Assembly (NCBI RefSeq): GCF_009208585.1
Contig: NZ_WFLN01000010.1
Span: forward strand, 62,001 to 126,000
Direction: 5' to 3'
From: Fluviispira multicolorata
Lineage (GTDB): Bacteria; Bdellovibrionota_B; Oligoflexia; Silvanigrellales; Silvanigrellaceae
Length of the DNA: 64,000 nt
Shown here: positions 1 through 64,000 of the stretch, piece after piece
Layout of the letters: every line of letters starts with the position of its first letter
Numbering within the stretch: the first letter of the stretch is position 1
Made by a program: the position numbers and the translations under genes
The notes under the pieces: generated by a model
Database searches by the model: none
Told to the model about the DNA's origin: nothing
The model's input: the letters and a program-made list of their open reading frames with translations, nothing else

Positions 1-648
1 AATAATTTAGAATCAACACGGGCTGTTGCAAATGCATGTCTCAAAAATAATATCCCTATTATATATCCTTCCACTACAAGTGTATACGGTTCACAAAGTT
101 CACTTGTTGATGAAGAATGTACAGAATTATTTCCACAAAGTCCTTATGCAGAATGCAAAATAAGTGAGGAAAATTTATTAAAAGATTTGTTTAATATTGG
201 CTTAAGGGGAATAATTTGTAGATTTGGAACCATCTATGGCACTTCTCCAGGGATGCGATTCCACACCGCGGTCAATAAGTTTTGTTGGCAAGCTGTGTTA
301 GGCCAGCCTATTACAGTATGGGAAACGGCATTTCATCAAAAAAGGCCTTATTTAGATCTTAAAGATGCCGTAAATTCTTTTATATGGATCATTAAAAATG
401 AATTGTACAATGGGTATATAATGAATGTAGCAACTTACAATCACACTGTAAATGAAGTGGTTGATGCTATTCAAAAGAATATTCTAAATATTCAAATTGA
501 ATATGTGCAACACAAAATTATGAACCAGCTTTCTTATGAAGTCTCTTCTACTCGATTTTTAAATACTGGGTTTAGCTTTACAGGAAAACTGGAAATAGGA
601 ATACTTGATACCATTTCTTTATTAAAAAATACGATTAGTAAATTTTAA
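1..648 (+). CDS. NAD-dependent sugar epimerase/dehydratase, 5' end cut off by the window
   Basis: The reading frame is open from the first base of the window, so the N-terminal Rossmann glycine motif lies outside it. The first visible residues include the short-chain dehydrogenase signature: a PSTTSVYG block at about residue 23 and then a YAECK block (Tyr-x3-Lys catalytic pair) near residue 50. An internal ATG at 187 follows these residues and is not the start. The family epimerises, dehydrates or reduces nucleotide-linked sugars in the cytoplasm. The exact substrate cannot be read from this fragment. It is followed 24 bases later by an RmlC-like gene on the same strand, so it belongs to the polysaccharide operon. 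Family assignment is secure; substrate unknown. Confidence 0.85.
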   Translation, partial: NNLESTRAVANACLKNNIPIIYPSTTSVYGSQSSLVDEECTELFPQSPYAECKISEENLLKDLFNIGLRGIICRFGTIYGTSPGMRFHTAVNKFCWQAVLGQPITVWETAFHQKRPYLDLKDAVNSFIWIIKNELYNGYIMNVATYNHTVNEVVDAIQKNILNIQIEYVQHKIMNQLSYEVSSTRFLNTGFSFTGKLEIGILDTISLLKNTISKF

Positions 649-672
649 TAAATTAAAATGAAATATTAAACA

Positions 673-1212
673 ATGAAATTAAATAAAACTGGATTTGATG
701 ATCTATTATTAATAGAAGTAAATTTTTTTTATGATTTTCGAGGGAGTTTTTTTGAGTCTTGGCGTGAAAATGAATATAAAAAGCTAGGAATAAATGAAGT
801 ATTTATTCAAGATAATATCTCTATTTCAAAAAAAAATATCTTAAGGGGGCTTCATTTTCAAAAAAATCAAGGTCAACTTGTTACTGTTGTCCATGGAAAA
901 ATTTTTGATGTGGCTGTAGATCTAAGACCAAATTCAAAAACATATAAAAATTATTTTTCTATTGAGTTAAACTCCAAAAACCCCAAACAACTTTACATGC
1001 CACCAGGTTTTGCTCATGGCTTTTGTGTTTTAAGCGATCTTGCAATCATAAATTACAAATGCACTCAATATTATAATAGTAAAGATGAAGGAGGGATTAT
1101 TTGGAATGACCCCTCAATAGATATTAAATGGCCGCTTAATGACCATATAATTTCTGAAAGAGATTCATCATTTCCTAAATTAGGACACAACTATGACAGA
1201 ATATGCACTTAA
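673..1212 (+). CDS. rfbC: RmlC-type dTDP-4-dehydrorhamnose 3,5-epimerase-like protein
   Basis: This 179-residue protein has the normal RmlC length and cupin layout. The RGLHFQ block (about residues 57-62) carries the catalytic His, and MPPGFAHGFCVLSD (about residues 111-124) is the second family hallmark. The family epimerises C3 and C5 of 4-keto-6-deoxy nucleotide sugars. There is no rmlA or rmlB in the window, so the substrate could be another 4-keto sugar, for example the product of the next gene, a PseB-like dehydratase. The stop overlaps the next start by 20 bases, which suggests translational coupling. Family membership is clear; dTDP-rhamnose specificity is not shown. Confidence 0.82.
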   Translation: MKLNKTGFDDLLLIEVNFFYDFRGSFFESWRENEYKKLGINEVFIQDNISISKKNILRGLHFQKNQGQLVTVVHGKIFDVAVDLRPNSKTYKNYFSIELNSKNPKQLYMPPGFAHGFCVLSDLAIINYKCTQYYNSKDEGGIIWNDPSIDIKWPLNDHIISERDSSFPKLGHNYDRICT

Positions 1213-2215
1213 AAACTTTCTCATTAGAAAACCTGATCTTACAAATAAAACAATTTTTATTACAGGTGGAACAGGATCTTTTGGAAATAAAATTGTTGAA
1301 ACACTCATAGCACAATATGAACCTAAAAAGTTAATCATTTTCTCTCGTGATGAGTTAAAGCAATATGAAATGGCTCAGAATTTTCCCGAAAATAAATATA
1401 AGTTTATGAGATATTTTATCGGTGATGTTCGTGATTATAATCGTTTAGAAATGGCTTTAAGAGGGGTCGATATTGTTATTCATGCAGCCGCTTTAAAACA
1501 TGTACCCATAGCTGAATACAATCCATATGAATGTATACATACAAATGTCATTGGAGCAGAAAACATTGTACGTGCTTCTTTAAGAAATGGTGTTCAAAAA
1601 GTCATTGCCCTATCTACTGATAAAGCAGTCAGTCCCATTAATTTATATGGAGCTAGTAAGCTTGCTGCAGAAAAAATATTTGTTGCTGCCAATAATATCC
1701 GGGGTTCCGATCCTACTATTTTTTCTGTGGTACGTTATGGAAATGTCGTAGGTTCTCGAGGAAGCGTTGTTCCTTTTTTTAAGAGACTTTTATCTGAAGG
1801 AGCAGAATCTTTACCTATTACAGATTTAAAAATGACGCGCTTTTGGATTACCTTACAGCAGGGGGTGGATTTTGTATTATCAAATTTATCATTAATGCAG
1901 GGTGGCGAAATATTTATTCCAAAAATTCCAAGCATGAAAATAACGGATCTTGTGGATGCCATTCAACCAGGAATAAAATCACATGTTATTGGTATTCGTT
2001 CTGGTGAAAAATTACATGAATGGATGCTGACATCCGATGAAGCTCTGCAGTCCATTGAATTAAATGATCGCTACATTATTTTACCATTTGCTGTTAAAGG
2101 TTGGGCTAATAATAGTATTGATTTTATTCCAATATGTGAGCGTTTTGTTTATTCCAGTGAAACAAATACAGAATGGATTGATACACATCAACTCAACTTA
2201 ATGATTGAGTCTTAA
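1193..2215 (+). CDS. pseB: PseB/CapD-type UDP-N-acetylglucosamine 4,6-dehydratase
   Basis: The protein has 340 residues, the usual length for soluble PseB/FlaA1 enzymes. It opens with a Rossmann NAD(P) motif TGGTGSFG near residue 24. Around residue 143 it has STDKAVSPINLYGASK, the STDKA plus YGASK block typical of this family rather than of GalE. The enzyme dehydrates UDP-GlcNAc to a 4-keto-6-deoxy sugar, the first step toward pseudaminic- or legionaminic-type nonulosonic acids or bacillosamine. The cytidylyltransferase, NeuB-family synthase and acetyltransferase downstream agree with a nonulosonic-acid role. No membrane segments are seen, unlike the long CapD/WbpM forms. Confidence 0.85.
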   Translation: MTEYALKNFLIRKPDLTNKTIFITGGTGSFGNKIVETLIAQYEPKKLIIFSRDELKQYEMAQNFPENKYKFMRYFIGDVRDYNRLEMALRGVDIVIHAAALKHVPIAEYNPYECIHTNVIGAENIVRASLRNGVQKVIALSTDKAVSPINLYGASKLAAEKIFVAANNIRGSDPTIFSVVRYGNVVGSRGSVVPFFKRLLSEGAESLPITDLKMTRFWITLQQGVDFVLSNLSLMQGGEIFIPKIPSMKITDLVDAIQPGIKSHVIGIRSGEKLHEWMLTSDEALQSIELNDRYIILPFAVKGWANNSIDFIPICERFVYSSETNTEWIDTHQLNLMIES

Positions 2216-2289
2216 AATAAAAGCAAATATAAATAATTTTATTATAAAATACTTATAGTCAATAAAAATCATCTTAGGATTTTAGATTT

Positions 2290-2907
2290 ATGAAGAAAGT
2301 TGTCATAATTCAAGCACGAATGACTTCCACACGCCTTCCTGGAAAAGTTATGCTTCCTTTAGGAGATAAAACTGTGCTTGGGCATGTATTTATGCGCTCC
2401 TGGAATATTAAAGGTATTGATGAAGTTTGTTGTGCAATACCTGAAGGTGTAGAACATGATATATTAGTTTCAGAATCTCATAAATACAATGTAACAGTAT
2501 TTCGAGGTTCAGAAAAAAATGTTTTAGAACGCTATTATTTAGCAGCAAATTTTTTAAATGCTCAAATAATCATGCGAATTACAAGTGACTGTCCTTTAAT
2601 AAATCCAGAAGTCTGCAGTAATGTTCTAGAAACCCATATAAAAACTAGTGCAGAGTATACATGCAATAACTTGCCACCAACTTGGCCTCATGGGTATGAT
2701 TGTGAAGTATTTGGTTATAAACAATTAAAAGAAGCCTACCAAAACGCAGTTGAATTATACGATTTAGAGCACGTTACTCCTTGGATGAGAAGAGCTTATA
2801 ATGTAATTAATGTCCCAAATCCTGAAGGCAATTTTTATAGCCAAAGAATAACTTTAGATACACCTGAAGATTATTTTAATATCAAAAATATTTTTAATAC
2901 TTTGTAA
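2290..2907 (+). CDS. spsF: SpsF/PseF-type cytidylyltransferase
   Basis: The 205-residue protein begins with IIQARMTSTRLPGKVMLPL, the nucleotide-binding signature of the SpsF/PseF/CMP-sugar synthetase family. Near residue 97 it has MRITSDCPLI, the conserved metal-binding aspartate region. These enzymes transfer CMP from CTP to a sugar acid; in spore-coat (sps) and flagellar (pse) clusters they lie beside a NeuB-like synthase, as here. It is somewhat shorter than typical family members of about 240 residues, with no obvious truncation of the core motifs. It probably activates the ulosonic acid made by the synthase at 3980. Which acid is uncertain. Confidence 0.8.
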   Translation: MKKVVIIQARMTSTRLPGKVMLPLGDKTVLGHVFMRSWNIKGIDEVCCAIPEGVEHDILVSESHKYNVTVFRGSEKNVLERYYLAANFLNAQIIMRITSDCPLINPEVCSNVLETHIKTSAEYTCNNLPPTWPHGYDCEVFGYKQLKEAYQNAVELYDLEHVTPWMRRAYNVINVPNPEGNFYSQRITLDTPEDYFNIKNIFNTL

Positions 2908-2963
2908 TAAAAATATTTTTTCAAATTAAAATTAATAATAGATCTAAAAAAGGAATTCTTTAA

Positions 2964-3941
2964 ATGCTAAAGAGATATTCTTTTATAGTAAAAACTGAAC
3001 CTAAAGAAAGTCAAAGTGGAAAAATCCTGTTAATAGGATCAACAGGTTTAGTTGGAAGTAACCTAATAAGTCTTTTCAATTCAGAAGAAATAATACACGT
3101 CTCTAGGCATCATAAGAATTGGCTAAATTCAAATAATATTTTTCAACTACAAAATGATGTTTTTTTAACACCTGAAAAGCTTTTTACTTACGCTAATTAT
3201 ACATCTTGCGTTATTTTTTTAGCATTTCCAACGGACCTTGATGAATTAGAAAAGCTAAATGACGAAAAGCAAAATATTTTTGTTAATTCTTTTTATCATT
3301 TTGTTAATTTTTTTTCAAATCATCAAGTACCTATATTGTTTGCATCTACTGACGCAGTATTATGGGGGGTTAACCCGTTGCTGCGTAGTCCTAACACTCC
3401 ACCAGTAAATCCACTAAATGTATATGCAAAATTAAAAATTCGATGCGAAGAAATTATATTAAACAATGCGGGTAATGATTCTATTATTATTAGAATAACC
3501 CCAATAGGATTTCATCCTTTTGAACCTTCCCATGGTTTTTTAGGGAAAATGTGCTCGCTTATTCGTAATCAAAACATAGAGGGCTATTCTAACAATGAAA
3601 TTACTCCTATATCGGTAAATCAGCTCGTAAAATGGATTTACGATTGGGCAAAAACCTTGAGAAAAAAGCAGGTCTATCTAGATAAGATTTATCATTTGTG
3701 TTCACAAGACTCTATCTCAAAATATGAACTACTATTAACTGTTCTTAAAAATTATAAGAAAGAAAAAGAGCTTATAAAAACTCAAATGAAAACAAATACC
3801 TTAGCAAAAAGGGCTATAAATCAATGTTTAATTCCAACTATAAATGATAATACACCATTTTTCAAGACGAAAGAAGTAATTGAAAATATTCTAATACAAG
3901 CTTATAATATAAAGTATTATAGAAATAATTTTTCCAAATAA
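2964..3941 (+). CDS. RmlD-like sugar-nucleotide reductase (SDR superfamily)
   Basis: At about residues 20-32 there is a Rossmann motif (GKILLIGSTGLVGSNL). Further on are ASTDAVLWG and YAKLKIRCEE, the Ser and Tyr-x3-Lys positions of the RmlD/extended-SDR fold. The 325-residue length fits. RmlD-like proteins reduce 4-keto sugars, and homologues sit in sps-type and nonulosonic-acid loci. About 15 residues before the Rossmann core are charged and lack a signal peptide. It lies between the cytidylyltransferase and the NeuB-like synthase on the same strand. The precise substrate cannot be inferred. Confidence 0.7.
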   Translation: MLKRYSFIVKTEPKESQSGKILLIGSTGLVGSNLISLFNSEEIIHVSRHHKNWLNSNNIFQLQNDVFLTPEKLFTYANYTSCVIFLAFPTDLDELEKLNDEKQNIFVNSFYHFVNFFSNHQVPILFASTDAVLWGVNPLLRSPNTPPVNPLNVYAKLKIRCEEIILNNAGNDSIIIRITPIGFHPFEPSHGFLGKMCSLIRNQNIEGYSNNEITPISVNQLVKWIYDWAKTLRKKQVYLDKIYHLCSQDSISKYELLLTVLKNYKKEKELIKTQMKTNTLAKRAINQCLIPTINDNTPFFKTKEVIENILIQAYNIKYYRNNFSK

Positions 3942-3979
3942 ATATTTTTAACTATTCATGGCTATAAAACGGAGACTGT

Positions 3980-5029
3980 ATGTTTGATAAACTCATTAAA
4001 ATTGGAAGGTATGATATTTCAATAAATAATCCGACTTTTTTAATTGCTGAAATTGGTAGTAATTTTGACGGTTCTTTTGACAGAGCAAAGAAACTTATTA
4101 AAGACGCAAAAGATTGCGGAGCTCAGGTAGCAAAATTTCAATCATTTAAAACCGAAAAAATTATCAGCGCAAATAATTTCGGAAAATCTTCTTTCCAAAA
4201 AAACTGGGATCAAAGCGTTGGTGAAGTATATAAATCTGCTGAATTTCCCCTTGATTGGATGCTAGAACTTAAACAATATACAGAAGAACTAGGATTGGAA
4301 TTCATGTCATCTCCTTATGATTTAAATGCTTTAGATGAATTGGTAAAAATTGGAGTTTCATGTATAAAAATTGGTTCAGGCGAGATTAGCAATCCTGAGT
4401 TTCTTAAATTAGCTGCTGAAACAAAGTTACCCATCATACTTGCAACTGGCGCAGCTTCACTATCTGAAATAGATGAAGCAATGAATATTTTCGACAAATC
4501 AAGAAATTCTAAAATAATACTTCTTCAATGTATTACTCAATATCCAACTCAATTTCAATATGCGAATATCAGAACAATTGAAACATATAGACAAACATAT
4601 GGATGTATTGTTGGTTATTCAGATCATACACCAGGTTTAGCTGTTCCTTTAGGATCAGTTGCTTTAGGAGCTCGAGTTATAGAAAAACATTTTACAGATG
4701 ATAAAAGCAGAAAAGGTCCAGATCATCCATTTGCAATGGATCTATTAGACTTTAAAGAAATGTCAGAACAAATTCGAAATTTAGAAAAAGCATTAGGAAA
4801 CTCTTGGAAAAAAATAGAAGCATGTGAAGAAGAAACAATTATACTCCAACGAAGAGGCCTTGTTACTACTCAAAAAATTTATAAGGGTGAGCCGATAACA
4901 AAAGAAAACTCTACGTTGCTCAGACCACAAAAAGGAATTTTACCAAAGGATGTTCAAAATGTACTTGGTAAAATGTTAAATAAAGATCTTGATGCAGAAA
5001 CCCCCATTCGTTGGGAGGATATAACATGA
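3980..5029 (+). CDS. neuB: NeuB/PseI-family nonulosonic acid synthase
   Basis: The 349-residue protein has the NeuB layout: a PEP-condensing TIM barrel and a C-terminal SAF (antifreeze-like) domain. Visible hallmarks are FLIAEIGSNFDGS near the start, IKIGSGEI around residue 130, VGYSDHTPG near 212 and RKGPDHPFAMD near 247. The SAF domain begins near residue 285. These enzymes condense phosphoenolpyruvate with a hexosamine to give sialic, pseudaminic or legionaminic acid. Its stop overlaps the acetyltransferase start as ATGA (5026-5029), indicating tight coupling. The exact ulosonic acid is not determined, and no PseG-type hydrolase is seen in the window. Confidence 0.9.
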   Translation: MFDKLIKIGRYDISINNPTFLIAEIGSNFDGSFDRAKKLIKDAKDCGAQVAKFQSFKTEKIISANNFGKSSFQKNWDQSVGEVYKSAEFPLDWMLELKQYTEELGLEFMSSPYDLNALDELVKIGVSCIKIGSGEISNPEFLKLAAETKLPIILATGAASLSEIDEAMNIFDKSRNSKIILLQCITQYPTQFQYANIRTIETYRQTYGCIVGYSDHTPGLAVPLGSVALGARVIEKHFTDDKSRKGPDHPFAMDLLDFKEMSEQIRNLEKALGNSWKKIEACEEETIILQRRGLVTTQKIYKGEPITKENSTLLRPQKGILPKDVQNVLGKMLNKDLDAETPIRWEDIT

Positions 5030-5583
5030 TTTCAAATGGAAGTATTTATTTATTACCTCTCGAAAAAGAAAACCTGCAACAGCTCCAGCAATGGAGAAAT
5101 AGCAATGATTTTAGAAAATATTTTCGAGAATTTAAAGAACTTAGTATGGATCATCAAGAAAGATGGTTTACTAAAATCCAATCTCTCCATTCTAATGATT
5201 TTATGTTTGGAATTTATGATAAAAAAAATTCTGAACTGATCGGTGCATGCGGCTTATGTTCTGTTCACTGGATATATCGAAATGCGGATTTGTCTTTTTA
5301 CATTGGAAAGGACTCTCTCTATGCTGACCCTTTATATGCAAAAGATACTGTATTATCATTAATAAAATTTGCCTTTAATGATCTTAATTTAGAAAAAATT
5401 TGGTGTGAAATATATGAAAATGACGAAAAAAAAATAAATATATTAAGTCAAATAGGGTTTAGCAAAGAGGGATTTTTAAGACACAGTTCTTATAAAAATG
5501 GTAAATATATTAACAGTTTTTATTTTGGAATTTTAAAAAATGACACAATCAAATCTGAAGATAATCATCTAAATAAAGATTAA
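5026..5583 (+). CDS. GNAT-family N-acetyltransferase (PseH-like)
   Basis: The start chosen is the ATG at 5026, which has a GGAGG ribosome-binding site at 5014-5018 and overlaps the preceding stop as ATGA. A TTG at 5011 would place the ribosome site inside the gene. The 185-residue product has a GNAT fold: an N-terminal LLPLEKENLQQLQQWRN strand-helix, FGIYDKKNSELIGACGL in the middle and a C-terminal SQIGFSKEGFLR segment, as in RimJ/PseH-like enzymes. Next to a PseB-like dehydratase and a NeuB-like synthase it probably N-acetylates an amino-sugar intermediate. O-acetylation or another acyl donor is possible. Confidence 0.8.
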   Translation: MISNGSIYLLPLEKENLQQLQQWRNSNDFRKYFREFKELSMDHQERWFTKIQSLHSNDFMFGIYDKKNSELIGACGLCSVHWIYRNADLSFYIGKDSLYADPLYAKDTVLSLIKFAFNDLNLEKIWCEIYENDEKKINILSQIGFSKEGFLRHSSYKNGKYINSFYFGILKNDTIKSEDNHLNKD

Positions 5584-5607
5584 ATTAACTCAATAGGCAA
5601 TCTAATT

Positions 5608-6666
5608 ATGTCAAATACACATCAAAAATCAAACGAAAATGTAAAACTTAAATATTCAAAGTCATCATCATTCTATCTTAACACTAAAAAAGATTTTTTC
5701 ACTGATAATGATAAACTTCTTAATAATTCTATAATCCAAAATCAACTTTATGCTTCACAAGAGCCTCGAATAAATTGTAAAATTTGCCAATCAAAACTTA
5801 ATACAACTTCTGATTTCCAGCAGAATGGAATCGAATATTCATTTTGTAATGAGTGTGGACACTTGAATGGTATTTTTGAAGATACAAAGCTATTTATTGA
5901 AAATCTATACTCATTAGATAGCGGTACAGAATATGCAAAAAACTATTTAGATATCAACTTTGATAAGAGAACGAGCGACATATACATTCCAAAAGTTGAG
6001 TTTTTATTAGAAAATATTCCAAATAAAAAATATAAGCTTCTTGATATTGGTTGTGGTAGCGGATATTTTGTTCATGCTTCTCTTCAAAAAGAGATAGAAG
6101 CAATAGGTATGGATATAAGCAAGGCTATGACTGACTACGGTAATAAGCAAATATCATTACTCAGAAATATATCTCCACTCAAATGTTACAATGAACTATG
6201 TTTTTTTAATTCGATTAAAGAAACCCAAGCAGACATCGTTTCTGCTTTGGGTGTAATTGAACATTTACGAGAACCACAAAAGTTATTTGAGGCATTTAGA
6301 GAATGTAAAGCAACTTATCTCTACTACTCAGTACCAATGTTTTCATTGTCTGTCATTTTAGAAAATATATTCAATCAAATATTTCCAAGACAGCTCTCTG
6401 GAGGGCATACGCATTTATTCACCGAAAGTTCAATAAAAAAAATGAATTCTCTTATTGGTGTAAAACCCATTGCCGAATGGAGATTTGGCACAGATATGTT
6501 AGATTTATACAGAAGCTGTACTATTATGCTCAGTAAAAATAATGCTTCAAAAAAACTTCTTAGTCATTTACAAATAGGTTTAGGTAATAATATCGACAAA
6601 CTTCAAGCAGTTTTTGACAACAATCATTTTTGCTCAGAGATTCATCTTATAGCTTCTAAAAATTAA
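5608..6666 (+). CDS. Class I SAM methyltransferase with N-terminal zinc ribbon
   Basis: The 352-residue protein has an N-terminal Cys-x2-Cys ... Cys-x2-Cys ribbon (CKICQSK and CNECGH, about residues 57-90), then a SAM-binding motif I, KLLDIGCGSGYF, near residue 145. This layout is that of C-methyltransferase-like or zinc-ribbon methyltransferases common in sugar-modification clusters. A similar domain arrangement occurs in the product of 23867-24871. It most likely methylates a sugar or a lipid-linked glycan in this pathway. It is the last gene of the first plus-strand block; the downstream region is disrupted. Confidence 0.75.
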   Translation: MSNTHQKSNENVKLKYSKSSSFYLNTKKDFFTDNDKLLNNSIIQNQLYASQEPRINCKICQSKLNTTSDFQQNGIEYSFCNECGHLNGIFEDTKLFIENLYSLDSGTEYAKNYLDINFDKRTSDIYIPKVEFLLENIPNKKYKLLDIGCGSGYFVHASLQKEIEAIGMDISKAMTDYGNKQISLLRNISPLKCYNELCFFNSIKETQADIVSALGVIEHLREPQKLFEAFRECKATYLYYSVPMFSLSVILENIFNQIFPRQLSGGHTHLFTESSIKKMNSLIGVKPIAEWRFGTDMLDLYRSCTIMLSKNNASKKLLSHLQIGLGNNIDKLQAVFDNNHFCSEIHLIASKN

Positions 6667-6709
6667 AATTATTTAATATTATATAAACTTTAATTATTCA
6701 TCTATTCTA

Positions 6710-6738
6710 TTGACAATAATTTATTTTTAAGCTAATCA
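6710..6738 (+). promoter_or_regulatory. Possible promoter of the decayed transferase copy
   Basis: TTGACA at 6710-6715 is a perfect -35 box. With a 17-base spacer the -10 position reads TAATCA, which is poor. It lies 16 bases before the ATG at 6754 that starts the broken transferase copy. Support is weak because only the -35 is good. Confidence 0.3.
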
Positions 6739-6825
6739 TAAAAGGTTTTACAAATGATAAAGTCACATCTAGGATTAATAAAAAAGGAATTAGTCCCAAT
6801 AAAGGATATGGCTCTATTTCCTGTA

Positions 6826-6920
6826 CCCATTTTTTTTAGACGAATCACCTTCGTCGCTATCGCTTCGAGTGGTACCCTTAAGACGCAATTCAGGAGGAGC
6901 CCTTCTTTGCAATCAGGCAA
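6826..6920. other. Foreign, GC-richer insert inside the transferase pseudogene
   Basis: This segment has no match in the intact transferase gene at 10065. It contains GGTACC and the motif CGAATCACCTTCGTCGCT (6841-6858), which resembles CGAATCGCCTACGTGGCT at 7225-7242 (about 15 of 18 positions match). Base composition is clearly richer in G and C than the surroundings. It may be a scar of a mobile element. No open frame worth naming is seen; a 62-codon minus-strand frame across it is probably chance. Confidence 0.5.
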
Positions 6921-7194
6921 GGCATTTGAATAAAGATATTTTACCTAACTTTTATTATCGCCCCTTTCCCAATTCTGATACAGCATACTTTAGTGAAGAA
7001 AAATATATGAAAACTATTTATCCAAATTTAAAAGTTCTAACCGGCGATATGATTAAAAACATTTTAAAAACAAAATTATTGATATTAGATCATTATAGAA
7101 CAGCTTTTTATGAAGCGATGGCTGCCAATACACCGCTCATTATATATTTTGGATGTCCAGAACTTAAATTTACCAAATATGCTGAAGAAATGTT
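6921..7194 (+). repeat. 274-bp near-identical direct repeat, copy 1
   Basis: By direct alignment this stretch equals 11380-11653 with a constant offset of 4459 bases and 4 substitutions (about 98.5 percent identity). Both copies are in the same orientation and flank about 4.2 kb holding a methyltransferase, a DUF4910 gene and most of the intact transferase gene. Confidence 0.95.
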
Positions 7195-7320
7195 CCCCTA
7201 ATATTGCACGTTTTTCATGGTACCCGAATCGCCTACGTGGCTCTGCTAACTTGTCCATTGACTCCCCTTTTCTTGGTGAAAAAGTGTCAACTTGAAATGG
7301 GGGTTACGGTCAGATGTTTA
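7195..7320. mobile_element. Possible mobile-element end or scar
   Basis: After the transferase match ends at 7194, about 120 bases of GC-richer DNA follow. On the minus strand this begins with TGACCGTAACCCCC (7303-7316) and continues through a TTGACAC box, a GGGGAG ribosome-site-like stretch and a short start beginning MDKLAEPRRRFGYHEK, before running into the repeat. The layout looks like the terminus and first codons of an insertion element, but it is too short to name a family. The shared motif with 6841-6858 supports a common origin for the two scars. Confidence 0.4.
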
Positions 7321-7342
7321 AAAAACGCTTAGATTTTAAAGT

Positions 7343-7363
7343 AGCATTGATGAAATCAATGCT
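7343..7363. repeat. Perfect inverted repeat upstream of the methyltransferase gene
   Basis: AGCATTGAT, a 3-base loop GAA, then ATCAATGCT form a perfect 9-bp stem. There is no T-run after it, so it is a poor terminator. It lies 65 bases before the methyltransferase start at 7428 and upstream of a TATAAT box, so it could be a regulator site or the edge of the inserted cassette. Confidence 0.5.
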
Positions 7364-7377
7364 CACTGTACAATGGA

Positions 7378-7406
7378 TTCTTAGTATTTTGATTCTTTAA
7401 TATAAT
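7378..7406 (+). promoter_or_regulatory. Putative promoter of the methyltransferase/DUF4910 pair
   Basis: A perfect TATAAT at 7401-7406 has TTCTTA at 7378-7383 with a 17-base spacer. The ATG at 7428 has AGAGGT at 7417-7422 as ribosome-binding site. The -35 is weak, so the promoter call is moderate. Confidence 0.45.
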
Positions 7407-7427
7407 TATTATTCAAAGAGGTAATTT

Positions 7428-8357
7428 ATGAGTAAGGAAAAAGACTTGCTTCAGCAGCATTATGATGCGTCAGCAGAAAATTATCATTTACAGTACGAAC
7501 GAAATCTTCTTTCTGATGTAAATCGTGCATATCCTGCTAACTACTTTAGACTTCAATTACTCTTAAATTCTTTTCTTCGAAATAATGTAAAGCGTGTTAT
7601 TGAAGTTGGTGTTGGTGAAGGAACCCCTTTAGTGACTTTAACTAAAGGTGGTATTGATGTTGCTGGATTCGATATCAGTGAAAGTATGGTCTCTAAATGT
7701 AAGTATAATTTCAAAAAAAATAATTTAGATGAAAGCAAAATAATGTGGGGGGATATTCAAGACCCAATAACATACGCCTCTCTTTTAAAAGATGGTCAAT
7801 TCGATGCTTTGCTTGCGATGGGAGTAACTCCACATGTAAGAAATGATGAATTTGTACTTAAAAATATGCGGGATATGGTGAGACCAGGAGGAAGGGTTTT
7901 TATCGAATTTAGGAATAAACTCTTCTCGCTATTTACATTCAATAAATATACTTATGAATTTATTATGGATGATCTATTGCGTGGAGTTAGTCCTAAGATT
8001 AAGAAAATCGTCGAAATGGATCTAAAGAAAAGATTAGAGATGGATAAGCCGCCAGCACGATTAATTGGTGAAAGTGCTCATCTAATCGACGAATCTGTAA
8101 ATGATAATGTTCCAGGATACGATGCTATTTTATCAAAATTTCATAATCCATTCGAAGTTTTAGATCTATTTAAGATTTGTGGATTTGTAGATACTCAACT
8201 ACTTTGGTATCATTTTCATCCAGCGATGCCGTATCTAAATGAACAAAATAAAGAGTTATTTCGCGATGAAGCTCTTAAACTTGAGCACGATACTACAGGA
8301 TGGAGGGGACTATTCTTGTGTTCTGCATTTGTTGTTGAAGCTGTTAAGCCCAAGTAA
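7428..8357 (+). CDS. Class I SAM-dependent methyltransferase
   Basis: The 309-residue protein carries SAM motif I, VIEVGVGEGTPLVTL, near residue 60, followed by AGFDISESMV (acidic residue binding the ribose) and a post-motif FDALLAMGVTPHV. The start is supported by AGAGGT upstream. It forms a pair with the DUF4910 gene 12 bases downstream. The pair sits between a broken and an intact copy of the LIC12162-like transferase, so it looks like an inserted cassette. The substrate is probably a sugar or sugar-linked intermediate, by context only. Confidence 0.8.
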   Translation: MSKEKDLLQQHYDASAENYHLQYERNLLSDVNRAYPANYFRLQLLLNSFLRNNVKRVIEVGVGEGTPLVTLTKGGIDVAGFDISESMVSKCKYNFKKNNLDESKIMWGDIQDPITYASLLKDGQFDALLAMGVTPHVRNDEFVLKNMRDMVRPGGRVFIEFRNKLFSLFTFNKYTYEFIMDDLLRGVSPKIKKIVEMDLKKRLEMDKPPARLIGESAHLIDESVNDNVPGYDAILSKFHNPFEVLDLFKICGFVDTQLLWYHFHPAMPYLNEQNKELFRDEALKLEHDTTGWRGLFLCSAFVVEAVKPK

Positions 8358-8369
8358 TAGAGAAATTTA

Positions 8370-9665
8370 ATGATAGGAACTGAAATACATAAATTTGCAT
8401 GTTCGCTTTGGCATTTGAATAGAAGTATCACTGGTGATGGAGTTAGGCAAACGCTATCAATTATCAAAGAAGTTTTGCCTGACTTATCGATTGTAGAAGT
8501 TCCAACTGGAACTTCAGTTTTCGATTGGACTATTCCCAAAGAGTGGAAAGTTAATGATGCTTACATTGTCACGCCAAGTGGAACAAAAATATGTTCGTTC
8601 AAAGAGAATAATCTCCATTTAGTTGGGTATAGCATCCCAATTCATAAGAAATTAAGTCTCAACGAATTACAAGATAATCTATATTCATTATCAGATCAGC
8701 CTACGGCTATACCGTATATTACCTCGTACTACAAAGCGCGTTGGGGATTTTGTATATCGCAACAACAGCGAGATAGCTTACTGGAAGGTGAGTATGAGGT
8801 GTTTATTGATAGTGAGTTATTTGATGGTTCGTTAACTTATGGTGAACTATTTATTAAAGGAAAATCTCAAAGCGAAATTTTCATTTCAACCTACGTTTGT
8901 CATCCTTCTATGGCTAATAACGAGCTTTCTGGGCCAGCTGTTACTACTTTTATAGCAAAATGGTTATTAAGCAAAGCCAATAATAGATTTAGTTATCGAT
9001 TTGTTTTTATTCCAGAAACTATTGGATCTATTGCTTATCTTAGTAGAAACAAAGATTATCTAAAATCTAAAGTTATTGCTGGTTTTAATGTGACTTGTAT
9101 TGGAGATAATCGTGATTATTCATATTTACCATCGCGTAATAGTGAGACAATTAGTGATGCAGTGTCTAAACACGTATTAAAGCATATTTATCCAACATAT
9201 AAATCCTATAAGTGGGCAGATAGAGGAAGTGATGAGAGACAGTATTGCTCTCCTGGAATTGATTTACCAATTGCATCTATTATGCGAACAAAGTATGGAA
9301 AATATGATGAATATCATACATCGCTTGATAATTTAATCAGTGTTGTAACGCCCGAGGGACTTGATGGTGGATACAATGTACTTAAGCGAGCTATAGAAGT
9401 ATTGGAAAAGAATACTTATCCGAAAGTTAATGTCTTTTGTGAGCCACAATTAGGTAAGCGTGGCCTGTATCCAACTCTTTCTACAAAATCATGTAAATCT
9501 GAAGTTAGATTAATGATGGATTTAATTACGTGGTCAGATGGTACTAAGTCAATGCTTGATATTGCTGAGATATGTGATGTTCCTGTATGGGAACTTTATC
9601 CAATTGCTATGAAACTTGCTGAGCACAATTTATTAACTTTATATGATTATCCAGTCTCTTCTTAG
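8370..9665 (+). CDS. DUF4910-family aminopeptidase-like protein
   Basis: The 431-residue protein has the DUF4910/DUF2172 layout: a zinc-peptidase-like core followed by a small winged-helix domain in the last 80 residues. Possible zinc or catalytic positions are CHPSMANNELSGP (around residue 181), FIPETIGS, DERQYCSPG and the YHTSLDN region. Members of this family occur often in O-antigen and capsule loci, where their role is unclear; structural similarity to M28 aminopeptidases is known. It follows the methyltransferase with a 12-base gap, so they are likely co-transcribed. Function in the pathway is not known. Confidence 0.8.
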   Translation: MIGTEIHKFACSLWHLNRSITGDGVRQTLSIIKEVLPDLSIVEVPTGTSVFDWTIPKEWKVNDAYIVTPSGTKICSFKENNLHLVGYSIPIHKKLSLNELQDNLYSLSDQPTAIPYITSYYKARWGFCISQQQRDSLLEGEYEVFIDSELFDGSLTYGELFIKGKSQSEIFISTYVCHPSMANNELSGPAVTTFIAKWLLSKANNRFSYRFVFIPETIGSIAYLSRNKDYLKSKVIAGFNVTCIGDNRDYSYLPSRNSETISDAVSKHVLKHIYPTYKSYKWADRGSDERQYCSPGIDLPIASIMRTKYGKYDEYHTSLDNLISVVTPEGLDGGYNVLKRAIEVLEKNTYPKVNVFCEPQLGKRGLYPTLSTKSCKSEVRLMMDLITWSDGTKSMLDIAEICDVPVWELYPIAMKLAEHNLLTLYDYPVSS

Positions 9666-10064
9666 ATATCCACGATATGTGCTTCTAAAATTGATTTTTA
9701 TAAAGTCAATAAACGTTTTCTAAAAAAAAGATTAAAATTAAAAATGCATACCGTATATCAAAATTAACTACATTTTATGAAATATTTTTTCATTAATATC
9801 TTTATGCTTTCAATCTTATTTTCAACTAATATAAACCATATATTTTGGCATAGATATCCTATTAATAATTTTGGATAATATACTTTCAAAAACATCTAAA
9901 ATAAAAATATTTATGTTTTAACTTATGAAGAAAATCTTTTTAAAATTATATGATCTCTCAATTAATAATAAAGATTAATAAATATTTTTATCATAGTATC
10001 AAGTATATTTTTTGCTAAAGATAAACCACTTGCTTATACAAAGTAATAAAGGAATTGCTTCTTC
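9666..10064. other. AT-rich intergenic stretch without a recognisable gene
   Basis: About 400 bases of very AT-rich sequence separate the DUF4910 gene from the transferase gene at 10065. Only a 33-codon frame (9777-9878) is present, without a ribosome-binding site. No terminator hairpin, tRNA or mobile-element end was seen. Confidence 0.6.
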
Positions 10065-11852
10065 ATGATTAATTTGCATTTAGGACTTTTAAAAAAAGAA
10101 TTAGATCCAACAAAAGATATGGCCTTATTTTCTTATTCGTATTTCAATCAGGAATTCTTAAAGAAACCTTTAAGTTTCTATAATATTAATACTTTAAGAT
10201 TATTTAATAATTTCAATGAAAGAGAGATTATTTATAAGAAATGTAAAGAATTGGCAGATTTATATGTTTTAAAATATAAAAAGTCATACGAGTTTCAAAA
10301 TAATGTTAATTATAATGAAAAATTTTATATACTTACATTAATGCCGTATTATTTTACAATAATTAATTTTTCATTCTCAAAATATTTATATATTAAAAAA
10401 TTTATAGAAATGAATAAAGAAAAAGAATTTGTTTTAGAAACATTCGAATCTGATTTATCTAATCGATTTGAAACGAAAAATGATCTATTTTTAAACTTAT
10501 GGACTAATATTGATTTTTTAGAATGGTTTTCTTCTGAAATTATAGAGAGCTTAAATTATAAAAATGTGAAAATAAAAAGAAATAAAGGTACTTTTAATAT
10601 TGCTAAATATTCGCATGAAACAAGAAGTTTTTGGAAAGATTTAAAAATATTTTTTTGTAATATTGAGAATATTAAAAAAATTTACAGGTTAATTTTATTT
10701 GTAAATGCTTATTTTGTAAATTCTTTGCCATACAGAATAAGATCCTTTAAAAATATATATGGAATTGATTCAATACAAAGTTTAATATATTCTTTCATAT
10801 TAAATTTAAAAGTCCTGTCAAGGAAAAAAGATCAAAGTGAATATTTAAATAATGTTTTAAATATAACGAATTGTGATTTTGATAATGATTTTATAAAAAT
10901 ATTAGATAATATTATTAGAAAAACTATGCCTCGATCCATAGATGATCTTTTTTCACAAAATATTACTCAAATAAAAAAAGAAAATTCATTTATAGCGGGA
11001 AAAGTGCGTTTTGATTCGACTGGATTTGTGAATGATCATAAAAGTTTTTTGCATGCTGTTGCCATATCTGAAGGAGAAAAAATTGTATTTTCACAACATG
11101 GCTCACATTATTGTACAATTGAAAATATTTGGCTTTCAGACTCATATGAATATTATGGAAACTATTTCATTAATTGGGGAAACGTTGAACCTAAAAATAG
11201 ACCTTGCAAATTTATGACATTGCCAAGTCCACATTTATCCCGCCTACGTGATAAACATAAATTCAAAAATGAGTCGGTCATTTTGGTTGGAACTTCTCAA
11301 AGACAGACAATGGACGGCATTTGTAGTGCTGATCCTACTTATTTCTTAGACTATTATATTTCTAAAGAAGTTTTTATACGGCATTTGAATAAAGATATTT
11401 TACCTAACTTTTATTATCGCCCCTTTCCCAATTCTGATACAGCATACTTTAGTGAAGAAAAATATATGAAAACTATTTATCCAAATTTAAAAATTCTAAC
11501 CGGCGATATGATTAAAAACATTTTAAAAACAAAATTATTGATATTAGATCATTATGGAACAGCTTTTTATGAAGCGATGGCTGCCAATACACCTGTCATT
11601 ATATATTTTGGATGTCCAGAACTTAAATTTACCAAATATGCTGAAGAAATGTTTCAAGAATTTAAAAAAGTTGGCATCTTTTTCGATAATCCTGAATCAG
11701 CTGCCCATGCTGTTAATATGCAATATAAGAATGCAGAAGAATGGTGGTTTAGCAATAAAGTGCAAAAAGTGCGAAATATTTTTATAGATCAATTTGCCCT
11801 AACCGATAAAAATTGGCGTTGGCGCTGGACTAAATTTATCTTAAAGTTTTAA
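10065..11852 (+). CDS. LIC12162-like surface carbohydrate transferase
   Basis: The 595-residue protein resembles the putative transferases first named in Leptospira O-antigen loci (LIC12162 family). Signs are a long N-terminal all-alpha part rich in Lys, Asn and Phe, then FSQHGSHY near residue 343, VILVGTSQRQ near 405, and a C-terminal GT-B-like nucleotide-site pattern, LILDHYGTAFYEAMAANTP, near residue 492. No signal peptide or membrane segment is obvious. The likely role is transfer of a sugar or other group in surface-glycan synthesis. A decayed copy of the gene lies at 6754-7194. The family call rests on memory of motif pattern, so it is moderate. Confidence 0.65.
   Translation: MINLHLGLLKKELDPTKDMALFSYSYFNQEFLKKPLSFYNINTLRLFNNFNEREIIYKKCKELADLYVLKYKKSYEFQNNVNYNEKFYILTLMPYYFTIINFSFSKYLYIKKFIEMNKEKEFVLETFESDLSNRFETKNDLFLNLWTNIDFLEWFSSEIIESLNYKNVKIKRNKGTFNIAKYSHETRSFWKDLKIFFCNIENIKKIYRLILFVNAYFVNSLPYRIRSFKNIYGIDSIQSLIYSFILNLKVLSRKKDQSEYLNNVLNITNCDFDNDFIKILDNIIRKTMPRSIDDLFSQNITQIKKENSFIAGKVRFDSTGFVNDHKSFLHAVAISEGEKIVFSQHGSHYCTIENIWLSDSYEYYGNYFINWGNVEPKNRPCKFMTLPSPHLSRLRDKHKFKNESVILVGTSQRQTMDGICSADPTYFLDYYISKEVFIRHLNKDILPNFYYRPFPNSDTAYFSEEKYMKTIYPNLKILTGDMIKNILKTKLLILDHYGTAFYEAMAANTPVIIYFGCPELKFTKYAEEMFQEFKKVGIFFDNPESAAHAVNMQYKNAEEWWFSNKVQKVRNIFIDQFALTDKNWRWRWTKFILKF
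11380..11653 (+). repeat. 274-bp near-identical direct repeat, copy 2
   Basis: This part of the intact transferase gene matches 6921-7194 with 4 substitutions and no gaps. It encodes the C-terminal GT-B-like region, from RHLNKDILPNF to the KYAEEMF segment. Confidence 0.95.
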
Positions 11853-11871
11853 AATTAATTTGAATTTCAAT

Positions 11872-12849
11872 ATGGAAAAATTACATATGGATTTTAAAAC
11901 ACAAGAAAAACTAACTTTACCTTTGGTAACAATGGGTCTGTTGACATATAATCATCAAAGTTCAAAAATCATCGGGCCTGAGCTTTTCATAGAAGCTTTA
12001 AATAGTTTAGTAAATCAAGATTATGTTAATAAAGAGCTCATTATAATGGATGATTTCTCAACAGATGGCACCTACGAATTGTGTCAAGAATATGCAAATC
12101 GATATTCTTTTGTCAGGCTGTATAAGAATGATAAAAATTTAGGTGTTATGAACAATCTGGAAAAACTTTTTCAAAAATTATCTGGCGAATACTTTGTGTG
12201 GGTTTGCCCTGATGATCATTATGCAACAAATTATCTCACATTGTGTATTAATCAATTTATAAAAAATACAAATGCTGTTTTGATTACAACTGCTGTCAAA
12301 GTTTCTTATGATAATGGGGATATCCGTCATTTTCGATACTTTGATTTTTTAAGAAACCTACCATTTAGAAAAATGGTAAGAAACATATTACGATGCAAAG
12401 ATTCGTTAGGAAAAAATGTTGAATATCAACAAATTATCCATAGTGGCATGGTAAAAGCAAATTTAATTCCTAAGATATATTGTAGAGTAGAATTTTATGG
12501 AATGGAATATGCATGGTTTATAAATGCAATGATATGGGGTGATATCGATTATATAGACAAGGTTTCATACTTTAGAAATGATTTTTCAATAAGTTATGAA
12601 ATTAAAAATCCAGAAATTTATATAAATTATTCGGGACGTTTTCAAGTATTAAAAAATAATTTCAAATATTTAAATCACTTTTTATTTCAAACTAATTTTC
12701 CTCTAAGAAAAAAATTAATGTATTTTTGGGTTTCATTACATTTTTTAAGATATTATATTTTTCCTCGTCTAATTGCTGATTCAAAAGTAGTAATACTTAT
12801 ATTTATTCGAAAAATCGGTCTTATGCGCTATAATGCATCAAGAAAATAA
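11872..12849 (+). CDS. Family 2 glycosyltransferase
   Basis: This 325-residue protein has a GT-A fold. An N-terminal LVTMGLLTYNH strand is followed by LIIMDDFSTDGTYE (nucleotide binding) and VWVCPDDHYA, whose DD is the metal-binding DxD equivalent. The ATG at 11872 is chosen over a TTG at 11860; no ribosome-binding site is strong, and an ATG at 11887 is also possible. The C-terminal part, rich in aromatic residues, may contact the membrane. It probably adds one sugar to the lipid-linked repeat unit on the cytoplasmic face. The start lies about 20 bases after the transferase stop. Confidence 0.85.
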   Translation: MEKLHMDFKTQEKLTLPLVTMGLLTYNHQSSKIIGPELFIEALNSLVNQDYVNKELIIMDDFSTDGTYELCQEYANRYSFVRLYKNDKNLGVMNNLEKLFQKLSGEYFVWVCPDDHYATNYLTLCINQFIKNTNAVLITTAVKVSYDNGDIRHFRYFDFLRNLPFRKMVRNILRCKDSLGKNVEYQQIIHSGMVKANLIPKIYCRVEFYGMEYAWFINAMIWGDIDYIDKVSYFRNDFSISYEIKNPEIYINYSGRFQVLKNNFKYLNHFLFQTNFPLRKKLMYFWVSLHFLRYYIFPRLIADSKVVILIFIRKIGLMRYNASRK

Positions 12850-12890
12850 AATCAAATTTTAACCTCTTTCTTCTGGAAGAAAATTTTAAT

Positions 12891-13625
12891 ATGGAAGTCC
12901 CATTTCATTCTGAACAAAAAACGATATTCGCTGCATGGCAGCAATTGCCTTCATCACAAATTACAATCGCCATGGCTAGTCTTGGTTTTAGCTGGATTGT
13001 AGTAGACCTTGAACATTCATCGATTAGTATAAATGAAGCTGAACTCATTTTCATTGCAGCCGAAAGACACAATTGCAAACCTTTTGTAAGGCTTCCCTCT
13101 GCTGATCCCTATTTAGCAAGACGATTGTTGGATATTGGAGCTGTAGGAATTATTATTCCTGTTGTTGAAGCGCGAGATGTGTTTGATGAATTTGCTCAAC
13201 ACTGTTTTTTTCCACCCAAAGGCAAAAGAGGAGTCGGTTTGGTAAGAGCTAATAATTGGGGCACTCATTTTGAAAAGTATTTTTATGACTTTAATCCGAT
13301 AATTATTGCCCAAATTGAAACTTTAAAAGGAGAAAAAAATATTACTTCCATATTACAATCTCCTTTTATAAATGGAATTATGATTGGACCATACGATCTT
13401 TCAGCTGATCTTCAAATTCCTGGAAAATTTGATGATCCTAAGTTTTGTTCCATCTGTGATAATATATTCAAAGAAACAAGAAAACATAATAAACTAATTG
13501 GATATCATCAAGTCAATCCAAATAACGAAGAATTAAAGATGAAAATATCAATAGGTTATGATTTTATAGTTTACAGCACTGATATTATAGCTATGCGTCA
13601 TGGATTACAGGGTATAAAAGTATGA
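12891..13625 (+). CDS. HpcH/HpaI-family aldolase
   Basis: The 244-residue protein matches class II pyruvate aldolases of the HpcH/HpaI family: WIVVDLEHSSIS near residue 40, KPFVRLPSADPYLARRLLD near 63, GAVGIIIPVVEA near 83, AQIET (metal ligand Glu) near 144, and GPYDLSADL near 165. These enzymes split or join pyruvate and an aldehyde, forming 2-keto-3-deoxy acids. Its stop overlaps the next ATG as ATGA (13622-13625), and the next gene is a KdsB-like CMP-sugar synthetase. Together they suggest an aldolase-made 2-keto-3-deoxy sugar acid that is then CMP-activated. That link is inference. Confidence 0.85.
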   Translation: MEVPFHSEQKTIFAAWQQLPSSQITIAMASLGFSWIVVDLEHSSISINEAELIFIAAERHNCKPFVRLPSADPYLARRLLDIGAVGIIIPVVEARDVFDEFAQHCFFPPKGKRGVGLVRANNWGTHFEKYFYDFNPIIIAQIETLKGEKNITSILQSPFINGIMIGPYDLSADLQIPGKFDDPKFCSICDNIFKETRKHNKLIGYHQVNPNNEELKMKISIGYDFIVYSTDIIAMRHGLQGIKV

Positions 13626-14413
13626 ATAAAAAACATCTTTGTATTATTCCTGCCCGAATGGGGAGTTCTCGTTTTCCTAATAAACCTCTAGCTAAAATTT
13701 GTGGAATTCCAATGATAGGTCATATTGCATTAAGGGCATGTTTAGAACCTATTTTTGATAATGTTGTTGTCGCCACATGTGATGAAGAAATAATTAGTTA
13801 TTGTGATTCAATTAATATTAAAACTATTTTGACTTCAAATAAGCATGAAAGAGCAACGGACAGAACTCAAGAAGCAACCGAAAAACTAGAGAATGAGCTC
13901 AATATAAAATTTGATTTTATAACAATGTTACAAGGTGATGAACCTATGGTAACACCACAGATTTTAAAAAAAATCGTTGAAACACTTGAAAGATATAATA
14001 CTCCCATATTAAATCTAGTTGGTAAAATTCATGATATGGAGGAATTTACCTCTAAAAATTGCGTAAAAATAACTATAAATAATAATAGCGAAGCTCTTTA
14101 CTTTAGTAGAAGCCCTATACCTAGTAGTTTGAATGATAAAATTATGCCAATCGCATATAAACAATTTGGTATTATTGGCTTTGAAAGAAGTTTTTTAGAT
14201 ACTTATAGCTCATTAAAAGCAACTTATTTGGAGCAAATTGAATCAATAGATATGTTACGCTGCTTAGAAAATAATTATAAAATCAAAATTCTAACCATTG
14301 ATAATCCAATATTTCCAGTTGATATTAAAGAAGATATTTTAAAAATAGAGAAACATTTTTCTGAATGTAAAGTATTCGATAAATACAGACAAAAATTTAT
14401 TTATAATAGCTGA
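13622..14413 (+). CDS. KdsB-like CMP-sugar synthetase
   Basis: The 263-residue protein begins with IIPARMGSSRFPNKPLAKI (the CTP-binding signature of KdsB). It has KHERATDRTQEA near 80, equivalent to the ASGTDR block, and MLQGDEPMV near residue 102. KdsB transfers CMP to Kdo. The upstream neighbour is an aldolase and not a Kdo-8-phosphate synthase, so the substrate may be another 3-deoxy-2-ulosonic acid. It ends the plus-strand block; the next gene is convergent 24 bases away. A housekeeping role as the genome's only kdsB cannot be excluded without the rest of the genome. Confidence 0.82.
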   Translation: MNKKHLCIIPARMGSSRFPNKPLAKICGIPMIGHIALRACLEPIFDNVVVATCDEEIISYCDSINIKTILTSNKHERATDRTQEATEKLENELNIKFDFITMLQGDEPMVTPQILKKIVETLERYNTPILNLVGKIHDMEEFTSKNCVKITINNNSEALYFSRSPIPSSLNDKIMPIAYKQFGIIGFERSFLDTYSSLKATYLEQIESIDMLRCLENNYKIKILTIDNPIFPVDIKEDILKIEKHFSECKVFDKYRQKFIYNS

Positions 14414-14437
14414 TGAAAATAAAAAATAATAATAAAT

Positions 14438-16448
<2,011 letters not shown>

Positions 16449-16553
16449 TATTACACTCCTTTGTCTTTAGATAAATGAAATTTCTTATTATTAATTACAT
16501 TTTTTATAAAATAAGATAGAAAAATATATTTTCATTATCCCTTAAAATGTTTA

Positions 16554-18254
16554 TTAAAATCTTCCATTGAAAAATAATTCACTAATCGACATTTCCTCTG
16601 GACTTAAGTAAAATTCATTATACCAATTTTTAATTTTTATAGAGTGTGATTTAATATCTTTATAATCTTGCATTATCCGTCCAAGATCATTTTCATTAAA
16701 AATAACTTTTAATATTTCATTAAAATCATCATCAATTATTGGGACCATAGTAATTGAATTATCTGATCCAATTAATATAGGGGTTTTACCTAAACTTATT
16801 ATATCCAAAATAGAACCTTGTGAATAGGAAAAAATAAATGATGCATTAAAAATAAGATCTTCTAAATTGTAATTTTTCATTTCAAGCCAATTGATATTTT
16901 GAGCAATGTCAAAATTTATTTTTGATTGATTAATATTTTCTTTAATCTTTTCTAAGGCACACATTGGATGATTTTTAAAAACAATTTCAATTGCTGGCAA
17001 AATTCTTCCTATATAATTAATAACGAAAGTTATAGATCGAAGAGTTAAATAGGGATCAATACTACCTAATACTAGACAGTATTCCTTTTTAAAGTGGTTT
17101 TTAAAAATTTCTTTTTCTGACAAATTATTATTATATCTTAATGTTGGTCCAATTTTTAAAATTATATTGTTTTCACACACAGATAACATTCTTTTTAAGA
17201 CATTTATATATTTTGGGCCATTACTAAGAACAACATCTGGACAAAGCCCATTTTGAATCTCTACGTCAAGAGGCCAATTTGAAAGTTGAGTATCTATAAT
17301 AGTTGAGTGCTGAGTTCCGATAATCACACATTCAGGATAATATTTTCTCAAAGCTAAATTACATCGCTTTTCATAAACTAAATTTTCAAATGAGCTAATA
17401 AATGTCCTTAAATTAAAAATTTTCATTTTTTTTAATTTTTTAATGATTCCTTCACCGCAGCAGGCAGCACCACCAACAATTGGTTGAGCACACAAAAGTT
17501 CTTTTAGGATAAAAAAATCAAAATTATTTTTTAACTTGTCAATAAATATTATTTTGTAAAAACATTTAAATATAATATTTAAGTCATATAGATAAAGAAA
17601 TATTATATCTAATATTGATACCAACTGCTCGGGTATAAAAGCATTTTCAAAATCATTTCTTATTTTTTCTAAATTAATACTTTTTTTAGCTGAACCAACA
17701 AGAACAGCTATAAGTAAAATTTGTTTCTTATCAATATTACTCAATTCACAAATTTTTGGGAAATATCTATCAATAAATTTATCTTTTAGAAGCAAACTTT
17801 CATCTACAAAAGTAAAAATTACATGATTTGTAGATAAGAGATTTAATGGAATTTTATTTCTAAATTCAAATTTAATTTTAAGCAAATAAATAATATAATA
17901 AATTTTATAATACAAATTTTTCAAAAATAAATAAAATAGGATAGTAAAATATTTTAAATATATAACTTTTTTAATTTTCTCACGACTTCTTGTGAATGGG
18001 ATGTAGGTGAAAATATTTTCAATATTTGATGAAATATCCATTCCCGCTTCTTGCATTTTCAAAAGACAAAAGTTTTTATATAAATCGTTTCCAATAGTAT
18101 TTCGGTCAAAAATGTGATGGCAAAAAAATTTGCTAAAATTATTTGTTGCAAGACTTTTAAAATAATTTTCAAAATCTACTTTGATATTGCAATCACGAGC
18201 AAACTTATATATTTCTTTTGAAAAACAAATATTATTTTTTAAGTCGATGCTCAT
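16554..18254 (-). CDS. Surface carbohydrate biosynthesis protein (LIC13510-like transferase)
   Basis: The 566-residue protein starts at an ATG (18254) preceded by AGGAG. It has long AT-biased alpha-helical stretches, including a hydrophobic segment near residues 95-120, and a GT-B-like C-terminal half. IIGTQHSTIID lies near residue 311, FKNHPMCALEKI near 423 and FSYSQGSILDIISLGKTPILI near 470. Together these resemble the 'surface carbohydrate biosynthesis' transferases known from Leptospira-type loci. The layout also parallels the product of 10065, but the two are not close in sequence. Role: probable glycosyl or related transfer, by context. Confidence 0.6.
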   Translation of the reverse strand: MSIDLKNNICFSKEIYKFARDCNIKVDFENYFKSLATNNFSKFFCHHIFDRNTIGNDLYKNFCLLKMQEAGMDISSNIENIFTYIPFTRSREKIKKVIYLKYFTILFYLFLKNLYYKIYYIIYLLKIKFEFRNKIPLNLLSTNHVIFTFVDESLLLKDKFIDRYFPKICELSNIDKKQILLIAVLVGSAKKSINLEKIRNDFENAFIPEQLVSILDIIFLYLYDLNIIFKCFYKIIFIDKLKNNFDFFILKELLCAQPIVGGAACCGEGIIKKLKKMKIFNLRTFISSFENLVYEKRCNLALRKYYPECVIIGTQHSTIIDTQLSNWPLDVEIQNGLCPDVVLSNGPKYINVLKRMLSVCENNIILKIGPTLRYNNNLSEKEIFKNHFKKEYCLVLGSIDPYLTLRSITFVINYIGRILPAIEIVFKNHPMCALEKIKENINQSKINFDIAQNINWLEMKNYNLEDLIFNASFIFSYSQGSILDIISLGKTPILIGSDNSITMVPIIDDDFNEILKVIFNENDLGRIMQDYKDIKSHSIKIKNWYNEFYLSPEEMSISELFFNGRF

Positions 18255-18365
18255 AGAACTCCTTCAATTTTCTCTTAAGTTTAACTCAATAAGAATAGCA
18301 TGACAACTTTCCAGCGTAAATCATAGATATTAAAATGCTTAAATTTTTTTCACATAAAAACCGTA

Positions 18366-18957
18366 TATTATATGCAGTCAAAAAAATAGATGACCAAAAA
18401 CATAAAACGATTTAAAAAAGAAAATCAGGAGGAAAATTTTATAAACTAAAACTATTCGTTTAATAGGTATGCAACTTTTCCTCGCTACGACTAATAAAAA
18501 GGAACTCTTCATATTCCGAAGATACTAACTCATTTTAATAAATATTTATATAGACTTTTTATAAATATTTAACCGCACAAAATCTAAGGATCCTTGATAA
18601 TATCCTGCTCTTTTTAATTAACATTAATTTGAAAAAAATATCAACAGTATTGAAGTGCAGCTCCAAAACGATGTATCAAACAATTAGAAATTCAAAATCA
18701 AATAGCATGCTATTCTTTTTGAAAAACCTCGTGCGGGTAAGAAAAATTTGTTAAACTCAGATATGGATTCAGATTTCAAAAGATAGATAATTTTACAAAA
18801 ATCTCAATAATCTCAAGCAAAATTTGTTCATGTTAAAATTATAAAAAAGTTTATACATAAGAATAAAGGGAGAAAGTTTAGCAGATCTGGCATCTACTCA
18901 TTTTGTAAGAAAATGAGTATAAGATAAGTCAAACCGAGACCAGTAAACGTTAAAAAT
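18366..18957 (+). mobile_element. Heavily decayed IS630-type transposase fragment (upstream tandem unit)
   Basis: This stretch repeats, with many changes, the sequence that begins near 18960. Aligned landmarks include GTATGCA (about 18465 and 19072), CAGTATTGAAGTGCAGCTC (18644 region) against CAGTATTGAAATGTAGCTC (19253 region), and the near-identical AGCAGATCTGGCATCTACTCATTTT (18880 and 19489 regions). The spacing is about 608-609 bases. The encoded peptide is full of stops. The unit stops at the CGTTAAAAATGAT point, where the next unit begins. Confidence 0.75.
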
Positions 18958-19119
18958 GATCTTATACGCAGTCCAAAAAGTTTCTTCTAAAAAGGAGATA
19001 CCCAAGAGCATAAAACTATTTATAAATAAATTAGGGGAAAATTTTTATAAATTGAAATTCTTCGTTTAAAAGGTATGCAGCACTTCAAATCAACAACTAA
19101 TAAAAAAGGAATGCTGCAT

Positions 19120-20015
19120 ATGTCGAAAATAGTAACTCATTTTAATGAAACTTTAAAGGGACTACTTAAGAAAAAATTCACTGCGCAACTTATAATAAGA
19201 CTTGCTATAATTCTGCTCTTTTGAATGGGTATTAAAGTGAAAAAAACATCATCAGTATTGAAATGTAGCTCAAAAATCGTATACCAAACTATCAGAAAAT
19301 TTAAATCGAATAGATTAATGAATCTTTTAGAAAAGCCGTGTACTGGTAGGAAAAGTTTGTAAAACATAGATGAGGTTAATGATTTAAAAAAACAGTTAAC
19401 ATTACTAAACTCTCAGGAATCTCATGCAAAATTTGTTCACATTGAAATTATAAAAAATCTTATACATAAGAATAAAGGAAAGAAGTTTAGCAGATCTGGC
19501 ATCTACTCATTTTATAAAAAAATAGGTATAAGAATAATAAAACCGAGACCAGTGCACGTTAAAAATGATCCGGAAGTCATTGAAGAATGGAGAAAAAGCT
19601 TTCCTAAAGTAATAGAAAAGGTAAAAAGAGAATATCCAAATAAAAATGTTATTCAATATTATCAAGTTGAAAGTAGATATGGACAAAAGACAATCACCTC
19701 AGGAATATGGAGTACAAAAGAGGTTCATTCAGAGTATAAAAATGAAAATGGTTTTTTAAATTCTTGGATTTATGGAGCAATAATTATTGAAATTTAAAAA
19801 TTTAAACTGGTTCTTCAAACTTTAAGCAGTGAGAATATTCAAATATTTTTAATTGATTTATCAATAAAAATAAAGCGAAATGAACATGTAATAATGATTT
19901 TGGACGAGTCAATAGTGTATAACAATAGTAATATTGTTATACACTACTTTCCTCTTTTAGTCCGCAATTAAATCATATTGAATGAATGTAACGTTATTTA
20001 AAATTGAAATCATTT
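19120..20015 (+). pseudogene. IS630-family transposase pseudogene
   Basis: From the ATG at 19120 one frame runs with three in-frame stops (19222, 19360, 19795) and one frameshift near 19955. Readable parts match an IS630 transposase: an N-terminal helix-turn-helix region, an LLEKPCTGRKS block, KPRPVHVKNDPEVIEEWRKSFP near 19540, QVESRYGQKT (first catalytic acidic position changed to Val), ILDES with the second Asp retained, and LSSFSPQLNHIE, equivalent to the conserved PPYSPELNPIE. It spans about 895 bases, close to full length, and is clearly dead. Confidence 0.8.
19913..19946. repeat. Perfect 15-bp inverted repeat inside the transposase pseudogene
   Basis: TAGTGTATAACAATA, loop GTAA, TATTGTTATACACTA form a perfect stem. 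It lies between the ILDES and FSPQLNHIE parts of the decayed transposase, so it is not a terminal repeat of that element. A perfect stem in a decaying sequence is unexpected. Confidence 0.85.
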
Positions 20016-20237
20016 AACTTTTATATTTTTAAAAAAAAATAGTTTATATTATTCAAGCAAGGATTGGCGAATAGAATAAATTAACATATGGAATTATCAG
20101 ATTCATCAGTTTTTTTGTAATCAAGAAAACGACGTGTGGAACATTATTAATGGACTACATATAAAGATTGAATTGAAATTCATTTGTTCATTCATTTTTT
20201 TGTCAGCTAGCCCACAAAAGTTTATTTTTTATAATAC

Positions 20238-20266
20238 TTGAAAATTTTGTAACAAAAATATATACC
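20238..20266 (+). promoter_or_regulatory. Putative promoter of the 20462-30073 operon
   Basis: TTGAAA at 20238-20243, a 17-base spacer, then TATACC at 20261-20266. It lies about 195 bases before the first gene, leaving a long leader with a hairpin. The boxes are partial matches only. Confidence 0.35.
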
Positions 20267-20347
20267 TATATTATGAATTTTTTAAATTCAAGGACTTAGT
20301 ATTTTAAACAATATTGTTGTTATTCATTCGTATCTTGGAATTTTCAC

Positions 20348-20366
20348 CCAAGTTGTGGCAACTTGG
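20348..20366. repeat. Perfect hairpin in the operon leader
   Basis: CCAAGTTG, loop TGG, CAACTTGG give an 8-bp stem that is GC-rich for this region. CCATTTTAATAAAG follows. It could be a weak terminator or attenuator upstream of the operon starting at 20462, or a leader structure. Confidence 0.5.
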
Positions 20367-20461
20367 CCATTTTAATAAAGTTGAAACTATTTAAATAATT
20401 TATATCTTTAAAATTAAAAACTATAATGAAATGAAAATAGAACTTATTTTTGAAAGAAAGT

Positions 20462-21484
20462 ATGAAAATGACATCAGAAAATCATTTATTGATTGCTTTA
20501 AAAAATAATCAGAAAATATCTGATTTTTATAACAATGAAATAAATAAAATCGCTGTATTTCCACAATCATTTAACAAAAATAATGTTTTATTAAATGAAC
20601 TTATAAAAGAAACGAAAATTTTTAATTGCTCAATATCATACTACAACAATGCCGACGGAAATTATAATAAATTTTTAGAACTGCATAAACCAAATATTAT
20701 AATAGTTGGTCTCGAAAAGATAGACACTGAAGTACTTTCAAAAAATCCTCAATTAAAATTTATTTCAAAATATGGAGTTGGAATAGATAATTTAGATATT
20801 CCTCTCATTTATTCTAAACGTATTGGAATTGGTTGGACTCCTGGGGTTAATAAGAGATCGGTTGCTGAACTTGTACTTTCTTTTGCTCTAGGACATTTTC
20901 GAAATGTATTTAATTCAATTTTTAAAATGAAAAATTCTAAATGGATAAAAGATGGTGGCAAAGAACTTTCTTACTCAAAAGTAGGAATTATTGGACTTGG
21001 AAATATTGGATTAGAAGTTGCAAAATTATTTAAAGGATTTAATTGTGATGTCAGTTATTATGATATTGAAAATAAAAGCATTGAACAAAATAAATATGAG
21101 TTAAATAAAAGATCCTTTAATAATATTTTAGAAATTAGTGATATAATTACTTTTCATGTGCCCTTTAATGAACAAACTTTGAATATGCTTTCAAAAAAGG
21201 ATATGAGTTTAATAAAATCAAGACCGCTTATAATTAATACTTCAAGAGGTGATATCATTGACTTTGAAGATGTTACTACAGCTGTCAAAGATGGAATAAT
21301 ATCAGGATATGCATCTGATGTTTTTCCAAAAGAACCATATGACTCTAAAGAATTTAAGGATGATTATCGATTTCTTTTTACTCCTCATATTGGAGGAAAT
21401 TCACAAGAAGCAGTAATTGCAATGGGTAGAGAATCAATTAAACATATTGTTAAGTTTCTATCAGAAAGTCAAAACACACTATGA
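20462..21484 (+). CDS. D-isomer-specific 2-hydroxyacid dehydrogenase (SerA-like)
   Basis: The ATG at 20462 is preferred to a TTG at 20450; the ribosome site (AAAGAAAG) is weak. The product has about 340 residues, with an NAD-binding motif VGIIGLGNIGLEVAKLF near residue 175, the catalytic Arg in INTSRGD, the Glu in FPKEPYD and the His in TPHIGG. It oxidises or reduces a 2-hydroxy or 2-keto acid. There is no ACT domain, so it need not be a serine-pathway enzyme. Its stop overlaps the Gfo/Idh start as ATGA (21481-21484), placing it as the head of the operon making an unusual sugar or sugar acid. Confidence 0.85.
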   Translation: MKMTSENHLLIALKNNQKISDFYNNEINKIAVFPQSFNKNNVLLNELIKETKIFNCSISYYNNADGNYNKFLELHKPNIIIVGLEKIDTEVLSKNPQLKFISKYGVGIDNLDIPLIYSKRIGIGWTPGVNKRSVAELVLSFALGHFRNVFNSIFKMKNSKWIKDGGKELSYSKVGIIGLGNIGLEVAKLFKGFNCDVSYYDIENKSIEQNKYELNKRSFNNILEISDIITFHVPFNEQTLNMLSKKDMSLIKSRPLIINTSRGDIIDFEDVTTAVKDGIISGYASDVFPKEPYDSKEFKDDYRFLFTPHIGGNSQEAVIAMGRESIKHIVKFLSESQNTL

Positions 21485-22512
21485 AAAAATTAACCGTAGG
21501 TATTGCAGGTTATGGAGTTATCGGAAAAAGAAGAAATCACTATATCGATTTAAATCCTAATTTAAAAACAGTGTCCATTTGTGATCATATGATTGATCAA
21601 ATAAATATCAATAATAAAAATTTAAAAGCATTTAATAATATAGACGAAATGATACAAAATATACAGTTAGATATTCTCTTTGTTTGTTTAAGTAATGATG
21701 TTGCCGCAGAAACAGTAATTAAAGGCCTTAAAGCCGGGTTACATGTATTTTGCGAAAAACCACCAGGTAGAAATTTGAAAGAGATATTAGATATTATTTC
21801 AATAGAAAAAGAATGTCCAAATCAAAGATTGATGTATGGTTTTAATCATAGATATCATGACTCTGTTAAAGAGGCACTCAATATTATACGTAAAAAAGAA
21901 TTTGGTTCTGTGATAAATCTCAGAGGGATTTATGGAAAATCAAAAATAATAGATTACAATTCAAATTGGAGAACGCAACGCAAAATTGCCGGTGGTGGAA
22001 TTTTACTAGATCAAGGAATTCATATTGTCGATCTTATGAGACTTTTTGCAGGTGAATTTGAACAAATTTATAGTTTTATTTCCAATGACTTTTGGAAGCA
22101 TGATGTTGAAGACAATGCTTATGCTCTCATGAAAACAAAAGATAATGTCGTTGCAGTACTTCATTCTTCTGCAACTCAATGGAGACATAAATTTCAACTT
22201 GATATAACCCTTGAAAAGGGGCAGTTGATTTTAGCTGGAATTTTATCGGGCACAAAAAGTTATGGCGCTGAAACATTAACAATAGTTCAAGCTGGTGAAT
22301 TTGATAGTGGTGACCCAAAAGAAATCATGATTCGCTATAATTCTGATCCTTCCTGGAAAGATGAAATTGAATATTTCACAAATTGTATTATAAATAATAA
22401 AGCAATAGAAACAAGCTCATCAATTGACGCTTATAAAACAATGGAAACAGTTTTTAGAATTTATTGCGCAGATAAAAATTGGAGCGAAAAGTATAATATT
22501 ACTTTAGAATAA
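21481..22512 (+). CDS. Gfo/Idh/MocA-family oxidoreductase
   Basis: The 343-residue protein has an N-terminal Rossmann motif GIAGYGVIGKRR, the EKP motif as CEKPPGRN near residue 92, and GFNHRYHDSV near 120, followed by the alpha/beta C-terminal domain with GGGILLDQGIHIVDLMRLF near 172. Such enzymes oxidise or reduce a hydroxyl of a sugar, inositol or nucleotide sugar using NAD(P). It is coupled to the dehydrogenase upstream by an ATGA overlap and precedes the SIS gene by 10 bases. The substrate is not known. Confidence 0.88.
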   Translation: MKKLTVGIAGYGVIGKRRNHYIDLNPNLKTVSICDHMIDQININNKNLKAFNNIDEMIQNIQLDILFVCLSNDVAAETVIKGLKAGLHVFCEKPPGRNLKEILDIISIEKECPNQRLMYGFNHRYHDSVKEALNIIRKKEFGSVINLRGIYGKSKIIDYNSNWRTQRKIAGGGILLDQGIHIVDLMRLFAGEFEQIYSFISNDFWKHDVEDNAYALMKTKDNVVAVLHSSATQWRHKFQLDITLEKGQLILAGILSGTKSYGAETLTIVQAGEFDSGDPKEIMIRYNSDPSWKDEIEYFTNCIINNKAIETSSSIDAYKTMETVFRIYCADKNWSEKYNITLE

Positions 22513-22522
22513 GGAATAGAAT

Positions 22523-23140
22523 GTGGAAAATAAAATAAGTATGATTTTTTTTGAATCAACATCTCCTATTGGTTTTGCTAAAAATTACCTTCACTATTTA
22601 AAAGTTTTATTGGATACCCTTGAACTGGAGGCAATAGAAAAATTTATAAAAATATTATTTGAGTCCCAAAAAAATGGGCATAGAATTTTCTTTATAGGTA
22701 ATGGTGGAAGTGCTGCTACTGCGTCACATTTTTCTAATGATTTAAGTATTGGAACTCGATGTTTAGAAAACCCATTTAAAGCAATTAGCCTGACTGATAA
22801 TAATGCTATTATCACTGCAATTAGTAATGATTTTGGATATAATGAAATTTTTATACAGCAATTAAAAGCACAAGGATTTTCCAAAAATGAAGTTTTAGTT
22901 TCTATTTCAGCGTCTGGAAATTCTGAAAATGTTTTAAAGGCGGTAGAATATGCCACAGAAAAAGATGGAATCACTATTGGTTTAACTGGATTTGACGGTG
23001 GACTGCTTAAAAAGAAATGCCAATTATCAATTCATGTAGATACAAATAAAGGTGAATATGGGCCTGTTGAAGATATACATATGATACTTGATCATCTTAT
23101 TCATGCATATCTTTTAAATTCAATTCATCTTAAAAGATAA
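22523..23140 (+). CDS. SIS-domain phosphosugar isomerase (GmhA/DiaA-like)
   Basis: The start is the GTG at 22523. AAGGA lies at 22511-22515, and the overlapping ATG at 22521 opens a frame that stops after five codons. The 205-residue protein contains FFIGNGGSAATASHFSNDL near residue 56 and VSISASGNSENVLKAVEYA near 129, the phosphosugar-binding SIS hallmarks closest to sedoheptulose-7-phosphate isomerase GmhA. It would interconvert an aldose and a ketose phosphate. No heptose kinase or GmhB was recognised nearby, although the HAD phosphatase at 24902 could remove the phosphate. Confidence 0.85.
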   Translation: MENKISMIFFESTSPIGFAKNYLHYLKVLLDTLELEAIEKFIKILFESQKNGHRIFFIGNGGSAATASHFSNDLSIGTRCLENPFKAISLTDNNAIITAISNDFGYNEIFIQQLKAQGFSKNEVLVSISASGNSENVLKAVEYATEKDGITIGLTGFDGGLLKKKCQLSIHVDTNKGEYGPVEDIHMILDHLIHAYLLNSIHLKR

Positions 23141-23162
23141 TTTTACTTAAAGAGATAATACT

Positions 23163-23825
23163 GTGAGTTATATTTATTTATCCCATACAATTACTCCACA
23201 AACCCTTGGATTTGGAGGAAAAAAAGCTTTTACATCTGAATTAATCAGTTCTATTTGCTGCGGCAAATCTAATAATTCGTCTCATTGGAAATTTGATAAT
23301 CATATTGGTACTCACATTGATACTCCTTATCATTTTTTTAATGAAGGGAAATCCATTGATAAATATTCACCTGAGTTTTGGATTTTTTCAAACCCATTTT
23401 TAATTATTAGGGAAAATACTTTTAAAGATGAGATCATTGAAGCTGGTAATTGGTTAAATGAAATTCCTCAAAACTGTGATTTATTATTATTAAAAACTGG
23501 ATTTGAAAAATTTAGAAATTCAGATATTTATTACCTAAATAATCCGGCCATATCTCCTGAAATCGCTAATTGGATTAAAGTGAATAGAAAAAAAGTGAGA
23601 GCTATTGGATTTGATATCATCTCACTTACTGGATTTAACTATAGAGAACTTGGGCGCATTGCTCATAAAAATTTTTTAATAACTTCTGAACATGAAGAAT
23701 CAATTTTAATTATCGAAGATATGAGACTAGAGCATTTAAATATTCATCCTAAAAATGTTTTTGTAGTACCAATGATTGTGAAAGGGGCGGACGGCTCACC
23801 TGTTACAGTTCTGGCTCAATTATAG
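23163..23825 (+). CDS. Cyclase-family (kynurenine-formamidase-like) metal hydrolase
   Basis: The gene starts with GTG. The 220-residue protein has the metal-binding HIGTHIDTPYHF motif near residue 43 and a conserved C-terminal part ending in SPVTVLAQL. Members hydrolyse amide or ester bonds, or act as cyclases and lactonases, in amino-acid and polyketide pathways. Its presence in a polysaccharide operon is unusual. The neighbours act on sugar or hydroxy acids, so a lactonase or amide hydrolase step is plausible but not shown. Confidence 0.82.
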   Translation: MSYIYLSHTITPQTLGFGGKKAFTSELISSICCGKSNNSSHWKFDNHIGTHIDTPYHFFNEGKSIDKYSPEFWIFSNPFLIIRENTFKDEIIEAGNWLNEIPQNCDLLLLKTGFEKFRNSDIYYLNNPAISPEIANWIKVNRKKVRAIGFDIISLTGFNYRELGRIAHKNFLITSEHEESILIIEDMRLEHLNIHPKNVFVVPMIVKGADGSPVTVLAQL

Positions 23826-23866
23826 TTTAAAAATTCTCCAATTTTTTTTAATAGGAAATAATTAAA

Positions 23867-24871
23867 TTGAATGAAAATAAAGAAAATAATTATATAAAAT
23901 CTGACTTTATTAAACCTTATTTTTCCACCGTTAAAGAAAGATGGCATCATTTACTTAGCAAATACTTTAACGATGATGGGAATTTAAGTGAAATTTTCAC
24001 GACTAAAACAAACTGCCCTCATTGTACTTGCCATGATTTTAAGGAAAAATTTGAATTAAATAAATTTATTCATCAAACCTGTATAAATTGTGATTGCGTG
24101 TATGTGAGTCCTAGGTTAAATGATTCAGCATTAGAAGAATTATATAGTGACGATTACTATTCAGAATTATATGCAACTTCCATGATCCCTTTCTTTGAGC
24201 GCAGAAAAAAACTTATTGGTATAAATAAATTTAATCAAACAATTTCACACTTTAGTAAAATAAATATTTTTCCCTCTCAAATTAATGTTCTAGACATCGG
24301 TGCAGGTGTTGGTGAGGTAATTTGTACTTTTCAAGATCAAGGTTTTAATTGTGAAGCAACAGAAATGAATAAAAAGGCTGTTTCGTTTCTAAGGAGCAAA
24401 CAGATAATCGTATTTGATGGAATATTTGATGATTTTCCTGAAAAAAATAAGTATGATATTATTATGGCTTGGGGCGTTGTTGAGCATGTAATAAACCCTA
24501 AGAATTTTTTAAATAAGGCTTTTCGTCTTTTAAATGATGAAGGTATTTTTGTTTCTGAAGTTCCAAATAGCCAAAGCCTATTAGTTGATTATTGTAGAGA
24601 AAATAAAAAGGATCCCACAAGAATTCTTATGGGAGAGCAACATATACTACTTTATTCAATTAGCGCCTATGAAGAATTACATACAAAATCTGGATTTGAA
24701 AAAATTCATATACAAACGAATGGATTAGATCTGGAAACGATATTATCAATTGAAAAACAAAATGCAATAAATGATAATTTGGTTTTAAATCTACAAAAAC
24801 AAATTGATCTTTATATGAAGGGTGATTTAATTAGGGGATTCTGGAAGAAAAAATCTAATATTAAATTTTAA
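23867..24871 (+). CDS. Class I SAM methyltransferase with zinc ribbon
   Basis: A TTG at 23867 is the likely start, because the nearby ATG at 23871 opens a frame that stops quickly. The 334-residue protein has an N-terminal Cys-x2-Cys ... Cys-x2-Cys ribbon (CPHCTC and CINCDC, about residues 46-75), then SAM motif I VLDIGAGVGEVI near residue 144 and AWGVVEHVINP near 200. This is the same layout as the product of 5608-6666. It probably methylates a sugar in this pathway. Confidence 0.78.
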   Translation: MNENKENNYIKSDFIKPYFSTVKERWHHLLSKYFNDDGNLSEIFTTKTNCPHCTCHDFKEKFELNKFIHQTCINCDCVYVSPRLNDSALEELYSDDYYSELYATSMIPFFERRKKLIGINKFNQTISHFSKINIFPSQINVLDIGAGVGEVICTFQDQGFNCEATEMNKKAVSFLRSKQIIVFDGIFDDFPEKNKYDIIMAWGVVEHVINPKNFLNKAFRLLNDEGIFVSEVPNSQSLLVDYCRENKKDPTRILMGEQHILLYSISAYEELHTKSGFEKIHIQTNGLDLETILSIEKQNAINDNLVLNLQKQIDLYMKGDLIRGFWKKKSNIKF

Positions 24872-24901
24872 TCTCTCTACGATCTCTTTTTCAAAATAAA
24901 T

Positions 24902-25675
24902 ATGAATAAAAATTTAAAAGTTTTCATTATAGATTTAGATGGAGTTGTATTTCAAGGAAATAATCTTATTCCCTTTGCTGATAAAGCTATCCAAAAATTA
25001 AAAAGCAAAGGTAAAATCCCTCTCTTCTTAACAAATAATTCAACAACTTCATCAATCCATCTGGCTCAAAAATTATTAAGCATGGGAATAGAGTGCAGTC
25101 ACTCAGAAATTATGACCTCTGGTATTGCAGCAGCAGAATTTATTAAAACAACAAAAGTTGATAATGAAATGGGAATATTTGTTTGTGGTACAAATGATTT
25201 AAGATCAGAATTGACAAAACTTGATATTAAGATCTCATCTCCCGATACCTGTGGTGCATTATTAGTAGGACAAAATCCAAATTTTACATACGATGATTTA
25301 AAGCACTCCGTTTGGGCTTTACAACGTAAAATTCCTTTTATTGCTTGTAACATGGATCCAAATTTTCCTTCAGAAAATGGTCGCCTCATGCCTGGTTGTG
25401 GTTCTTTAGTAAGTGCTATTTCTACAGCAAGTAAATGTATCGTAAATTATGAAATTGGTAAACCAAATCCGCGAATACTTGATTTATTGCTATCAAAACA
25501 TCGACTAAATAAAAAAGATTGCATAATTATTGGTGATAATAAAAATTCTGATATTGAATTAGCTCTTCAAGTAAATATTCCATCGGTATTCATTAATTCA
25601 AATCCCTCTCAAATCATTTCTAAAGATTATTTTGAAGCAAAAAGCTTGTTTGAAGCTGTTGAATTATTATTATAA
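24902..25675 (+). CDS. HAD-IIA-family phosphatase (NagD-like)
   Basis: The 257-residue protein has HAD motif I IIDLDGVVFQGN near residue 9, motif II FLTNNSTTS near 42, and the C-terminal GKPNPRILD and IIGDNKNSDIELA motifs for magnesium. Its cap and length fit the NagD/PGP-type HAD-IIA branch. Such enzymes remove phosphate from sugar phosphates. It is the last gene of the first sub-operon; a palindrome follows directly after its stop. Confidence 0.85.
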   Translation: MNKNLKVFIIDLDGVVFQGNNLIPFADKAIQKLKSKGKIPLFLTNNSTTSSIHLAQKLLSMGIECSHSEIMTSGIAAAEFIKTTKVDNEMGIFVCGTNDLRSELTKLDIKISSPDTCGALLVGQNPNFTYDDLKHSVWALQRKIPFIACNMDPNFPSENGRLMPGCGSLVSAISTASKCIVNYEIGKPNPRILDLLLSKHRLNKKDCIIIGDNKNSDIELALQVNIPSVFINSNPSQIISKDYFEAKSLFEAVELLL

Positions 25676-25697
25676 AATAGTTATTTAAATAACTATT
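25676..25697. terminator. 22-bp perfect palindrome after the HAD gene
   Basis: AATAGTTATTT is followed by its exact reverse complement AAATAACTATT, starting on the base after the stop codon. No long T-run follows, so it may be a weak terminator, a regulator site or an mRNA 3'-end structure. Confidence 0.4.
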
Positions 25698-25701
25698 GAT
25701 T

Positions 25702-25730
25702 TTGAAAGAGCATGCTGCTTCATTTTTTAT
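25702..25730 (+). promoter_or_regulatory. Putative promoter before rfbF
   Basis: TTGAAA at 25702-25707, a 17-base spacer, then TTTTAT at 25725-25730. It is 46 bases upstream of the rfbF ATG, which has TTGGAG as ribosome site. The -10 is a 4-of-6 match, so this is tentative. Confidence 0.35.
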
Positions 25731-25775
25731 TTGAAGATTCTTTTTTACTAACTATTTATTGGAGAAAATATTATA

Positions 25776-26555
25776 ATGAAGACAGTTATTTTAGCAGGCG
25801 GATACGGAACACGTATAAGAGATGTTTCTAGCGATATTCCAAAGCCAATGATACCCGTTGGAGAATTTCCTATTCTTTGGCATATTATGAAACATTATTC
25901 ATACTATGATATTAAAGATTTTATTTTATGCTTAGGTTACAAAAGTGAAGTTATAAAAGATTATTTTTTAAATCACTTAAAACGGCAAAATGATTTTACA
26001 TTAAATTTAAAGTCACAAGAGCTTTGCTACCATTCAAGCCACATCGCAGAAGATTGGCAAATAATTTTTGCTGAAACAGGTTTAAATTCTTTTACTGGAG
26101 CAAGGCTTTTTAAAATAAAAAAGTACCTTGAAAATGATGATTATTTTATGCTCACATATGGAGATGGTGTTGGGAATGTGAATATTGAAGAGCTTATGTG
26201 CTTTCATAAAAATCACGGAAAATTAATGACAATAACAGGAGCGCATCCACCTGGAAGATTTGGTGAATTAGAAGTCCATAAAGATCAAGTTGTCGGCTTT
26301 AACGAAAAACCACAGGTAACAGAAGGATGGATTTCCGCCGGTTTTTTTGTTTGTAATAAGGAAGTTTTAGATTATTTAACTCCTGAAGAAAATCTTGTTT
26401 TTGAACAAGGGCCAATTGAAAATATTGTAAAGGACGGTCAATTAATGTGCTATAAACATCCTCACTTCTGGCATCCTATGGATACTTCGAGAGATTATCA
26501 ATTACTAAACCAACTTTGGGATCAAAACAAAGCTCCTTGGAAAATTTGGTCATGA
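25776..26555 (+). CDS. rfbF: Glucose-1-phosphate cytidylyltransferase
   Basis: The 259-residue protein carries MKTVILAGGYGTRI and DIPKPMIPVG, the nucleotidyltransferase signature, with the RfbF-type WHIMKHYSYYDIKDFILCLG run. It makes CDP-glucose from CTP and glucose-1-phosphate, the entry to CDP-3,6-dideoxyhexose or related 6-deoxy sugars. Its stop overlaps the next ATG as ATGA (26552-26555), and the next gene is the matching dehydratase RfbG. Length is typical for the family. Confidence 0.93.
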   Translation: MKTVILAGGYGTRIRDVSSDIPKPMIPVGEFPILWHIMKHYSYYDIKDFILCLGYKSEVIKDYFLNHLKRQNDFTLNLKSQELCYHSSHIAEDWQIIFAETGLNSFTGARLFKIKKYLENDDYFMLTYGDGVGNVNIEELMCFHKNHGKLMTITGAHPPGRFGELEVHKDQVVGFNEKPQVTEGWISAGFFVCNKEVLDYLTPEENLVFEQGPIENIVKDGQLMCYKHPHFWHPMDTSRDYQLLNQLWDQNKAPWKIWS

Positions 26556-27622
26556 ATTTAGATTTATTTGATTTTTATAGTAACAAAAAAATTCTAATTA
26601 CAGGACATACTGGCTTCAAAGGAGCATGGCTCGCTATTTGGCTTCAACGATTAGGCGCACATGTCATAGGTTATGCATTAGAACCAGAATATGAAGATTC
26701 ATTATTTGAAAAACTAAACTTAGTTTCTTTAATCAATCATAATATTGGTGATATCAGAGACTTTGAAAAGCTAAATAAATTAATTGCAGTTGAAAAACCA
26801 GAAATCATTTTTCACTTAGCCGCCCAAGCAATAGTCCATCGTTCCTATGATGATCCTTTAAACACTTATAGCACTAATGTAATGGGTTCTGCAAATATTT
26901 TAGAATCAATAAGAAATTCAAAATCGGTTCGTGTTTTGGTTTATATTACCTCAGATAAATGTTACTGGAATAACGAATGGACTTGGGGTTACCGAGAAAA
27001 TGATCTTCTTGGAGGAACAGATCCTTACAGCGCATCTAAAGCTTGTGCGGAGCATGTTTTTAAAAGCTATTATTTATCCTTTTTTAAAGAACAGGAAAAT
27101 TTTGCTTGCTCAAGTGCTCGTGCAGGAAATGTCATTGGAGGCGGCGACAGAGCACGTGATCGCATCGTGCCTGATATTGTCAAATCAATAGAAACAGGAA
27201 CTCCCATTGTTTTAAGAAATCCAAATTCTACTAGACCATGGCAACACGTCCTCGATCCACTGCATGGCTATATAATGCTTGCTAAAGTACTTTATCAAAA
27301 CCCCAAACAATTTAATGGTGAATCTTGGAATTTTGGTCCTACAAACCAATCCATTAAAACAGTTCATGATCTTACAAATATATTCATTAAATTATGGGAC
27401 AATGCAGAAATAAAAGTTGAAATTCCACAAAATAAATTTTATGAATCAAACCTCCTCCATCTTTCAATAGATAAAGCGAATAGTCTTTTAAAATGGTTTC
27501 CTAAATATAAATTTTCCGAAGCCGTTTTAAAAACAGGAGAATGGTATAAACAAGTTCAAAATGGAGAAGATCCAAAAACAGAAACTTTAAATCAAATAGA
27601 AGCATTTATGAGTTATCAATGA
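26552..27622 (+). CDS. rfbG: CDP-glucose 4,6-dehydratase
   Basis: The chosen ATG overlaps the rfbF stop and gives 356 residues, the usual RfbG length; a TTG 36 bases upstream lies inside rfbF. The NAD motif GHTGFKGAWLA is near residue 17. The catalytic region has YITSDKCYWN and DPYSASKACAEHVF near residues 130-170, a typical RfbG pattern. The enzyme converts CDP-glucose to CDP-4-keto-6-deoxyglucose. It forms a clear pair with rfbF; the aminotransferase that follows suggests a 4-amino or other derivative. Confidence 0.93.
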   Translation: MNLDLFDFYSNKKILITGHTGFKGAWLAIWLQRLGAHVIGYALEPEYEDSLFEKLNLVSLINHNIGDIRDFEKLNKLIAVEKPEIIFHLAAQAIVHRSYDDPLNTYSTNVMGSANILESIRNSKSVRVLVYITSDKCYWNNEWTWGYRENDLLGGTDPYSASKACAEHVFKSYYLSFFKEQENFACSSARAGNVIGGGDRARDRIVPDIVKSIETGTPIVLRNPNSTRPWQHVLDPLHGYIMLAKVLYQNPKQFNGESWNFGPTNQSIKTVHDLTNIFIKLWDNAEIKVEIPQNKFYESNLLHLSIDKANSLLKWFPKYKFSEAVLKTGEWYKQVQNGEDPKTETLNQIEAFMSYQ

Positions 27623-27645
27623 TATTTTCATGGCTGGAGTAAATT

Positions 27646-28770
27646 ATGAAAATTCCTGTTTTTAAACCATACTTAGATAATAATGAAGTTCAAGCCTCAA
27701 AAAATGCAATTGAGCTTGGTTGGCTAGGACCAGGTAGCTATGTATGCGAATTTGAGCAAAATGTAGCTAAATTTATAAATGTTGATCCTGATTGCGTCAT
27801 TGCTGTAAATACAGGAACTTCAGCGGTACATCTCGCATTAAAATCTTGTGATGTTGGAATAAATGATGAAGTAATCACTCCCTCATTTAATAATATTGCT
27901 GATTTCCAAGCAATAAAAACCCTACATGCTAATCCTGTTTTTTGCGATATAAAAGAAGATTCTTTAACAATGGATCCAGATGGGATAGTTGATTTAATAT
28001 CAAATAAAACCAAAGCAATTATTTGTTTAGATTTCGGTGCTGCTTTATGCGACTTTGAAAAAATCAAGTCCATTGCAGATAGACATAATATTCCTTTGAT
28101 TTATGATGCAGCACATTGTTTTGGCTCTTCTAATTATGGGCAAAAAGTTGGAGAATTTTCTGATATTTGTACTTTTAGTTTTGATCCCGTTAAAAATTTA
28201 ACTTGTATAGATGGTGGTATTGTTATTTTAAAAAATAGAGAACAAGCACTTAAATTAAGACATATGCGAATGCTCGGACAAAAGCAAGATCAAAATAAGC
28301 TCTATTCAAATGATAGATCTTGGACATATGACGTTGACGATATCGGATACAGATATCATCTTGCAAATTTACATGCAGCAATTGGATTAGAACAATTAAA
28401 AAAATTCCCTGAAATTGCAAGAAAAAGAAAAGAACTTTTTCAGTTCTATCAAAATGAGTTAAGCGATATTCCTGGCCTCACTCTTCCTCAAAAGATTGAT
28501 GAAAACGTAGTGCCTTTTATATTTGTAATTAGAGTCCTTAATAATAAAAGAACTGAATTTAGAAAATTTCTAGACGACAACTTTGTGGATACCGGAATAC
28601 ATTGGCAACCAGGACATTTATTTTCTCTTTTCAAAGATTGTAAGATGAATAATTTAAATATTACTAATATAATTTCTAATGAAATTGTAACAATCCCTTT
28701 TTATCCAGGTTTGACTGAAGAAGAAGGAATTAAGGTTACGCAGGTAATAAAATTATTTTTCAAGAAATGA
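27646..28770 (+). CDS. DegT/DnrJ/EryC1-family sugar aminotransferase
   Basis: The 374-residue protein has VNTGTSAVHLALKSC near residue 50, LIYDAAHCFGS near 151 and SFDPVKNLTCIDGG near 185. The PLP-binding Lys is present in FDPVKN. That argues against an RfbH (3-dehydrase) role, which has a His there, and for a true transaminase on a CDP-4-keto sugar. A GGAGT ribosome site precedes the ATG. It could also serve the pse-like pathway at the start of the window, which lacks its own aminotransferase. Confidence 0.87.
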   Translation: MKIPVFKPYLDNNEVQASKNAIELGWLGPGSYVCEFEQNVAKFINVDPDCVIAVNTGTSAVHLALKSCDVGINDEVITPSFNNIADFQAIKTLHANPVFCDIKEDSLTMDPDGIVDLISNKTKAIICLDFGAALCDFEKIKSIADRHNIPLIYDAAHCFGSSNYGQKVGEFSDICTFSFDPVKNLTCIDGGIVILKNREQALKLRHMRMLGQKQDQNKLYSNDRSWTYDVDDIGYRYHLANLHAAIGLEQLKKFPEIARKRKELFQFYQNELSDIPGLTLPQKIDENVVPFIFVIRVLNNKRTEFRKFLDDNFVDTGIHWQPGHLFSLFKDCKMNNLNITNIISNEIVTIPFYPGLTEEEGIKVTQVIKLFFKK

Positions 28771-28821
28771 TGACAAATATTTTTGCATTAAAATATATTT
28801 TAATAAATTTAGGGTTAATAA

Positions 28822-29271
28822 ATGATTGAAGGTGTCCTTAAAATTCCATTAAGACAAATTAAAGATGATCGTGGAAAAGTAATGCACATGCTACGTGCTA
28901 CAGATGATCATTTTCAAAAATTTGGCGAAGTATATTTTTCCTGGATTAATCCTAATGTTATTAAGGGATGGCAAAAACATCTTGAGATGACTTTAAACTA
29001 TGCTGTCCCAGTTGGCAAAATTAAACTTGTCTTATATGATGACAGAGAAATATCAAAAACATATAAACAGATTAATGAATACATATTAAATCAAGATGAT
29101 TATTATTTATTGTCGATCCCACCTCATATTTGGTACGGCTTTCAATCCATTGGAAATCAAGCAGCGATGATCGTCAACTGTGCCACAATTCCTCATGACC
29201 CAAATGAAGTAAGAAGAATGGATTTATCTGAAAAAAAAATACCCTATAATTGGGAAATTGAACATGACTGA
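28822..29271 (+). CDS. RmlC-like sugar epimerase (cupin fold)
   Basis: The 149-residue protein shows a cupin-like epimerase pattern, VIKGWQKHLEMTLNYAVPVG near residue 46 and SIPPHIWYGFQSIG near 102, as in dTDP-4-dehydrorhamnose 3,5-epimerase relatives. It is shorter than RmlC and close to the small family members found beside rfbG. It probably epimerises the CDP-4-keto-6-deoxy sugar made upstream. The end overlaps the next start by 8 bases. Confidence 0.75.
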   Translation: MIEGVLKIPLRQIKDDRGKVMHMLRATDDHFQKFGEVYFSWINPNVIKGWQKHLEMTLNYAVPVGKIKLVLYDDREISKTYKQINEYILNQDDYYLLSIPPHIWYGFQSIGNQAAMIVNCATIPHDPNEVRRMDLSEKKIPYNWEIEHD

Positions 29272-30073
29272 ACTCCCATTAGTTTCCGTTGTTATTCCTA
29301 CACACAATAGACCTTTATTTTTGAAGAAAACATTGGATTCTATTATAAAACAAACTTATCAAAATATAGAAATAATTGTTGTCTCAAATGGGTATAACAC
29401 TGAAAATAGAACTGTTGTTGAAATTTTTAATAATAATAAAATAAAATATTTTGAGCAGAAAAATACAGGAGGCCCCGCTTCACCAAGAAATCATGGTATT
29501 CAAAATTCCTTAGGTAAATATATTGCTTTTTGTGATGATGATGATTTATGGGAGCCTTTAAAGTTAGAACAGCAAGTAAATGCTCTGGAGAAAAATCCTT
29601 CTTATGGACTTTGTTTTTCAAAAATGATGCGTTTTAATGAAGATAAAGAATGGTTTGTGCCGCACGAGGAAGGACCAACTAATTTAAAAAAACTTTTATA
29701 TGTTAATACAGTTCCTATATCTTCAGTAATAATAAAAAGAGAAATTTTAATTAAAGTTAAAGGATTTTGTGAATCTAAAATTGTTGGACCATCCGAAGAT
29801 TATGAATTTCTTTTGAGATGCTCTAGTTTTACAAAATTTTATTTTATAGACCAATATTTAATAAGATATTGGTCTGGAAATAACAGAACAACCGCAATAA
29901 ATAAAATCAGTGATTATTATATTCACATAAATGGGGTTTATGGGTGCTATTATTTGTTATTAAAAAATAAATCTATAAATCCATTTAAACTTATTATTCC
30001 ATCGTTATATCATTTTAAAATTTTTGTTAAATCATCATGCTATATTTTTCTAAATAGATTAGGAATTAAATAA
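29264..30073 (+). CDS. Family 2 glycosyltransferase
   Basis: The ATG at 29264 (with GGGA eight bases before) is preferred to a TTG at 29258. The 269-residue protein has VVIPTHNRPLFLKKTLDSI near residue 9, a GT-A nucleotide-binding pattern, and IAFCDDDDLWEP, the acidic metal site, near residue 90. It is the last gene of the plus-strand operon and very likely adds the CDP-pathway sugar to a lipid-linked glycan, a link based on context. It converges with a minus-strand methyltransferase 41 bases later. Confidence 0.87.
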   Translation: MTELPLVSVVIPTHNRPLFLKKTLDSIIKQTYQNIEIIVVSNGYNTENRTVVEIFNNNKIKYFEQKNTGGPASPRNHGIQNSLGKYIAFCDDDDLWEPLKLEQQVNALEKNPSYGLCFSKMMRFNEDKEWFVPHEEGPTNLKKLLYVNTVPISSVIIKREILIKVKGFCESKIVGPSEDYEFLLRCSSFTKFYFIDQYLIRYWSGNNRTTAINKISDYYIHINGVYGCYYLLLKNKSINPFKLIIPSLYHFKIFVKSSCYIFLNRLGIK

Positions 30074-30114
30074 ATATTTAAATAGCATAAAAAAAATTGA
30101 TAATAAATTTATTT

Positions 30115-30921
30115 TTACTTATTTTTTCTAAATAAATACTCATTACAACTGATTCCACCACAATATGTTTTCATTTTTTCTAGAGTAAAATCTTTACTTT
30201 TAAAATATTGAAAAACATCTTCAGGTTTTGCTACTTCAAAAGGATAACCTCCTACCCAATCAATTAAATCGTGATAAGCAGTCATACCTCGATCATTTTT
30301 TCCATAATTCATCCAACTTTTAAACGGATTTCCTTTCAGTGTATCTTTTAGAATACTAATTCCCCAAAATCTAATAAATGTATAAAGAATGAGTATTGAT
30401 CTAATAAAAAAATTTGAGTTATTATATGTTTTTTTTATCCATTTCCATCTTTCAGAGGCTCTACCTTGATCATTATATATTGAAATAAAAAGATAACCAT
30501 CACTTCTTACCAATGTAGATACATTTTCAAATGCATGAAACATTTGCCCTGTATGGTGCAATACACCCCAAGAATAAACAATATCAAATTGTCCTCGTTT
30601 TTTTATAAAGTCATCGTCAAGAATTGAACCCTGGCAAATATCCCAATCATTTTTAATATTATATTTTTCTTTTAAAAATTTAGTACAATTTACAGAATCT
30701 AAATCATAATCAAATGATGTTACTCTTGCTCCGAGTATTTTTGCCGCTAAGCTAAACAGTCCACTGCCAGAACCTACATCAATAAATGTTTTGTTTTCAA
30801 TATCAATAATTTGCAGAAATTTTTGCAAACTTACTAATGCTTCTTGAACTTTTTCCTCAGTTAAAGAATTTAAATATTTTGACCAGTTTTTGCCAAATTC
30901 AAATCTGAGTTCTAACTCCAT
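30115..30921 (-). CDS. Class I SAM methyltransferase
   Basis: The 268-residue protein has the SAM motif FIDVGSGSGLFSLAA near residue 42, then TSFDYDLDSVNC and VYSWGVLHHTGQM. The start is supported by AGAGG. It is the last gene of the RfaH-led minus-strand operon, 30 bases after another methyltransferase. The sequences downstream of the SAM core (aromatic and Cys-rich) may define the substrate, which I cannot name. Probable sugar or glycan methylation. Confidence 0.82.
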   Translation of the reverse strand: MELELRFEFGKNWSKYLNSLTEEKVQEALVSLQKFLQIIDIENKTFIDVGSGSGLFSLAAKILGARVTSFDYDLDSVNCTKFLKEKYNIKNDWDICQGSILDDDFIKKRGQFDIVYSWGVLHHTGQMFHAFENVSTLVRSDGYLFISIYNDQGRASERWKWIKKTYNNSNFFIRSILILYTFIRFWGISILKDTLKGNPFKSWMNYGKNDRGMTAYHDLIDWVGGYPFEVAKPEDVFQYFKSKDFTLEKMKTYCGGISCNEYLFRKNK

Positions 30922-30951
30922 TTTATGCCTCTTACAATTTCAAAAAAACTT

Positions 30952-31851
30952 TTACTTCACAGCATATCCATGCCAAAAAGGAATTCCTTCCGAAAAGACC
31001 ACACTCTTAAAACCATTTTTCATTAAAAGTTGTTCTATATCAGATTTGGAATATCTTTTTTCTAATGGTGTTCCAAATCGATCTCTACAATCATTCCTGA
31101 TAATATAATAATTTTTATTCCTATAGCTCGAAAGGGGGATTCTAGTTCCCCATTTTTCGCCAAATATTTTAGCTACTATTTTAGCAGAAAATATGAGCGG
31201 AATATATATCAAAATAGACATTGTATCACAGCTTATATTTTTAATCCGCAAAGGCATCCTACTTATAATTTTTCTAACTAAATTTGCAATATTAAATATA
31301 GTTTTGAACAAAAAAGATCTTTGTTCAAAATTATAGTAAAAATAAAATAAAAAATATCCATTATTTTTTAATATTCGACTTATTTCTGAGACAGCTTTAT
31401 CCGTATCTTTAATATGATGTAAAACGCCATAAGAAATAACTAAATCAATAGATGAGCTCACGAAGGGAAGCTTTTCGGCATATGCTCTTACTGGATATAA
31501 ATTTGCATAGCTTTTAATATTATTTTTAAAAACATTTATTGATTCGGATGGATCCACTCCATAAAGAGAGTGAACATAAGGAGATATTCTTCTTGCCCAT
31601 CGCCCCGTTCCACATCCAACATCAACAACTTTCCATTCTTTTTTGAAGTCAGTCAAAGGAAATATATCAAAATATTCATTTGCTGCGCTCTCTGAATAAG
31701 TAAGTTTATTATGATCGAAAAAAGTCCACTCTTCACCAAAGGATTCTATAGTTTCTTTACTTCCTGAATATTCACTCATAAAATCATGACTAATATATAT
31801 ATCATTTAATATTTTTATATTTGATACCATAATATCTGAGTTATTATTCAT
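30952..31851 (-). CDS. Class I SAM methyltransferase
   Basis: The 299-residue protein has VVDVGCGTGRWARRISPY near residue 75, LYGVDPSESI and LVISYGVLHHIKDTDKAV near 138, all typical of class I methyltransferases of the UbiE/COQ5-like type. A hydrophobic run near residues 205-225 (MSILIYIPLIFSAKIV) suggests membrane contact. It starts one base after the stop of the UDP-sugar dehydrogenase gene, so translation is coupled. Substrate unknown, probably a glycan component. Confidence 0.82.
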   Translation of the reverse strand: MNNNSDIMVSNIKILNDIYISHDFMSEYSGSKETIESFGEEWTFFDHNKLTYSESAANEYFDIFPLTDFKKEWKVVDVGCGTGRWARRISPYVHSLYGVDPSESINVFKNNIKSYANLYPVRAYAEKLPFVSSSIDLVISYGVLHHIKDTDKAVSEISRILKNNGYFLFYFYYNFEQRSFLFKTIFNIANLVRKIISRMPLRIKNISCDTMSILIYIPLIFSAKIVAKIFGEKWGTRIPLSSYRNKNYYIIRNDCRDRFGTPLEKRYSKSDIEQLLMKNGFKSVVFSEGIPFWHGYAVK

Positions 31852-31852
31852 T

Positions 31853-33193
31853 TTATACTCGCCAATATTGCATTTTACATTTTATTTTATCTATTTGATT
31901 TTTACTAAGCATGGACTTAACATCTATAAATGTCCCTGTAAAGTTTGATTCATTAATTATTTCATCAATTAAATTATTAAATTCTAAATGGGGAACCGCA
32001 AAAAAAATACAATCATATATCTTGAAATCAATAATATTATGATTATATAATTCAATATTATACTCATGGAGCGCATCTCCACTATCAGCTATTGGGTCCA
32101 TGATATCTACATGAAAGCTATAACTCTTAAGTGTATTTACAATATTAATTACTTTAGTATTGCGAACATCAGACACATTCTCTTTAAATGAGAACCCCAA
32201 AATAAGAGCCTTATAATATTCCAAATTCTTAGGTCTACTTTTCAAAACGAGTTTAATACTTTCAGAGGCAATAAAGCATCCCATAGAATCATTAATTGCC
32301 CTACCAGCTAAAATAACTTTTGGAATATAACCAACAGTCTCTGCTTTATGTGTTAAATAATAAGGATCAACACCTATGCAATGCCCGCCAACAAGACCTG
32401 GTGAAAAATTTAAAAAATTCCACTTAGTTTGCGCAGCAGTTAGAACCTCTTTTGTATCAATATTTAACTTAGAAAAAATAATGGCCAATTCATTGATAAG
32501 TGCAATATTAATATCCCGTTGAGTATTTTCTATTACTTTAGCCGCTTCTGCAACTTTTATAGAAGAAGCAATATAAACTCCTGCTGTTATAACTGAAGAA
32601 TAAAGAGTTGCAAAAAAGTTTTTTGAATCTTCACAACAACCAGAAACAACCTTTACGATACTTTCAAATTTATGATTTTTATCTCCCGGATTGATTCTTT
32701 CAGGAGAATATCCAATAAAAAAATCAATTCCATGTTTTTTTTCGGATACTTTTTCAATAATTGGTATACAATCTTCTTCTGTACATCCTGGATATACAGT
32801 TGATTCAAAGCATATATAAGGTTTTTCATCACTGCTTTTAATTATTTCACCTAAAGTATTGCAGGCTGAAATAAGAGGGTTTAAATCAGGTTTATTTCCT
32901 TTATCAATTGGAGTTGGAACTGCTACAATATATGCTTTACACGCAAAAAGATCCATCATATTTTCAGTAAACAAAATTTTTTCATTTTTTAATAAATTGA
33001 TATCTTCTATTTCATTCGTATAATCAATTCCATTTTTTAATTTTTCTATCTTTTTTTTATTACTATCAAAACCTATAACTCTATATTTTTTTGAAAATGA
33101 CACTGCAAGAGGTAAGCCAACGTATCCTAAGCCAATAACGCCCAGTTTAAAATTTGAATCTTCAAGGACATTCATAACTTCATTTTCTTCCAT
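31853..33193 (-). CDS. UDP-N-acetylhexosamine/UDP-sugar 6-dehydrogenase (WbpA/TviB type)
   Basis: The 446-residue protein has an N-terminal NAD motif LGVIGLGYVGLPLAVSF near residue 17 and, near residue 262, GLVGGHCIGVDPYYLTHKAE with the catalytic Cys. CFESTVYPGCTEED near 144 is also typical. Such enzymes oxidise C6 of UDP-hexosamines to uronic acids. Together with the amidotransferase upstream, a uronamide sugar is likely, as in some O-antigens. GAGG precedes the ATG, and the next gene starts after one base. Confidence 0.9.
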   Translation of the reverse strand: MEENEVMNVLEDSNFKLGVIGLGYVGLPLAVSFSKKYRVIGFDSNKKKIEKLKNGIDYTNEIEDINLLKNEKILFTENMMDLFACKAYIVAVPTPIDKGNKPDLNPLISACNTLGEIIKSSDEKPYICFESTVYPGCTEEDCIPIIEKVSEKKHGIDFFIGYSPERINPGDKNHKFESIVKVVSGCCEDSKNFFATLYSSVITAGVYIASSIKVAEAAKVIENTQRDINIALINELAIIFSKLNIDTKEVLTAAQTKWNFLNFSPGLVGGHCIGVDPYYLTHKAETVGYIPKVILAGRAINDSMGCFIASESIKLVLKSRPKNLEYYKALILGFSFKENVSDVRNTKVINIVNTLKSYSFHVDIMDPIADSGDALHEYNIELYNHNIIDFKIYDCIFFAVPHLEFNNLIDEIINESNFTGTFIDVKSMLSKNQIDKIKCKMQYWRV

Positions 33194-33202
33194 GATTTAT
33201 CC

Positions 33203-35068
33203 TCAGCTATTTTTAATAAAATTTTTTTTCCATTCATTTTCAATAAAAATATTCCAACGAGAAATTAAATTTGCCCCTGCCGGAAGATTTGACGGCAGGG
33301 GTACTCCAAAGCCCATTTTTGGCAATGAAGCCAATTCACTGTTTACTCTTCTAGACAAAGCATCACGCAAAATTCTCTTATGGATTCCATTTTTAAATTT
33401 ATATTTTAATGGCAAAGAATGACCAAATTCAATCACACGATAATCTAGCAATGGAGATCTTGCCTCCAAGGAATATGCCATTGTTGCTCTATCTACTTTA
33501 ACAAGAACATCATCACGCATATAAGAAACAAAATCTAATGCTGCTAAATTTTCTTCAATGCTACGAGATCTCAATGCTTCCCAAGAATAATCTGGGTACC
33601 AATTTTTAACTGTATCATAGTAATTATTAAAATAATTAACTAAAGTTCTATCTTTATCAGAAAGAAGATTTTTAGAGTTAGTACAAAGAATTGTATCATA
33701 AATTTCTTTATAACTATTTGCACTGATAAGTTCATTGACTTTTTGAATTTTAGAATCAATATTATTTGAATTAATTGATAGGAAGTTTAAAAATCTTTTA
33801 AATAAATATTTTCCATAGCTTGAATTTAAAAAATTTAGCATTAATTTATTTGAAACAGGTATATATTTAAAAAAATTATTTATTCTAGAAATTTTCTTTA
33901 AATATGAAAATCTTGGATATCCTATAAAAACCTCATCTCCACCGTCCCCTGTTAATACTACAGTTACATATTTTTGTGCAGCTTGAGAAATTGCTAAAGT
34001 CGGTATCTGAGAACTATCTGAAAATGGTTCATCGTAGTGGAAGGATATTTTATCAATTTGATTATTATAATCACATTCTTTTAAATGAAGAGTTTCTAAA
34101 GGATAATCGAGCATAAATGCTGTTTTTCTTGCTACCTCTGATTCATCAAAGTTCTTATCAGAAAATTTCACCGTAAATGCTTTAATATTTTTTGACTTTA
34201 AATTTTTAAGACTCGATAAAACGAGACTTGAATCGATTCCCCCTGAAAGAAATGTACCTACTGGAACATCTGAAATAAGTCGAATTCTTGTTGCATCATC
34301 TAAAAGTTCTAGAAATTCATCTATTGCATTTTCGTATGTGCCAGAATATACTTTTGCATAGCTTTTTAATGGATCCCAATATTGTATTTGATTCGTTAAT
34401 TTTAATTTCTCATTTGAAAGATCAACATTAATATATGATGCAGCCTTTACTTTAAAACACTCTTTATAAATGCTTAAATGAGCAGGTACATAACCTAAGA
34501 AATGAAAGTAAGCCAAGCTCTCTTCATTTATTGTTAATTCAACTCCAAGTGACACAATTGATTTAAGCTCTGAAGAGAAAATAATAAGATCATTTGAATT
34601 ATAAATATAGAGAGGCTTTTTTCCAACTCTATCTCGAGCAAATAAAATATTTTGTGCATTTAAATCTAAAAATGCCATTGCCAGCATTCCATTTATTTTT
34701 TTTAAAAATTTTGCTCCTTGAAAATGAAGACCAGCTAATAAAACTTCAGTATCTGAACTCGATTTAAAATTCCAATTAAGTTTGAATTCTTTTTTAAGAT
34801 CTTGGTAATTATATATTTCTCCATTAAATACCAAACTTTGATGTATTCCATTTGGAGCAAGAAATGTCATTGGTTGATGCCCTGTTAAAGTTAAATCAAT
34901 AATTGACAAACGCCTTTGACCTAACCAGACATCCCATTTTCCTTGAATTATAAATTTTTCGAGCCCCCAATCATTTGGCCCTCTGTGTGAAAGCTTATTG
35001 AGAGCATTTAAAACGTCTTTATGCTGAAATTGATTAGGTCGTGAAATCACACCAAATATTCCGCACAT
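33203..35068 (-). CDS. asnB: Asparagine synthase-type glutamine amidotransferase
   Basis: The 621-residue protein starts MCGIFGVIS, placing the nucleophile Cys at position 2 as in class II glutamine amidotransferases. The synthetase half begins near residue 230 and has the ATP-pyrophosphatase loop LSGGIDSS near 255. In cell metabolism AsnB makes asparagine, but in polysaccharide loci such proteins amidate sugar uronic acids. The position between an RfaH-type gene and a UDP-sugar 6-dehydrogenase favours amidation of a uronic acid. This is inference from context. Confidence 0.87.
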   Translation of the reverse strand: MCGIFGVISRPNQFQHKDVLNALNKLSHRGPNDWGLEKFIIQGKWDVWLGQRRLSIIDLTLTGHQPMTFLAPNGIHQSLVFNGEIYNYQDLKKEFKLNWNFKSSSDTEVLLAGLHFQGAKFLKKINGMLAMAFLDLNAQNILFARDRVGKKPLYIYNSNDLIIFSSELKSIVSLGVELTINEESLAYFHFLGYVPAHLSIYKECFKVKAASYINVDLSNEKLKLTNQIQYWDPLKSYAKVYSGTYENAIDEFLELLDDATRIRLISDVPVGTFLSGGIDSSLVLSSLKNLKSKNIKAFTVKFSDKNFDESEVARKTAFMLDYPLETLHLKECDYNNQIDKISFHYDEPFSDSSQIPTLAISQAAQKYVTVVLTGDGGDEVFIGYPRFSYLKKISRINNFFKYIPVSNKLMLNFLNSSYGKYLFKRFLNFLSINSNNIDSKIQKVNELISANSYKEIYDTILCTNSKNLLSDKDRTLVNYFNNYYDTVKNWYPDYSWEALRSRSIEENLAALDFVSYMRDDVLVKVDRATMAYSLEARSPLLDYRVIEFGHSLPLKYKFKNGIHKRILRDALSRRVNSELASLPKMGFGVPLPSNLPAGANLISRWNIFIENEWKKNFIKNS

Positions 35069-35135
35069 ATAAATTCCTAAATTTAGATTTTAATTAAAAG
35101 TGTAATCAAAAAATAAAATAATCTTTTCTCAATAA

Positions 35136-35636
35136 TTAAGTACTTTCAATCAAAGTGACAGGAAGTAAAACTTTCATTTCTCTTCCTAAAAAATTTAATA
35201 AAAGTTGAACTCGATCCTTATCTGTAAAGGATTCAAAAATTGCATTATGATCTTTAAAAGAACCTTCAACTATTTTAACTTTATCACCTTTTGAGAACAA
35301 TTCTAAACTACTAATTGGTAGAATACCATCTTTATTCTCATTTTTTTTCAATTCATAAATAATTTGTTCAGACAATTGAACAGGCACATAATTTGCAGTG
35401 ATAAGGCTTGAAATACCTCTTGTACCATTAATTTTACTCCATCTATCTTTTTCAATATCAAATTTTACAAATAGATAGCGAGGAAATAATGGAGCTAAGA
35501 CTTCATCAACTTTACGAGCATGTCGACGGATTTTCTTTATACATGGTAAATAAACTTCAAAATCTTGTTCTAGCAAATGACTTTTTGCATATTTTTCTTT
35601 TAGGGGTTGTGTATGTGCAACATACCATTGCTTCAT
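35136..35636 (-). CDS. rfaH: RfaH/UpxY-type NusG paralogue
   Basis: The ATG at 35636 is chosen because GGAG lies at 35643-35646; a TTG at 35651 would put the ribosome site inside the gene. The 166-residue protein has the NusG-N pattern WYVAHTQPLKEKYA, LFPRYLFVKFD and a C-terminal KOW-like segment, LFSKGDKVKIVEGSFK. The family prevents early termination in long surface-glycan operons. It is the first gene of the minus-strand operon, 67 bases before asnB, so it probably promotes expression of this operon and perhaps of the rest of the locus. Confidence 0.85.
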   Translation of the reverse strand: MKQWYVAHTQPLKEKYAKSHLLEQDFEVYLPCIKKIRRHARKVDEVLAPLFPRYLFVKFDIEKDRWSKINGTRGISSLITANYVPVQLSEQIIYELKKNENKDGILPISSLELFSKGDKVKIVEGSFKDHNAIFESFTDKDRVQLLLNFLGREMKVLLPVTLIEST

Positions 35637-35788
35637 TTTTAACTCCAACAAAAAAGCTTGAATAAATTCTAAAGAATTTGAAAATAAGTCTGTATTATAT
35701 TTTATGCTACGTCAATCTTTTTAAGATATTTTAATACAATTCAATTTTACAATTTATTTTTTTATTTTTTTAATTAAAGACAACTCTA

Positions 35789-37366
35789 TTAACTCTTCAC
35801 TTCAACTGCATCCTCATTCGTAACGGCAGGCATAAAACGAGCGACAATTTTTTTAAGTTCATCAAGGCCCGATTCTTTTGTCATATAAAAAACATTTTCA
35901 TATTTAAAGCCACCATCTCCTTGATCGACAATATTGCTGCTAAAAAATATGAAAGGTGTGTTAATTTTTTCTTCACGCAAAGCTACCAAAAAGTGGGGGC
36001 CAGTCATTCTAGGCATGCGCACATCACTTATGATTGCGACAATTCGTTCGGCAATGGCTTTTTTGTCTTCCTGTTGAAAATATTCGAGAGCTTGCAGTCC
36101 ATCTTCAGCTTCAACAGATTCCCAGCCAGCTTGCTTCATGCCACGTTTAACAAGTCTGCGAATGTCCGATTCATCATCAACAATCAATACAAGTGGCTTT
36201 GCGCTTCCTGTGTATTTTTGAGCCGTAATGTTGTCGGAACTTTCATTAGAGTCCTCTTTTTGTGGCTCTTCTTCTTGAAAGCAATTTAATGCAAGACTAA
36301 ATAAAATATGAGACTCCTGCAGCATTGCTTCAAATTTTGCACTGCCGGGCATTTTATTTGCAAATTTTTCTAGTGTCGAAGTTTCAACTTTTTGCTTTCC
36401 ACCTGGTATGCAAGAACACTGCGCCGATATAGTAACAAACTCATCATTGCCATTGATATCAAGATAAATAACGCTGTTACCTTCTGTGATAACGTCACAA
36501 AGTTCTGCAAATGCTGCATTCAACCACATAATAAAGTTTACGGGGTTTGCTAAAACATTTGGATCGTAGGTATCATCTTTCCGGATTTTATAAGTAATTC
36601 CCTGAGTGGTAAAGCGATGAACATTGAGCATTAAAGCATCATCTACCATACTCATAACATTTGTAATTTGCGTTTCGGAGAGTTTTGGATTTGAAAATTT
36701 TCTAAACCAAACAGCGAGATCTTGAATGTCTTGCATATATTGCAAAGCTTTTTTGAGATCTTCTTGAGCATTGGCATTCGTATTTAGAACAGGTAAAATT
36801 TGGGTCTGTAAAATACCGCGGCACATTGTAATAGGATTAATAAGTTGATGTGCAATATCTGCACCAATTTCTGATATTGTATTCATGCGAACTGAATAAT
36901 GTAATTCAGCCTGCGTAGTCATTAAATCAGCGAGTTTTTCACGCATTTGTGCATGAGTACTTTGCAATTCGTCATACATTTTTGTCAAGCTTAAATCGGA
37001 AATTTCCATGCAAATTAATATTTCATTATTTGCAATAGTTATTTTATGCAATTTAACTTCTGCTGGGAATGAGCCAACAGGCCCTCTTCTTAACTGCCTT
37101 TGAAAATCATAAGCTTGTCCTAATTTCATTGCAATATTAAATAAATCATAAATAAGCGCATGATCTTTAGTATCAAAAAGATCATCAATATTTACTTTTG
37201 TTGCAGATTTTCCAGCTCCACCAAACCAAGTTTGTTTTTTAAAAGTGGCATTACACCAATACATAAATCGATCGCCCGCATTAAATAAGGCAATACCTGT
37301 TGAAACATTTTTTAGAATTTGAGAAGCAAGTGCCTTGTCGAGGTCCTTGCTAAATTCTGATGCCAT
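35789..37366 (-). CDS. Hybrid sensor protein: PAS-like, degenerate kinase, receiver
   Basis: The 525-residue protein has an N-terminal PAS-like sensor (about 10-125), a coiled linker, and a dimerisation region with the phosphoacceptor-like AHQLINPITM (His173). The ATP-binding part is poor: I see no G1/G2 boxes. The C-terminal receiver (about 390-515) keeps VDDESD, the phosphoacceptor Asp in ISDVRMPRMTG and the Lys in YMTKES. It begins two bases after the ATPase gene stop, the last of a three-gene module with a STAS protein. It may rely on the HATPase partner, which is inference. No membrane segment is seen, so it should be cytoplasmic. Confidence 0.7.
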   Translation of the reverse strand: MASEFSKDLDKALASQILKNVSTGIALFNAGDRFMYWCNATFKKQTWFGGAGKSATKVNIDDLFDTKDHALIYDLFNIAMKLGQAYDFQRQLRRGPVGSFPAEVKLHKITIANNEILICMEISDLSLTKMYDELQSTHAQMREKLADLMTTQAELHYSVRMNTISEIGADIAHQLINPITMCRGILQTQILPVLNTNANAQEDLKKALQYMQDIQDLAVWFRKFSNPKLSETQITNVMSMVDDALMLNVHRFTTQGITYKIRKDDTYDPNVLANPVNFIMWLNAAFAELCDVITEGNSVIYLDINGNDEFVTISAQCSCIPGGKQKVETSTLEKFANKMPGSAKFEAMLQESHILFSLALNCFQEEEPQKEDSNESSDNITAQKYTGSAKPLVLIVDDESDIRRLVKRGMKQAGWESVEAEDGLQALEYFQQEDKKAIAERIVAIISDVRMPRMTGPHFLVALREEKINTPFIFFSSNIVDQGDGGFKYENVFYMTKESGLDELKKIVARFMPAVTNEDAVEVKS

Positions 37367-37368
37367 TT

Positions 37369-38304
37369 TTAATGAGAGTCCTCAACTTTAAAATAGTGGA
37401 AACTCCTAAGTCTTTTATCAAAATCCTTAAATCTTTTTTCAAAGCGCATCAAGCAAACGATTTCAGTCATTTTCCCTGGATTTACATTGACAATATAATG
37501 ATGAAGTCTTTCAAAAATAAGTTTAATTCCCAATCCTCCACTATTTCTTTTCCCAATATGCTCTGTTTTTTGATTTTCATCTAAATATTGCATAACTGTT
37601 TTTTTACTTAAAGAACCAAATGGATCTGCAACAGATAAACCAAAAACTTCACCATCAAATCCCCATTTTATTCTTACAGACTCATGATCTTCAAGTTCAA
37701 ATGGCGCACTTCTGTCCACAGTTTTTAAACGTGGGTTTGCATCAAAAACTGCATTTAAAAGCAACTCATCTGCTAAATCACATACTCTTTGCGCATAGTG
37801 ATCAAAGCGATCCGATCCGCCCCCAATTTTAATAATAAATTCCTCTAAAATTTTGAGAGCTTCACGTTTGTCTATCTGAGATTTTACTCTCTTTTCTTTA
37901 AATACTGCTGGAAAATTTAAATGCTTTTCGAGTCCAGGATAGTCTTTAGATTCAAATTTCTTAAGTAACATGATCAATTCACGTGCATCGAATTCACCAT
38001 CATTTGTTGCAACAAAACATTGAATATTTGCACAATCAATTAAATTCGGAATGACTCTTTGCAAGGATTCTTGCAAAATAACAACAATTCTACTTTCAGG
38101 ATATGCAACAGAAAATTCTTTTAAAAATTCAATTTTTTTAGCTTCTGCAAATAAAAAAAATCTATCTTTTTTTACATTTGCTGCAAAAACTTTAGCTTCT
38201 TCTTCCGTTTTGCAAGGTTGAAAATCGACTCCAGCTGAGCGCGTGAGCATTCCCAGTTTATTTTGAAAAGCAATTGAATCGGGTAAAAAACAGACAACTT
38301 TCAA
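37369..38304 (-). CDS. HATPase (RsbW/GHKL)-type protein with receiver-like N-terminus
   Basis: The start is TTG at 38304, coupled to the STAS stop (TTGA overlap) and preceded by a strong AAGGAGG. The 311-residue protein has a receiver-like N-terminal third (about 1-115) without a clear acidic pocket. A GHKL ATPase domain follows (about 165-300), with ADELLLNAVFDA (N box) near residue 187, DPFGSLSK near 240 and GGLGIKLIFERL near 265. Domain order and neighbours resemble partner-switch kinases acting on STAS proteins. Function is inferred. Confidence 0.75.
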   Translation of the reverse strand: MKVVCFLPDSIAFQNKLGMLTRSAGVDFQPCKTEEEAKVFAANVKKDRFFLFAEAKKIEFLKEFSVAYPESRIVVILQESLQRVIPNLIDCANIQCFVATNDGEFDARELIMLLKKFESKDYPGLEKHLNFPAVFKEKRVKSQIDKREALKILEEFIIKIGGGSDRFDHYAQRVCDLADELLLNAVFDANPRLKTVDRSAPFELEDHESVRIKWGFDGEVFGLSVADPFGSLSKKTVMQYLDENQKTEHIGKRNSGGLGIKLIFERLHHYIVNVNPGKMTEIVCLMRFEKRFKDFDKRLRSFHYFKVEDSH

Positions 38305-38807
38305 GCTGCCTCCTTCTTAAACCTTTTAGGATTCGAAGAAATAAAATAGAAATATTCGCTTGGCTCAAAATCTATTTCAAGATCAAAGCCCTCTTTGTTT
38401 TTGAGAACTAAATTAAATTCATCATAATTATCTAAAATGGGGATTTCTTTACCAATATTCAATAAAAGAACTTCGTGAGTGTCATTTGATGGACAATAAA
38501 AATTTGCATAAATGCTTGAAACTGTCGTTTTTTCACTTAAAAAATCGCTAATATTAAACTGCTCAACCAACCATCTTGGTGCATTTACATAAATAAAAGA
38601 ACAATCAAAGTTTTCTAAAATTTTATACCAGGCAAGAATTCCACATGAATTTGCACGTTTGACCTTAGAAAAATCAAGATTGACTTCTTTTTTTGCTGCT
38701 GAATTTTTAATCGCTTGCTCAAGACCTTGTTTAATTAAATCCACTGAGGATTCTTCATTAAGAAGACCCGAGAATTCAACTGTTGTATTATTAACGACCA
38801 CTTCCAT
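38301..38807 (-). CDS. STAS-domain protein (anti-anti-sigma-like)
   Basis: The 168-residue protein has a STAS core in its first 100 residues, with the characteristic LDFSKVKRANSCGILAWYK segment around residue 44, whose Ser region matches the phosphorylation site of SpoIIAA/RsbV-type proteins. The last 60 residues are extra and acidic-aromatic. The ATG has TGAGG as ribosome site. It lies first in a three-gene minus-strand operon with a GHKL ATPase and a hybrid kinase. The pair (STAS plus ATPase) is the usual core of a partner-switch system, but no sigma factor is next to it. Confidence 0.75.
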   Translation of the reverse strand: MEVVVNNTTVEFSGLLNEESSVDLIKQGLEQAIKNSAAKKEVNLDFSKVKRANSCGILAWYKILENFDCSFIYVNAPRWLVEQFNISDFLSEKTTVSSIYANFYCPSNDTHEVLLLNIGKEIPILDNYDEFNLVLKNKEGFDLEIDFEPSEYFYFISSNPKRFKKEAA

Positions 38808-38886
38808 TGATCATACCTCAGACCAGTTGTTCATACAGATGTCAACATATCGGACTTCATGTAGCTCTCTTTAGCTACTCAGAAAC

Positions 38887-38915
38887 TTGCTACATTGACG
38901 CCTCAATCCTATAAG
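38887..38915 (+). promoter_or_regulatory. Putative fumC promoter
   Basis: TTGCTA at 38887-38892, a 17-base spacer and TATAAG at 38910-38915 (5 of 6 to TATAAT). It lies 78 bases before the fumC ATG. The divergent STAS operon starts on the other side of the same region, so both promoters must lie within about 185 bases. Confidence 0.5.
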
Positions 38916-38926
38916 TATTAGGTCGG

Positions 38927-38951
38927 CCTTCCTAAGTTGTATTAAGGAAGG
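38927..38951 (+). repeat. Hairpin in the fumC leader
   Basis: CCTTCCT and AGGAAGG form a 7-bp stem with an 11-base loop between the putative promoter and the fumC start. AGGAG before the ATG remains outside the stem, so sequestration is not obvious. Confidence 0.45.
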
Positions 38952-38992
38952 ATACTCCTTTTCATTCGACTTCTCTTTTAGGAGATTCTACT

Positions 38993-40387
38993 ATGTCTAC
39001 ACGTATAGAAACAGATAGCATGGGCGAAATTGCCGTGCCACAAAATGCATACTGGGGAGCTCAGACTCAACGCAGTTTTCAAAATTTTAAAATCAGTGGA
39101 GAACGTTTTCCCCGTGTCTTTATAAGAGCTTATGCACTTGTTAAGAAAGCTGCGGCCCAAGTAAATGCCGAATTAGGAGAGCTTGCTAAGGAAAAAGAGA
39201 AACTTATCAGTCAGGCGTCTGACGAGGTAATTGCAGGGAAATTTGACGATCAGTTTCCTTTGGTTGTTTGGCAAACAGGCTCTGGCACACAGTCAAATAT
39301 GAACTTTAATGAAGTCATTTCAAATCGAGCAATTGAAATTGCTGGCGGTATTATTGGTAGCAAAAAGCCCATTCACCCAAATGATGATGTTAACAGAGGC
39401 CAAAGCACCAATGACAGTTTTCCAACAGCTATGCATGTTGCAGCAGCCCTTGCTGTCCATGAAAACTTTATTCCTGCTATCGATAAAATCATTGCAACCT
39501 TCGAAGCAAAAGCGAAAGAGTTTTCAGATATTGTCAAAATAGGCAGAACCCACTTACAGGATGCAACTCCTTTAACACTCGGTGATGAAGTCAGCGGTTG
39601 GGCGATGCAACTTAAAATGTGCAAAAAAGCGGTGATAAACTCAATGGAAATGATTTATGAGCTTGCTGCAGGCGGAACAGCTGTGGGAACTGGCCTAAAT
39701 TCCCACAAGAGTTATGCAAAGGGCATAGCGAAAAGATTGTCTGAATTCACAAAAATTCCTTTTGTAACAGCTCCAAATAAATTCCAAGCTTTAGCTGGCC
39801 AAGAAGCTCTTGCTAACCTTTCAGGATCGCTCAATACAACGGCAACTGCTTTTATGAAAATTGCCAATGACATTCGTTGGCTCGCAAGCGGACCACGTTG
39901 TGGAATTGGCGAAATTTCTATTCCAGAAAATGAACCTGGTAGTTCAATTATGCCTGGAAAAGTAAACCCAACACAAAGTGAAGCTGCAACTATGGCATGT
40001 TGTCAAGTCATGGGTAACCATGTTGCAGTGACTGTGGCTTCGAGCCAGGGTAATTTTGAATTAAACGTTTTTAAGCCTGTTATCATTCATAATGTGCTTC
40101 ATTCCATACGTCTCTTAGCTGATTGCTTTATTGGTTTTGAAGAGCATTGCGCTTCTGGCATCAAAGCAAATAAAGAAAGAATTAATGATTTAATGTATAA
40201 ATCTTTAATGCTCGTCACTGCATTAAACACTCATATTGGATATGACAAAGCAGCTTCAATTGCCAAAACCGCCCACAAAAATGGCACAACTTTAAAAGAA
40301 GCTGCTATTTCGTTAGGATATTTAACTTCTGAACAATTTGATGAATGGGTTGATCCTAAAAATATGCTTTCTCCACACGGAAAATAA
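38993..40387 (+). CDS. fumC: Class II fumarate hydratase
   Basis: The 464-residue protein has class II fumarase and fumarase/aspartase signatures: [11 protein letters not shown] near residue 98 and [15 protein letters not shown] near 316. The length is typical. AGGAGA precedes the ATG. It converts fumarate and malate in the citric acid cycle, in the cytoplasm, with no iron-sulfur cluster. It stands alone on the plus strand and converges with a glycine-rich lipoprotein gene 5 bases later. Very secure call. Confidence 0.97.
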
Positions 40388-40392
40388 CAATT

Positions 40393-41355
40393 TTAATCAG
40401 TACTTACCCATTGTAAAACAAGCACACCCGGATTCCCAGCAACTCCGTTGGTGCCAAGTTGAGCTGCTTGTCCATTAGGATAACCTCTGCTCACTTGGCC
40501 ACCATGTGCTTGATCACTTCTAATTCCACCATTTCCACCAATACCAACCTTATATGAGATCACCTGACCAGGTTGTACCTGCAGAGTATGTTCTTGCACT
40601 AAAGCTGCAAAACCATCTTTACCATGCCCACCATCACCTCCAAATCCTCCATATTGTTTAGTATTTTGATCACCCAAAGAAACAGACGCACCTACACCTC
40701 CCTTTCCTCCTTTTCCTCCAGCCCCTCCAGAGCAATACTTATAATGCTCAGTTAAATTTCCAGAAAGAGAGTTATTATTTACAATGCTCATTATATTTTG
40801 AGAAGCATACTGGAATTTGAAATCACCAAACTCTGATATTTCACCTAATTTACCTGACTCACCATTCTTTGTTGCTGAATTTGCAGCTTGAAATCCTGGA
40901 AAGCTATTTTGAAAAGGTGTGCATTTTAATACATTATGACGTTCATCGCAGATATGTCCTCGTTTTCCAGGATTCCCTCTTTCTCCTGATTCCACAATTC
41001 CATTTGCATCACCTCCTGCAGAACCATTGCCACCAAGTGAGTTGCCATTCCAGTTTCCTGTAAAAAGACCTGCTCCAGCTCCGCCAGCACCCCCACCACC
41101 TCCTCCGTTACCACCAGAGCAACCAATCATTTTAACTGAGTACACGTTGTCAGGCACAGTCCAGAATCCATTTAAAGATGAATAAGTTCCATCTTTATTG
41201 AATGCAGGTTTTAATATTTTAGTATTCAATTTAGTTTTAACTTGAGGGCGTGGGATATAAATAATATTTTCTTTAATTTCTTCCCTAGGATTACCACCGC
41301 AGCCTTGAACAATAGCCATTGCAAGAAAAGAACAGACTTGGAATTGAATTTTCAT
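40393..41355 (-). CDS. Glycine-rich lipoprotein with Gly-rich_2-like repeats
   Basis: The 320-residue protein starts with a hydrophobic leader and a possible lipobox, AIVQGC (Cys19), suggesting a lipoprotein. From about residue 60 it has a WTVPDNVYSVKMIGCSGG segment, then dense Gly-Gly repeats with GGxGG and GxxG patterns, reminiscent of glycine-rich beta domains often found in secreted or surface proteins of this phylum. No catalytic motif is visible. The lipobox is not canonical at -2 (Gln). AAGGAG precedes the ATG. Function unknown; surface adhesion is a reasonable guess only. Confidence 0.7.
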   Translation of the reverse strand: MKIQFQVCSFLAMAIVQGCGGNPREEIKENIIYIPRPQVKTKLNTKILKPAFNKDGTYSSLNGFWTVPDNVYSVKMIGCSGGNGGGGGGAGGAGAGLFTGNWNGNSLGGNGSAGGDANGIVESGERGNPGKRGHICDERHNVLKCTPFQNSFPGFQAANSATKNGESGKLGEISEFGDFKFQYASQNIMSIVNNNSLSGNLTEHYKYCSGGAGGKGGKGGVGASVSLGDQNTKQYGGFGGDGGHGKDGFAALVQEHTLQVQPGQVISYKVGIGGNGGIRSDQAHGGQVSRGYPNGQAAQLGTNGVAGNPGVLVLQWVSTD

Positions 41356-41618
41356 TTTGACTCCTTAGCATTATTATAGAATTCAACCGTTAGCTTGTTT
41401 ATTCTGATTTGAAGAAGTACACTGCGGATAATGACTGATATAATTAAAATATTATTGCTCATTCTTTTGAAATATAGAGAGTTTAGATTCTTTATGATTG
41501 CTATTTAAGAGAGTCAGGATATAAGCTAAAATGTCTTAAATTGATGCTGCAAACACTTATTTTGCTTGTATTTTCAGCATTATTTATATCGGTTCATTCT
41601 ATTGGAGAAGCATACGTT

Positions 41619-42743
41619 ATGTCAGGAATTGAGGAAATTAAAAATATTTTAACCGCTCCCATATCGATCACATATCAAAATATCGAAGAACTCAAAAATC
41701 ATATCGATGAAGAAAGAGTTCGATTTATAAATGTAGTGGGTAAAAATGGCTCAAATTCACCTGATTTAAACATATTCTCAAACGAAATAATGGAAGAGAT
41801 ACGTATCCGCTTTACGGGTAAAAAATCTCCTTTACAAGAATGGCTCAAATCTTTGCGGAATATTCCCAATGAAGAACGCAAAAGTGCGGGCGCTAAAATT
41901 AATGAATTAAAATCTGAAATTGAAAATAGTTTTAAATCCTTTTCTGAGAACTATAGAATTCAAGTAGAAAATAAAAAATTAAATTCTGAAACTGACGATA
42001 TCACATTGCCATTAACACAACTTAATTTAGGTTCTCGTCACCCAGTTATGACGGTTATGCGCGATCTCATGGTTCCTTTTCAACGCATGGGTTTTTCAGT
42101 GGTTGATGGTCCCGAAATGGATAATGATTTCTTTAATTTTGAAGCTTTAAATGTTTTAAAAGATCATCCAGCCCGAGAAATGCAAGATACATTTTTTCTT
42201 GCCAGTGAATGGGTTTTACGCACACACACAAGTAATGTGCAAAGCCATGCAATGAAAGAACGAAAGTTACCTCTAAAAATTGTTTGTCCAGGCTGTGTTT
42301 ATCGTAATGAATTCGACATGACTCATCTTCCTGCCTTTCGACAAATAGAATGTTTAGTTGTCGACAAGGGCATTCATATGGGGCATTTACGTCACACAAT
42401 CAATGAACTTTTAAATGCGGCCTTTGCGCGGCCAGTCAAATTACGTTTTCGCTCAAGTTATTTTCCATTTACCGAGCCGAGTGCCGAAGTTGATGTCGAA
42501 TGCCAACAGTGCTTTGGCAAAGGATGTCGCAGTTGCAAGCACACAGGTTGGTCTGAAATTGGTGGCTGTGGAGTTGTCAATAAAAAAGTTTTAGAAAGCT
42601 GTGGAATTGACTCCTCTGTATACAGTGGAATTGCTTTTGGGTTTGGAGTGGATCGCATTGCTAAGGATCGATTTGCTATTTCAGATCTTCGATCTTTAAT
42701 TGATGGCAATGTTTCTTTCTTAAAATCATTCGGACTCGTTTAA
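41619..42743 (+). CDS. pheS: Phenylalanyl-tRNA synthetase alpha subunit
   Basis: The chosen ATG (41619) has GGAGAAG at 41604-41610; an upstream frame from 41541 would add a signal-peptide-like tail and is not used. The 374-residue protein has the catalytic core: RTHTSNVQSHAM near residue 204, YRNEFDMTHLPAFRQIE near 228 and FGFGVDRIAKDRFAI near 345. A CxxC-x(2-4)-GCxxC cluster near 295 is common in this family. It forms a heterotetramer with PheT, encoded next with a 27-base gap. Confidence 0.95.
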   Translation: MSGIEEIKNILTAPISITYQNIEELKNHIDEERVRFINVVGKNGSNSPDLNIFSNEIMEEIRIRFTGKKSPLQEWLKSLRNIPNEERKSAGAKINELKSEIENSFKSFSENYRIQVENKKLNSETDDITLPLTQLNLGSRHPVMTVMRDLMVPFQRMGFSVVDGPEMDNDFFNFEALNVLKDHPAREMQDTFFLASEWVLRTHTSNVQSHAMKERKLPLKIVCPGCVYRNEFDMTHLPAFRQIECLVVDKGIHMGHLRHTINELLNAAFARPVKLRFRSSYFPFTEPSAEVDVECQQCFGKGCRSCKHTGWSEIGGCGVVNKKVLESCGIDSSVYSGIAFGFGVDRIAKDRFAISDLRSLIDGNVSFLKSFGLV

Positions 42744-42770
42744 AATAAACACGGAAATAAGGTAACAGAC

Positions 42771-45599
42771 ATGCTAGCAAGTTTAAATTTTGTAGAACGT
42801 TTTATAACTCTACCAAAAGTAACACAAAATATTAATATAAACAGTAAAAATATTTCTACCACACAATATGATCTCGAAAAAATTGCCCCTCTTTTAACTC
42901 GACAGGGTTTTGAAGTCGACAGCATTCAAGTGTGGGGTGCAGGGCTTGAAACTGTTGTCGTTGGCTATATCGAAAAAATTGAACCTCATCCTACAGCTGG
43001 AAAATTACAAATTTGCCAAGTAAATGTGGGTGAAGCGACTCTTAGACAAATAGTTTGTGGCGCTCCAAATGCACGCGCTGATATTTATGTTGCAGTAGCA
43101 CTTCCCTCAACTAAACTACCCAATGGCCTGGAAATAAAACCTTCTAAAATTCGTGATGCAGAAAGCAACGGTATGCTTTGTGCACGTGATGAACTTGGCC
43201 TTCCCACAAATAAAGAGATAGATGGAGATGGAATTTGGGAGTTAGACATTGACTCTCAAGGTGGTGTTCCAAGAAAAATACTGGAAAATAAAATTGGTTA
43301 TCCCATTTTTTATGCTCTTAATATGACAGATACTCTCCTTGAATTAAGCGTAACTCCAAATCGTCCTGACATGCTCTGCCATGAAGGCGTGGCGCGTGAA
43401 TTGATGGCTGGTTTTACTTATGCAAAAATAACTTTTATTAAAAAGAAAGATGCTGAATTCGCAGCTCAAGTTACTTTAACAGAAGAAAATATAAAAGCGG
43501 ATGCAATAAAAAATTCGCGTGCAAAGTGTGGCGAAATATCATTTACTTGTGAAAACCACCTCAATATTCCAGCATTTTTTGTTCTTATAGATTCCATTGA
43601 GGTGAAGCCAAGCCCTGCATGGTTAAGAAACCAACTTGAAGCTCTTGGACAAAACTCTATTAATAATATTGTTGATACTTCAAATTATGTTCTTTTAGCG
43701 TATGGACAGCCAAATCATGCTTTTGATTTAGAAAAGTTATCCTCACAAAATCCAAAAGAAAAACAGTTGATTCTTCGCAATGCAAAAGCCGGTGAAAAAT
43801 TTATTGGCCTTGATAGCAAAGAAAGAAGCCTATATGAAGCGGATGAAATTGTTGCAGATATTGAAGGTGCACAAGCAATTCTTGGTGTTTTAGGAGGGGA
43901 GCATTCTAAAGTTTCAAGTCAAAGTAAAAAAATTGTTGTTGAATTTGCTAACCCAAATGCAGTTTCTGTCCGCAGAACATCGCGTCGACATGGTCGACAA
44001 ACCGATGCTAGTTTTTTATTTGAAAAAGGCGTTGACGTACAAAAACGTTATAAAGCTGCGCTTGAGTTTTTTGCTCTTATTTCTGCTGAAAGCAAAAATA
44101 AACCACATTATTGCAGCACAATTCATTCAGTCAATGCACAAAAAAAACCTATGATTGTTACGCAATTTAATGCAAATGAAATTGAATTTAATTCGCATGA
44201 TCAAGAAAAAGTTTTAGGTGCAAACATCATTCCTTATAAAGATCAACTTGAAATTATAGAGTCACTTGGATTTACATTAAAAAATGAATCTGAAAGCAAA
44301 ACTAAAGCAACAGTGCCAAGTTGGAGATCACAAGATATTGCTGGGAATGCAGATCTTGTTGAAGAGTTTATTCGCATCGCTGGTATTGACTTAGTTCCTT
44401 CAGCATCCTTTCAGTCTCAAGCTATTGTCAGCCATGATGATCCACAATTCGCATTTAATGAAAAAATAAGTTCAAGATGTTCTGCACTTGGCTATAATGA
44501 AGTCATCAGTTTACATTTTATGCGTGCAGATGATCATGCGAAGCTTTCCTTAAATTCTATAAATTCTTTAGGTGAACCCGTTGCTCTCATAAATCCAATA
44601 ATTGGTGATGAGCCCCTTATGCACACAACGTTAATTCCTGACTTATTAAGAAAGGTTTCTCGTAATATTAGCTATGGTATTAAGAGCGGACAGCTGTTTC
44701 ATTCCTGCCGTACATTTCAAAATAGAGATGCAAATGGGGAGAGAATTTTTAACTCTAATGGAGAGTCTATTGGGCTACATAATGAACTCACATATAAATT
44801 AGACAATACATTAGAATATCATTACACACACGGATATGCTTACACTAAAGAAGAATCACAAACAGGTCGCCCCGTAGAAACTCCACGTCTTGCTGGCATT
44901 TGCTTTGGCAACAAATCAGAAAAAACATGGCAGAATTCGGCAGAAACTTTATGGTCATTGCATGATATAATGGCGCATGTGCAAGAAATAAGCCGCAGTG
45001 TGGGTGTCGAAATTTCTTTTGCACGTATTTCCGATATAGAAAATAATTCTGAATTCCAATTTCATCCTATTGCAAAAGCATTACATCCTGGAAGAAGAGT
45101 TAGTTTTTATATTAAAGATGAAAACAATAAGTCTGTTTCTTTAGGTTGGGCTGGAGAGCTTCATCCAAACACAATGAGAAACTTTGAAATTGAAGTGCCG
45201 TGCTATGTATTTGAATTAAATATTGCAATATTAATGCATAAAACAATGCTTCCAAAAGAAGTCACGCAAAGAGTTACAAACGCACAAAAATTCCCGACAA
45301 TAACAAGAGATTTCGCTTTTCTATTAGATGAAAAAATAACAGGAAAAGACTTAAACGATGTGGTTTTAAATTCTATAAAAGACATTATTAAATCGGAAGT
45401 ACCTGCTGTATTAAATTCAATTAAAATTTTTGATATCTACAGAGGTAAAGGAATGCCTGAAAATAAAAAATCTGTTGCATTCCAAATATCATTAGAACCA
45501 ACAGAAAGAACGTTTACAGAGAAAGATATTTTGAAACTTACAAAGTCTATCATTAATAACGTAACAGAAAAATTTAATGCTGAGCTAAGGGGAGTTTAA
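42771..45599 (+). CDS. pheT: Phenylalanyl-tRNA synthetase beta subunit
   Basis: The 942-residue protein is longer than typical PheT proteins of about 800, due to an N-terminal extension and some insertions. Domains in order are an EMAPII-type tRNA-binding domain (about 62-175, HPTAGKLQICQVN), B3/4 (about 270-440), B5 (about 470-560) and the C-terminal FDX-ACB tRNA-anticodon domain (about 845-940, KFPTITRDFAFLLDEK). It pairs with PheS to charge tRNA-Phe. It is read from a single transcript with pheS, with no gap problem. Confidence 0.95.
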   Translation: MLASLNFVERFITLPKVTQNININSKNISTTQYDLEKIAPLLTRQGFEVDSIQVWGAGLETVVVGYIEKIEPHPTAGKLQICQVNVGEATLRQIVCGAPNARADIYVAVALPSTKLPNGLEIKPSKIRDAESNGMLCARDELGLPTNKEIDGDGIWELDIDSQGGVPRKILENKIGYPIFYALNMTDTLLELSVTPNRPDMLCHEGVARELMAGFTYAKITFIKKKDAEFAAQVTLTEENIKADAIKNSRAKCGEISFTCENHLNIPAFFVLIDSIEVKPSPAWLRNQLEALGQNSINNIVDTSNYVLLAYGQPNHAFDLEKLSSQNPKEKQLILRNAKAGEKFIGLDSKERSLYEADEIVADIEGAQAILGVLGGEHSKVSSQSKKIVVEFANPNAVSVRRTSRRHGRQTDASFLFEKGVDVQKRYKAALEFFALISAESKNKPHYCSTIHSVNAQKKPMIVTQFNANEIEFNSHDQEKVLGANIIPYKDQLEIIESLGFTLKNESESKTKATVPSWRSQDIAGNADLVEEFIRIAGIDLVPSASFQSQAIVSHDDPQFAFNEKISSRCSALGYNEVISLHFMRADDHAKLSLNSINSLGEPVALINPIIGDEPLMHTTLIPDLLRKVSRNISYGIKSGQLFHSCRTFQNRDANGERIFNSNGESIGLHNELTYKLDNTLEYHYTHGYAYTKEESQTGRPVETPRLAGICFGNKSEKTWQNSAETLWSLHDIMAHVQEISRSVGVEISFARISDIENNSEFQFHPIAKALHPGRRVSFYIKDENNKSVSLGWAGELHPNTMRNFEIEVPCYVFELNIAILMHKTMLPKEVTQRVTNAQKFPTITRDFAFLLDEKITGKDLNDVVLNSIKDIIKSEVPAVLNSIKIFDIYRGKGMPENKKSVAFQISLEPTERTFTEKDILKLTKSIINNVTEKFNAELRGV

Positions 45600-45673
45600 T
45601 TCTCTTAGCAAAAACAATAGAGCTACTCCAAAATAAAAATAAATTTAAAATAGATGTTTTTCTATTAGAACTT

Positions 45674-47119
45674 TTAAAAAGTTATATTAATTCCTGATTG
45701 AGTCGTAAATAAAATATCTGTTTGAGTCTCATCCTGCAAAGTTTTAATTTTCCAATCATAAAACCCGTAACTACAACTAACAAAGAAATATTTATTTGTA
45801 CTCAGTTTCTCATCAAAAGAATATTTAAGAATTGGAGTTACAACAAATGAGTTTGCATCGGTCGCAATAAGTTTTTGAGAAGCATAAACAAATGAAATAT
45901 CTAACCCCATTTGCCAATTTCTTGTGAAAAAATAGACCGGTTGGATATCAACACTCAAGCGGTTCGTCGACCTTGACATTCTACGTCCATCTGATTCTAG
46001 AGATTTTTTATCGTCTGCAACTCTTAGAACAGGCAATTCTGAGGCATAAGTATTATTTGTAAGAATAAATGCAGTTAAAATTCCACCATATGGCGTAAAA
46101 TAAAATTCTGAAGAATCGAGAATTCCAATAGTATTTTGAGGATAATTTGGAGGAATACGTCCTTGACCAATATAAGAACTAGAGCCTGTATTATTATTGG
46201 GCTGAGCAGCTTTATCTGCGGGTAAAGATTGAAACCAAACAGAGGTATGCCCTTTAATTCCATCCGTTAAAGGTCTCAAAAAAATTCCGCCCACAATAAA
46301 TGAAGATGAGTTTGCAACAGTATCTTTTTTGCTCCCATCGCTTGAAACATTTTTATCTGCAAACTCTTGATAATATCTTAAAGATAGTATGGGCTGAAAT
46401 ATTTTTCCTTCTGACAATAAAAATTTTCCAGAAAAAAAGGCGGTAAAAACATAATCATCTTCAGAAAACAATTTTGCTTTACCACTGCTATCTAAAATTT
46501 GATTTCCACTTTGATCTTTTGCAGTGGTAAAAACTGTTTCTTTATTTAATGAAACAGATGCCTGAAAAACTTCATTTTCAAAACCTAAGCCTTGAAGTTC
46601 AATTTGATTAAAAGGATTTTCAATTTGGAATAAATAAATATTATCAAATTCATATGTTCTTCTTCCAAGCCAAAAAGAAGATGTTTTTGCCAAATTCGGA
46701 AATAATAGATAGAGATCTCTGACATGAACGGTATTCTCTTCATAATATTTAGGGAATAAATTATAAATAACTTGTTTATCCCAATAATAATCCATTCTTA
46801 ATTTTAAAGAGACCCAATCCACAAAATCGATGGAAAACTTTCCGGAAATTAAGTTTGGACTGAATGCCGAAGAACTTGATGCTTGATTTTCTGAGTTTTG
46901 ATTAGGCTCATTGCTCAATTCAAAGGTATTGCCGGCAGTTCTAAGGTTTCCTTTCAGCTTAAGACCCAACCCCATTTCCCAAGAGTTTGAAATAACATAC
47001 TTTTCTTCAGCACCTATTTTATATGTATTTATAACATTAATAAATATAAAAATGCCTATTCCAATAGACTTATTTAAAGAAAATAAACCCTTTTGAAAAC
47101 ATTTGATTACAAAATACAA
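45674..47119 (-). CDS. Outer-membrane porin, carbohydrate-porin-like
   Basis: The start is TTG at 47119 with GGGTGA just before; no in-frame ATG lies near the signal peptide. The 481-residue product has a hydrophobic signal sequence with likely cleavage near GA/EEKY (about residue 37), alternating beta strands rich in aromatic residues, and a final aromatic Phe as in outer-membrane barrels. The FWLGRRTYEFDNIYLF segment resembles the LamB-type carbohydrate porin pattern. Substrate specificity cannot be inferred. No transport or regulatory gene is adjacent. Confidence 0.65.
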   Translation of the reverse strand: MYFVIKCFQKGLFSLNKSIGIGIFIFINVINTYKIGAEEKYVISNSWEMGLGLKLKGNLRTAGNTFELSNEPNQNSENQASSSSAFSPNLISGKFSIDFVDWVSLKLRMDYYWDKQVIYNLFPKYYEENTVHVRDLYLLFPNLAKTSSFWLGRRTYEFDNIYLFQIENPFNQIELQGLGFENEVFQASVSLNKETVFTTAKDQSGNQILDSSGKAKLFSEDDYVFTAFFSGKFLLSEGKIFQPILSLRYYQEFADKNVSSDGSKKDTVANSSSFIVGGIFLRPLTDGIKGHTSVWFQSLPADKAAQPNNNTGSSSYIGQGRIPPNYPQNTIGILDSSEFYFTPYGGILTAFILTNNTYASELPVLRVADDKKSLESDGRRMSRSTNRLSVDIQPVYFFTRNWQMGLDISFVYASQKLIATDANSFVVTPILKYSFDEKLSTNKYFFVSCSYGFYDWKIKTLQDETQTDILFTTQSGINITF

Positions 47120-47176
47120 GTTGATTCACCCGATATTAATATGTGATTATACTCAAAATACTCAAACAAGCCCCCC

Positions 47177-47204
47177 TTGACCGAGTAAGTTCAGATACTA
47201 TGTT
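47177..47204 (+). promoter_or_regulatory. Putative promoter of the NifU-Mrp operon
   Basis: TTGACC at 47177-47182 with TATGTT at 47199-47204 (spacer 16 bases). It lies about 60 bases upstream of the NifU-domain ATG. The -10 matches 4 of 6 bases. Moderate to low support. Confidence 0.4.
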
Positions 47205-47263
47205 CATAATGAAACATTTTTTCAACCTTATGGGGTTGAACACTTTCTTAAGAGGTCTTATAA

Positions 47264-47488
47264 ATGATTGCAAAGATTCAAGAAATTATTGAGCAACAGA
47301 TTCGCCCTGCTCTCCAATCAGATGGAGGAGATATAGAGCTTATAGACGTAGAAGATGGGATTGTTAAGGTACGCCTTGTTGGTGCATGTTCACACTGCCC
47401 ATCAAGTGCTATGACACTTTATCAAGGTGTTGAAAAAATGCTTATGGAAAAAGTGCCTGAAGTTAAGGGCATTGAGCAGGTCTGGTAA
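47264..47488 (+). CDS. NifU C-terminal-domain protein
   Basis: The 74-residue protein consists of the NifU C-terminal (Nfu) domain alone. SDGGDIELIDVEDGIVKVRL near residue 19 is followed by GACSHCPSSAMTL, which has the Cys-x2-Cys pair. Such proteins carry or transfer a [4Fe-4S] cluster. The next gene, Mrp/ApbC, starts 3 bases downstream, so the two are clearly one operon for iron-sulfur cluster delivery. Very secure family call. Confidence 0.93.
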   Translation: MIAKIQEIIEQQIRPALQSDGGDIELIDVEDGIVKVRLVGACSHCPSSAMTLYQGVEKMLMEKVPEVKGIEQVW

Positions 47489-47491
47489 ATA

Positions 47492-48643
47492 ATGACTAAA
47501 AATAAAAAACTTATTCTTGATACAGTTCAAGAACTTGAAACTGTATTGTCTTTTGACGTGCAAAAATCATTAGGTGACTTTACTTGGAAAGAGAGAGCTC
47601 ACGCAGTTGAAGAAGAAGCAGGAAACTACAAAATCCGCTTTTATTCAGACGGACTTAATTTAACCGCTAAAAGCGCAATTGAAACTGTTATTAAAAATAG
47701 TATTGGAAAAGATATAGAGAACTTTTCAGTTTATTTTGAACGAAAAGAAAAAGCACCTACCCAGCCTCAAAAACAACCAAACACCCCCTCACCCAATCAT
47801 GAACAACATCAGCATACGCAACAGCCAGCACAAAAAGCGGAGATGCGTGCTCCTTCAGGGAAAAAACCCATTTCTGGAGTGAAACGTATTATTGCAGTTG
47901 CCAGTGGTAAAGGAGGAGTGGGTAAAAGTACGGTCAGTGTAAATCTCTCTCTTGCTCTATTCAATCAAGGTTATAAAGTTGGAATTCTTGACGCTGATAT
48001 TTATGGTCCAAGCGTGCCTACAATGCTTAATATTCATAAAGATCCTTTGGTAAATGAAAATAATAAAATCATTCCACCCGAAGCATTTGGTTTAAAAGTT
48101 ATGTCATTTGGTTTTTTTGCACCCGAAGAAACTGCTGTGATTTGGCGTGGGCCAATGATTATGAAAGCATTGCAGCAGTTTTTCTGGGATGTAGACTGGG
48201 GAGAACTTGATTTCCTCATTATAGATCTTCCACCTGGCACTGGTGATGCTCAATTGACTTTAGTACAAAGCATTCCAATAACGGGCGCTGTTATAGTAAC
48301 AACTCCACAAAATGTTGCTCTTCTTGATGCTGTTAAAGGCATTGCAATGTTTAGAAAAACTGACGTCCCAATAATTGGAGTTGTGGAAAATATGTCAACT
48401 TTCTCATGCCCTGCATGTGGAACTGAAACACATATTTTTGGCTCTGGTGGGGCAGATAGAGTTTCTGAAAAATTTGAGGTGCCTGTCTTAGGTCATATCC
48501 CTCTCATTCAAGAAATCCGCTCAGCGGGAGATCTTGGTGAACCTTTAACAACCCTACCTAAACATGATGTCCGCATTCGCTTTGCAGAAATTGCCGAAAA
48601 AGTCGTAAAAAATGCTCTTACAATGGAAAGTAAAAATAAATAA
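47492..48643 (+). CDS. mrp: Mrp/ApbC-family iron-sulfur carrier ATPase
   Basis: The 383-residue protein has a long N-terminal region (about 1-95, degenerate relative to MIP18-type domains), a Gln/Pro-rich linker (about 90-125), then the deviant Walker A SGKGGVGKSTVSVNL near residue 137, LDADIYGPSVPTM and the C-terminal CPACG (Cys-x2-Cys) near residue 308. It binds and transfers [4Fe-4S] clusters, using ATP. The pairing with the Nfu-type gene just upstream fits. Confidence 0.93.
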   Translation: MTKNKKLILDTVQELETVLSFDVQKSLGDFTWKERAHAVEEEAGNYKIRFYSDGLNLTAKSAIETVIKNSIGKDIENFSVYFERKEKAPTQPQKQPNTPSPNHEQHQHTQQPAQKAEMRAPSGKKPISGVKRIIAVASGKGGVGKSTVSVNLSLALFNQGYKVGILDADIYGPSVPTMLNIHKDPLVNENNKIIPPEAFGLKVMSFGFFAPEETAVIWRGPMIMKALQQFFWDVDWGELDFLIIDLPPGTGDAQLTLVQSIPITGAVIVTTPQNVALLDAVKGIAMFRKTDVPIIGVVENMSTFSCPACGTETHIFGSGGADRVSEKFEVPVLGHIPLIQEIRSAGDLGEPLTTLPKHDVRIRFAEIAEKVVKNALTMESKNK

Positions 48644-48650
48644 TTATTAT

Positions 48651-50045
48651 TTATAGAAGACTTTTATTGTAAGAAGGAGACATCACGAAATTTAGAAACC
48701 TTCCAGTACCAGAAATATATTCATAGTTATGCGTAAGTTCAGCGGGAATAAAAACAGATGCTGGACTTTTAATTATTTTAGTTTCATTTCCTAATGTTAC
48801 TTTAACGTTAAGACCAGATCCATCAACATTATTACCCATAAAAACAAAAATGCTATCACAATTATGTGCATGCGTATCGACATGAGGTTCATAACTTCCT
48901 ACATAATCTTCGTGAAAAAGACGTTCAATAATATAAACGGGCGACCTCTCATCCACTCTTGAATCAATATGAACCCAACGATCCCCAACTCCATGTCTAT
49001 GGTATTTCAGCTCAGCAGCTGATTTAACAAACGGATTTCCGACTTTAAATTCATTTGAAAATCTTAATTTACTTTCTCTCACGTATTCTTGCGGCAATAG
49101 TTTTCTTTCATATCCAAATAGCTCTGGAGATAAAAATTCATAAGCCTTATAATTTTTTGAATTTGCTTTTGCATGATATTTTGATGAATGAATAAATGCA
49201 TTTTTACCTACAATGGGTCTATGAGGCTCGGGAATAAAAGTAGATATTCGAGCAACTATATCTTTTAAATATTTAGTTTCTTTAAAGTTAAAACTTACAT
49301 CATCATAAAAATAAGCAAGAGAAGCACTCATTTGAAAGAGATCACAAATTCCTGCTCTTTCACCAATTCCAAGTACGCTCACATCAATAATAGAAGCACC
49401 TGCTTCAATAGCAGAATGTGCATTTGCTAAAGCAAGTCCAAAATCATTATGCAAGTGCACTTCAATTTCACAGTTGAAATTTTTTACTGCGAATTTGACC
49501 ATTTGATAACATTTCTGAGGATTCCAAGCACCCACGGTATCTGCCAAACTCAAACGATCCACACCAGCTTGATTAGTTATTTGTGCTATTTCTTCAATTA
49601 TTTCAAAAGATGTCCTAGAGGCATCTTCAATAGTAAACCTAACTTTTAAACCTAACTCTTTTGCAAATAAAATTGAAGATAAAACCTGTTCCTTTACCCA
49701 CTCTTTTGACTTATTTGTAAATTTAGTTTCTAAAGAAATAGGATTAAATGAAGCCCAAATTCCCACCCAGTTTGCACCTGTATTATGGGCGGATAAAATT
49801 TCTGTTTTACAAGCCCGTGCATGCACTAAAGTTTCCATATTTTTAATTTGCTCACAAACCTTTTTACAAACTTCTTCCTCTAATTGTGAAATACCTGGAT
49901 GTCCTACTTCAATTATATCAACACCAAAACTTTCTAGGTGCTTTGCAATTTCAATTTTTTCTTCAAGTGAAAAACAAACTCCTGAAGACTGTTCCCCTTC
50001 ACGAAGAGTTGAATCGAGTAATTTTATTTTAGTAAGATGCGCCAT
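48651..50045 (-). CDS. HMGL-family (homocitrate/isopropylmalate synthase-like) enzyme fused to a cupin domain
   Basis: The N-terminal 290 residues are a TIM-barrel acyl-CoA condensing enzyme: LLDSTLREGEQSSG near residue 9, EVHLHNDFGLALANAHS (His197, His199) near 195 and GIGERAGICDL near 227. Residues from about 350 to the end are an extra beta-rich part with HVDTHAH (His388, 392, 394) and AELTHNY (His439), a cupin metal-ligand pattern. Normal homocitrate or isopropylmalate synthases do not have this domain. It is the last gene of a four-gene operon, overlapping the hydrolase gene by 17 bases. Likely reaction: acetyl-CoA plus a 2-keto acid, then cupin chemistry; inferred. Confidence 0.85.
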   Translation of the reverse strand: MAHLTKIKLLDSTLREGEQSSGVCFSLEEKIEIAKHLESFGVDIIEVGHPGISQLEEEVCKKVCEQIKNMETLVHARACKTEILSAHNTGANWVGIWASFNPISLETKFTNKSKEWVKEQVLSSILFAKELGLKVRFTIEDASRTSFEIIEEIAQITNQAGVDRLSLADTVGAWNPQKCYQMVKFAVKNFNCEIEVHLHNDFGLALANAHSAIEAGASIIDVSVLGIGERAGICDLFQMSASLAYFYDDVSFNFKETKYLKDIVARISTFIPEPHRPIVGKNAFIHSSKYHAKANSKNYKAYEFLSPELFGYERKLLPQEYVRESKLRFSNEFKVGNPFVKSAAELKYHRHGVGDRWVHIDSRVDERSPVYIIERLFHEDYVGSYEPHVDTHAHNCDSIFVFMGNNVDGSGLNVKVTLGNETKIIKSPASVFIPAELTHNYEYISGTGRFLNFVMSPSYNKSLL

Positions 50046-51069
50046 AATTTTCCTTTTTATTTAGAAATGAAATGATTTCATCAATATAAACTTTTCGATT
50101 ATCTTCATAGATAATCCAATGTGTCGCATTTTTAATAACTATTTCTTTTTTACTTTTAACTCCAGTGAGTTTTTTAAATAATTCTTTATCTGCAAAAATA
50201 TCCTGATCGCCATTTATGACTAAAGTAGGTTGAGAGATTTTTGTAATGTCATAAACAGGGTGATTGGTCCAAATCTGAAAAAGATCTTTCATAGGCCCCA
50301 TCGGTCTTCTTAAAGAACCATGAATTTTAGAGCCACTATCTAAATTTTTATATACTTTTTCAACTGCAAGTAATGAATATTTTGAAACTAAATTTTTTTC
50401 TTGCATCATCATTTTCCAATGTGAATAAATTGCTTCCCATGGGACAATTTGATATGCAGATAAATTATTATTAAATTGATTTTCTTTATCTGCAAATGGC
50501 TTAGTAAACAGAGGTAAGTTAAATGAGTGCATTGCCCCAGTCAAAACTAATTTATTAATTTTTGACTGATTTAATGATGCATATTCCGCAGCAACAATAG
50601 AACCAAAAGACCAACCAATTAAAGAAATATCCTGCACTTTTTTCTGTGCATGAATGTAGTCTATAATAATATTTAATTGCTTTACAGCATCTGCACTCTG
50701 TAAAGGAAAAACCCCTGTTGGAGCTGGAAATATTTGCATTACTTTTGGATAGGTCGATTTTCCCATACCTTCAAAGTCAACACTAAAAACATCAAAACCT
50801 TTTTTTGCTAATTCATCCATGAAAGACAATGATGGAATATCATATGCTTCTCCAGAAGGTATACAAAGAGGAGGAAGTAAAATAACCACTCGCTCTTTTC
50901 TATTTTTCGCATTTCCTTTTTCTATGCTTTTTTCTTTTAAATACAAAGTATTATCTTTTCCATTTTTAATAAAATGGTCAAAAGTTTTAATAGTTTTAAT
51001 GTCAACTGAATATGCACTAAAGAGAATAAATATTTGTAGAAAAGCTAAAGTGTATTTAAAGTAACGCAT
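50029..51069 (-). CDS. Alpha/beta hydrolase with signal peptide
   Basis: The 346-residue protein starts with a hydrophobic leader (about residues 1-20), so it is probably periplasmic or lipid-facing. The nucleophile elbow IGWSFGSIVAAEYAS is near residue 155, the acid in VINGDQDIFADK near 285 and the His in NATHWIIYED near 316. It is an esterase/lipase-like hydrolase. It lies between the second ThiF gene (14-base overlap) and the HMGL-cupin gene (17-base overlap), so it is translated with them and may release or trim the product. Its export is a puzzle for a pathway whose other enzymes look cytoplasmic. Confidence 0.8.
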   Translation of the reverse strand: MRYFKYTLAFLQIFILFSAYSVDIKTIKTFDHFIKNGKDNTLYLKEKSIEKGNAKNRKERVVILLPPLCIPSGEAYDIPSLSFMDELAKKGFDVFSVDFEGMGKSTYPKVMQIFPAPTGVFPLQSADAVKQLNIIIDYIHAQKKVQDISLIGWSFGSIVAAEYASLNQSKINKLVLTGAMHSFNLPLFTKPFADKENQFNNNLSAYQIVPWEAIYSHWKMMMQEKNLVSKYSLLAVEKVYKNLDSGSKIHGSLRRPMGPMKDLFQIWTNHPVYDITKISQPTLVINGDQDIFADKELFKKLTGVKSKKEIVIKNATHWIIYEDNRKVYIDEIISFLNKKENYGASY

Positions 51070-51901
51070 TATCCCATGTTCCTTCCACTGGACTTTCTAC
51101 TTTTACCATATCTGATTTTGCTAAATCTATTTTTACTAATTTCGGAGCATATGTTGGTTGCAAGTTTTCTCTATTTAATATGTATTTTAAAACCTCAAAA
51201 CTAGCTAATAATCCAACAATATTTGCGACAGGACATAAAACAGTCCATGGCGCACTTTTTTCAACAAAAGAATTTGCCCAATCTTCTAAAGCACCAAACT
51301 GAACAGAATTTAATGCTCTTTCATTTTTAATTTTCATAATTTCATTTTTAACGTCTGGAGTCAGCTCCTTATTATATGAGCAGTGCCTTAATACAATTTC
51401 ATACGCTGGAGTTTCATGAGAAAAAGTCATAACCCCACCTCTAAAAGGAGGCGTTACAGCAATCCAGACAGAAGGAATTTGCATTTTTTGTGCTGCTCTA
51501 TGAATAATCACTCTTGTCACAAGATTATCTGTCGCATCGATGACAATCTCGCAATCTTTTAAAAGTTGTTGTGCATTATTTTCGTTAAACATTTCTAAAG
51601 AAACAGTGACATTAATATTTGGATTTATGTCCATGAGTGTTTCTTTAGCGCATTCAGCTTTATACTTTCCAATTCGAGAAACAGAGGATAACATTTGTCT
51701 GTTAATATTACTATATTCAAATTTATCCATATCAATAACATGAATATTTTTGAAACCCATACGTGCTAAAGAAACTAAAGCAATGCCACCGACACCCCCT
51801 GCACCAACAACTGTTACCTTTGAATTTGCAAGTTTTTGTTGTTCTTGCTCAGTAATTACTCCAATATTTCGCATAAAAATTGAATTTTCAATTGCTGTCA
51901 T
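51056..51901 (-). CDS. ThiF/MoeB/HesA-family E1-like adenylyltransferase (paralogue 2)
   Basis: ATG 51901, preceded by GAGG, is the better start, giving 281 residues. GAGGVGG at residues 33-39 is the ATP-binding loop, the Arg finger is Arg11 (MRNIGV), and SNINRQ and DATDN follow. The usual zinc CxxC pairs are absent. Such enzymes adenylate a carboxylate, often the C-terminus of a small protein. It follows the first ThiF gene by 26 bases and shares its unusual middle segment. No ubiquitin-like partner (ThiS/MoaD) is encoded nearby. Confidence 0.87.
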   Translation of the reverse strand: MTAIENSIFMRNIGVITEQEQQKLANSKVTVVGAGGVGGIALVSLARMGFKNIHVIDMDKFEYSNINRQMLSSVSRIGKYKAECAKETLMDINPNINVTVSLEMFNENNAQQLLKDCEIVIDATDNLVTRVIIHRAAQKMQIPSVWIAVTPPFRGGVMTFSHETPAYEIVLRHCSYNKELTPDVKNEIMKIKNERALNSVQFGALEDWANSFVEKSAPWTVLCPVANIVGLLASFEVLKYILNRENLQPTYAPKLVKIDLAKSDMVKVESPVEGTWDNALL

Positions 51902-51927
51902 GATCCACCCTCTAATTATAAGTTTTA

Positions 51928-52791
51928 TTAAATATGAGTTGCTTCCCAATAACCCTTATTTGGGGTTTGTACCGAAACAGGATTTTGTAAATTATCTAAA
52001 TCAATTAAGAGCCCTTTGGGCGCTAATGCCAATGGTGGTTTCCCAATTATAAGCTGAATCACTTCATGGCAGCTAAACGATGCTAAAAGAGAGGCTCGAA
52101 TGGGGGTGATAATCCATCCAACTTTTCCGGAGCAAAAATCGTCTGCCCACTCTTTGGGAGCTCCTTTTTCTACAGAGTAATTTGCTCTTTGTTTCTTTAA
52201 ATTCTGCACAAATTCATGGACGATAGGATCAGATATTTTTTTACCGTGAGTTGGAATATTTAAAGCTGTTTCGTAATCAATTCCATCAGGAACAAAAGTG
52301 GAAACAAACCCTCTATGCGGGGGACTACCTGACATAGATATGCTTGGTATTCCATATTTTTTAGCGGCTCTATGTACGACAATTCTTGAAGGCATATCAT
52401 CTAAAGCTTCGAGCACAACATCATGCCCTTTAATCAATTCATCTACATTTTCTTCTGTTACTTTTATATTTTGAAATGATGTCTTTAAATAGGGGTTAAT
52501 ATCTTTTAAGTACTTTTCAGTTGCATTGCTTTTAGATTCATTAATTGTGGAGCAAAATGCAAGCATTTGTCTGTTTATATTTGAAATTTCAAACGTATCT
52601 GGATCAACCCCACTCAAAGTTCCAATTCCTGCTCGCGCGCAAAGAATGGCTTCCATTCCTCCCACACCACCAAGTCCGAAAATAATGACTTTGCTCTTTG
52701 CAAGCATTTCTTGCTCTTTATGGGTATAGACTCCAATATTTTTTTTGGTCATTTCTGAATAAAAATCATTTTCCGATAAATTAAAAATCAT
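51928..52791 (-). CDS. ThiF/MoeB/HesA-family E1-like adenylyltransferase (paralogue 1)
   Basis: The 287-residue protein has GLGGVGG (residues 39-45), PDTFEISNINRQ near 68 and a DD acidic pair in LEALDDMPSR. At the position of the Arg finger it has Lys (TKKNIGV), which may weaken adenylation. The middle part (EFVQNLKKQRANYS ... EWADDF) aligns with paralogue 2. It is the first gene of the operon, with GGGAGG just before its ATG. Two such E1-like enzymes in tandem suggest a heterodimer, as in eukaryotic E1 complexes, or successive activation steps; both are inference. Confidence 0.87.
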   Translation of the reverse strand: MIFNLSENDFYSEMTKKNIGVYTHKEQEMLAKSKVIIFGLGGVGGMEAILCARAGIGTLSGVDPDTFEISNINRQMLAFCSTINESKSNATEKYLKDINPYLKTSFQNIKVTEENVDELIKGHDVVLEALDDMPSRIVVHRAAKKYGIPSISMSGSPPHRGFVSTFVPDGIDYETALNIPTHGKKISDPIVHEFVQNLKKQRANYSVEKGAPKEWADDFCSGKVGWIITPIRASLLASFSCHEVIQLIIGKPPLALAPKGLLIDLDNLQNPVSVQTPNKGYWEATHI

Positions 52792-52805
52792 CTTACCTCC
52801 CTTTT

Positions 52806-52817
52806 ATGCAGTTGCAT
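52806..52817. promoter_or_regulatory. Small palindrome upstream of the ThiF operon
   Basis: ATGCA-GT-TGCAT, a near-perfect palindrome, lies 15 bases upstream of the first ThiF start codon and downstream of the -10 box at 52822-52827. Two imperfect direct repeats, 52828-52844 (TTGCAATAGCTTAACTC on the minus strand) and 52851-52864 (TTGCAGCTAAGCTC), lie further upstream. It could be an operator, but the evidence is thin. Confidence 0.3.
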
Positions 52818-52821
52818 ACAT

Positions 52822-52850
52822 AAAATAGAGTTAAGCTATTGCAAACACAA
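52822..52850 (-). promoter_or_regulatory. Putative promoter of the ThiF/HMGL-cupin operon
   Basis: On the minus strand TTGTGT (52850-52845), a 17-base spacer and TATTTT (52827-52822). The spacing is right but both boxes are partial. The spacer itself overlaps one of the direct repeats (52828-52844), which would suit a repressor site. Confidence 0.35.
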
Positions 52851-52914
52851 GAGCTTAGCTGCAACAAAATGTTTCAGGAGTTGTTACTTTTTTTGATTAT
52901 AACGCAAATAAAAT

Positions 52915-54081
52915 TCAACCTGCACGAGAAGTTTTCATCACAGATTGGCTTGGAAAGTTTTTTTGTTGTTTTAATTGATAAGCTAAAATAGCTTCAAATA
53001 ATCTTTTAGATAAATTTTGATTTTCAAACTCCACCCCTATACACCACTCACCTGATTCAGAGCTGGTCCATGAAATTTTTCCTACCATAGATTGTATGCG
53101 ATGAGTTAAATCTTTTTCTACTACTTTTTTCTTTGTTACATTTGATAATGTCGATAATGATGAACTCTTTTTTTGTAATTTTTTTCCTTTTGCAACAGAG
53201 GTTTCTTCTTTTAAATTACTCTTTTTAATTTTTTCCTGTGAGATAGGAAATCCTTCTGCAATATTTGGAATATGAGATATTTTTGAAATTTCAAGAACAC
53301 TTCCACTTTCAATATCAGAATGAGACGGTAATTTTAATGTAACAGAACTTCCTGATGAAATAATATCCATGCTTGCTAAAAGTAAATTCCAATCGGTAAG
53401 CCCCGATTTTCCATGTTTACTTGGCTTTAATTTAACCCCACTCAATGAACAATCTTCAATCACTCCACAAAAATAAATTGGAATGGGCGTTGTCACTTCT
53501 TTCTTTCCTTTTACGATTTTTTTATCTTTTGCATTTTTGTCAACTTTTTTTATTTCTTTTGTTTTTTTTGCGCCCCCCTTTACATCAGTTTTTTTGCTTT
53601 TTTGTGGCAACAAAATCTGCTGAAATGCAACTACGCTTTCATTTTCAAGCAGCACCTCAGCAAAGACAGGTAAATGACAGGAAACCCTTTTTTGCGCACG
53701 CGCTTTAACTTCACAAAAGCGTTGGGACACAGCAATAACAACTTCCGGGTTTACAGGTTTTTTAAGCCAGCTCTGGCAATCTGCATAGGGATGTAAGGAT
53801 GTCTCGATAGAGTGCACAACCTCAGGTCTGTCAAAGGCCGTAATTAAAATTGGGGTTTCATATAACTTTTTAAGTAGCAATGCAGTTTTTGCACCGTTCA
53901 AGTCTGGTAGGTCAAAATCAATGACAAAAGCATCAACGCCTTCACTGCATTTAGCGAGCTGAAGGGCCTCTTCTGAGGTTTTAGCGACGAGAACTTGTAT
54001 TCCTGGATAGTAATCTTTAAAAACTTCGCTGGTCATCACAAGGCTTGCTTTGCTTGAATCGGCAATTAAAATTTTTTTCAC
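52915..54081 (-). CDS. Receiver-PilZ protein with Lys-rich linkers
   Basis: The start is GTG at 54081, with GGGAG eight bases before. The 388-residue protein has an N-terminal receiver-like domain (about 1-122) with Asp55 (VIDFDLPDLNG) and Lys in SWLKKPVNP; the first acidic pocket is ADSS and is reduced. A PilZ pattern follows: Arg128-x3-Arg132 and DCSLSG at 210-215, both c-di-GMP-binding elements, separated by a Lys-rich linker (161-196). Another Lys-rich stretch lies near 290-335, and the C-terminal GVEFENQ fits a PilZ end. It probably links c-di-GMP to a phosphorelay; inferred. Confidence 0.75.
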   Translation of the reverse strand: MKKILIADSSKASLVMTSEVFKDYYPGIQVLVAKTSEEALQLAKCSEGVDAFVIDFDLPDLNGAKTALLLKKLYETPILITAFDRPEVVHSIETSLHPYADCQSWLKKPVNPEVVIAVSQRFCEVKARAQKRVSCHLPVFAEVLLENESVVAFQQILLPQKSKKTDVKGGAKKTKEIKKVDKNAKDKKIVKGKKEVTTPIPIYFCGVIEDCSLSGVKLKPSKHGKSGLTDWNLLLASMDIISSGSSVTLKLPSHSDIESGSVLEISKISHIPNIAEGFPISQEKIKKSNLKEETSVAKGKKLQKKSSSLSTLSNVTKKKVVEKDLTHRIQSMVGKISWTSSESGEWCIGVEFENQNLSKRLFEAILAYQLKQQKNFPSQSVMKTSRAG

Positions 54082-54223
54082 TTTTTAAGCTCCCAAGAAT
54101 TGAATTCGCTTGAGAGATTATAAGCCAAAATGACAGACAGCTGTGTGACAAAATATACGAATAGGAAAAATTTGTCTTTTTTTAAAATGGAGAAAAAGGA
54201 GCTTTACAGGCTAGGATGAAGAA

Positions 54224-54298
54224 TGGCTCCCCAGGGGTGGATTGAACACCCGACCAAGTGATTAACAGTCACTTGCTCTACCACTGAGCTACTGAGGA
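54224..54298 (-). tRNA. tRNA-Asn (anticodon GTT)
   Basis: On the minus strand a cloverleaf is clear: acceptor TCCTCAG paired with CTGGGGA, D-arm GCTC-GAGC, anticodon arm AGTGA-CTGTTAA-TCACT (anticodon GTT at 54266-54264), T-arm GGGTG-TTCAATC-CACCC and an encoded CCA at the 3' end. It is 75 bases long with the CCA. A promoter-like TTGACC/TAGACA pair lies upstream. Confidence 0.97.
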
Positions 54299-54315
54299 AC
54301 GTCTTCGTGAAAGTG

Positions 54316-54344
54316 TGTCTACATAATCGCGAGAAAGAGGTCAA
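54316..54344 (-). promoter_or_regulatory. Putative tRNA-Asn promoter
   Basis: On the minus strand TTGACC (54344-54339), a 17-base spacer and TAGACA (54321-54316), 17 bases before the tRNA 5' end. The -35 is good, the -10 weak. Confidence 0.45.
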
Positions 54345-54378
54345 GTCGATTTAAAAAAAAATTTCCGTTTTTTTTAAA

Positions 54379-54411
54379 TCTGATCTTTTTGCTCTATTTT
54401 GAGAAAAAAGA
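54379..54411. repeat. Imperfect hairpin after the NrtR-like gene
   Basis: On the minus strand CATCTTTTTTCTC, loop AAAATA, GAGCAAAAAGATC form a stem with one mismatch, shortly after the regulator gene's stop. It could act as a terminator, but no clear T-run follows on the minus strand. Confidence 0.4.
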
Positions 54412-54421
54412 TGCCCTATTT

Positions 54422-55084
54422 TTAAGGAATCAGGCCGTCCGCTGCCAACACATCGCTTTTTTCCCAAGCAAACTCCCACTTATGAACACGTTGCTGCCCA
54501 CTGACAAGTGGACGAAGAATATCGAGACGTTTGAGCCTACGATGAAAATTCCCTGGATCGATTTCTTGGCTTGAAAGCATACCGACAAGTAGGCGCAAGT
54601 CTTGAATTGAAAAGACCTGTGACAGCAACTCAAAGGTAAAAGTCGTATTTTTTACCCAAAGAGGGACTTGATTCAAGCACTCACGTAAAAAAAGACGGCT
54701 GTCAGGAGCTAGAATAGAGTCCTGAGAGAAAAGGTTTTCAGCATCAAGCCAAATCCCCTTAACATGCGAAGAGAACTCCTGAGGGAGCGCAATAGCACGA
54801 ACAATGGCGATGCTTTGCGATTGTTCAAACAGAAGATCTCTATCGTAAACATCGACAATGCGATCTTTACAACGAGCTGAGTTAAGCCAAGTGTCTAAGT
54901 CAGCAAATGGAACTCCTGAAAGAAGATCTCTTAAAATTTGGCGAGTTCCACCATGTAAATGAAGATCTTGCTTCAACATCATGCTTGGGAAAGTTTGTTT
55001 ATCACTTGAGGGATCTTTGGTCACCAAAACGCGGAGACTATCACTGACAGCAGCGATAGGTATCAAAAAAAGTTCTGTTTTCAA
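54422..55084 (-). CDS. NrtR-like regulator with no visible Nudix box
   Basis: The start is TTG at 55084 with GGAG nine bases before. The 220-residue protein ends with a winged-helix pattern typical of NrtR C-terminal domains, FTFELLSQVFSIQDL followed by IDPGNFHRRLKRLDIL near residue 180. The N-terminal part has the length and beta-rich character of a Nudix-type fold, but the GX5EX7REUXEEXGU box is not seen. It may be a ligand-binding sensor, as in other NrtR proteins, controlling NAD-related or nearby genes. It is next to tRNA-Asn and 15 bases after a DUF4340 gene. Confidence 0.6.
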   Translation of the reverse strand: MKTELFLIPIAAVSDSLRVLVTKDPSSDKQTFPSMMLKQDLHLHGGTRQILRDLLSGVPFADLDTWLNSARCKDRIVDVYDRDLLFEQSQSIAIVRAIALPQEFSSHVKGIWLDAENLFSQDSILAPDSRLFLRECLNQVPLWVKNTTFTFELLSQVFSIQDLRLLVGMLSSQEIDPGNFHRRLKRLDILRPLVSGQQRVHKWEFAWEKSDVLAADGLIP

Positions 55085-55099
55085 AAGAAGTTACTCCAT

Positions 55100-56542
55100 C
55101 TATTTTTTTACTGACGTATGTGACGTGTCACCAACTGAATAGAGTTGAGCAAGCAGTGAGAGCCACCCAGCCTCAACGATATACACGGTGGGAGCATCTG
55201 AACGCTTTAAGTACACACTTTTTTCGTTCTTTGGAACCCTATTGCCCACAATTATTTCAATAGACTTTGTATTAGAATTTGGTTTAAACAAAAATGAAAA
55301 AGTTTTAAGAGGCTTAGTTAGGCCAAAATGCACGAGATCTTCATTAGTTGCATTTAAAATGAGATCATCCGCAGTCATCAGCTCCCAATTTGAAAAAAAG
55401 GTTAATACTTCAGCATTGGGTGGTTGAGACACAGAAGGTTGTTGCGTCTCTGACTCCACAAAATACCAATTATTGTCTTTTCTTAAATATGTAGAATGAG
55501 ATAGTTTTAAACCTGAAATATGATCTAAGTTTATACCAAGCAAAACCTGTCTATTGAGAAAATACTTGTCTTTGGGAATGAGATCGCTCCAAAGATCAAG
55601 GTTTAGCTGAGCAACAGCACCATCTCGCATTGTAACAAAAATACCATCCTTTGTAATCCCATATTCAAAATTTTGCAGAGTTTTTCCAGAAGAGTCTTTT
55701 AAATCAACCACGGCAGATGGTGGAAGAAGATTAAATTTTTTCTTTAAGTCAGGTGTAACATTTTGATTTTCATATATTTTTTGACCAAGTAAGCCTTGAT
55801 ATCGCCCCAAAAACTCTTCAAGAAAAGCTGGGTCCGCAGGCCAAGCATGCGGTTTTTGCACTTCCCATTTACTATTCTTGTCTTTTGAAACTACAATATT
55901 TCCTTCATGGGATTTTATATCTAGAGAAACAACATCCGTTCCCTTAAAATCACCAATTCTTTTGCTGCGAAAATCAGAGAGAGTCTTATTTTCAAGGACA
56001 GAAATAAAACTATTGTCTATAACTAAAAGCAATTTCTTTGTTGGATTCATTGCATACACTGATGCAGGATTGAATCCTCCTACACTTTTCTTTCCAAGAT
56101 CGAGATCACTGCCAATAAAAAGCTGCTTAATTTCGGAGTTTTTAAGATCAATTGTGACAGAGTTTTTGGTATTTTCTAGACCAAACTCAGATAACATAGC
56201 CTTATCACCTTTAAGAGCAGCTTCTGTATTTAGAAGCTCTTGTTGAACTGTCAGTTGCTGTATCGCTGCTAAAATATTATTTACCGCGTCCTGATCTGCA
56301 GCCACCGCAATAGGTGAAATTAATTTCCAAGGAGAAGTGAGAGAATCACGAATAAATGTAAATACAGCATTTTTATTCTGTACAGTAAATTTAACAACGT
56401 CTTTTGTATCAAAAAAAATTGCATATGTTGTTTCTTTTTGCCGCTCATCTTTTTTAGTTGTCATATAATTATCGCCATAATAAACACCGGCGAGAGTGGC
56501 AATTGCAACAAGTCCAAGTGCTACTTTAATTGAATACTTCAT
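55100..56542 (-). CDS. DUF4340-domain protein
   Basis: The 480-residue protein starts with a signal-anchor (MKYSIKVALGLVAIATLAGVY) and is otherwise beta-rich, with repeats of the DUF4340 type. Proteins of this family lie next to Gld-like ABC exporter genes in many Gram-negative bacteria. Its ATG overlaps the stop of the GldG-like gene (ATGA, 56539-56542), so it belongs to the same operon. It is presumably periplasmic, anchored by the N-terminus. Biochemical role not known. Confidence 0.75.
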   Translation of the reverse strand: MKYSIKVALGLVAIATLAGVYYGDNYMTTKKDERQKETTYAIFFDTKDVVKFTVQNKNAVFTFIRDSLTSPWKLISPIAVAADQDAVNNILAAIQQLTVQQELLNTEAALKGDKAMLSEFGLENTKNSVTIDLKNSEIKQLFIGSDLDLGKKSVGGFNPASVYAMNPTKKLLLVIDNSFISVLENKTLSDFRSKRIGDFKGTDVVSLDIKSHEGNIVVSKDKNSKWEVQKPHAWPADPAFLEEFLGRYQGLLGQKIYENQNVTPDLKKKFNLLPPSAVVDLKDSSGKTLQNFEYGITKDGIFVTMRDGAVAQLNLDLWSDLIPKDKYFLNRQVLLGINLDHISGLKLSHSTYLRKDNNWYFVESETQQPSVSQPPNAEVLTFFSNWELMTADDLILNATNEDLVHFGLTKPLKTFSFLFKPNSNTKSIEIIVGNRVPKNEKSVYLKRSDAPTVYIVEAGWLSLLAQLYSVGDTSHTSVKK

Positions 56543-58197
56543 GCAGATCTCCTCTTAAACCAAATAAATAAACCAGCAATTGCTGTGAATACAGGAAGAA
56601 TGCCTGCAAAAAATGGTAACCATGCTGCGGGGTACAGAGACATATTAAACTGTTTGGGAGTGAAATCACGAGGAGCAATAGATACCAATTCCTCATCCTG
56701 ATATAAATGAGCAACTGTTATAGGTAAAAGTTCTTCACTGATTGGATTTTCCTTAGAGTAAGGACCTAATAAGCCAAAACCAAAAACAACAACCTGAGAT
56801 TTATCTTTCGCTGGGTCTGTTTCTTTATTCAAAATCTTATCAACTGCTAAATTCGAGACCCCTGTAATATCGACATTGACTGCTAAAGGCCATAATTTAT
56901 TTGCATCATAAACGACATCGGGAGAAAGACGAAAAGGAGCCATTAAATCAATTTTATTTCTTGTCTCAGCTGATAAAGTAATTGGAGCCGCACTGTAAGC
57001 AGAAAGAAGAACAGTTGCATTTGTCAACACTTTTCCATTAGGAGAGTCTGACATTACAATTGAAAGAGGCCGACCACCATCAATTGGCATAACAGCCTGC
57101 ACACCATAAACTTGTGCAAAAACTTTTGTTATGGGAGAGTCTGCATTGAAATTGCTTGCTAACACAGGTTGTCTTGAATAATTTTGTTTTTGAATCTGTT
57201 GCCCTATAGGCGTTGATGTATTTAATGTTAATAAAATGGGATCTAATTTCAAATTTATTTCAGAATATAATTTATCGAGACCTTGCTCGCGATATGGATT
57301 TACTATTAAAATCAATCGCCCACCAAAACCAATAAAGTTTTTAAGAATATTTTGAGTTTCTTCGCCATATGGTAAATTATTATCACCTGCAATAAGCACT
57401 TTGGCTTCTTGAGGTAGGTTACCTTGTTTGATATTCCATTCTTTAACTTCATAAGATTTAGCTTGTAAACCATTTACAATATCAGCATAACTCCGGCCTG
57501 AGTTATCTGGAGTTAAAACAGGTTCACCACTGCCAGACAAAAAATAAACAATCTTTTTAAATTTAACTAAATTAACAATTGCATTTGTAAGACGACTTTC
57601 GTTAATAACCCCATCAAGTTCACTCTTATTGGTACCACTCATTAAAATAAGGCGTGCAAAACCTGATGGTTGAATTTTTTGCACCATGGCTTTATCAGAC
57701 AGACTCATTTGTCCTGCATTAATAAATTGATTTGATGTTTTACCATATAAATTAATTAAATCAACATTACTATCACAATAGTTTTCCAACATATTTGCTG
57801 CAGGAACACAAATGACTTCAATCGGTTTTTTTAAAGATTCTAAAACTTTTATGCTTTCATTGCTCAATGAATTTATTTTATTAGTCGTGAGATCAAATGT
57901 TTTTGAAAAATTACTTTTATTTAAAATAATAGCTATCCCAGCAATTACACAAATTCCTAAAACACTCGAAATAATAGCTTGAGAAAAATATTTTGGAGCA
58001 TATTGTTCGGAATTATTTTGATCTTTCTTTCTCTTTTCACCAATTGGCAATACTAAATATAGAAGGCTAAAAGCGCATAGAGAAAGCATTAATATAGGTA
58101 AATACTTCCAAATAAATGTCAAATTCATCCACATAAGTAATGTAATAAAGGCAAGAAAAAGAGCGGCAATAGAAAATTCAAGTTTATGCTTTTTCAT
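56539..58197 (-). CDS. GldG-like ABC-associated periplasmic/membrane protein
   Basis: The 552-residue protein begins with several N-terminal hydrophobic helices (about residues 8-90) and ends with another helix (about 530-550). Between lies a large domain with a DUF4350/GldG-type pattern, including KKIVYFLSGSGEPVLTPDN near 212. In gliding bacteria GldG pairs with GldF and GldA; outside gliders, relatives are widespread. It starts 3 bases after the permease gene stop. The transported substrate is not known. Confidence 0.75.
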   Translation of the reverse strand: MKKHKLEFSIAALFLAFITLLMWMNLTFIWKYLPILMLSLCAFSLLYLVLPIGEKRKKDQNNSEQYAPKYFSQAIISSVLGICVIAGIAIILNKSNFSKTFDLTTNKINSLSNESIKVLESLKKPIEVICVPAANMLENYCDSNVDLINLYGKTSNQFINAGQMSLSDKAMVQKIQPSGFARLILMSGTNKSELDGVINESRLTNAIVNLVKFKKIVYFLSGSGEPVLTPDNSGRSYADIVNGLQAKSYEVKEWNIKQGNLPQEAKVLIAGDNNLPYGEETQNILKNFIGFGGRLILIVNPYREQGLDKLYSEINLKLDPILLTLNTSTPIGQQIQKQNYSRQPVLASNFNADSPITKVFAQVYGVQAVMPIDGGRPLSIVMSDSPNGKVLTNATVLLSAYSAAPITLSAETRNKIDLMAPFRLSPDVVYDANKLWPLAVNVDITGVSNLAVDKILNKETDPAKDKSQVVVFGFGLLGPYSKENPISEELLPITVAHLYQDEELVSIAPRDFTPKQFNMSLYPAAWLPFFAGILPVFTAIAGLFIWFKRRSA

Positions 58198-58200
58198 TAA

Positions 58201-58929
58201 TTAAAATCTCCATTTTTTGCTTTCTACAACAAAACGACATAAGAAAAGAAAAACAGAAATAATTGCAAGATATGTTGCAACGGAGCCCGTTTTAATCACT
58301 CCTCTAGTGAAGTCAGAACTTAGTTCTAAAAGATTTACACTGTGTCTGTACCAATCAGGAATACCAGGAATAAAGCCAGAAAAAATAAAAAGTAGGATAA
58401 AAAATGCTGAACCTAAATAACTGATAATTGGATTTCGCGTGAATGAACCAATAAATAATCCTATTGAAATAATAGTGGCACAATTTAAAATAAGTCCAAG
58501 CCAGCCACTTAGTAAAACTTTGAAATCAGGTTGAGTAAAAATAACTGTGTATAATGGATAAAGTAGCATTAATATACCAATGATAGCAAAATACATCATA
58601 ACACCTAAGAACTTCCCGCCCACAATTGACCAAGTAGAGATGGGTGCAGATGCCTGTAAGCGATATGTACCACTGCCTAAATCTTCACTCATTGTTTTCA
58701 TTGTAAATGCAGGGATTATAAAAATATTTATATAGTTAAGAAAATTCAATATTTGACCAAAGATATCTGCAACAGGATCAATAGACTGTCCTCTTATTAA
58801 TAACATTTGAACTACAATAAAAAAGACAATTCCTGAAATTAAAAAAATGATACAAGCAACAATCCACCCCAAAGGGGTGCCAAAAAACCCTTTAAAATCT
58901 CTCTCTGCAATGGCTAAAGTTACACTCAT
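58201..58929 (-). CDS. ABC-2-type permease (GldF-like)
   Basis: The 242-residue protein has six hydrophobic segments in an ABC-2-type arrangement, with AERDFKGFFGTPLGWIV at the start and FTMKTMSEDLGSGTYRL near residue 76. That is typical of the YhaP/GldF-like permeases. Its ATG overlaps the stop of the ATP-binding gene (58926-58929). It forms the membrane half of the exporter with the ATP-binding protein encoded upstream. Confidence 0.85.
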   Translation of the reverse strand: MSVTLAIAERDFKGFFGTPLGWIVACIIFLISGIVFFIVVQMLLIRGQSIDPVADIFGQILNFLNYINIFIIPAFTMKTMSEDLGSGTYRLQASAPISTWSIVGGKFLGVMMYFAIIGILMLLYPLYTVIFTQPDFKVLLSGWLGLILNCATIISIGLFIGSFTRNPIISYLGSAFFILLFIFSGFIPGIPDWYRHSVNLLELSSDFTRGVIKTGSVATYLAIISVFLFLCRFVVESKKWRF

Positions 58930-59906
58930 ATAATTTCTCCTGTTGGGGATATTTGAGCCTGATGATGTCCAGGTTGTGAGCGAATCACTTCAAAAAATAT
59001 TTCTTCAAGCCCTTCTTTTTTCTCTTCAATTCCAATTAAAGGAAAGTTTTGTTGGACAATCTGCTCAGTTACATTAGCAATATTTTCCCCAGCAGAATCT
59101 GCCCAAAACTCGCTCCCAAACTCAACTAAAATAGAATTATTTTTTTGTGACATAGGCTTTGCTGATTTAACATAGTTACGTTGTTGAAACCAGTGCAGTG
59201 CATTCTCTGTTTTAGAAGCAAATGTATATAGATAATAAAGTGGCTTTGTTTTATCGTTCTGCATTGAAGTTTTTGCTGCTATATGTCCATGATTTATTAT
59301 TATAACTTCATCACATGTTGCTTGAACTTCAGACAGAATATGTGAACTTAAAATAACAGTTCTTTCGCTCGCAATTTTTTTAATTAACTTTCTAATATGC
59401 AAAATTTGATTCGGGTCGAGACCTTCAGTAGGTTCATCTAAAATCAAAACTTTTGGCTGATGAATAAGAGCTGCACAAAGTGCAACTCTTTGGCGATAGC
59501 CTTTAGATAAATTCCCAATCACACGGTGAGTCACATCACTTACATCACAGTCTTCAATCACTCTTTCGACTGCTGTTTTTCTGTTTTTACCTCCAATGCT
59601 CCTTAACTTTGCAACATAATTAACAAAATCAATAACTTTCATTTCTTTGTACAAAGGCGGATTGTCTGGCAAATAACCAACATGTTCTTTCACTTCTTGA
59701 GTTTGCTCAACAACATCATACCCACAAATTTGCACAGAACCTGAGCTTGGCCCTAATAAACCAGCTAGAATATCCATTGTTGTTGATTTACCAGAACCAT
59801 TTGGCCCTAATAATCCACAAACTCGACCTGTGCCAACCGAAAAGTTTAAACCATGTAAAACTTTTCGATCGCCATAGAGTTTCACAAGTCCTTTCACTTC
59901 AATCAT
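58926..59906 (-). CDS. ABC transporter ATP-binding protein (GldA-like)
   Basis: The 326-residue protein has a Walker A GPNGSGKSTT near residue 34, the signature NLSKGYRQRVALCAAL near 134, Walker B LILDEPTEGLDP near 154 and the switch His in SSHIL near 191. A C-terminal extension (about 220-326) is typical for ABC-2-type subunits. It is first in a four-gene exporter operon and is separated from a divergent response-regulator gene by about 170 bases. Confidence 0.92.
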   Translation of the reverse strand: MIEVKGLVKLYGDRKVLHGLNFSVGTGRVCGLLGPNGSGKSTTMDILAGLLGPSSGSVQICGYDVVEQTQEVKEHVGYLPDNPPLYKEMKVIDFVNYVAKLRSIGGKNRKTAVERVIEDCDVSDVTHRVIGNLSKGYRQRVALCAALIHQPKVLILDEPTEGLDPNQILHIRKLIKKIASERTVILSSHILSEVQATCDEVIIINHGHIAAKTSMQNDKTKPLYYLYTFASKTENALHWFQQRNYVKSAKPMSQKNNSILVEFGSEFWADSAGENIANVTEQIVQQNFPLIGIEEKKEGLEEIFFEVIRSQPGHHQAQISPTGEII

Positions 59907-60079
59907 TTAGACCTCCTCAAAACAGACTCGACTGGGAAAGAAAATGCGGCAGAAATTCACCGCCAAATTGTCAATATCCTAATGTGTATGCGTAATATTA
60001 GCAAATTTAAGGAAATCAAAGTGTATACCGATCTCTAATAAGGTTAATAAGTTAGAGGTAATTGAAAAGGCATTTCTGT

Positions 60080-60577
60080 ATGAAAAAACGAAACTTTGGG
60101 GATCAGACTTTTGCCAAAAGAGTTGCAGCTCTTAACAGAAAAGCAATGGCTCAAGAACATATTGTTAACTTAGATGCTTATCGAGCTGCGTCAAGAAGAC
60201 CAGAAGCAAAAACCATACTGGTTGTTGATGACGAGCCCGTTATGAGAAATGCAATTAAAAGAATTTTTGAAAAAGATAATTTTAGAGTTCTAATTGCTAA
60301 AGATGCTATGGAACTTTCAAAAATAATTGAAGATACAAAACTTGATTTAGTTCTTCTAGATATCCAGCTCCCTTGGGTTGATGGTTATGAATTATGCGCT
60401 CTTTTAAAGTCACATCCACTCCTTAAAAATTTGCCAGTGGCATTTGTTTCAGGCAATAAAACAGAAGAGGATATTCGCAAAGGCTTTGATGCTGGCTGTG
60501 ATGAATACATTACAAAACCTTTTGAAGTAGAAGCTATCCAGCGAATGGTTAATCAACTTTTATTAAAGTCGAGTTAG
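60080..60577 (+). CDS. Response regulator, receiver domain only
   Basis: The ATG at 60080, with AAGG nine bases before, is preferred to a TTG at 60062. The product has a leader of about 45 residues, then a receiver domain with VVDDEP near residue 54, LLDIQLPWVDGYEL near 95 (phosphoacceptor Asp), FVSGN and YITKPFE (Lys). There is no output domain, so it acts by protein contact, as CheY or Spo0F do. Its stop is 6 bases before the aspartokinase gene, so the two may be co-transcribed, an unusual pair. Confidence 0.87.
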   Translation: MKKRNFGDQTFAKRVAALNRKAMAQEHIVNLDAYRAASRRPEAKTILVVDDEPVMRNAIKRIFEKDNFRVLIAKDAMELSKIIEDTKLDLVLLDIQLPWVDGYELCALLKSHPLLKNLPVAFVSGNKTEEDIRKGFDAGCDEYITKPFEVEAIQRMVNQLLLKSS

Positions 60578-60583
60578 GTAACA

Positions 60584-61369
60584 ATGAGCCCAGAAAAAAA
60601 ATGTATCGTTCTCAAATTCGGGGGAGCCTCTGTCAGTTCTCCCGAATCTTTTTCATCAATCGCTGATATCATTTTACAGCGCAAAAAAGAATATGAAAAA
60701 GTAATTGTTGTTGTTAGTGCAATGGGAAGCACAACAGATGATCTCATTTCCTTAGCACAAAAAGTAAACCCGAATCCACCACGGCGTGAGCTCGATATGC
60801 TTATTTCAGTAGGAGAGCGCATCAGTGTGTCACTGCTTGCTATGGCTCTATCTGCAAAAGGAAGTGAAGCTATTAGCTTTACCGGAAGTCAATCAGGAAT
60901 ATTAACTACAGATGATCACTCCGATGCAAAGATTGTGAATGTAAAACCACAGAGGCTGTTACCTCACTTAGAAAATGGGAAAATTGTTATTGTTGCAGGT
61001 TTTCAAGGAATGAGTATATCAGGTGAAATTACCACACTTGGCAGAGGAGGTTCAGATACAACCGCAGTTGCGCTCGCCATTGCATTAAATGCAGAGCTTG
61101 TAGAGTTCTTTAAAGATGTTTATGGCATATATGATAAAGATCCAAAAGTTGATAAAGACGCAAAGCTCTTATCCTCATTAAGCTACAAAGAAGCCTTTCA
61201 AATTATGAATAATGGAGCAAAAGTATTGCATGCCCGCTGTGTACGACTTGCTGAGAAAAACTCCTTATCACTCAAAGTTTTACCTTTTGCGCATTACAAT
61301 GAAAAAAATGTTGGCACAATAATTCATTCACAGGAAAAAAGAAAATTACATATTTCCTTCGAAATTTGA
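60584..61369 (+). CDS. ACT-less aspartokinase-like amino-acid kinase
   Basis: The 261-residue protein has the kinase core VLKFGGASVSSPESF near residue 8, SVGERISVSLLA near 75, GRGGSDTTAVALAIAL near 152 and DVYGIYDKDPKVD near 179. These match the aspartokinase family. The two C-terminal ACT domains of normal aspartokinases (about 400-450 residues) are missing, so feedback control by Lys or Thr would be lost. It may phosphorylate aspartate or another acid; a full-length aspartokinase could exist elsewhere. It follows the receiver gene by 6 bases. Confidence 0.85.
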   Translation: MSPEKKCIVLKFGGASVSSPESFSSIADIILQRKKEYEKVIVVVSAMGSTTDDLISLAQKVNPNPPRRELDMLISVGERISVSLLAMALSAKGSEAISFTGSQSGILTTDDHSDAKIVNVKPQRLLPHLENGKIVIVAGFQGMSISGEITTLGRGGSDTTAVALAIALNAELVEFFKDVYGIYDKDPKVDKDAKLLSSLSYKEAFQIMNNGAKVLHARCVRLAEKNSLSLKVLPFAHYNEKNVGTIIHSQEKRKLHISFEI

Positions 61370-61475
61370 TACCATCAATCATACAAATTCTTTTAGGGTT
61401 TGCCCAAATGCAACTTAATTTTCCCTTTAAAGAATTATTCTCGATTTTTCCTTAATTAATAGGAGAGAAATAGAA
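61370..61475. other. Intergenic gap before the SDR gene
   Basis: About 105 bases, AT-rich, no structure noted beyond an AGGAGAG ribosome site just before the SDR start. Confidence 0.4.
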
Positions 61476-62168
61476 ATGAAGCGTGTTGTCATTGCGGGAG
61501 GGAGTGGTCTTGTCGGAAGTCATATTTTAACAGCATTATCACAAATACAAAATATAGCTATTACAAGCCTAGTTCGAAAAATTGACGGAAGTACAAATAT
61601 TCCATCTTTAAGTGAAGTTACTTTTGATTTCAATAACCCTAACGAATATAAAAAAATTGGCTCAGAAATAAAATGTGATATTTTCTATTGCTGCATTGGT
61701 ACAACTATACGAAAAGCAAAATCTGCAGAAAATTTTTTAAAAGTTGATCGTGATTACCCAATACAGTTTATTGAAAATATAAAAATGAACTCCCCTAATA
61801 CACTTTTTGTTTATATATCAAGCATTGGCGCTGCAAATCCACGAGGATTGTATTTAAATGCAAAATGTGATGTTGAAAAATCATTAACAAAAAGTCTTTT
61901 ACCCTATATTATTGCTAGGCCTAGTTTACTTATTGGAAAAAGAAAAGAGTTTCGACCAGCTGAACAATTGGGTGGAATTATTTTTAACAAAATTGATAAT
62001 TTTCTTAAAAAATACAAAATAAATGATACATTCGCAATAAATAAATATGTACCTATTAAAGCGATCGATGTAGCTAATTGTCTCGTGTATCGTGCGATGG
62101 ATTTTGATAAAACAGTGCCTGGTATTATTATCGAGGGCAGTGATTTTAATATTAAGACAAAATTATAA
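61476..62168 (+). CDS. SDR-type NAD(P)-binding oxidoreductase (HTATIP2-like)
   Basis: The 230-residue protein has GGSGLVGSHIL near residue 8, FYCCIGTTIRKAKS near 72 and a YLNAK catalytic pattern near 125, typical of NAD(P)-binding atypical SDRs related to HTATIP2/YbjT. Function is not known; members include oxidoreductases and regulators. Its stop overlaps that of the next minus-strand gene by 6 bases, a convergent arrangement. Confidence 0.75.
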   Translation: MKRVVIAGGSGLVGSHILTALSQIQNIAITSLVRKIDGSTNIPSLSEVTFDFNNPNEYKKIGSEIKCDIFYCCIGTTIRKAKSAENFLKVDRDYPIQFIENIKMNSPNTLFVYISSIGAANPRGLYLNAKCDVEKSLTKSLLPYIIARPSLLIGKRKEFRPAEQLGGIIFNKIDNFLKKYKINDTFAINKYVPIKAIDVANCLVYRAMDFDKTVPGIIIEGSDFNIKTKL

Positions 62169-63551
62169 TGCTTCTTTATTTAAAGATTTTTCTCTCAGAA
62201 ATTTATTAAATAATTCCATAACTAATGCATGTGCAACTGCCTGAGTAAATCTATATATGTACCAAGGTAAAGATGGATAAAAATCATGAATTGCAGCTAC
62301 AACAGACTGCTCATGGGGCGAAATACGAAACTCAAGCCTAGCATTGGGGAATACTGGTTTTTTAACCAAAAATCCTCCTCTAATATAAAATAATTGTCGA
62401 TCAAGAGAACTTCTATCAGTCGAATGATATAAAGTTAAAAGCTTAATACCAAATAATTTAAAATGAATATATTCACCTTCAATCTGTGATCTAATAAAAA
62501 AGAAGAGAAATTTAGGTAACCACTTTGTATACTCTTGTGCGACATCTATTGCATTCCATCCATCTGGTAAAAAAAGCCTTTGCACTGAACGTACATTATT
62601 TTCAAGTAATTCACTCTTTGACAATTTTATAATTTTTTTCTTTGTTTCCTTTTCTTTAGCAATAGCTTTGTCAAGAGATTGCTTTAATGAAATCGGATTA
62701 GGTATGTATTTTTGGAATAATTTTATATTTTTTGGGATCATATTATACTTAAGACTGTCAACAAGAGGTGATACAATTTCATAATACTGTCCTGTAATTA
62801 AAACCACCCAAAATTTTGAAAGATATAAAGTCGAAAACGAGATTGGATAAATATAACGCTTAAGTCCTAAAGATTTTGCAGTCATCTGCATAAATTCAAT
62901 ATACGTTAATTTTTCAGGGCCAAATGCGTCGATTGTTTCATTATATGTTTCTTCATTAGCAATGCTTAAGGAAATCATTTTCACAACATCATCGACATCA
63001 ACTGGATAAGAGAGTGAATTTGTCCATTTAGGGCAGATCATAAATTTAAGCTTTTTTACCAAAGAGAAAACCATTTTAAAAGAAGTACTTCCTGCACCAA
63101 TAATAATGGCTGCACGAATGCGTGTGACAGGAATGCCTGAACAGCTCAAAATCGTTTCAACTTCTTGCCGACTTTTTAAATGACGTGATAAATTTTCTTC
63201 ATTTGGAGGTATGATTCCACCTAAATAAATAATCTGCTTTAATTGACTTTTTTTTGCTGCTTTTGCCGCATTATCCGCAATAATGAGATCAAGATCTTCA
63301 AACTCTGCCTGAGTCAGCCTTGTTCCTTTATTCATAGAATGAACCAAATAAACAAGATAATCACACCCATTAAATGCTTCTTCCGTTTCACGTAAATTAT
63401 ATAAATCACATTTGACCCAGTTAACTTTGTCACTTTTTAAATTTTTACGACTCAAAGCTTTTACATTATATTTTTCAGATAATTCATTGATTAAATTATT
63501 TCCAATAAATCCACTTGCACCTGCAATAATAATTGTTGGCTTATTTTGCAT
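62163..63551 (-). CDS. YbjT-like NAD(P)-binding protein with DUF2867-like C-terminus
   Basis: The 462-residue protein starts with IIIAGASGFIGNNL near residue 6 (Rossmann), then the YbjT-type core to about residue 290 (YLVHSMN near 68 and LGGIIPPN near 108). The last 150 residues form a separate part seen in long members of the YbjT/DUF2867 group. It lacks the usual Tyr-x3-Lys pair, so it may bind cofactor without SDR catalysis. It follows a FabG-like gene on the same strand by 36 bases. Confidence 0.78.
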   Translation of the reverse strand: MQNKPTIIIAGASGFIGNNLINELSEKYNVKALSRKNLKSDKVNWVKCDLYNLRETEEAFNGCDYLVYLVHSMNKGTRLTQAEFEDLDLIIADNAAKAAKKSQLKQIIYLGGIIPPNEENLSRHLKSRQEVETILSCSGIPVTRIRAAIIIGAGSTSFKMVFSLVKKLKFMICPKWTNSLSYPVDVDDVVKMISLSIANEETYNETIDAFGPEKLTYIEFMQMTAKSLGLKRYIYPISFSTLYLSKFWVVLITGQYYEIVSPLVDSLKYNMIPKNIKLFQKYIPNPISLKQSLDKAIAKEKETKKKIIKLSKSELLENNVRSVQRLFLPDGWNAIDVAQEYTKWLPKFLFFFIRSQIEGEYIHFKLFGIKLLTLYHSTDRSSLDRQLFYIRGGFLVKKPVFPNARLEFRISPHEQSVVAAIHDFYPSLPWYIYRFTQAVAHALVMELFNKFLREKSLNKEAL

Positions 63552-63587
63552 TATTGAATTCCTATTTTGAAAGGAGAATCTAAATTA

Positions 63588-64000
63588 TTATATTTTAGGA
63601 GGGGTTCTTACATGGGTCAAGCCACCATCCACACGCAATATTTGCCCAGTCACAAATGAACTTTTATCATTTAATAAATACGAAATAGCCTGAGCAACAT
63701 CTTTAGCTTCACCGATTCTTTTTATCGCATTCATAGCAGAACTTGCCTTTACAACCATCTCATTTTTAACTAAATTAACTGTCATTTTTGTATTGATAAG
63801 TGAGGGAGCAACACAGTTTACCCGAATTCCTGAGTTTGCATAGGTCATACTCAAACTCCTCACAAGAGCTTCTACGCCTCCTTTTGCAGCAGAAATAGCT
63901 TCGTGATTTGTTAAACCAACTCCAGCGGCTACAGAAGAAATAAGAACAATTGATCCATATTTTTGCCTTTGCATTATGGGTAAAATATATTTTAAAGAAT
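63588..64000 (-). CDS. FabG-like short-chain dehydrogenase, 5' end cut by the window
   Basis: The frame is open to the last base of the window on the minus strand; upstream residues SLKYILPIMQRQKYGSIVLI extend beyond an internal ATG at 63974, so the start lies outside. The visible part has the catalytic Ser block (LISSVAAGVG), then a region (TNHEAISAAKGGVEAL) that aligns with the Tyr-x3-Lys segment, where His and Lys occupy the positions, and VNCVAPSLINTKM and the C-terminal VTGQILRVDGG. It is an SDR, of the 3-oxoacyl-ACP reductase type. The Tyr may be replaced by His, so activity is uncertain. Confidence 0.87.
   Translation of the reverse strand, partial: SLKYILPIMQRQKYGSIVLISSVAAGVGLTNHEAISAAKGGVEALVRSLSMTYANSGIRVNCVAPSLINTKMTVNLVKNEMVVKASSAMNAIKRIGEAKDVAQAISYLLNDKSSFVTGQILRVDGGLTHVRTPPKI

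Follow-up and report, generated by a model that had tools for sequence, protein, structure and literature searches.

E1-like enzymes such as ThiF, MoeB, HesA, MccB and PaaA are characterized by an ATP motif, an NxNRQ motif and an adenylation-site Lys and Asp, and the substrates of ThiF enzymes are mostly protein C-termini. Homocitrate synthases (LysS/Lys20/NifV; PDB 6ktq, 3ivs and 2ztj) have the HMGL fold, HxH metal ligands and a post-HMGL catalytic region. In the cystargolide and belactosin pathways, malate derivatives are made, a carboxylate is adenylated and lactonised, and a hydrolase is used (PMC11427300), while MarH and its homologue StnK3 act as epimerases on the 2-oxo acid beta-methyl-indolepyruvate (PMC4742848). 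In the window, the 64,000-nucleotide stretch of Fluviispira multicolorata DNA analysed here, two E1-like proteins (ThiFA and ThiFB), an alpha/beta hydrolase with a signal peptide and a fusion of an HMGL domain with a cupin (HMGL-cupin) are encoded on the minus strand between positions 52791 and 48651, as identified from the ORF list and Pfam. We found no characterized pathway with this four-gene set. A search for literature combining HMGL or isopropylmalate synthase with ThiF gave nothing useful, although this gene pair may have been mentioned earlier in the survey of the E1 superfamily by Burroughs et al. (2009).

The junctions between the genes, in gene order, are +26, -14 and -17 bases, confirming the one gap and two overlaps reported in the initial annotation, and this spacing suggests that the four genes are translationally coupled. 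The presumed promoter region of the operon is the leader of 123 bases between the upstream gene and thiFA (52792..52914, minus strand). It contains a TATAAT hexamer and an AGGGAGG that resembles a Shine-Dalgarno sequence; a scan of the region for sigma-70-type promoters gave 20 against 18 expected, no better than shuffled sequences.

ThiFA (51928..52791, minus strand; 287 aa; Pfam ThiF, E=7.4e-37) and ThiFB (51056..51901, minus strand; 281 aa from ATG) share 36% identity over their full length, and both contain the GxGGxGG and NINRQ motifs and the Lys and Asp common to the E1-like enzymes named above. In ThiFA these are GLGGVGG (39-45), NINRQ (71-75), Lys87 and Asp131/132, and in ThiFB GAGGVGG (33-39), NINRQ (65-69), Lys81 and Asp122/125. 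An alternative TTG start at 51949 would extend ThiFB to 297 aa, and its Pfam ThiF match (E=4.5e-53) was obtained with this version. Alignments of nine orthologues each gave identities to the window copy of 57-88% for ThiFA and 59-80% for ThiFB; Cys220 of ThiFA is invariant in 9/9 aligned orthologues, and ThiFB has no invariant Cys. The pair differs from ThiF, MoeB, HesA, MccB and PaaA in always occurring in tandem, in lacking the CxxC zinc motif in both proteins, and in having neither a ubiquitin-like nor a peptide partner nearby. No ORF for a ubiquitin-like or sulfur-carrier partner is present in the operon, and ThiFB scores below the cut-off of TIGR02356 (136.6 vs 275.25 bits). A protein substrate encoded elsewhere is a possible alternative for the ThiF pair.

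The third gene encodes an alpha/beta hydrolase of 346 aa (50029..51069, minus strand; Pfam Abhydrolase_1, E=4.8e-21). Motif positions and an alignment of eight orthologues point to a putative catalytic triad of Ser154 (in GWSFG), Asp288/290 and His317. Judged by eye, the N-terminus of the window protein is a hydrophobic signal peptide, and the cyanobacterial homologues carry a lipoprotein-type signal peptide. Biosynthetic steps seldom involve an exported hydrolase, and its export may instead point to detoxification or to the capture of a substrate.

HMGL-cupin (48651..50045, minus strand; 464 aa; Pfam HMGL-like, E=1.4e-64, and HCS_D2) consists of a DRE-TIM Claisen-condensing domain in residues 1-315, as seen with Pfam, structure models and Foldseek, followed by a cupin domain. 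It shares the HMGL fold, the HxH metal ligands and the post-HMGL catalytic region with homocitrate synthases, and the residue table revealed a homocitrate-synthase-like site comprising H75, R77, R136, E195, H197, H199 and H291. The catalytic metal ligands and the post-HMGL His (D11, H197, H199 and H291) are conserved in HMGL-cupins. At positions 75, 136 (Arg133 of the Thermus enzyme) and 195, the His, Arg and Glu agree with the homocitrate synthases and not with the tabulated LeuA-type proteins; the combination of H75 and R136 is found in 11/11 HMGL-cupins of the table and in the three solved homocitrate synthases, and is absent from the aligned LeuA-type proteins. In the Thermus enzyme, residues of the Arg133/His72 type bind 2-oxoglutarate. 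In contrast to the homocitrate synthases, HMGL-cupin has an extra cupin domain and other residues at positions 95 and 101, lies in neither a lysine nor a nif context, and remains below the NCBIfam cut-offs (296 vs 413.55 bits for TIGR02146 and 267 vs 462.9 bits for TIGR02660). It is likewise below the cut-off for isopropylmalate synthase (293 vs 517 bits), and no leuBCD genes adjoin it in the window. In the phylogenetic tree, the HMGL-cupins formed a single clade with 100% support outside the sampled homocitrate and isopropylmalate synthases. An ordinary LeuA or lysine-pathway enzyme, the identity against which the initial annotation had set its reading, is thus ruled out by cut-offs, residues and tree. 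HMGL matches in Pantoea lie in a phosphonate cluster with PEP mutase and are only distant relatives.

The C-terminal part of the window copy is not recognized by Pfam, and one member of the family matches Cupin_2 (E=4e-4). Since the Foldseek matches listed for the full-length model covered the barrel only, the cupin domain (residues 338-464) was modelled alone, giving a cupin beta-barrel with His metal ligands (AlphaFold2 pLDDT 86.6) and Foldseek matches to many cupins. The putative metal ligands are among H388, H392, H394, D397 and H439, and His and Asp residues of the domain are invariant among the aligned members. Profile and fold matches included MarH and a non-heme iron epimerase/lyase; MarH was the best profile match and among the top fold matches, with similar metal-ligand and IPAG..H motifs. 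Sequence similarity to MarH is marginal (E=0.0026), and MarH and StnK3 are stand-alone enzymes acting on beta-methyl-indolepyruvate. The fused cupin is nearest, weakly, to MarH-type 2-oxo-acid epimerases. No phage match was found for the domain, literature on PDB 9egb and 6j4b gave nothing useful, and a candidate split cupin in a Cereibacter cluster was rejected.

Relatives of the operon were found by scanning with a cupin-domain alignment; a scan of genome contigs with full-length HMGL-cupin gave none. A congener, five Neisseriaceae/Pseudomonadota MAGs and two Oscillatoria genomes carry all four genes in the order seen in the window, the Oscillatoria genomes with a DUF441 membrane gene inserted in the set. 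A Paenibacillaceae MAG carries the ThiF pair and DUF441 on one contig and HMGL-cupin on another, and lacks the adjacent hydrolase. The homologues, which the initial annotation had allowed might never co-occur elsewhere, thus recur as a same-order set in other phyla, and this recurrence argues that the arrangement is not due to chance. Among 52 genomes searched for ThiFA and HMGL-cupin, 11 contained both, one contained ThiFA only (cut by a contig end) and none HMGL-cupin only (Fisher p=0.003 when restricted to the 43 genomes that the query had not led to). The distance matrices of ThiFA, ThiFB and HMGL-cupin agreed closely (r=0.956-0.968; Mantel test, 0/5000 permutations), the operon flanks differ between lineages, and in one congener the empty site is clean, with mrp and the next gene approximately 20 bases apart. 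From these three observations we conclude that the genes move together as one module. The intact set is present in a few bacteria of at least three phyla and has probably been passed between them; no close plasmid relative of ThiFA was found. The idea that the operon is functionally tied to the adjacent mrp gene was rejected, as mrp stays in place in operon-free congeners. The absence of an adjacent transporter holds for the window copy but not for its relatives, where an EamA, MFS or DUF441 membrane gene is located beside or within the operon.

The HMGL-cupin clade splits by genomic context into a ThiF-linked branch (98% support) and a branch from clusters with NRPS, AMP-ligase and asparagine-synthetase genes (97% support), including PA1217 of P. 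aeruginosa. The full-length HMGL-cupins of the P. aeruginosa PA1211-PA1221, Xenorhabdus and Streptomyces clusters are 38-42% identical to the window protein and are likewise found near carboxylate-activating enzymes and hydrolases. Where the cassette has its ThiF pair, however, these clusters have an NRPS A-T, AMP-ligase, AsnB, methyltransferase and dioxygenase set, and ThiFA is absent from 4/4 of the genomes with PA1217-type clusters tested. The remark that no peptide synthetase is adjacent therefore applies to the window and not to the sister branch, whose HMGL-cupins adjoin NRPS A-T, AMP-ligase and asparagine-synthetase-like genes together with methyltransferase and hydrolase genes. Because the carboxylate activators of the sister branch are different, the association of HMGL-cupin, adenylation and hydrolase recurs with unrelated adenylating enzymes. 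A 2024 paper (PMC11253843) lists the product of PA1221 as unknown.

Gene content, conserved order, co-occurrence, a coherent gene history, mobility and intact catalytic motifs are supported directly, and we lean slightly towards regarding the four genes as one horizontally moving, minimal pathway for a specialised metabolite. In such a pathway, the HMGL domain would condense a 2-oxo acid with acetyl-CoA or a similar acyl-CoA. The active-site residues suggest that the 2-oxo acid is most likely dicarboxylic, for example 2-oxoglutarate or oxaloacetate, and the product would be a homocitrate- or citrate-like hydroxy-polycarboxylate. The fused cupin, presumably metal-dependent, may act on either the 2-oxo acid or the product of the condensation by enolisation, epimerisation or isomerisation, as its weak MarH-type homology hints. 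ThiFA and ThiFB, which probably form a heteromer whose one invariant Cys lies in ThiFA, would adenylate a carboxylate of the product, leading to closure on an internal nucleophile (a lactone or anhydride) or to coupling with an amine. The product would then be exported, conceivably by membrane proteins such as the EamA, MFS or DUF441 proteins found with the cassette elsewhere, and may be matured or inactivated outside the inner membrane by the exported hydrolase. Cystargolide and belactosin biosynthesis (PMC11427300) provides a precedent for such a route. The proposal of the initial annotation, that the set makes an acid, modifies it and activates its carboxylate, appears from sequence to be the most economical reading; its hydroxy-dicarboxylic acid needs revision, since the resemblance of the HMGL residues to homocitrate synthase makes a hydroxy-tricarboxylate from a 2-oxo-dicarboxylate at least as likely. 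More tentatively, the set could be a minimal biosynthetic gene cluster of an unrecognized class, with an E1-like pair in the role of NRPS/ANL ligases. The substrate of the pair would be a small carboxylic acid in free form and not a protein, and the result would be a cyclised (e.g., lactone) metabolite resembling homocitrate, which would be exported and then processed by the hydrolase of the set.

The strongest competing explanation, which we nevertheless consider unlikely, is a beta-lactone or other strained-lactone warhead, for which HMGL-cupin would provide an alkylmalate-like acid, the E1 pair would act as the adenylating lactone synthetase (CysF/BelH), and the hydrolase would correspond to CysE or serve self-protection. 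The cassette has an HMGL-type synthase, predicted ATP-dependent carboxylate adenylation and a hydrolase in common with the cystargolide and belactosin systems (PMC11427300), the sister HMGL-cupin clusters contain AMP-ligase, methyltransferase and hydrolase genes, the kinds of function used in cystargolide assembly, and the antiSMASH beta-lactone rule combines an AMP-ligase with a 2-isopropylmalate synthase (PMC8719888). In the cassette, however, the hydrolase is exported, the cupin is fused, and both the CysF-type ANL ligase and the CysG-type O-methyltransferase are missing; moreover, the HMGL site residues are of homocitrate and not LeuA type, and our literature search gave no E1-type beta-lactone synthetase. 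Rather improbable is modification of a protein or peptide, with the E1 pair activating a ribosomal peptide or a carrier protein at its C-terminus and HMGL-cupin supplying an attached small acid. ThiF-like enzymes do work in several RiPP pathways (PMC12250964) and the invariant Cys220 of ThiFA would fit, but the operons of the examined lineages showed no internal ubiquitin-like or precursor gene, and the 1200 bases flanking the operon on each side contain no short ORF common to distant lineages. We give still less credence to an organic-acid siderophore or metallophore. Here the E1 pair would join a chelator based on homocitrate or citrate, which would be exported and would release its metal on hydrolysis in the periplasm; the homocitrate-type residues, the exported hydrolase and the exporter-type genes in relatives agree with it, whereas the operon lacks an NIS synthetase, no iron-uptake gene was recognized beside the window copy, and the sister clusters do not resemble siderophore clusters. 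Nif-like metallocofactor supply, with ThiF and a homocitrate synthase paired like the adjacent hesA and nifV of the minimal Paenibacillus nif operon (PMC3798268), is very improbable and was dismissed for want of nitrogenase, a nitrogenase-type protein (PF00148) being absent from 7/10 operon-bearing genomes tested, including that of the window; congeners that lack the operon also still have the neighbouring mrp gene.

The operon is thus a compact gene set found across phyla, which standard rules are expected to miss because NRPS, PKS and precursor peptide are all missing from it and the window cupin goes unrecognized by Pfam. Its HMGL-cupin is related by descent to that of the P. aeruginosa PA1211-PA1221 cluster, and solving one should therefore illuminate the other. 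With only four small genes, the proposal is quickly testable, and, if the E1 pair does act on a small acid, chemistry of the ubiquitin-activation type would be extended to free metabolites.

The initial annotation had described four genes on one strand, and four minus-strand ORFs were indeed found there, with junctions of +26, -14 and -17 bases in order. ThiFA (52791-51928) and ThiFB (51901-51056) match Pfam ThiF, the alpha/beta hydrolase (51069-50029) matches Abhydrolase_1, and the HMGL-cupin fusion (50045-48651) matches HMGL-like and HCS_D2. ThiFB has an alternative TTG start at 51949, giving a protein 16 residues longer. Read by eye, the hydrolase begins with a signal peptide, and its cyanobacterial homologues with a lipoprotein signal.

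Distant relatives were sought by a genome-wide cupin-domain scan followed by blastp. The four-gene operon is a conserved unit: the order ThiFA-ThiFB-hydrolase-HMGL-cupin recurs in loci of Neisseriaceae/Pseudomonadota MAGs (L019-L023) and of Oscillatoria (L024-L025), with different flanking genes in different lineages. In Oscillatoria, a DUF441 membrane gene sits between ThiFB and the hydrolase, and a Paenibacillaceae MAG carries ThiFA-ThiFB-DUF441 on one contig and the HMGL-cupin on another. An EamA gene lies immediately downstream at two Neisseriaceae loci, and MFS genes are close to L020 and L022. At L022, one Neisseriaceae MAG, a rhodanese-like gene (5407-5958, assigned by eye) lies upstream on the opposite strand; none was noticed beside the other operon loci. 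The co-occurrence search proposed in the initial annotation found ThiFA and HMGL-cupin together in 11 of the 52 genomes searched for both, ThiFA alone in one, where a contig end cuts the locus, and HMGL-cupin without ThiFA in none (Fisher p=0.003 with genomes reached through the query excluded, a value that takes related genomes to be independent). The pairwise distances within ThiFA, ThiFB and HMGL-cupin are strongly correlated with one another (0.956-0.968).

ThiFA is present in 2/58 genomes of the window's phylum, 6/23 and 1/11 genomes of the families of G059 and G063, respectively, and 2/196 genomes of a cyanobacterial order. One module with 46-76% identity is distributed sporadically over the window's phylum and betaproteobacterial, cyanobacterial and Bacillota genomes, which points to horizontal transfer. 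Of seven further genomes of the genus, one carries exactly these four genes at the same position. In operon-free relatives, nothing (L067, ~20 bases) or unrelated ORFs separate mrp from the response-regulator gene, and the cassette was thus most simply inserted at this site. The interval (48644-52914 in the window; L066, L067 and L069 in congeners) is variable: it is occupied by the operon, by a pair of small ORFs, by a single protein of 271 aa that probably has a signal peptide, or by nothing at all.

The HMGL domain has invariant metal ligands (D11, H197 and H199), and H291 behind the domain is likewise invariant. H75, R136 and E195 are shared with solved homocitrate synthases, unlike the aligned LeuA-type proteins, and R136 aligns with Arg133 of the Thermus enzyme, a ligand of the 2-oxoglutarate carboxylate. 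As a first guess, the substrate would therefore be a dicarboxylic 2-oxo acid. The last 127 residues gave no Pfam match in the window copy, but they are a cupin, judging by a Cupin_2 match in one homologue (4e-4), an AlphaFold2 beta sandwich (pLDDT 87) and many cupins among its Foldseek matches. In a sequence-profile comparison with the PDB, the domain scores best against MarH (E=0.0026) and a related non-heme iron epimerase/lyase (E=0.0065), and Foldseek lists both as well. Since epimerisation at the beta-carbon of a 2-oxo acid is the reaction of both MarH and its homologue StnK3 (PMC4742848), we propose that this domain may enolise or isomerise the acid.

ThiFA and ThiFB (36% identical over their full length) keep all adenylation residues, and the CxxC zinc motif is absent from both; of the two, only ThiFA has an invariant cysteine, C220. 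The hydrolase keeps GWSFG, Asp288/290 and His317, with one of eight aligned copies (L019) ending early. This exported enzyme is the least well explained part, and could serve in maturation, self-protection or scavenging.

HMGL-cupins form one clade (100%) with a ThiF-linked (98%) and an NRPS/AsnB-linked branch (97%). The latter includes a cupin-less HMGL protein from a Cereibacter sphaeroides plasmid (L016:2769-10326), whose neighbours, flanked by IS elements, are a radical SAM protein, a methyltransferase, a PLP enzyme and an asparagine-synthase-like protein; this is another uncharacterised cluster. A full-length HMGL-cupin of PA1217 type lies in a PA1211-PA1221-type cluster on P. aeruginosa plasmid p2014S05-249-1 (L014:10445-17462), with a short AMP-binding gene and Mu-like phage genes close behind; the product of PA1221 was still given as unknown in 2024 (PMC11253843). 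Near a Streptomyces HMGL-cupin (L029:12960-15653) is an aconitase-family protein, as if isomerising an alkylmalate product. The plasmid PA1217 and its Xenorhabdus homologue neighbour an A-T NRPS protein, a thioesterase-like hydrolase, PhyH, a methyltransferase and an AMP-ligase, joined in Xenorhabdus by an asparagine-synthetase-like and a TauD protein, some of these genes being assigned by position and by eye. Such enzyme classes are reminiscent of cystargolide/belactosin beta-lactone assembly, in which a malate derivative acquires a methyl group, CysF adenylates and lactonises it, and the hydrolase CysE removes the methyl group (PMC11427300). By analogy, these clusters suggest that the HMGL-cupin product would undergo ATP-dependent carboxylate activation. 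The pairing of HMGL-cupin with two unrelated adenylating enzyme types is the main argument from which we infer that ThiFA and ThiFB may act on this product.

Follow-up and report, generated by a model that had tools for sequence, protein, structure and literature searches.

The described enzymes closest to the protein reported here are the fungal and archaeal homocitrate synthases (LysS/Lys4, TIGR02146), NifV and the 2-isopropylmalate synthase LeuA. With the homocitrate synthases it has the barrel fold, the catalytic residues and the Glu/His/Arg signature in common, but it scores below the family cut-off, its post-barrel domain is shortened, a cupin is added and no lysine-pathway genes were recognised nearby. 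NifV is the nearest unfused group besides a plasmid protein of Cereibacter sphaeroides in a barrel tree built without fungal and archaeal homocitrate synthases; it differs in carrying D/W/S at positions 16, 75 and 136 and no cupin, and the protein stays below the NifV cut-off as well. LeuA shares the HMGL barrel and the catalytic His and Tyr, but bears a D/L/E signature and ends in a LeuA_dimer tail instead of a cupin. The added cupin resembles MarH and the non-heme iron epimerase/lyase 7eqk in fold (Z 13.2 and 12.9) and His motif, although these two are stand-alone proteins of 15–17% identity that keep a Glu where the fusion has a Ser.

Two described groups of systems compare with the genes around it. 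The E1-like pair encoded next to the fusion has the adenylating fold and motifs of MccB, PaaA, TcdA and MoeB/ThiF, but falls below all listed NCBIfam equivalog cut-offs, and no carrier protein or peptide was recognised beside it. The cystargolide and belactosin beta-lactone pathways, according to the available text of PMC11408123, combine an isopropylmalate-synthase homologue with a carboxyl methyltransferase, ATP-dependent activation and an esterase. The clusters described here resemble that logic by analogy only (PMC11408123, as available); the cassette of the window has E1-like enzymes and lacks a methyltransferase, and the word cupin does not occur in the main text of that paper. The available part of PMC11427300 contains none of the terms sought for the beta-lactone idea. 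In a literature search largely confined to papers outside subscription journals, no description of the fusion or of an E1/E1/hydrolase/fusion cassette was recognised.

The window, a stretch of 64,000 nucleotides from Fluviispira multicolorata (contig NZ_WFLN01000010.1), encodes a homocitrate-synthase-like barrel and a C-terminal cupin as one chain (Table 1), and the opposite strand of this gene is closed by many stops. A preliminary description of the DNA had proposed such a fusion with a canonical HMGL barrel and a cluster of cupin-like residues, His388, 392, 394 and 439. Position, barrel and residue numbers all proved right, with the gene on the minus strand, and since the same fusion recurs in several phyla it is due neither to chance nor to an assembly error. 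Behind the barrel, the HCS_D2 domain covers the first 38 of 82 model positions; the remainder is absent and is followed by a variable linker and then the cupin. The C-terminal part thus replaces a LeuA-type or HCS-type tail, as had been supposed. Barrel and cupin are both seen in a predicted model of the full-length protein (mean pLDDT 79.3), in which residues 272–295 and 316–333 have pLDDT values below 50, so that the orientation of the two domains is not fixed by the model. Both folds are already known; their joining is a new architecture.

Table 1 Features of the fusion gene and its cassette in the window
Feature	Position	Strand	Basis
Fusion gene, 464 aa	48651..50045	minus	ORF with ATG start; Pfam and NCBIfam; relatives
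HMGL barrel, residues 6-260	49266..50030	minus	PF00682, E 1.4e-64
Shortened HCS_D2, residues 278-315	49101..49214	minus	PF22617; alignment with NifV and LeuA
Cupin domain, residues 338-464	48654..49034	minus	AF2 model, fold matches, invariant columns
H388-V-D-T-H392-A-H394-N-C-D397-S398 motif	48852..48884	minus	alignments
H439, third predicted metal-binding His (cupin motif 2)	48729..48731	minus	MarH alignment; invariant
E1/ThiF-like enzyme A, first cassette gene	51928..52791	minus	PF00899, E 7.4e-37
E1/ThiF-like enzyme B, TTG start as listed	51056..51949	minus	PF00899, E 4.5e-53
Alpha/beta hydrolase, 346 aa, GWSFGS nucleophile motif	50029..51069	minus	PF00561, E 4.8e-21

Membership of the barrel in the HMGL-like superfamily is clear (PF00682, 218.5 bits against a cut-off of 29). 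The best NCBIfam model is the homocitrate synthase TIGR02146 with 296.2 bits, short of its equivalog cut-off of 413.55, which five of five relatives also failed to reach. Scores were again too low for NifV (TIGR02660, 267 against 462.9 bits) and for LeuA (TIGR00973, 199.2 against 598.7 bits; no LeuA_dimer match in Pfam), and indeed for every LeuA, NifV, LysS and CimA model listed. A Foldseek search with the whole full-length model returned the homocitrate synthases 6ktq and 3ivs as best matches. Invariant among 16 aligned sequences are R15, E16, E46, H75, R136, E140, H197 and H199, of which E16, H75 and R136 agree with the homocitrate synthases in the PDB alignments and make up the LysS/Lys4 signature; its Arg is the residue that we take, from Lys4 structures, to hold the far carboxylate of 2-oxoglutarate. 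The unfused Cereibacter relative shares these three residues. The catalytic H291 and Y302 are present in 13 of 13 rows of the NifV/LeuA alignment, and the shortened HCS_D2 retains them together with H286. The barrel is hence homocitrate-synthase-like while passing no curated family cut-off, which refines the earlier comparison with homocitrate/isopropylmalate synthases in general.

For the cupin, residues 329–464 were predicted with AF2 together with 15 relatives. The model (mean pLDDT 89.9, pTM 0.82) is a beta-sandwich of eight strands, and its best Foldseek matches are MarH (E 1.2e-6) and 7eqk. VIA-align superimposed it on MarH with a Z of 13.2 (118 aligned residues, 2.9 Å), followed by the epimerase/lyase 7eqk (12.9), the lyase DddK (12.4), KdgF (11.3) and a long tail of other cupins at a Z of about 10; dioxygenases and oxalate decarboxylase are among the lower-ranked matches. 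A family profile likewise found MarH (6j4b, E 0.004) and 7eqk (E 0.011) among PDB sequences. In the window protein itself Pfam recognises nothing in this part of the chain, but Cupin_2 was found in eight of 16 family members (best E 3.3e-4). The structure prediction that the preliminary description had called for thus gave a cupin-superfamily fold with clustered His residues.

The sequences of the domain are densely conserved. H349, R350, R356, R363, R375, H388, D390, H392, H394, D397, S398 and H439 are invariant in all 16 aligned sequences, four Arg and the four His named above among them. Invariant columns make up 41 of 127 positions in the cupin (32%), 51 of 270 in the barrel (19%) and seven of 62 in the linker; the mean pairwise identity is 56.8% for the cupin and 48.7% for the barrel. 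Cupins carry a motif 1 of the form HxH(x)3-4E plus a motif 2 His, and the metal site of MarH consists of three His and one Glu. In the sequence alignment with MarH both His of the HxH and the later His match, but Ser398 occupies the Glu position in 16 of 16 rows, and the site therefore differs from the three-His-one-Glu site of MarH. Going by these alignments, the cupin is predicted to hold a three-His metal site of H392, H394 and H439. C396 is also invariant in the 16 sequences, but it is Val in the partial sequence from a Planctomycetaceae metagenome-assembled genome (MAG; L022) and is hence unlikely to be an essential ligand.

The fusion family is rare and its distribution sporadic. A search of genome contigs with the single full-length protein as query found nothing, while the C-terminal alignment gave 56 pattern matches, 16 of them relatives. 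These come from MAGs of Neisseriaceae and other Pseudomonadota, two Oscillatoria, a Paenibacillaceae MAG, Xenorhabdus stockiae, Kitasatospora, four Streptomyces, Mangrovihabitans and the Planctomycetaceae MAG. With tblastn, one full-length relative was found on plasmids, in Pseudomonas aeruginosa (41.8% identity over 99%). Together with the window and the genomes G005 and G694, this makes 20 loci in Pseudomonadota, Actinomycetota, Cyanobacteriota, Bacillota, Planctomycetota and the window's own group. Barrel and cupin lie on one frame at 19 of them; the twentieth (L022) starts at a contig end, where the cupin alone is visible, and the copy in G694 has an altered tail near its contig end. Among 1231 genomes sampled from four phyla, centre genomes not counted, the fusion occurs once (0/291, 1/397, 0/295 and 0/248), and in the window's own family in two of 14 genomes, both from its own genus (2/8).

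A barrel tree with 36 rows places the 19 fused sequences together with the unfused Cereibacter protein in one starred group (100/99). The preliminary description had proposed a phylogeny against LeuA, NifV and AksA; NifV rows are the nearest kin of the group and LeuA rows stand apart, the tree having been calculated without AksA, fungal and archaeal homocitrate synthases, Re-citrate synthase and phosphonomethylmalate synthase. A cupin tree of 19 rows divides into two clades (100/98), one from a four-gene cassette and the other from NRPS-type clusters, and the barrel tree has the same main split. The two domains were therefore inherited together; most likely the fusion event preceded the split and the domains have stayed together since. 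The Cereibacter row is nested inside the fused rows (p-AU 0.018 for fused rows held together without it), which suggests that this protein lost its cupin, but the row sits on a long branch.

In the first clade, the fusion gene is the last of a cassette of about 4.1 kb encoding ThiF-like enzymes A and B, an alpha/beta hydrolase and the fusion, all on the minus strand in the window, with consecutive genes overlapping by 22, 14 and 17 bases at the listed starts; an ATG 16 codons inward is an alternative possible start for enzyme B. This set of four genes is conserved in order and strand at nine loci, namely the window, G005, four loci from Neisseriaceae and one Pseudomonadota MAG (L008–L011), L012 and the two Oscillatoria, in which a DUF441 gene lies between (Pfam-named in one of the two). 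The Paenibacillaceae locus L015 was rejected as a further case, its two upstream genes being polysaccharide deacetylases and not ThiF. Both ThiF-like enzymes belong to the ThiF/E1 superfamily (PF00899; 180.3 and 127.2 bits, cut-off 28.1) and share 36% identity. At nine of nine loci both keep the E1 glycine loop, the Arg of SNxNRQ, the Lys and the Asp, the loop and the Arg motif of enzyme B reading GxGGVGG and SNINRQ. MoeB, ThiF, TcdA, PaaA and MccB are among the PDB relatives of enzyme B. For the hydrolase there was no PDB relative at E 1e-5. Its N-terminus is hydrophobic and the Oscillatoria version has an apparent lipobox, read by eye, so it probably acts outside the cytoplasm. An MFS-type transporter adjoins the cassette at L008, L009 and L011 (Pfam-named in L009 and L011).

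The cassette occupies a variable site. In four of four relatives checked (G002, G003, G006 and G007), the flanking genes for an Mrp-like protein and a response regulator are present and the cassette is absent, leaving a gap of about 20 bases in G007 and of about 1.0–1.2 kb in the other three; unrelated small ORFs lie in the gap in the two of these larger sites that were inspected. A promoter scan gave promoter-like sites not above shuffles (25 against 24.4), and the GC profile across the cassette showed nothing striking. The interval between the Mrp-like and response regulator genes as such (window 47492–54081; L092–L095) varies in gene content from species to species within the genus and may therefore be an integration hot spot.

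The second clade comprises the loci from P. aeruginosa, Xenorhabdus, G694, the actinobacteria and the Planctomycetaceae MAG. Neighbouring genes encode, variously, AMP-binding and carrier domains, condensation and thioesterase domains, PhyH and TauD oxygenases, methyltransferases, asparagine synthase and MFS transporters. Asparagine synthase is found at seven of nine loci (L006, L016–L023; rough gene calls) and an AcnA-like aconitase at six of six actinobacterial loci (gene calls; two Pfam-named). Adenylating or ATP-dependent carboxylate enzymes thus occur here also, and in both clades the condensing enzyme is accompanied by ATP-dependent carboxylate chemistry. A literature search turned up no known product for the clusters of P. 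aeruginosa, Xenorhabdus or Streptomyces. The G694 cluster closely resembles that of Xenorhabdus; in Xenorhabdus and G694 (L016:5310–6183 and L036:7757–8398, respectively) the PhyH gene is 213 aa long, compared with 292 aa in P. aeruginosa, and in L016 a second PhyH-related piece follows it. The AMP-binding gene of the P. aeruginosa cluster (NZ_CP131792.1, L006:17124–17462) has merely 112 aa, and a Mu-like prophage (Mor, GemA, Gam, DDE transposase) starts directly after it, so that this copy looks interrupted. The Planctomycetaceae cluster is followed downstream by two GmrSD-type restriction proteins (PF03235; L022:4768–8986), which lie side by side and are perhaps a defence pair. The unfused barrel of C. 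sphaeroides lies in a small plasmid cluster (NZ_CP051473.1, L074:9769–17326) with a radical SAM protein, a methyltransferase, a PLP enzyme, a methyltransferase-like protein assigned by eye (no Pfam match) and an asparagine synthase 42% identical to a Streptomyces one; no stand-alone cupin was found beside it within a 24.9-kb stretch.

Taken together, the fusion, the paired E1-like enzymes and the hydrolase point to an undescribed small-molecule pathway. Our preferred reading, to which we hold tentatively, is that the protein is a bifunctional enzyme, forming a homocitrate-like acid and then altering it by metal-assisted proton abstraction before its carboxylates are activated. Family and active-site residues suggest that the barrel would condense acetyl-CoA or another acyl-CoA with a 2-oxo dicarboxylic acid, e.g. 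2-oxoglutarate, to a homocitrate-like tertiary alcohol. From its fold neighbours and conservation, the metal-site cupin may then remove a proton beside a carboxylate, resulting in dehydration, isomerisation or epimerisation without an iron-sulfur aconitase. The cassette suggests a third step, in which the two E1-like enzymes would convert carboxylates of the product into adenylates ready for ring closure or coupling, while the alpha/beta hydrolase, probably outside the cytoplasm, might finish or detoxify the compound. Processing of the condensation product by the cupin is favoured because the domain is highly conserved and its fold neighbours are lyases and epimerases; the top ones, MarH, 7eqk and DddK (functions as given in the structure titles), act by proton abstraction. 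Several points speak against this bifunctional reading. A cupin fold in common does not define a reaction, the motif Glu is Ser, unlike in MarH, and three-His cupins include oxygenases. Cereibacter keeps the barrel, the methyltransferase-like gene and asparagine synthase with no cupin match on the fetched stretch. A cupin dehydratase would moreover be redundant at the actinobacterial loci, since all six have the AcnA-like aconitase. A stronger version is doubtful: a homocitrate-type synthase would hand its tertiary alcohol to an iron-sulfur-free cupin dehydratase or isomerase and so head a four-gene pathway free of NRPS and PKS, in which the two E1-like enzymes activate the carboxylates towards a new class of exported small molecules (e.g. 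a strained lactone or a cyclic anhydride). If the cupin does act on the condensation product, it would offer a metal-cupin alternative to aconitase-type chemistry, and the part played by paired E1-like enzymes in making small molecules could be tested with a single four-gene stretch.

The replacement of the motif Glu with the three His kept is also what could be expected of an oxygenase with a three-His site for non-heme iron or another metal, which would oxidise the condensation product, for instance by oxidative decarboxylation or hydroxylation, cysteine dioxygenase and Dke1 both being three-His cupins. Further Fe/2-oxoglutarate oxygenases (PhyH, TauD) are encoded at other loci, so that oxidation is part of the second-clade pathways. 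Since the closest folds by Z are epimerases and lyases, and no obvious reductase or other oxygenase is encoded in the window cassette, we consider an oxygenase less likely. The position of the cupin, which is that of the allosteric domain when compared with a LeuA-like protein from the same genome (L037), and the weak match of two of 16 members to AraC_binding (best E 0.047) would fit a non-catalytic domain for ligand sensing (allostery) or assembly in place of the LeuA-type regulatory domain. Feedback domains are usually the faster-changing part of an enzyme, whereas here identity between the two clades is higher in the cupin (46.1%) than in the catalytic barrel (37.5%), and the cupin is densely set with invariant His, Arg and Asp; a purely sensory or structural role is therefore also less likely. 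A housekeeping role, in which the protein would be a plain isopropylmalate or homocitrate synthase working in leucine or lysine metabolism and its tail would not matter, fits the '2-isopropylmalate synthase' annotation in the public record of the P. aeruginosa plasmid, but can practically be set aside in view of the failed curated cut-offs, the other LeuA-like gene of the genome, the sporadic distribution even within the genus and the lack of recognised leucine or lysine genes beside the window gene. A distinct enzyme and two types of gene cluster are thus hidden under a housekeeping name.

Elsewhere in the same genome (contig C4, 623850–624995; L038:850–1995), an ORF of 381 aa combines the first half of an HMGL barrel (residues 4–146) with the second half of a class I/II aminotransferase (residues 134–373); it is an odd chimera or else the remnant of a deletion.
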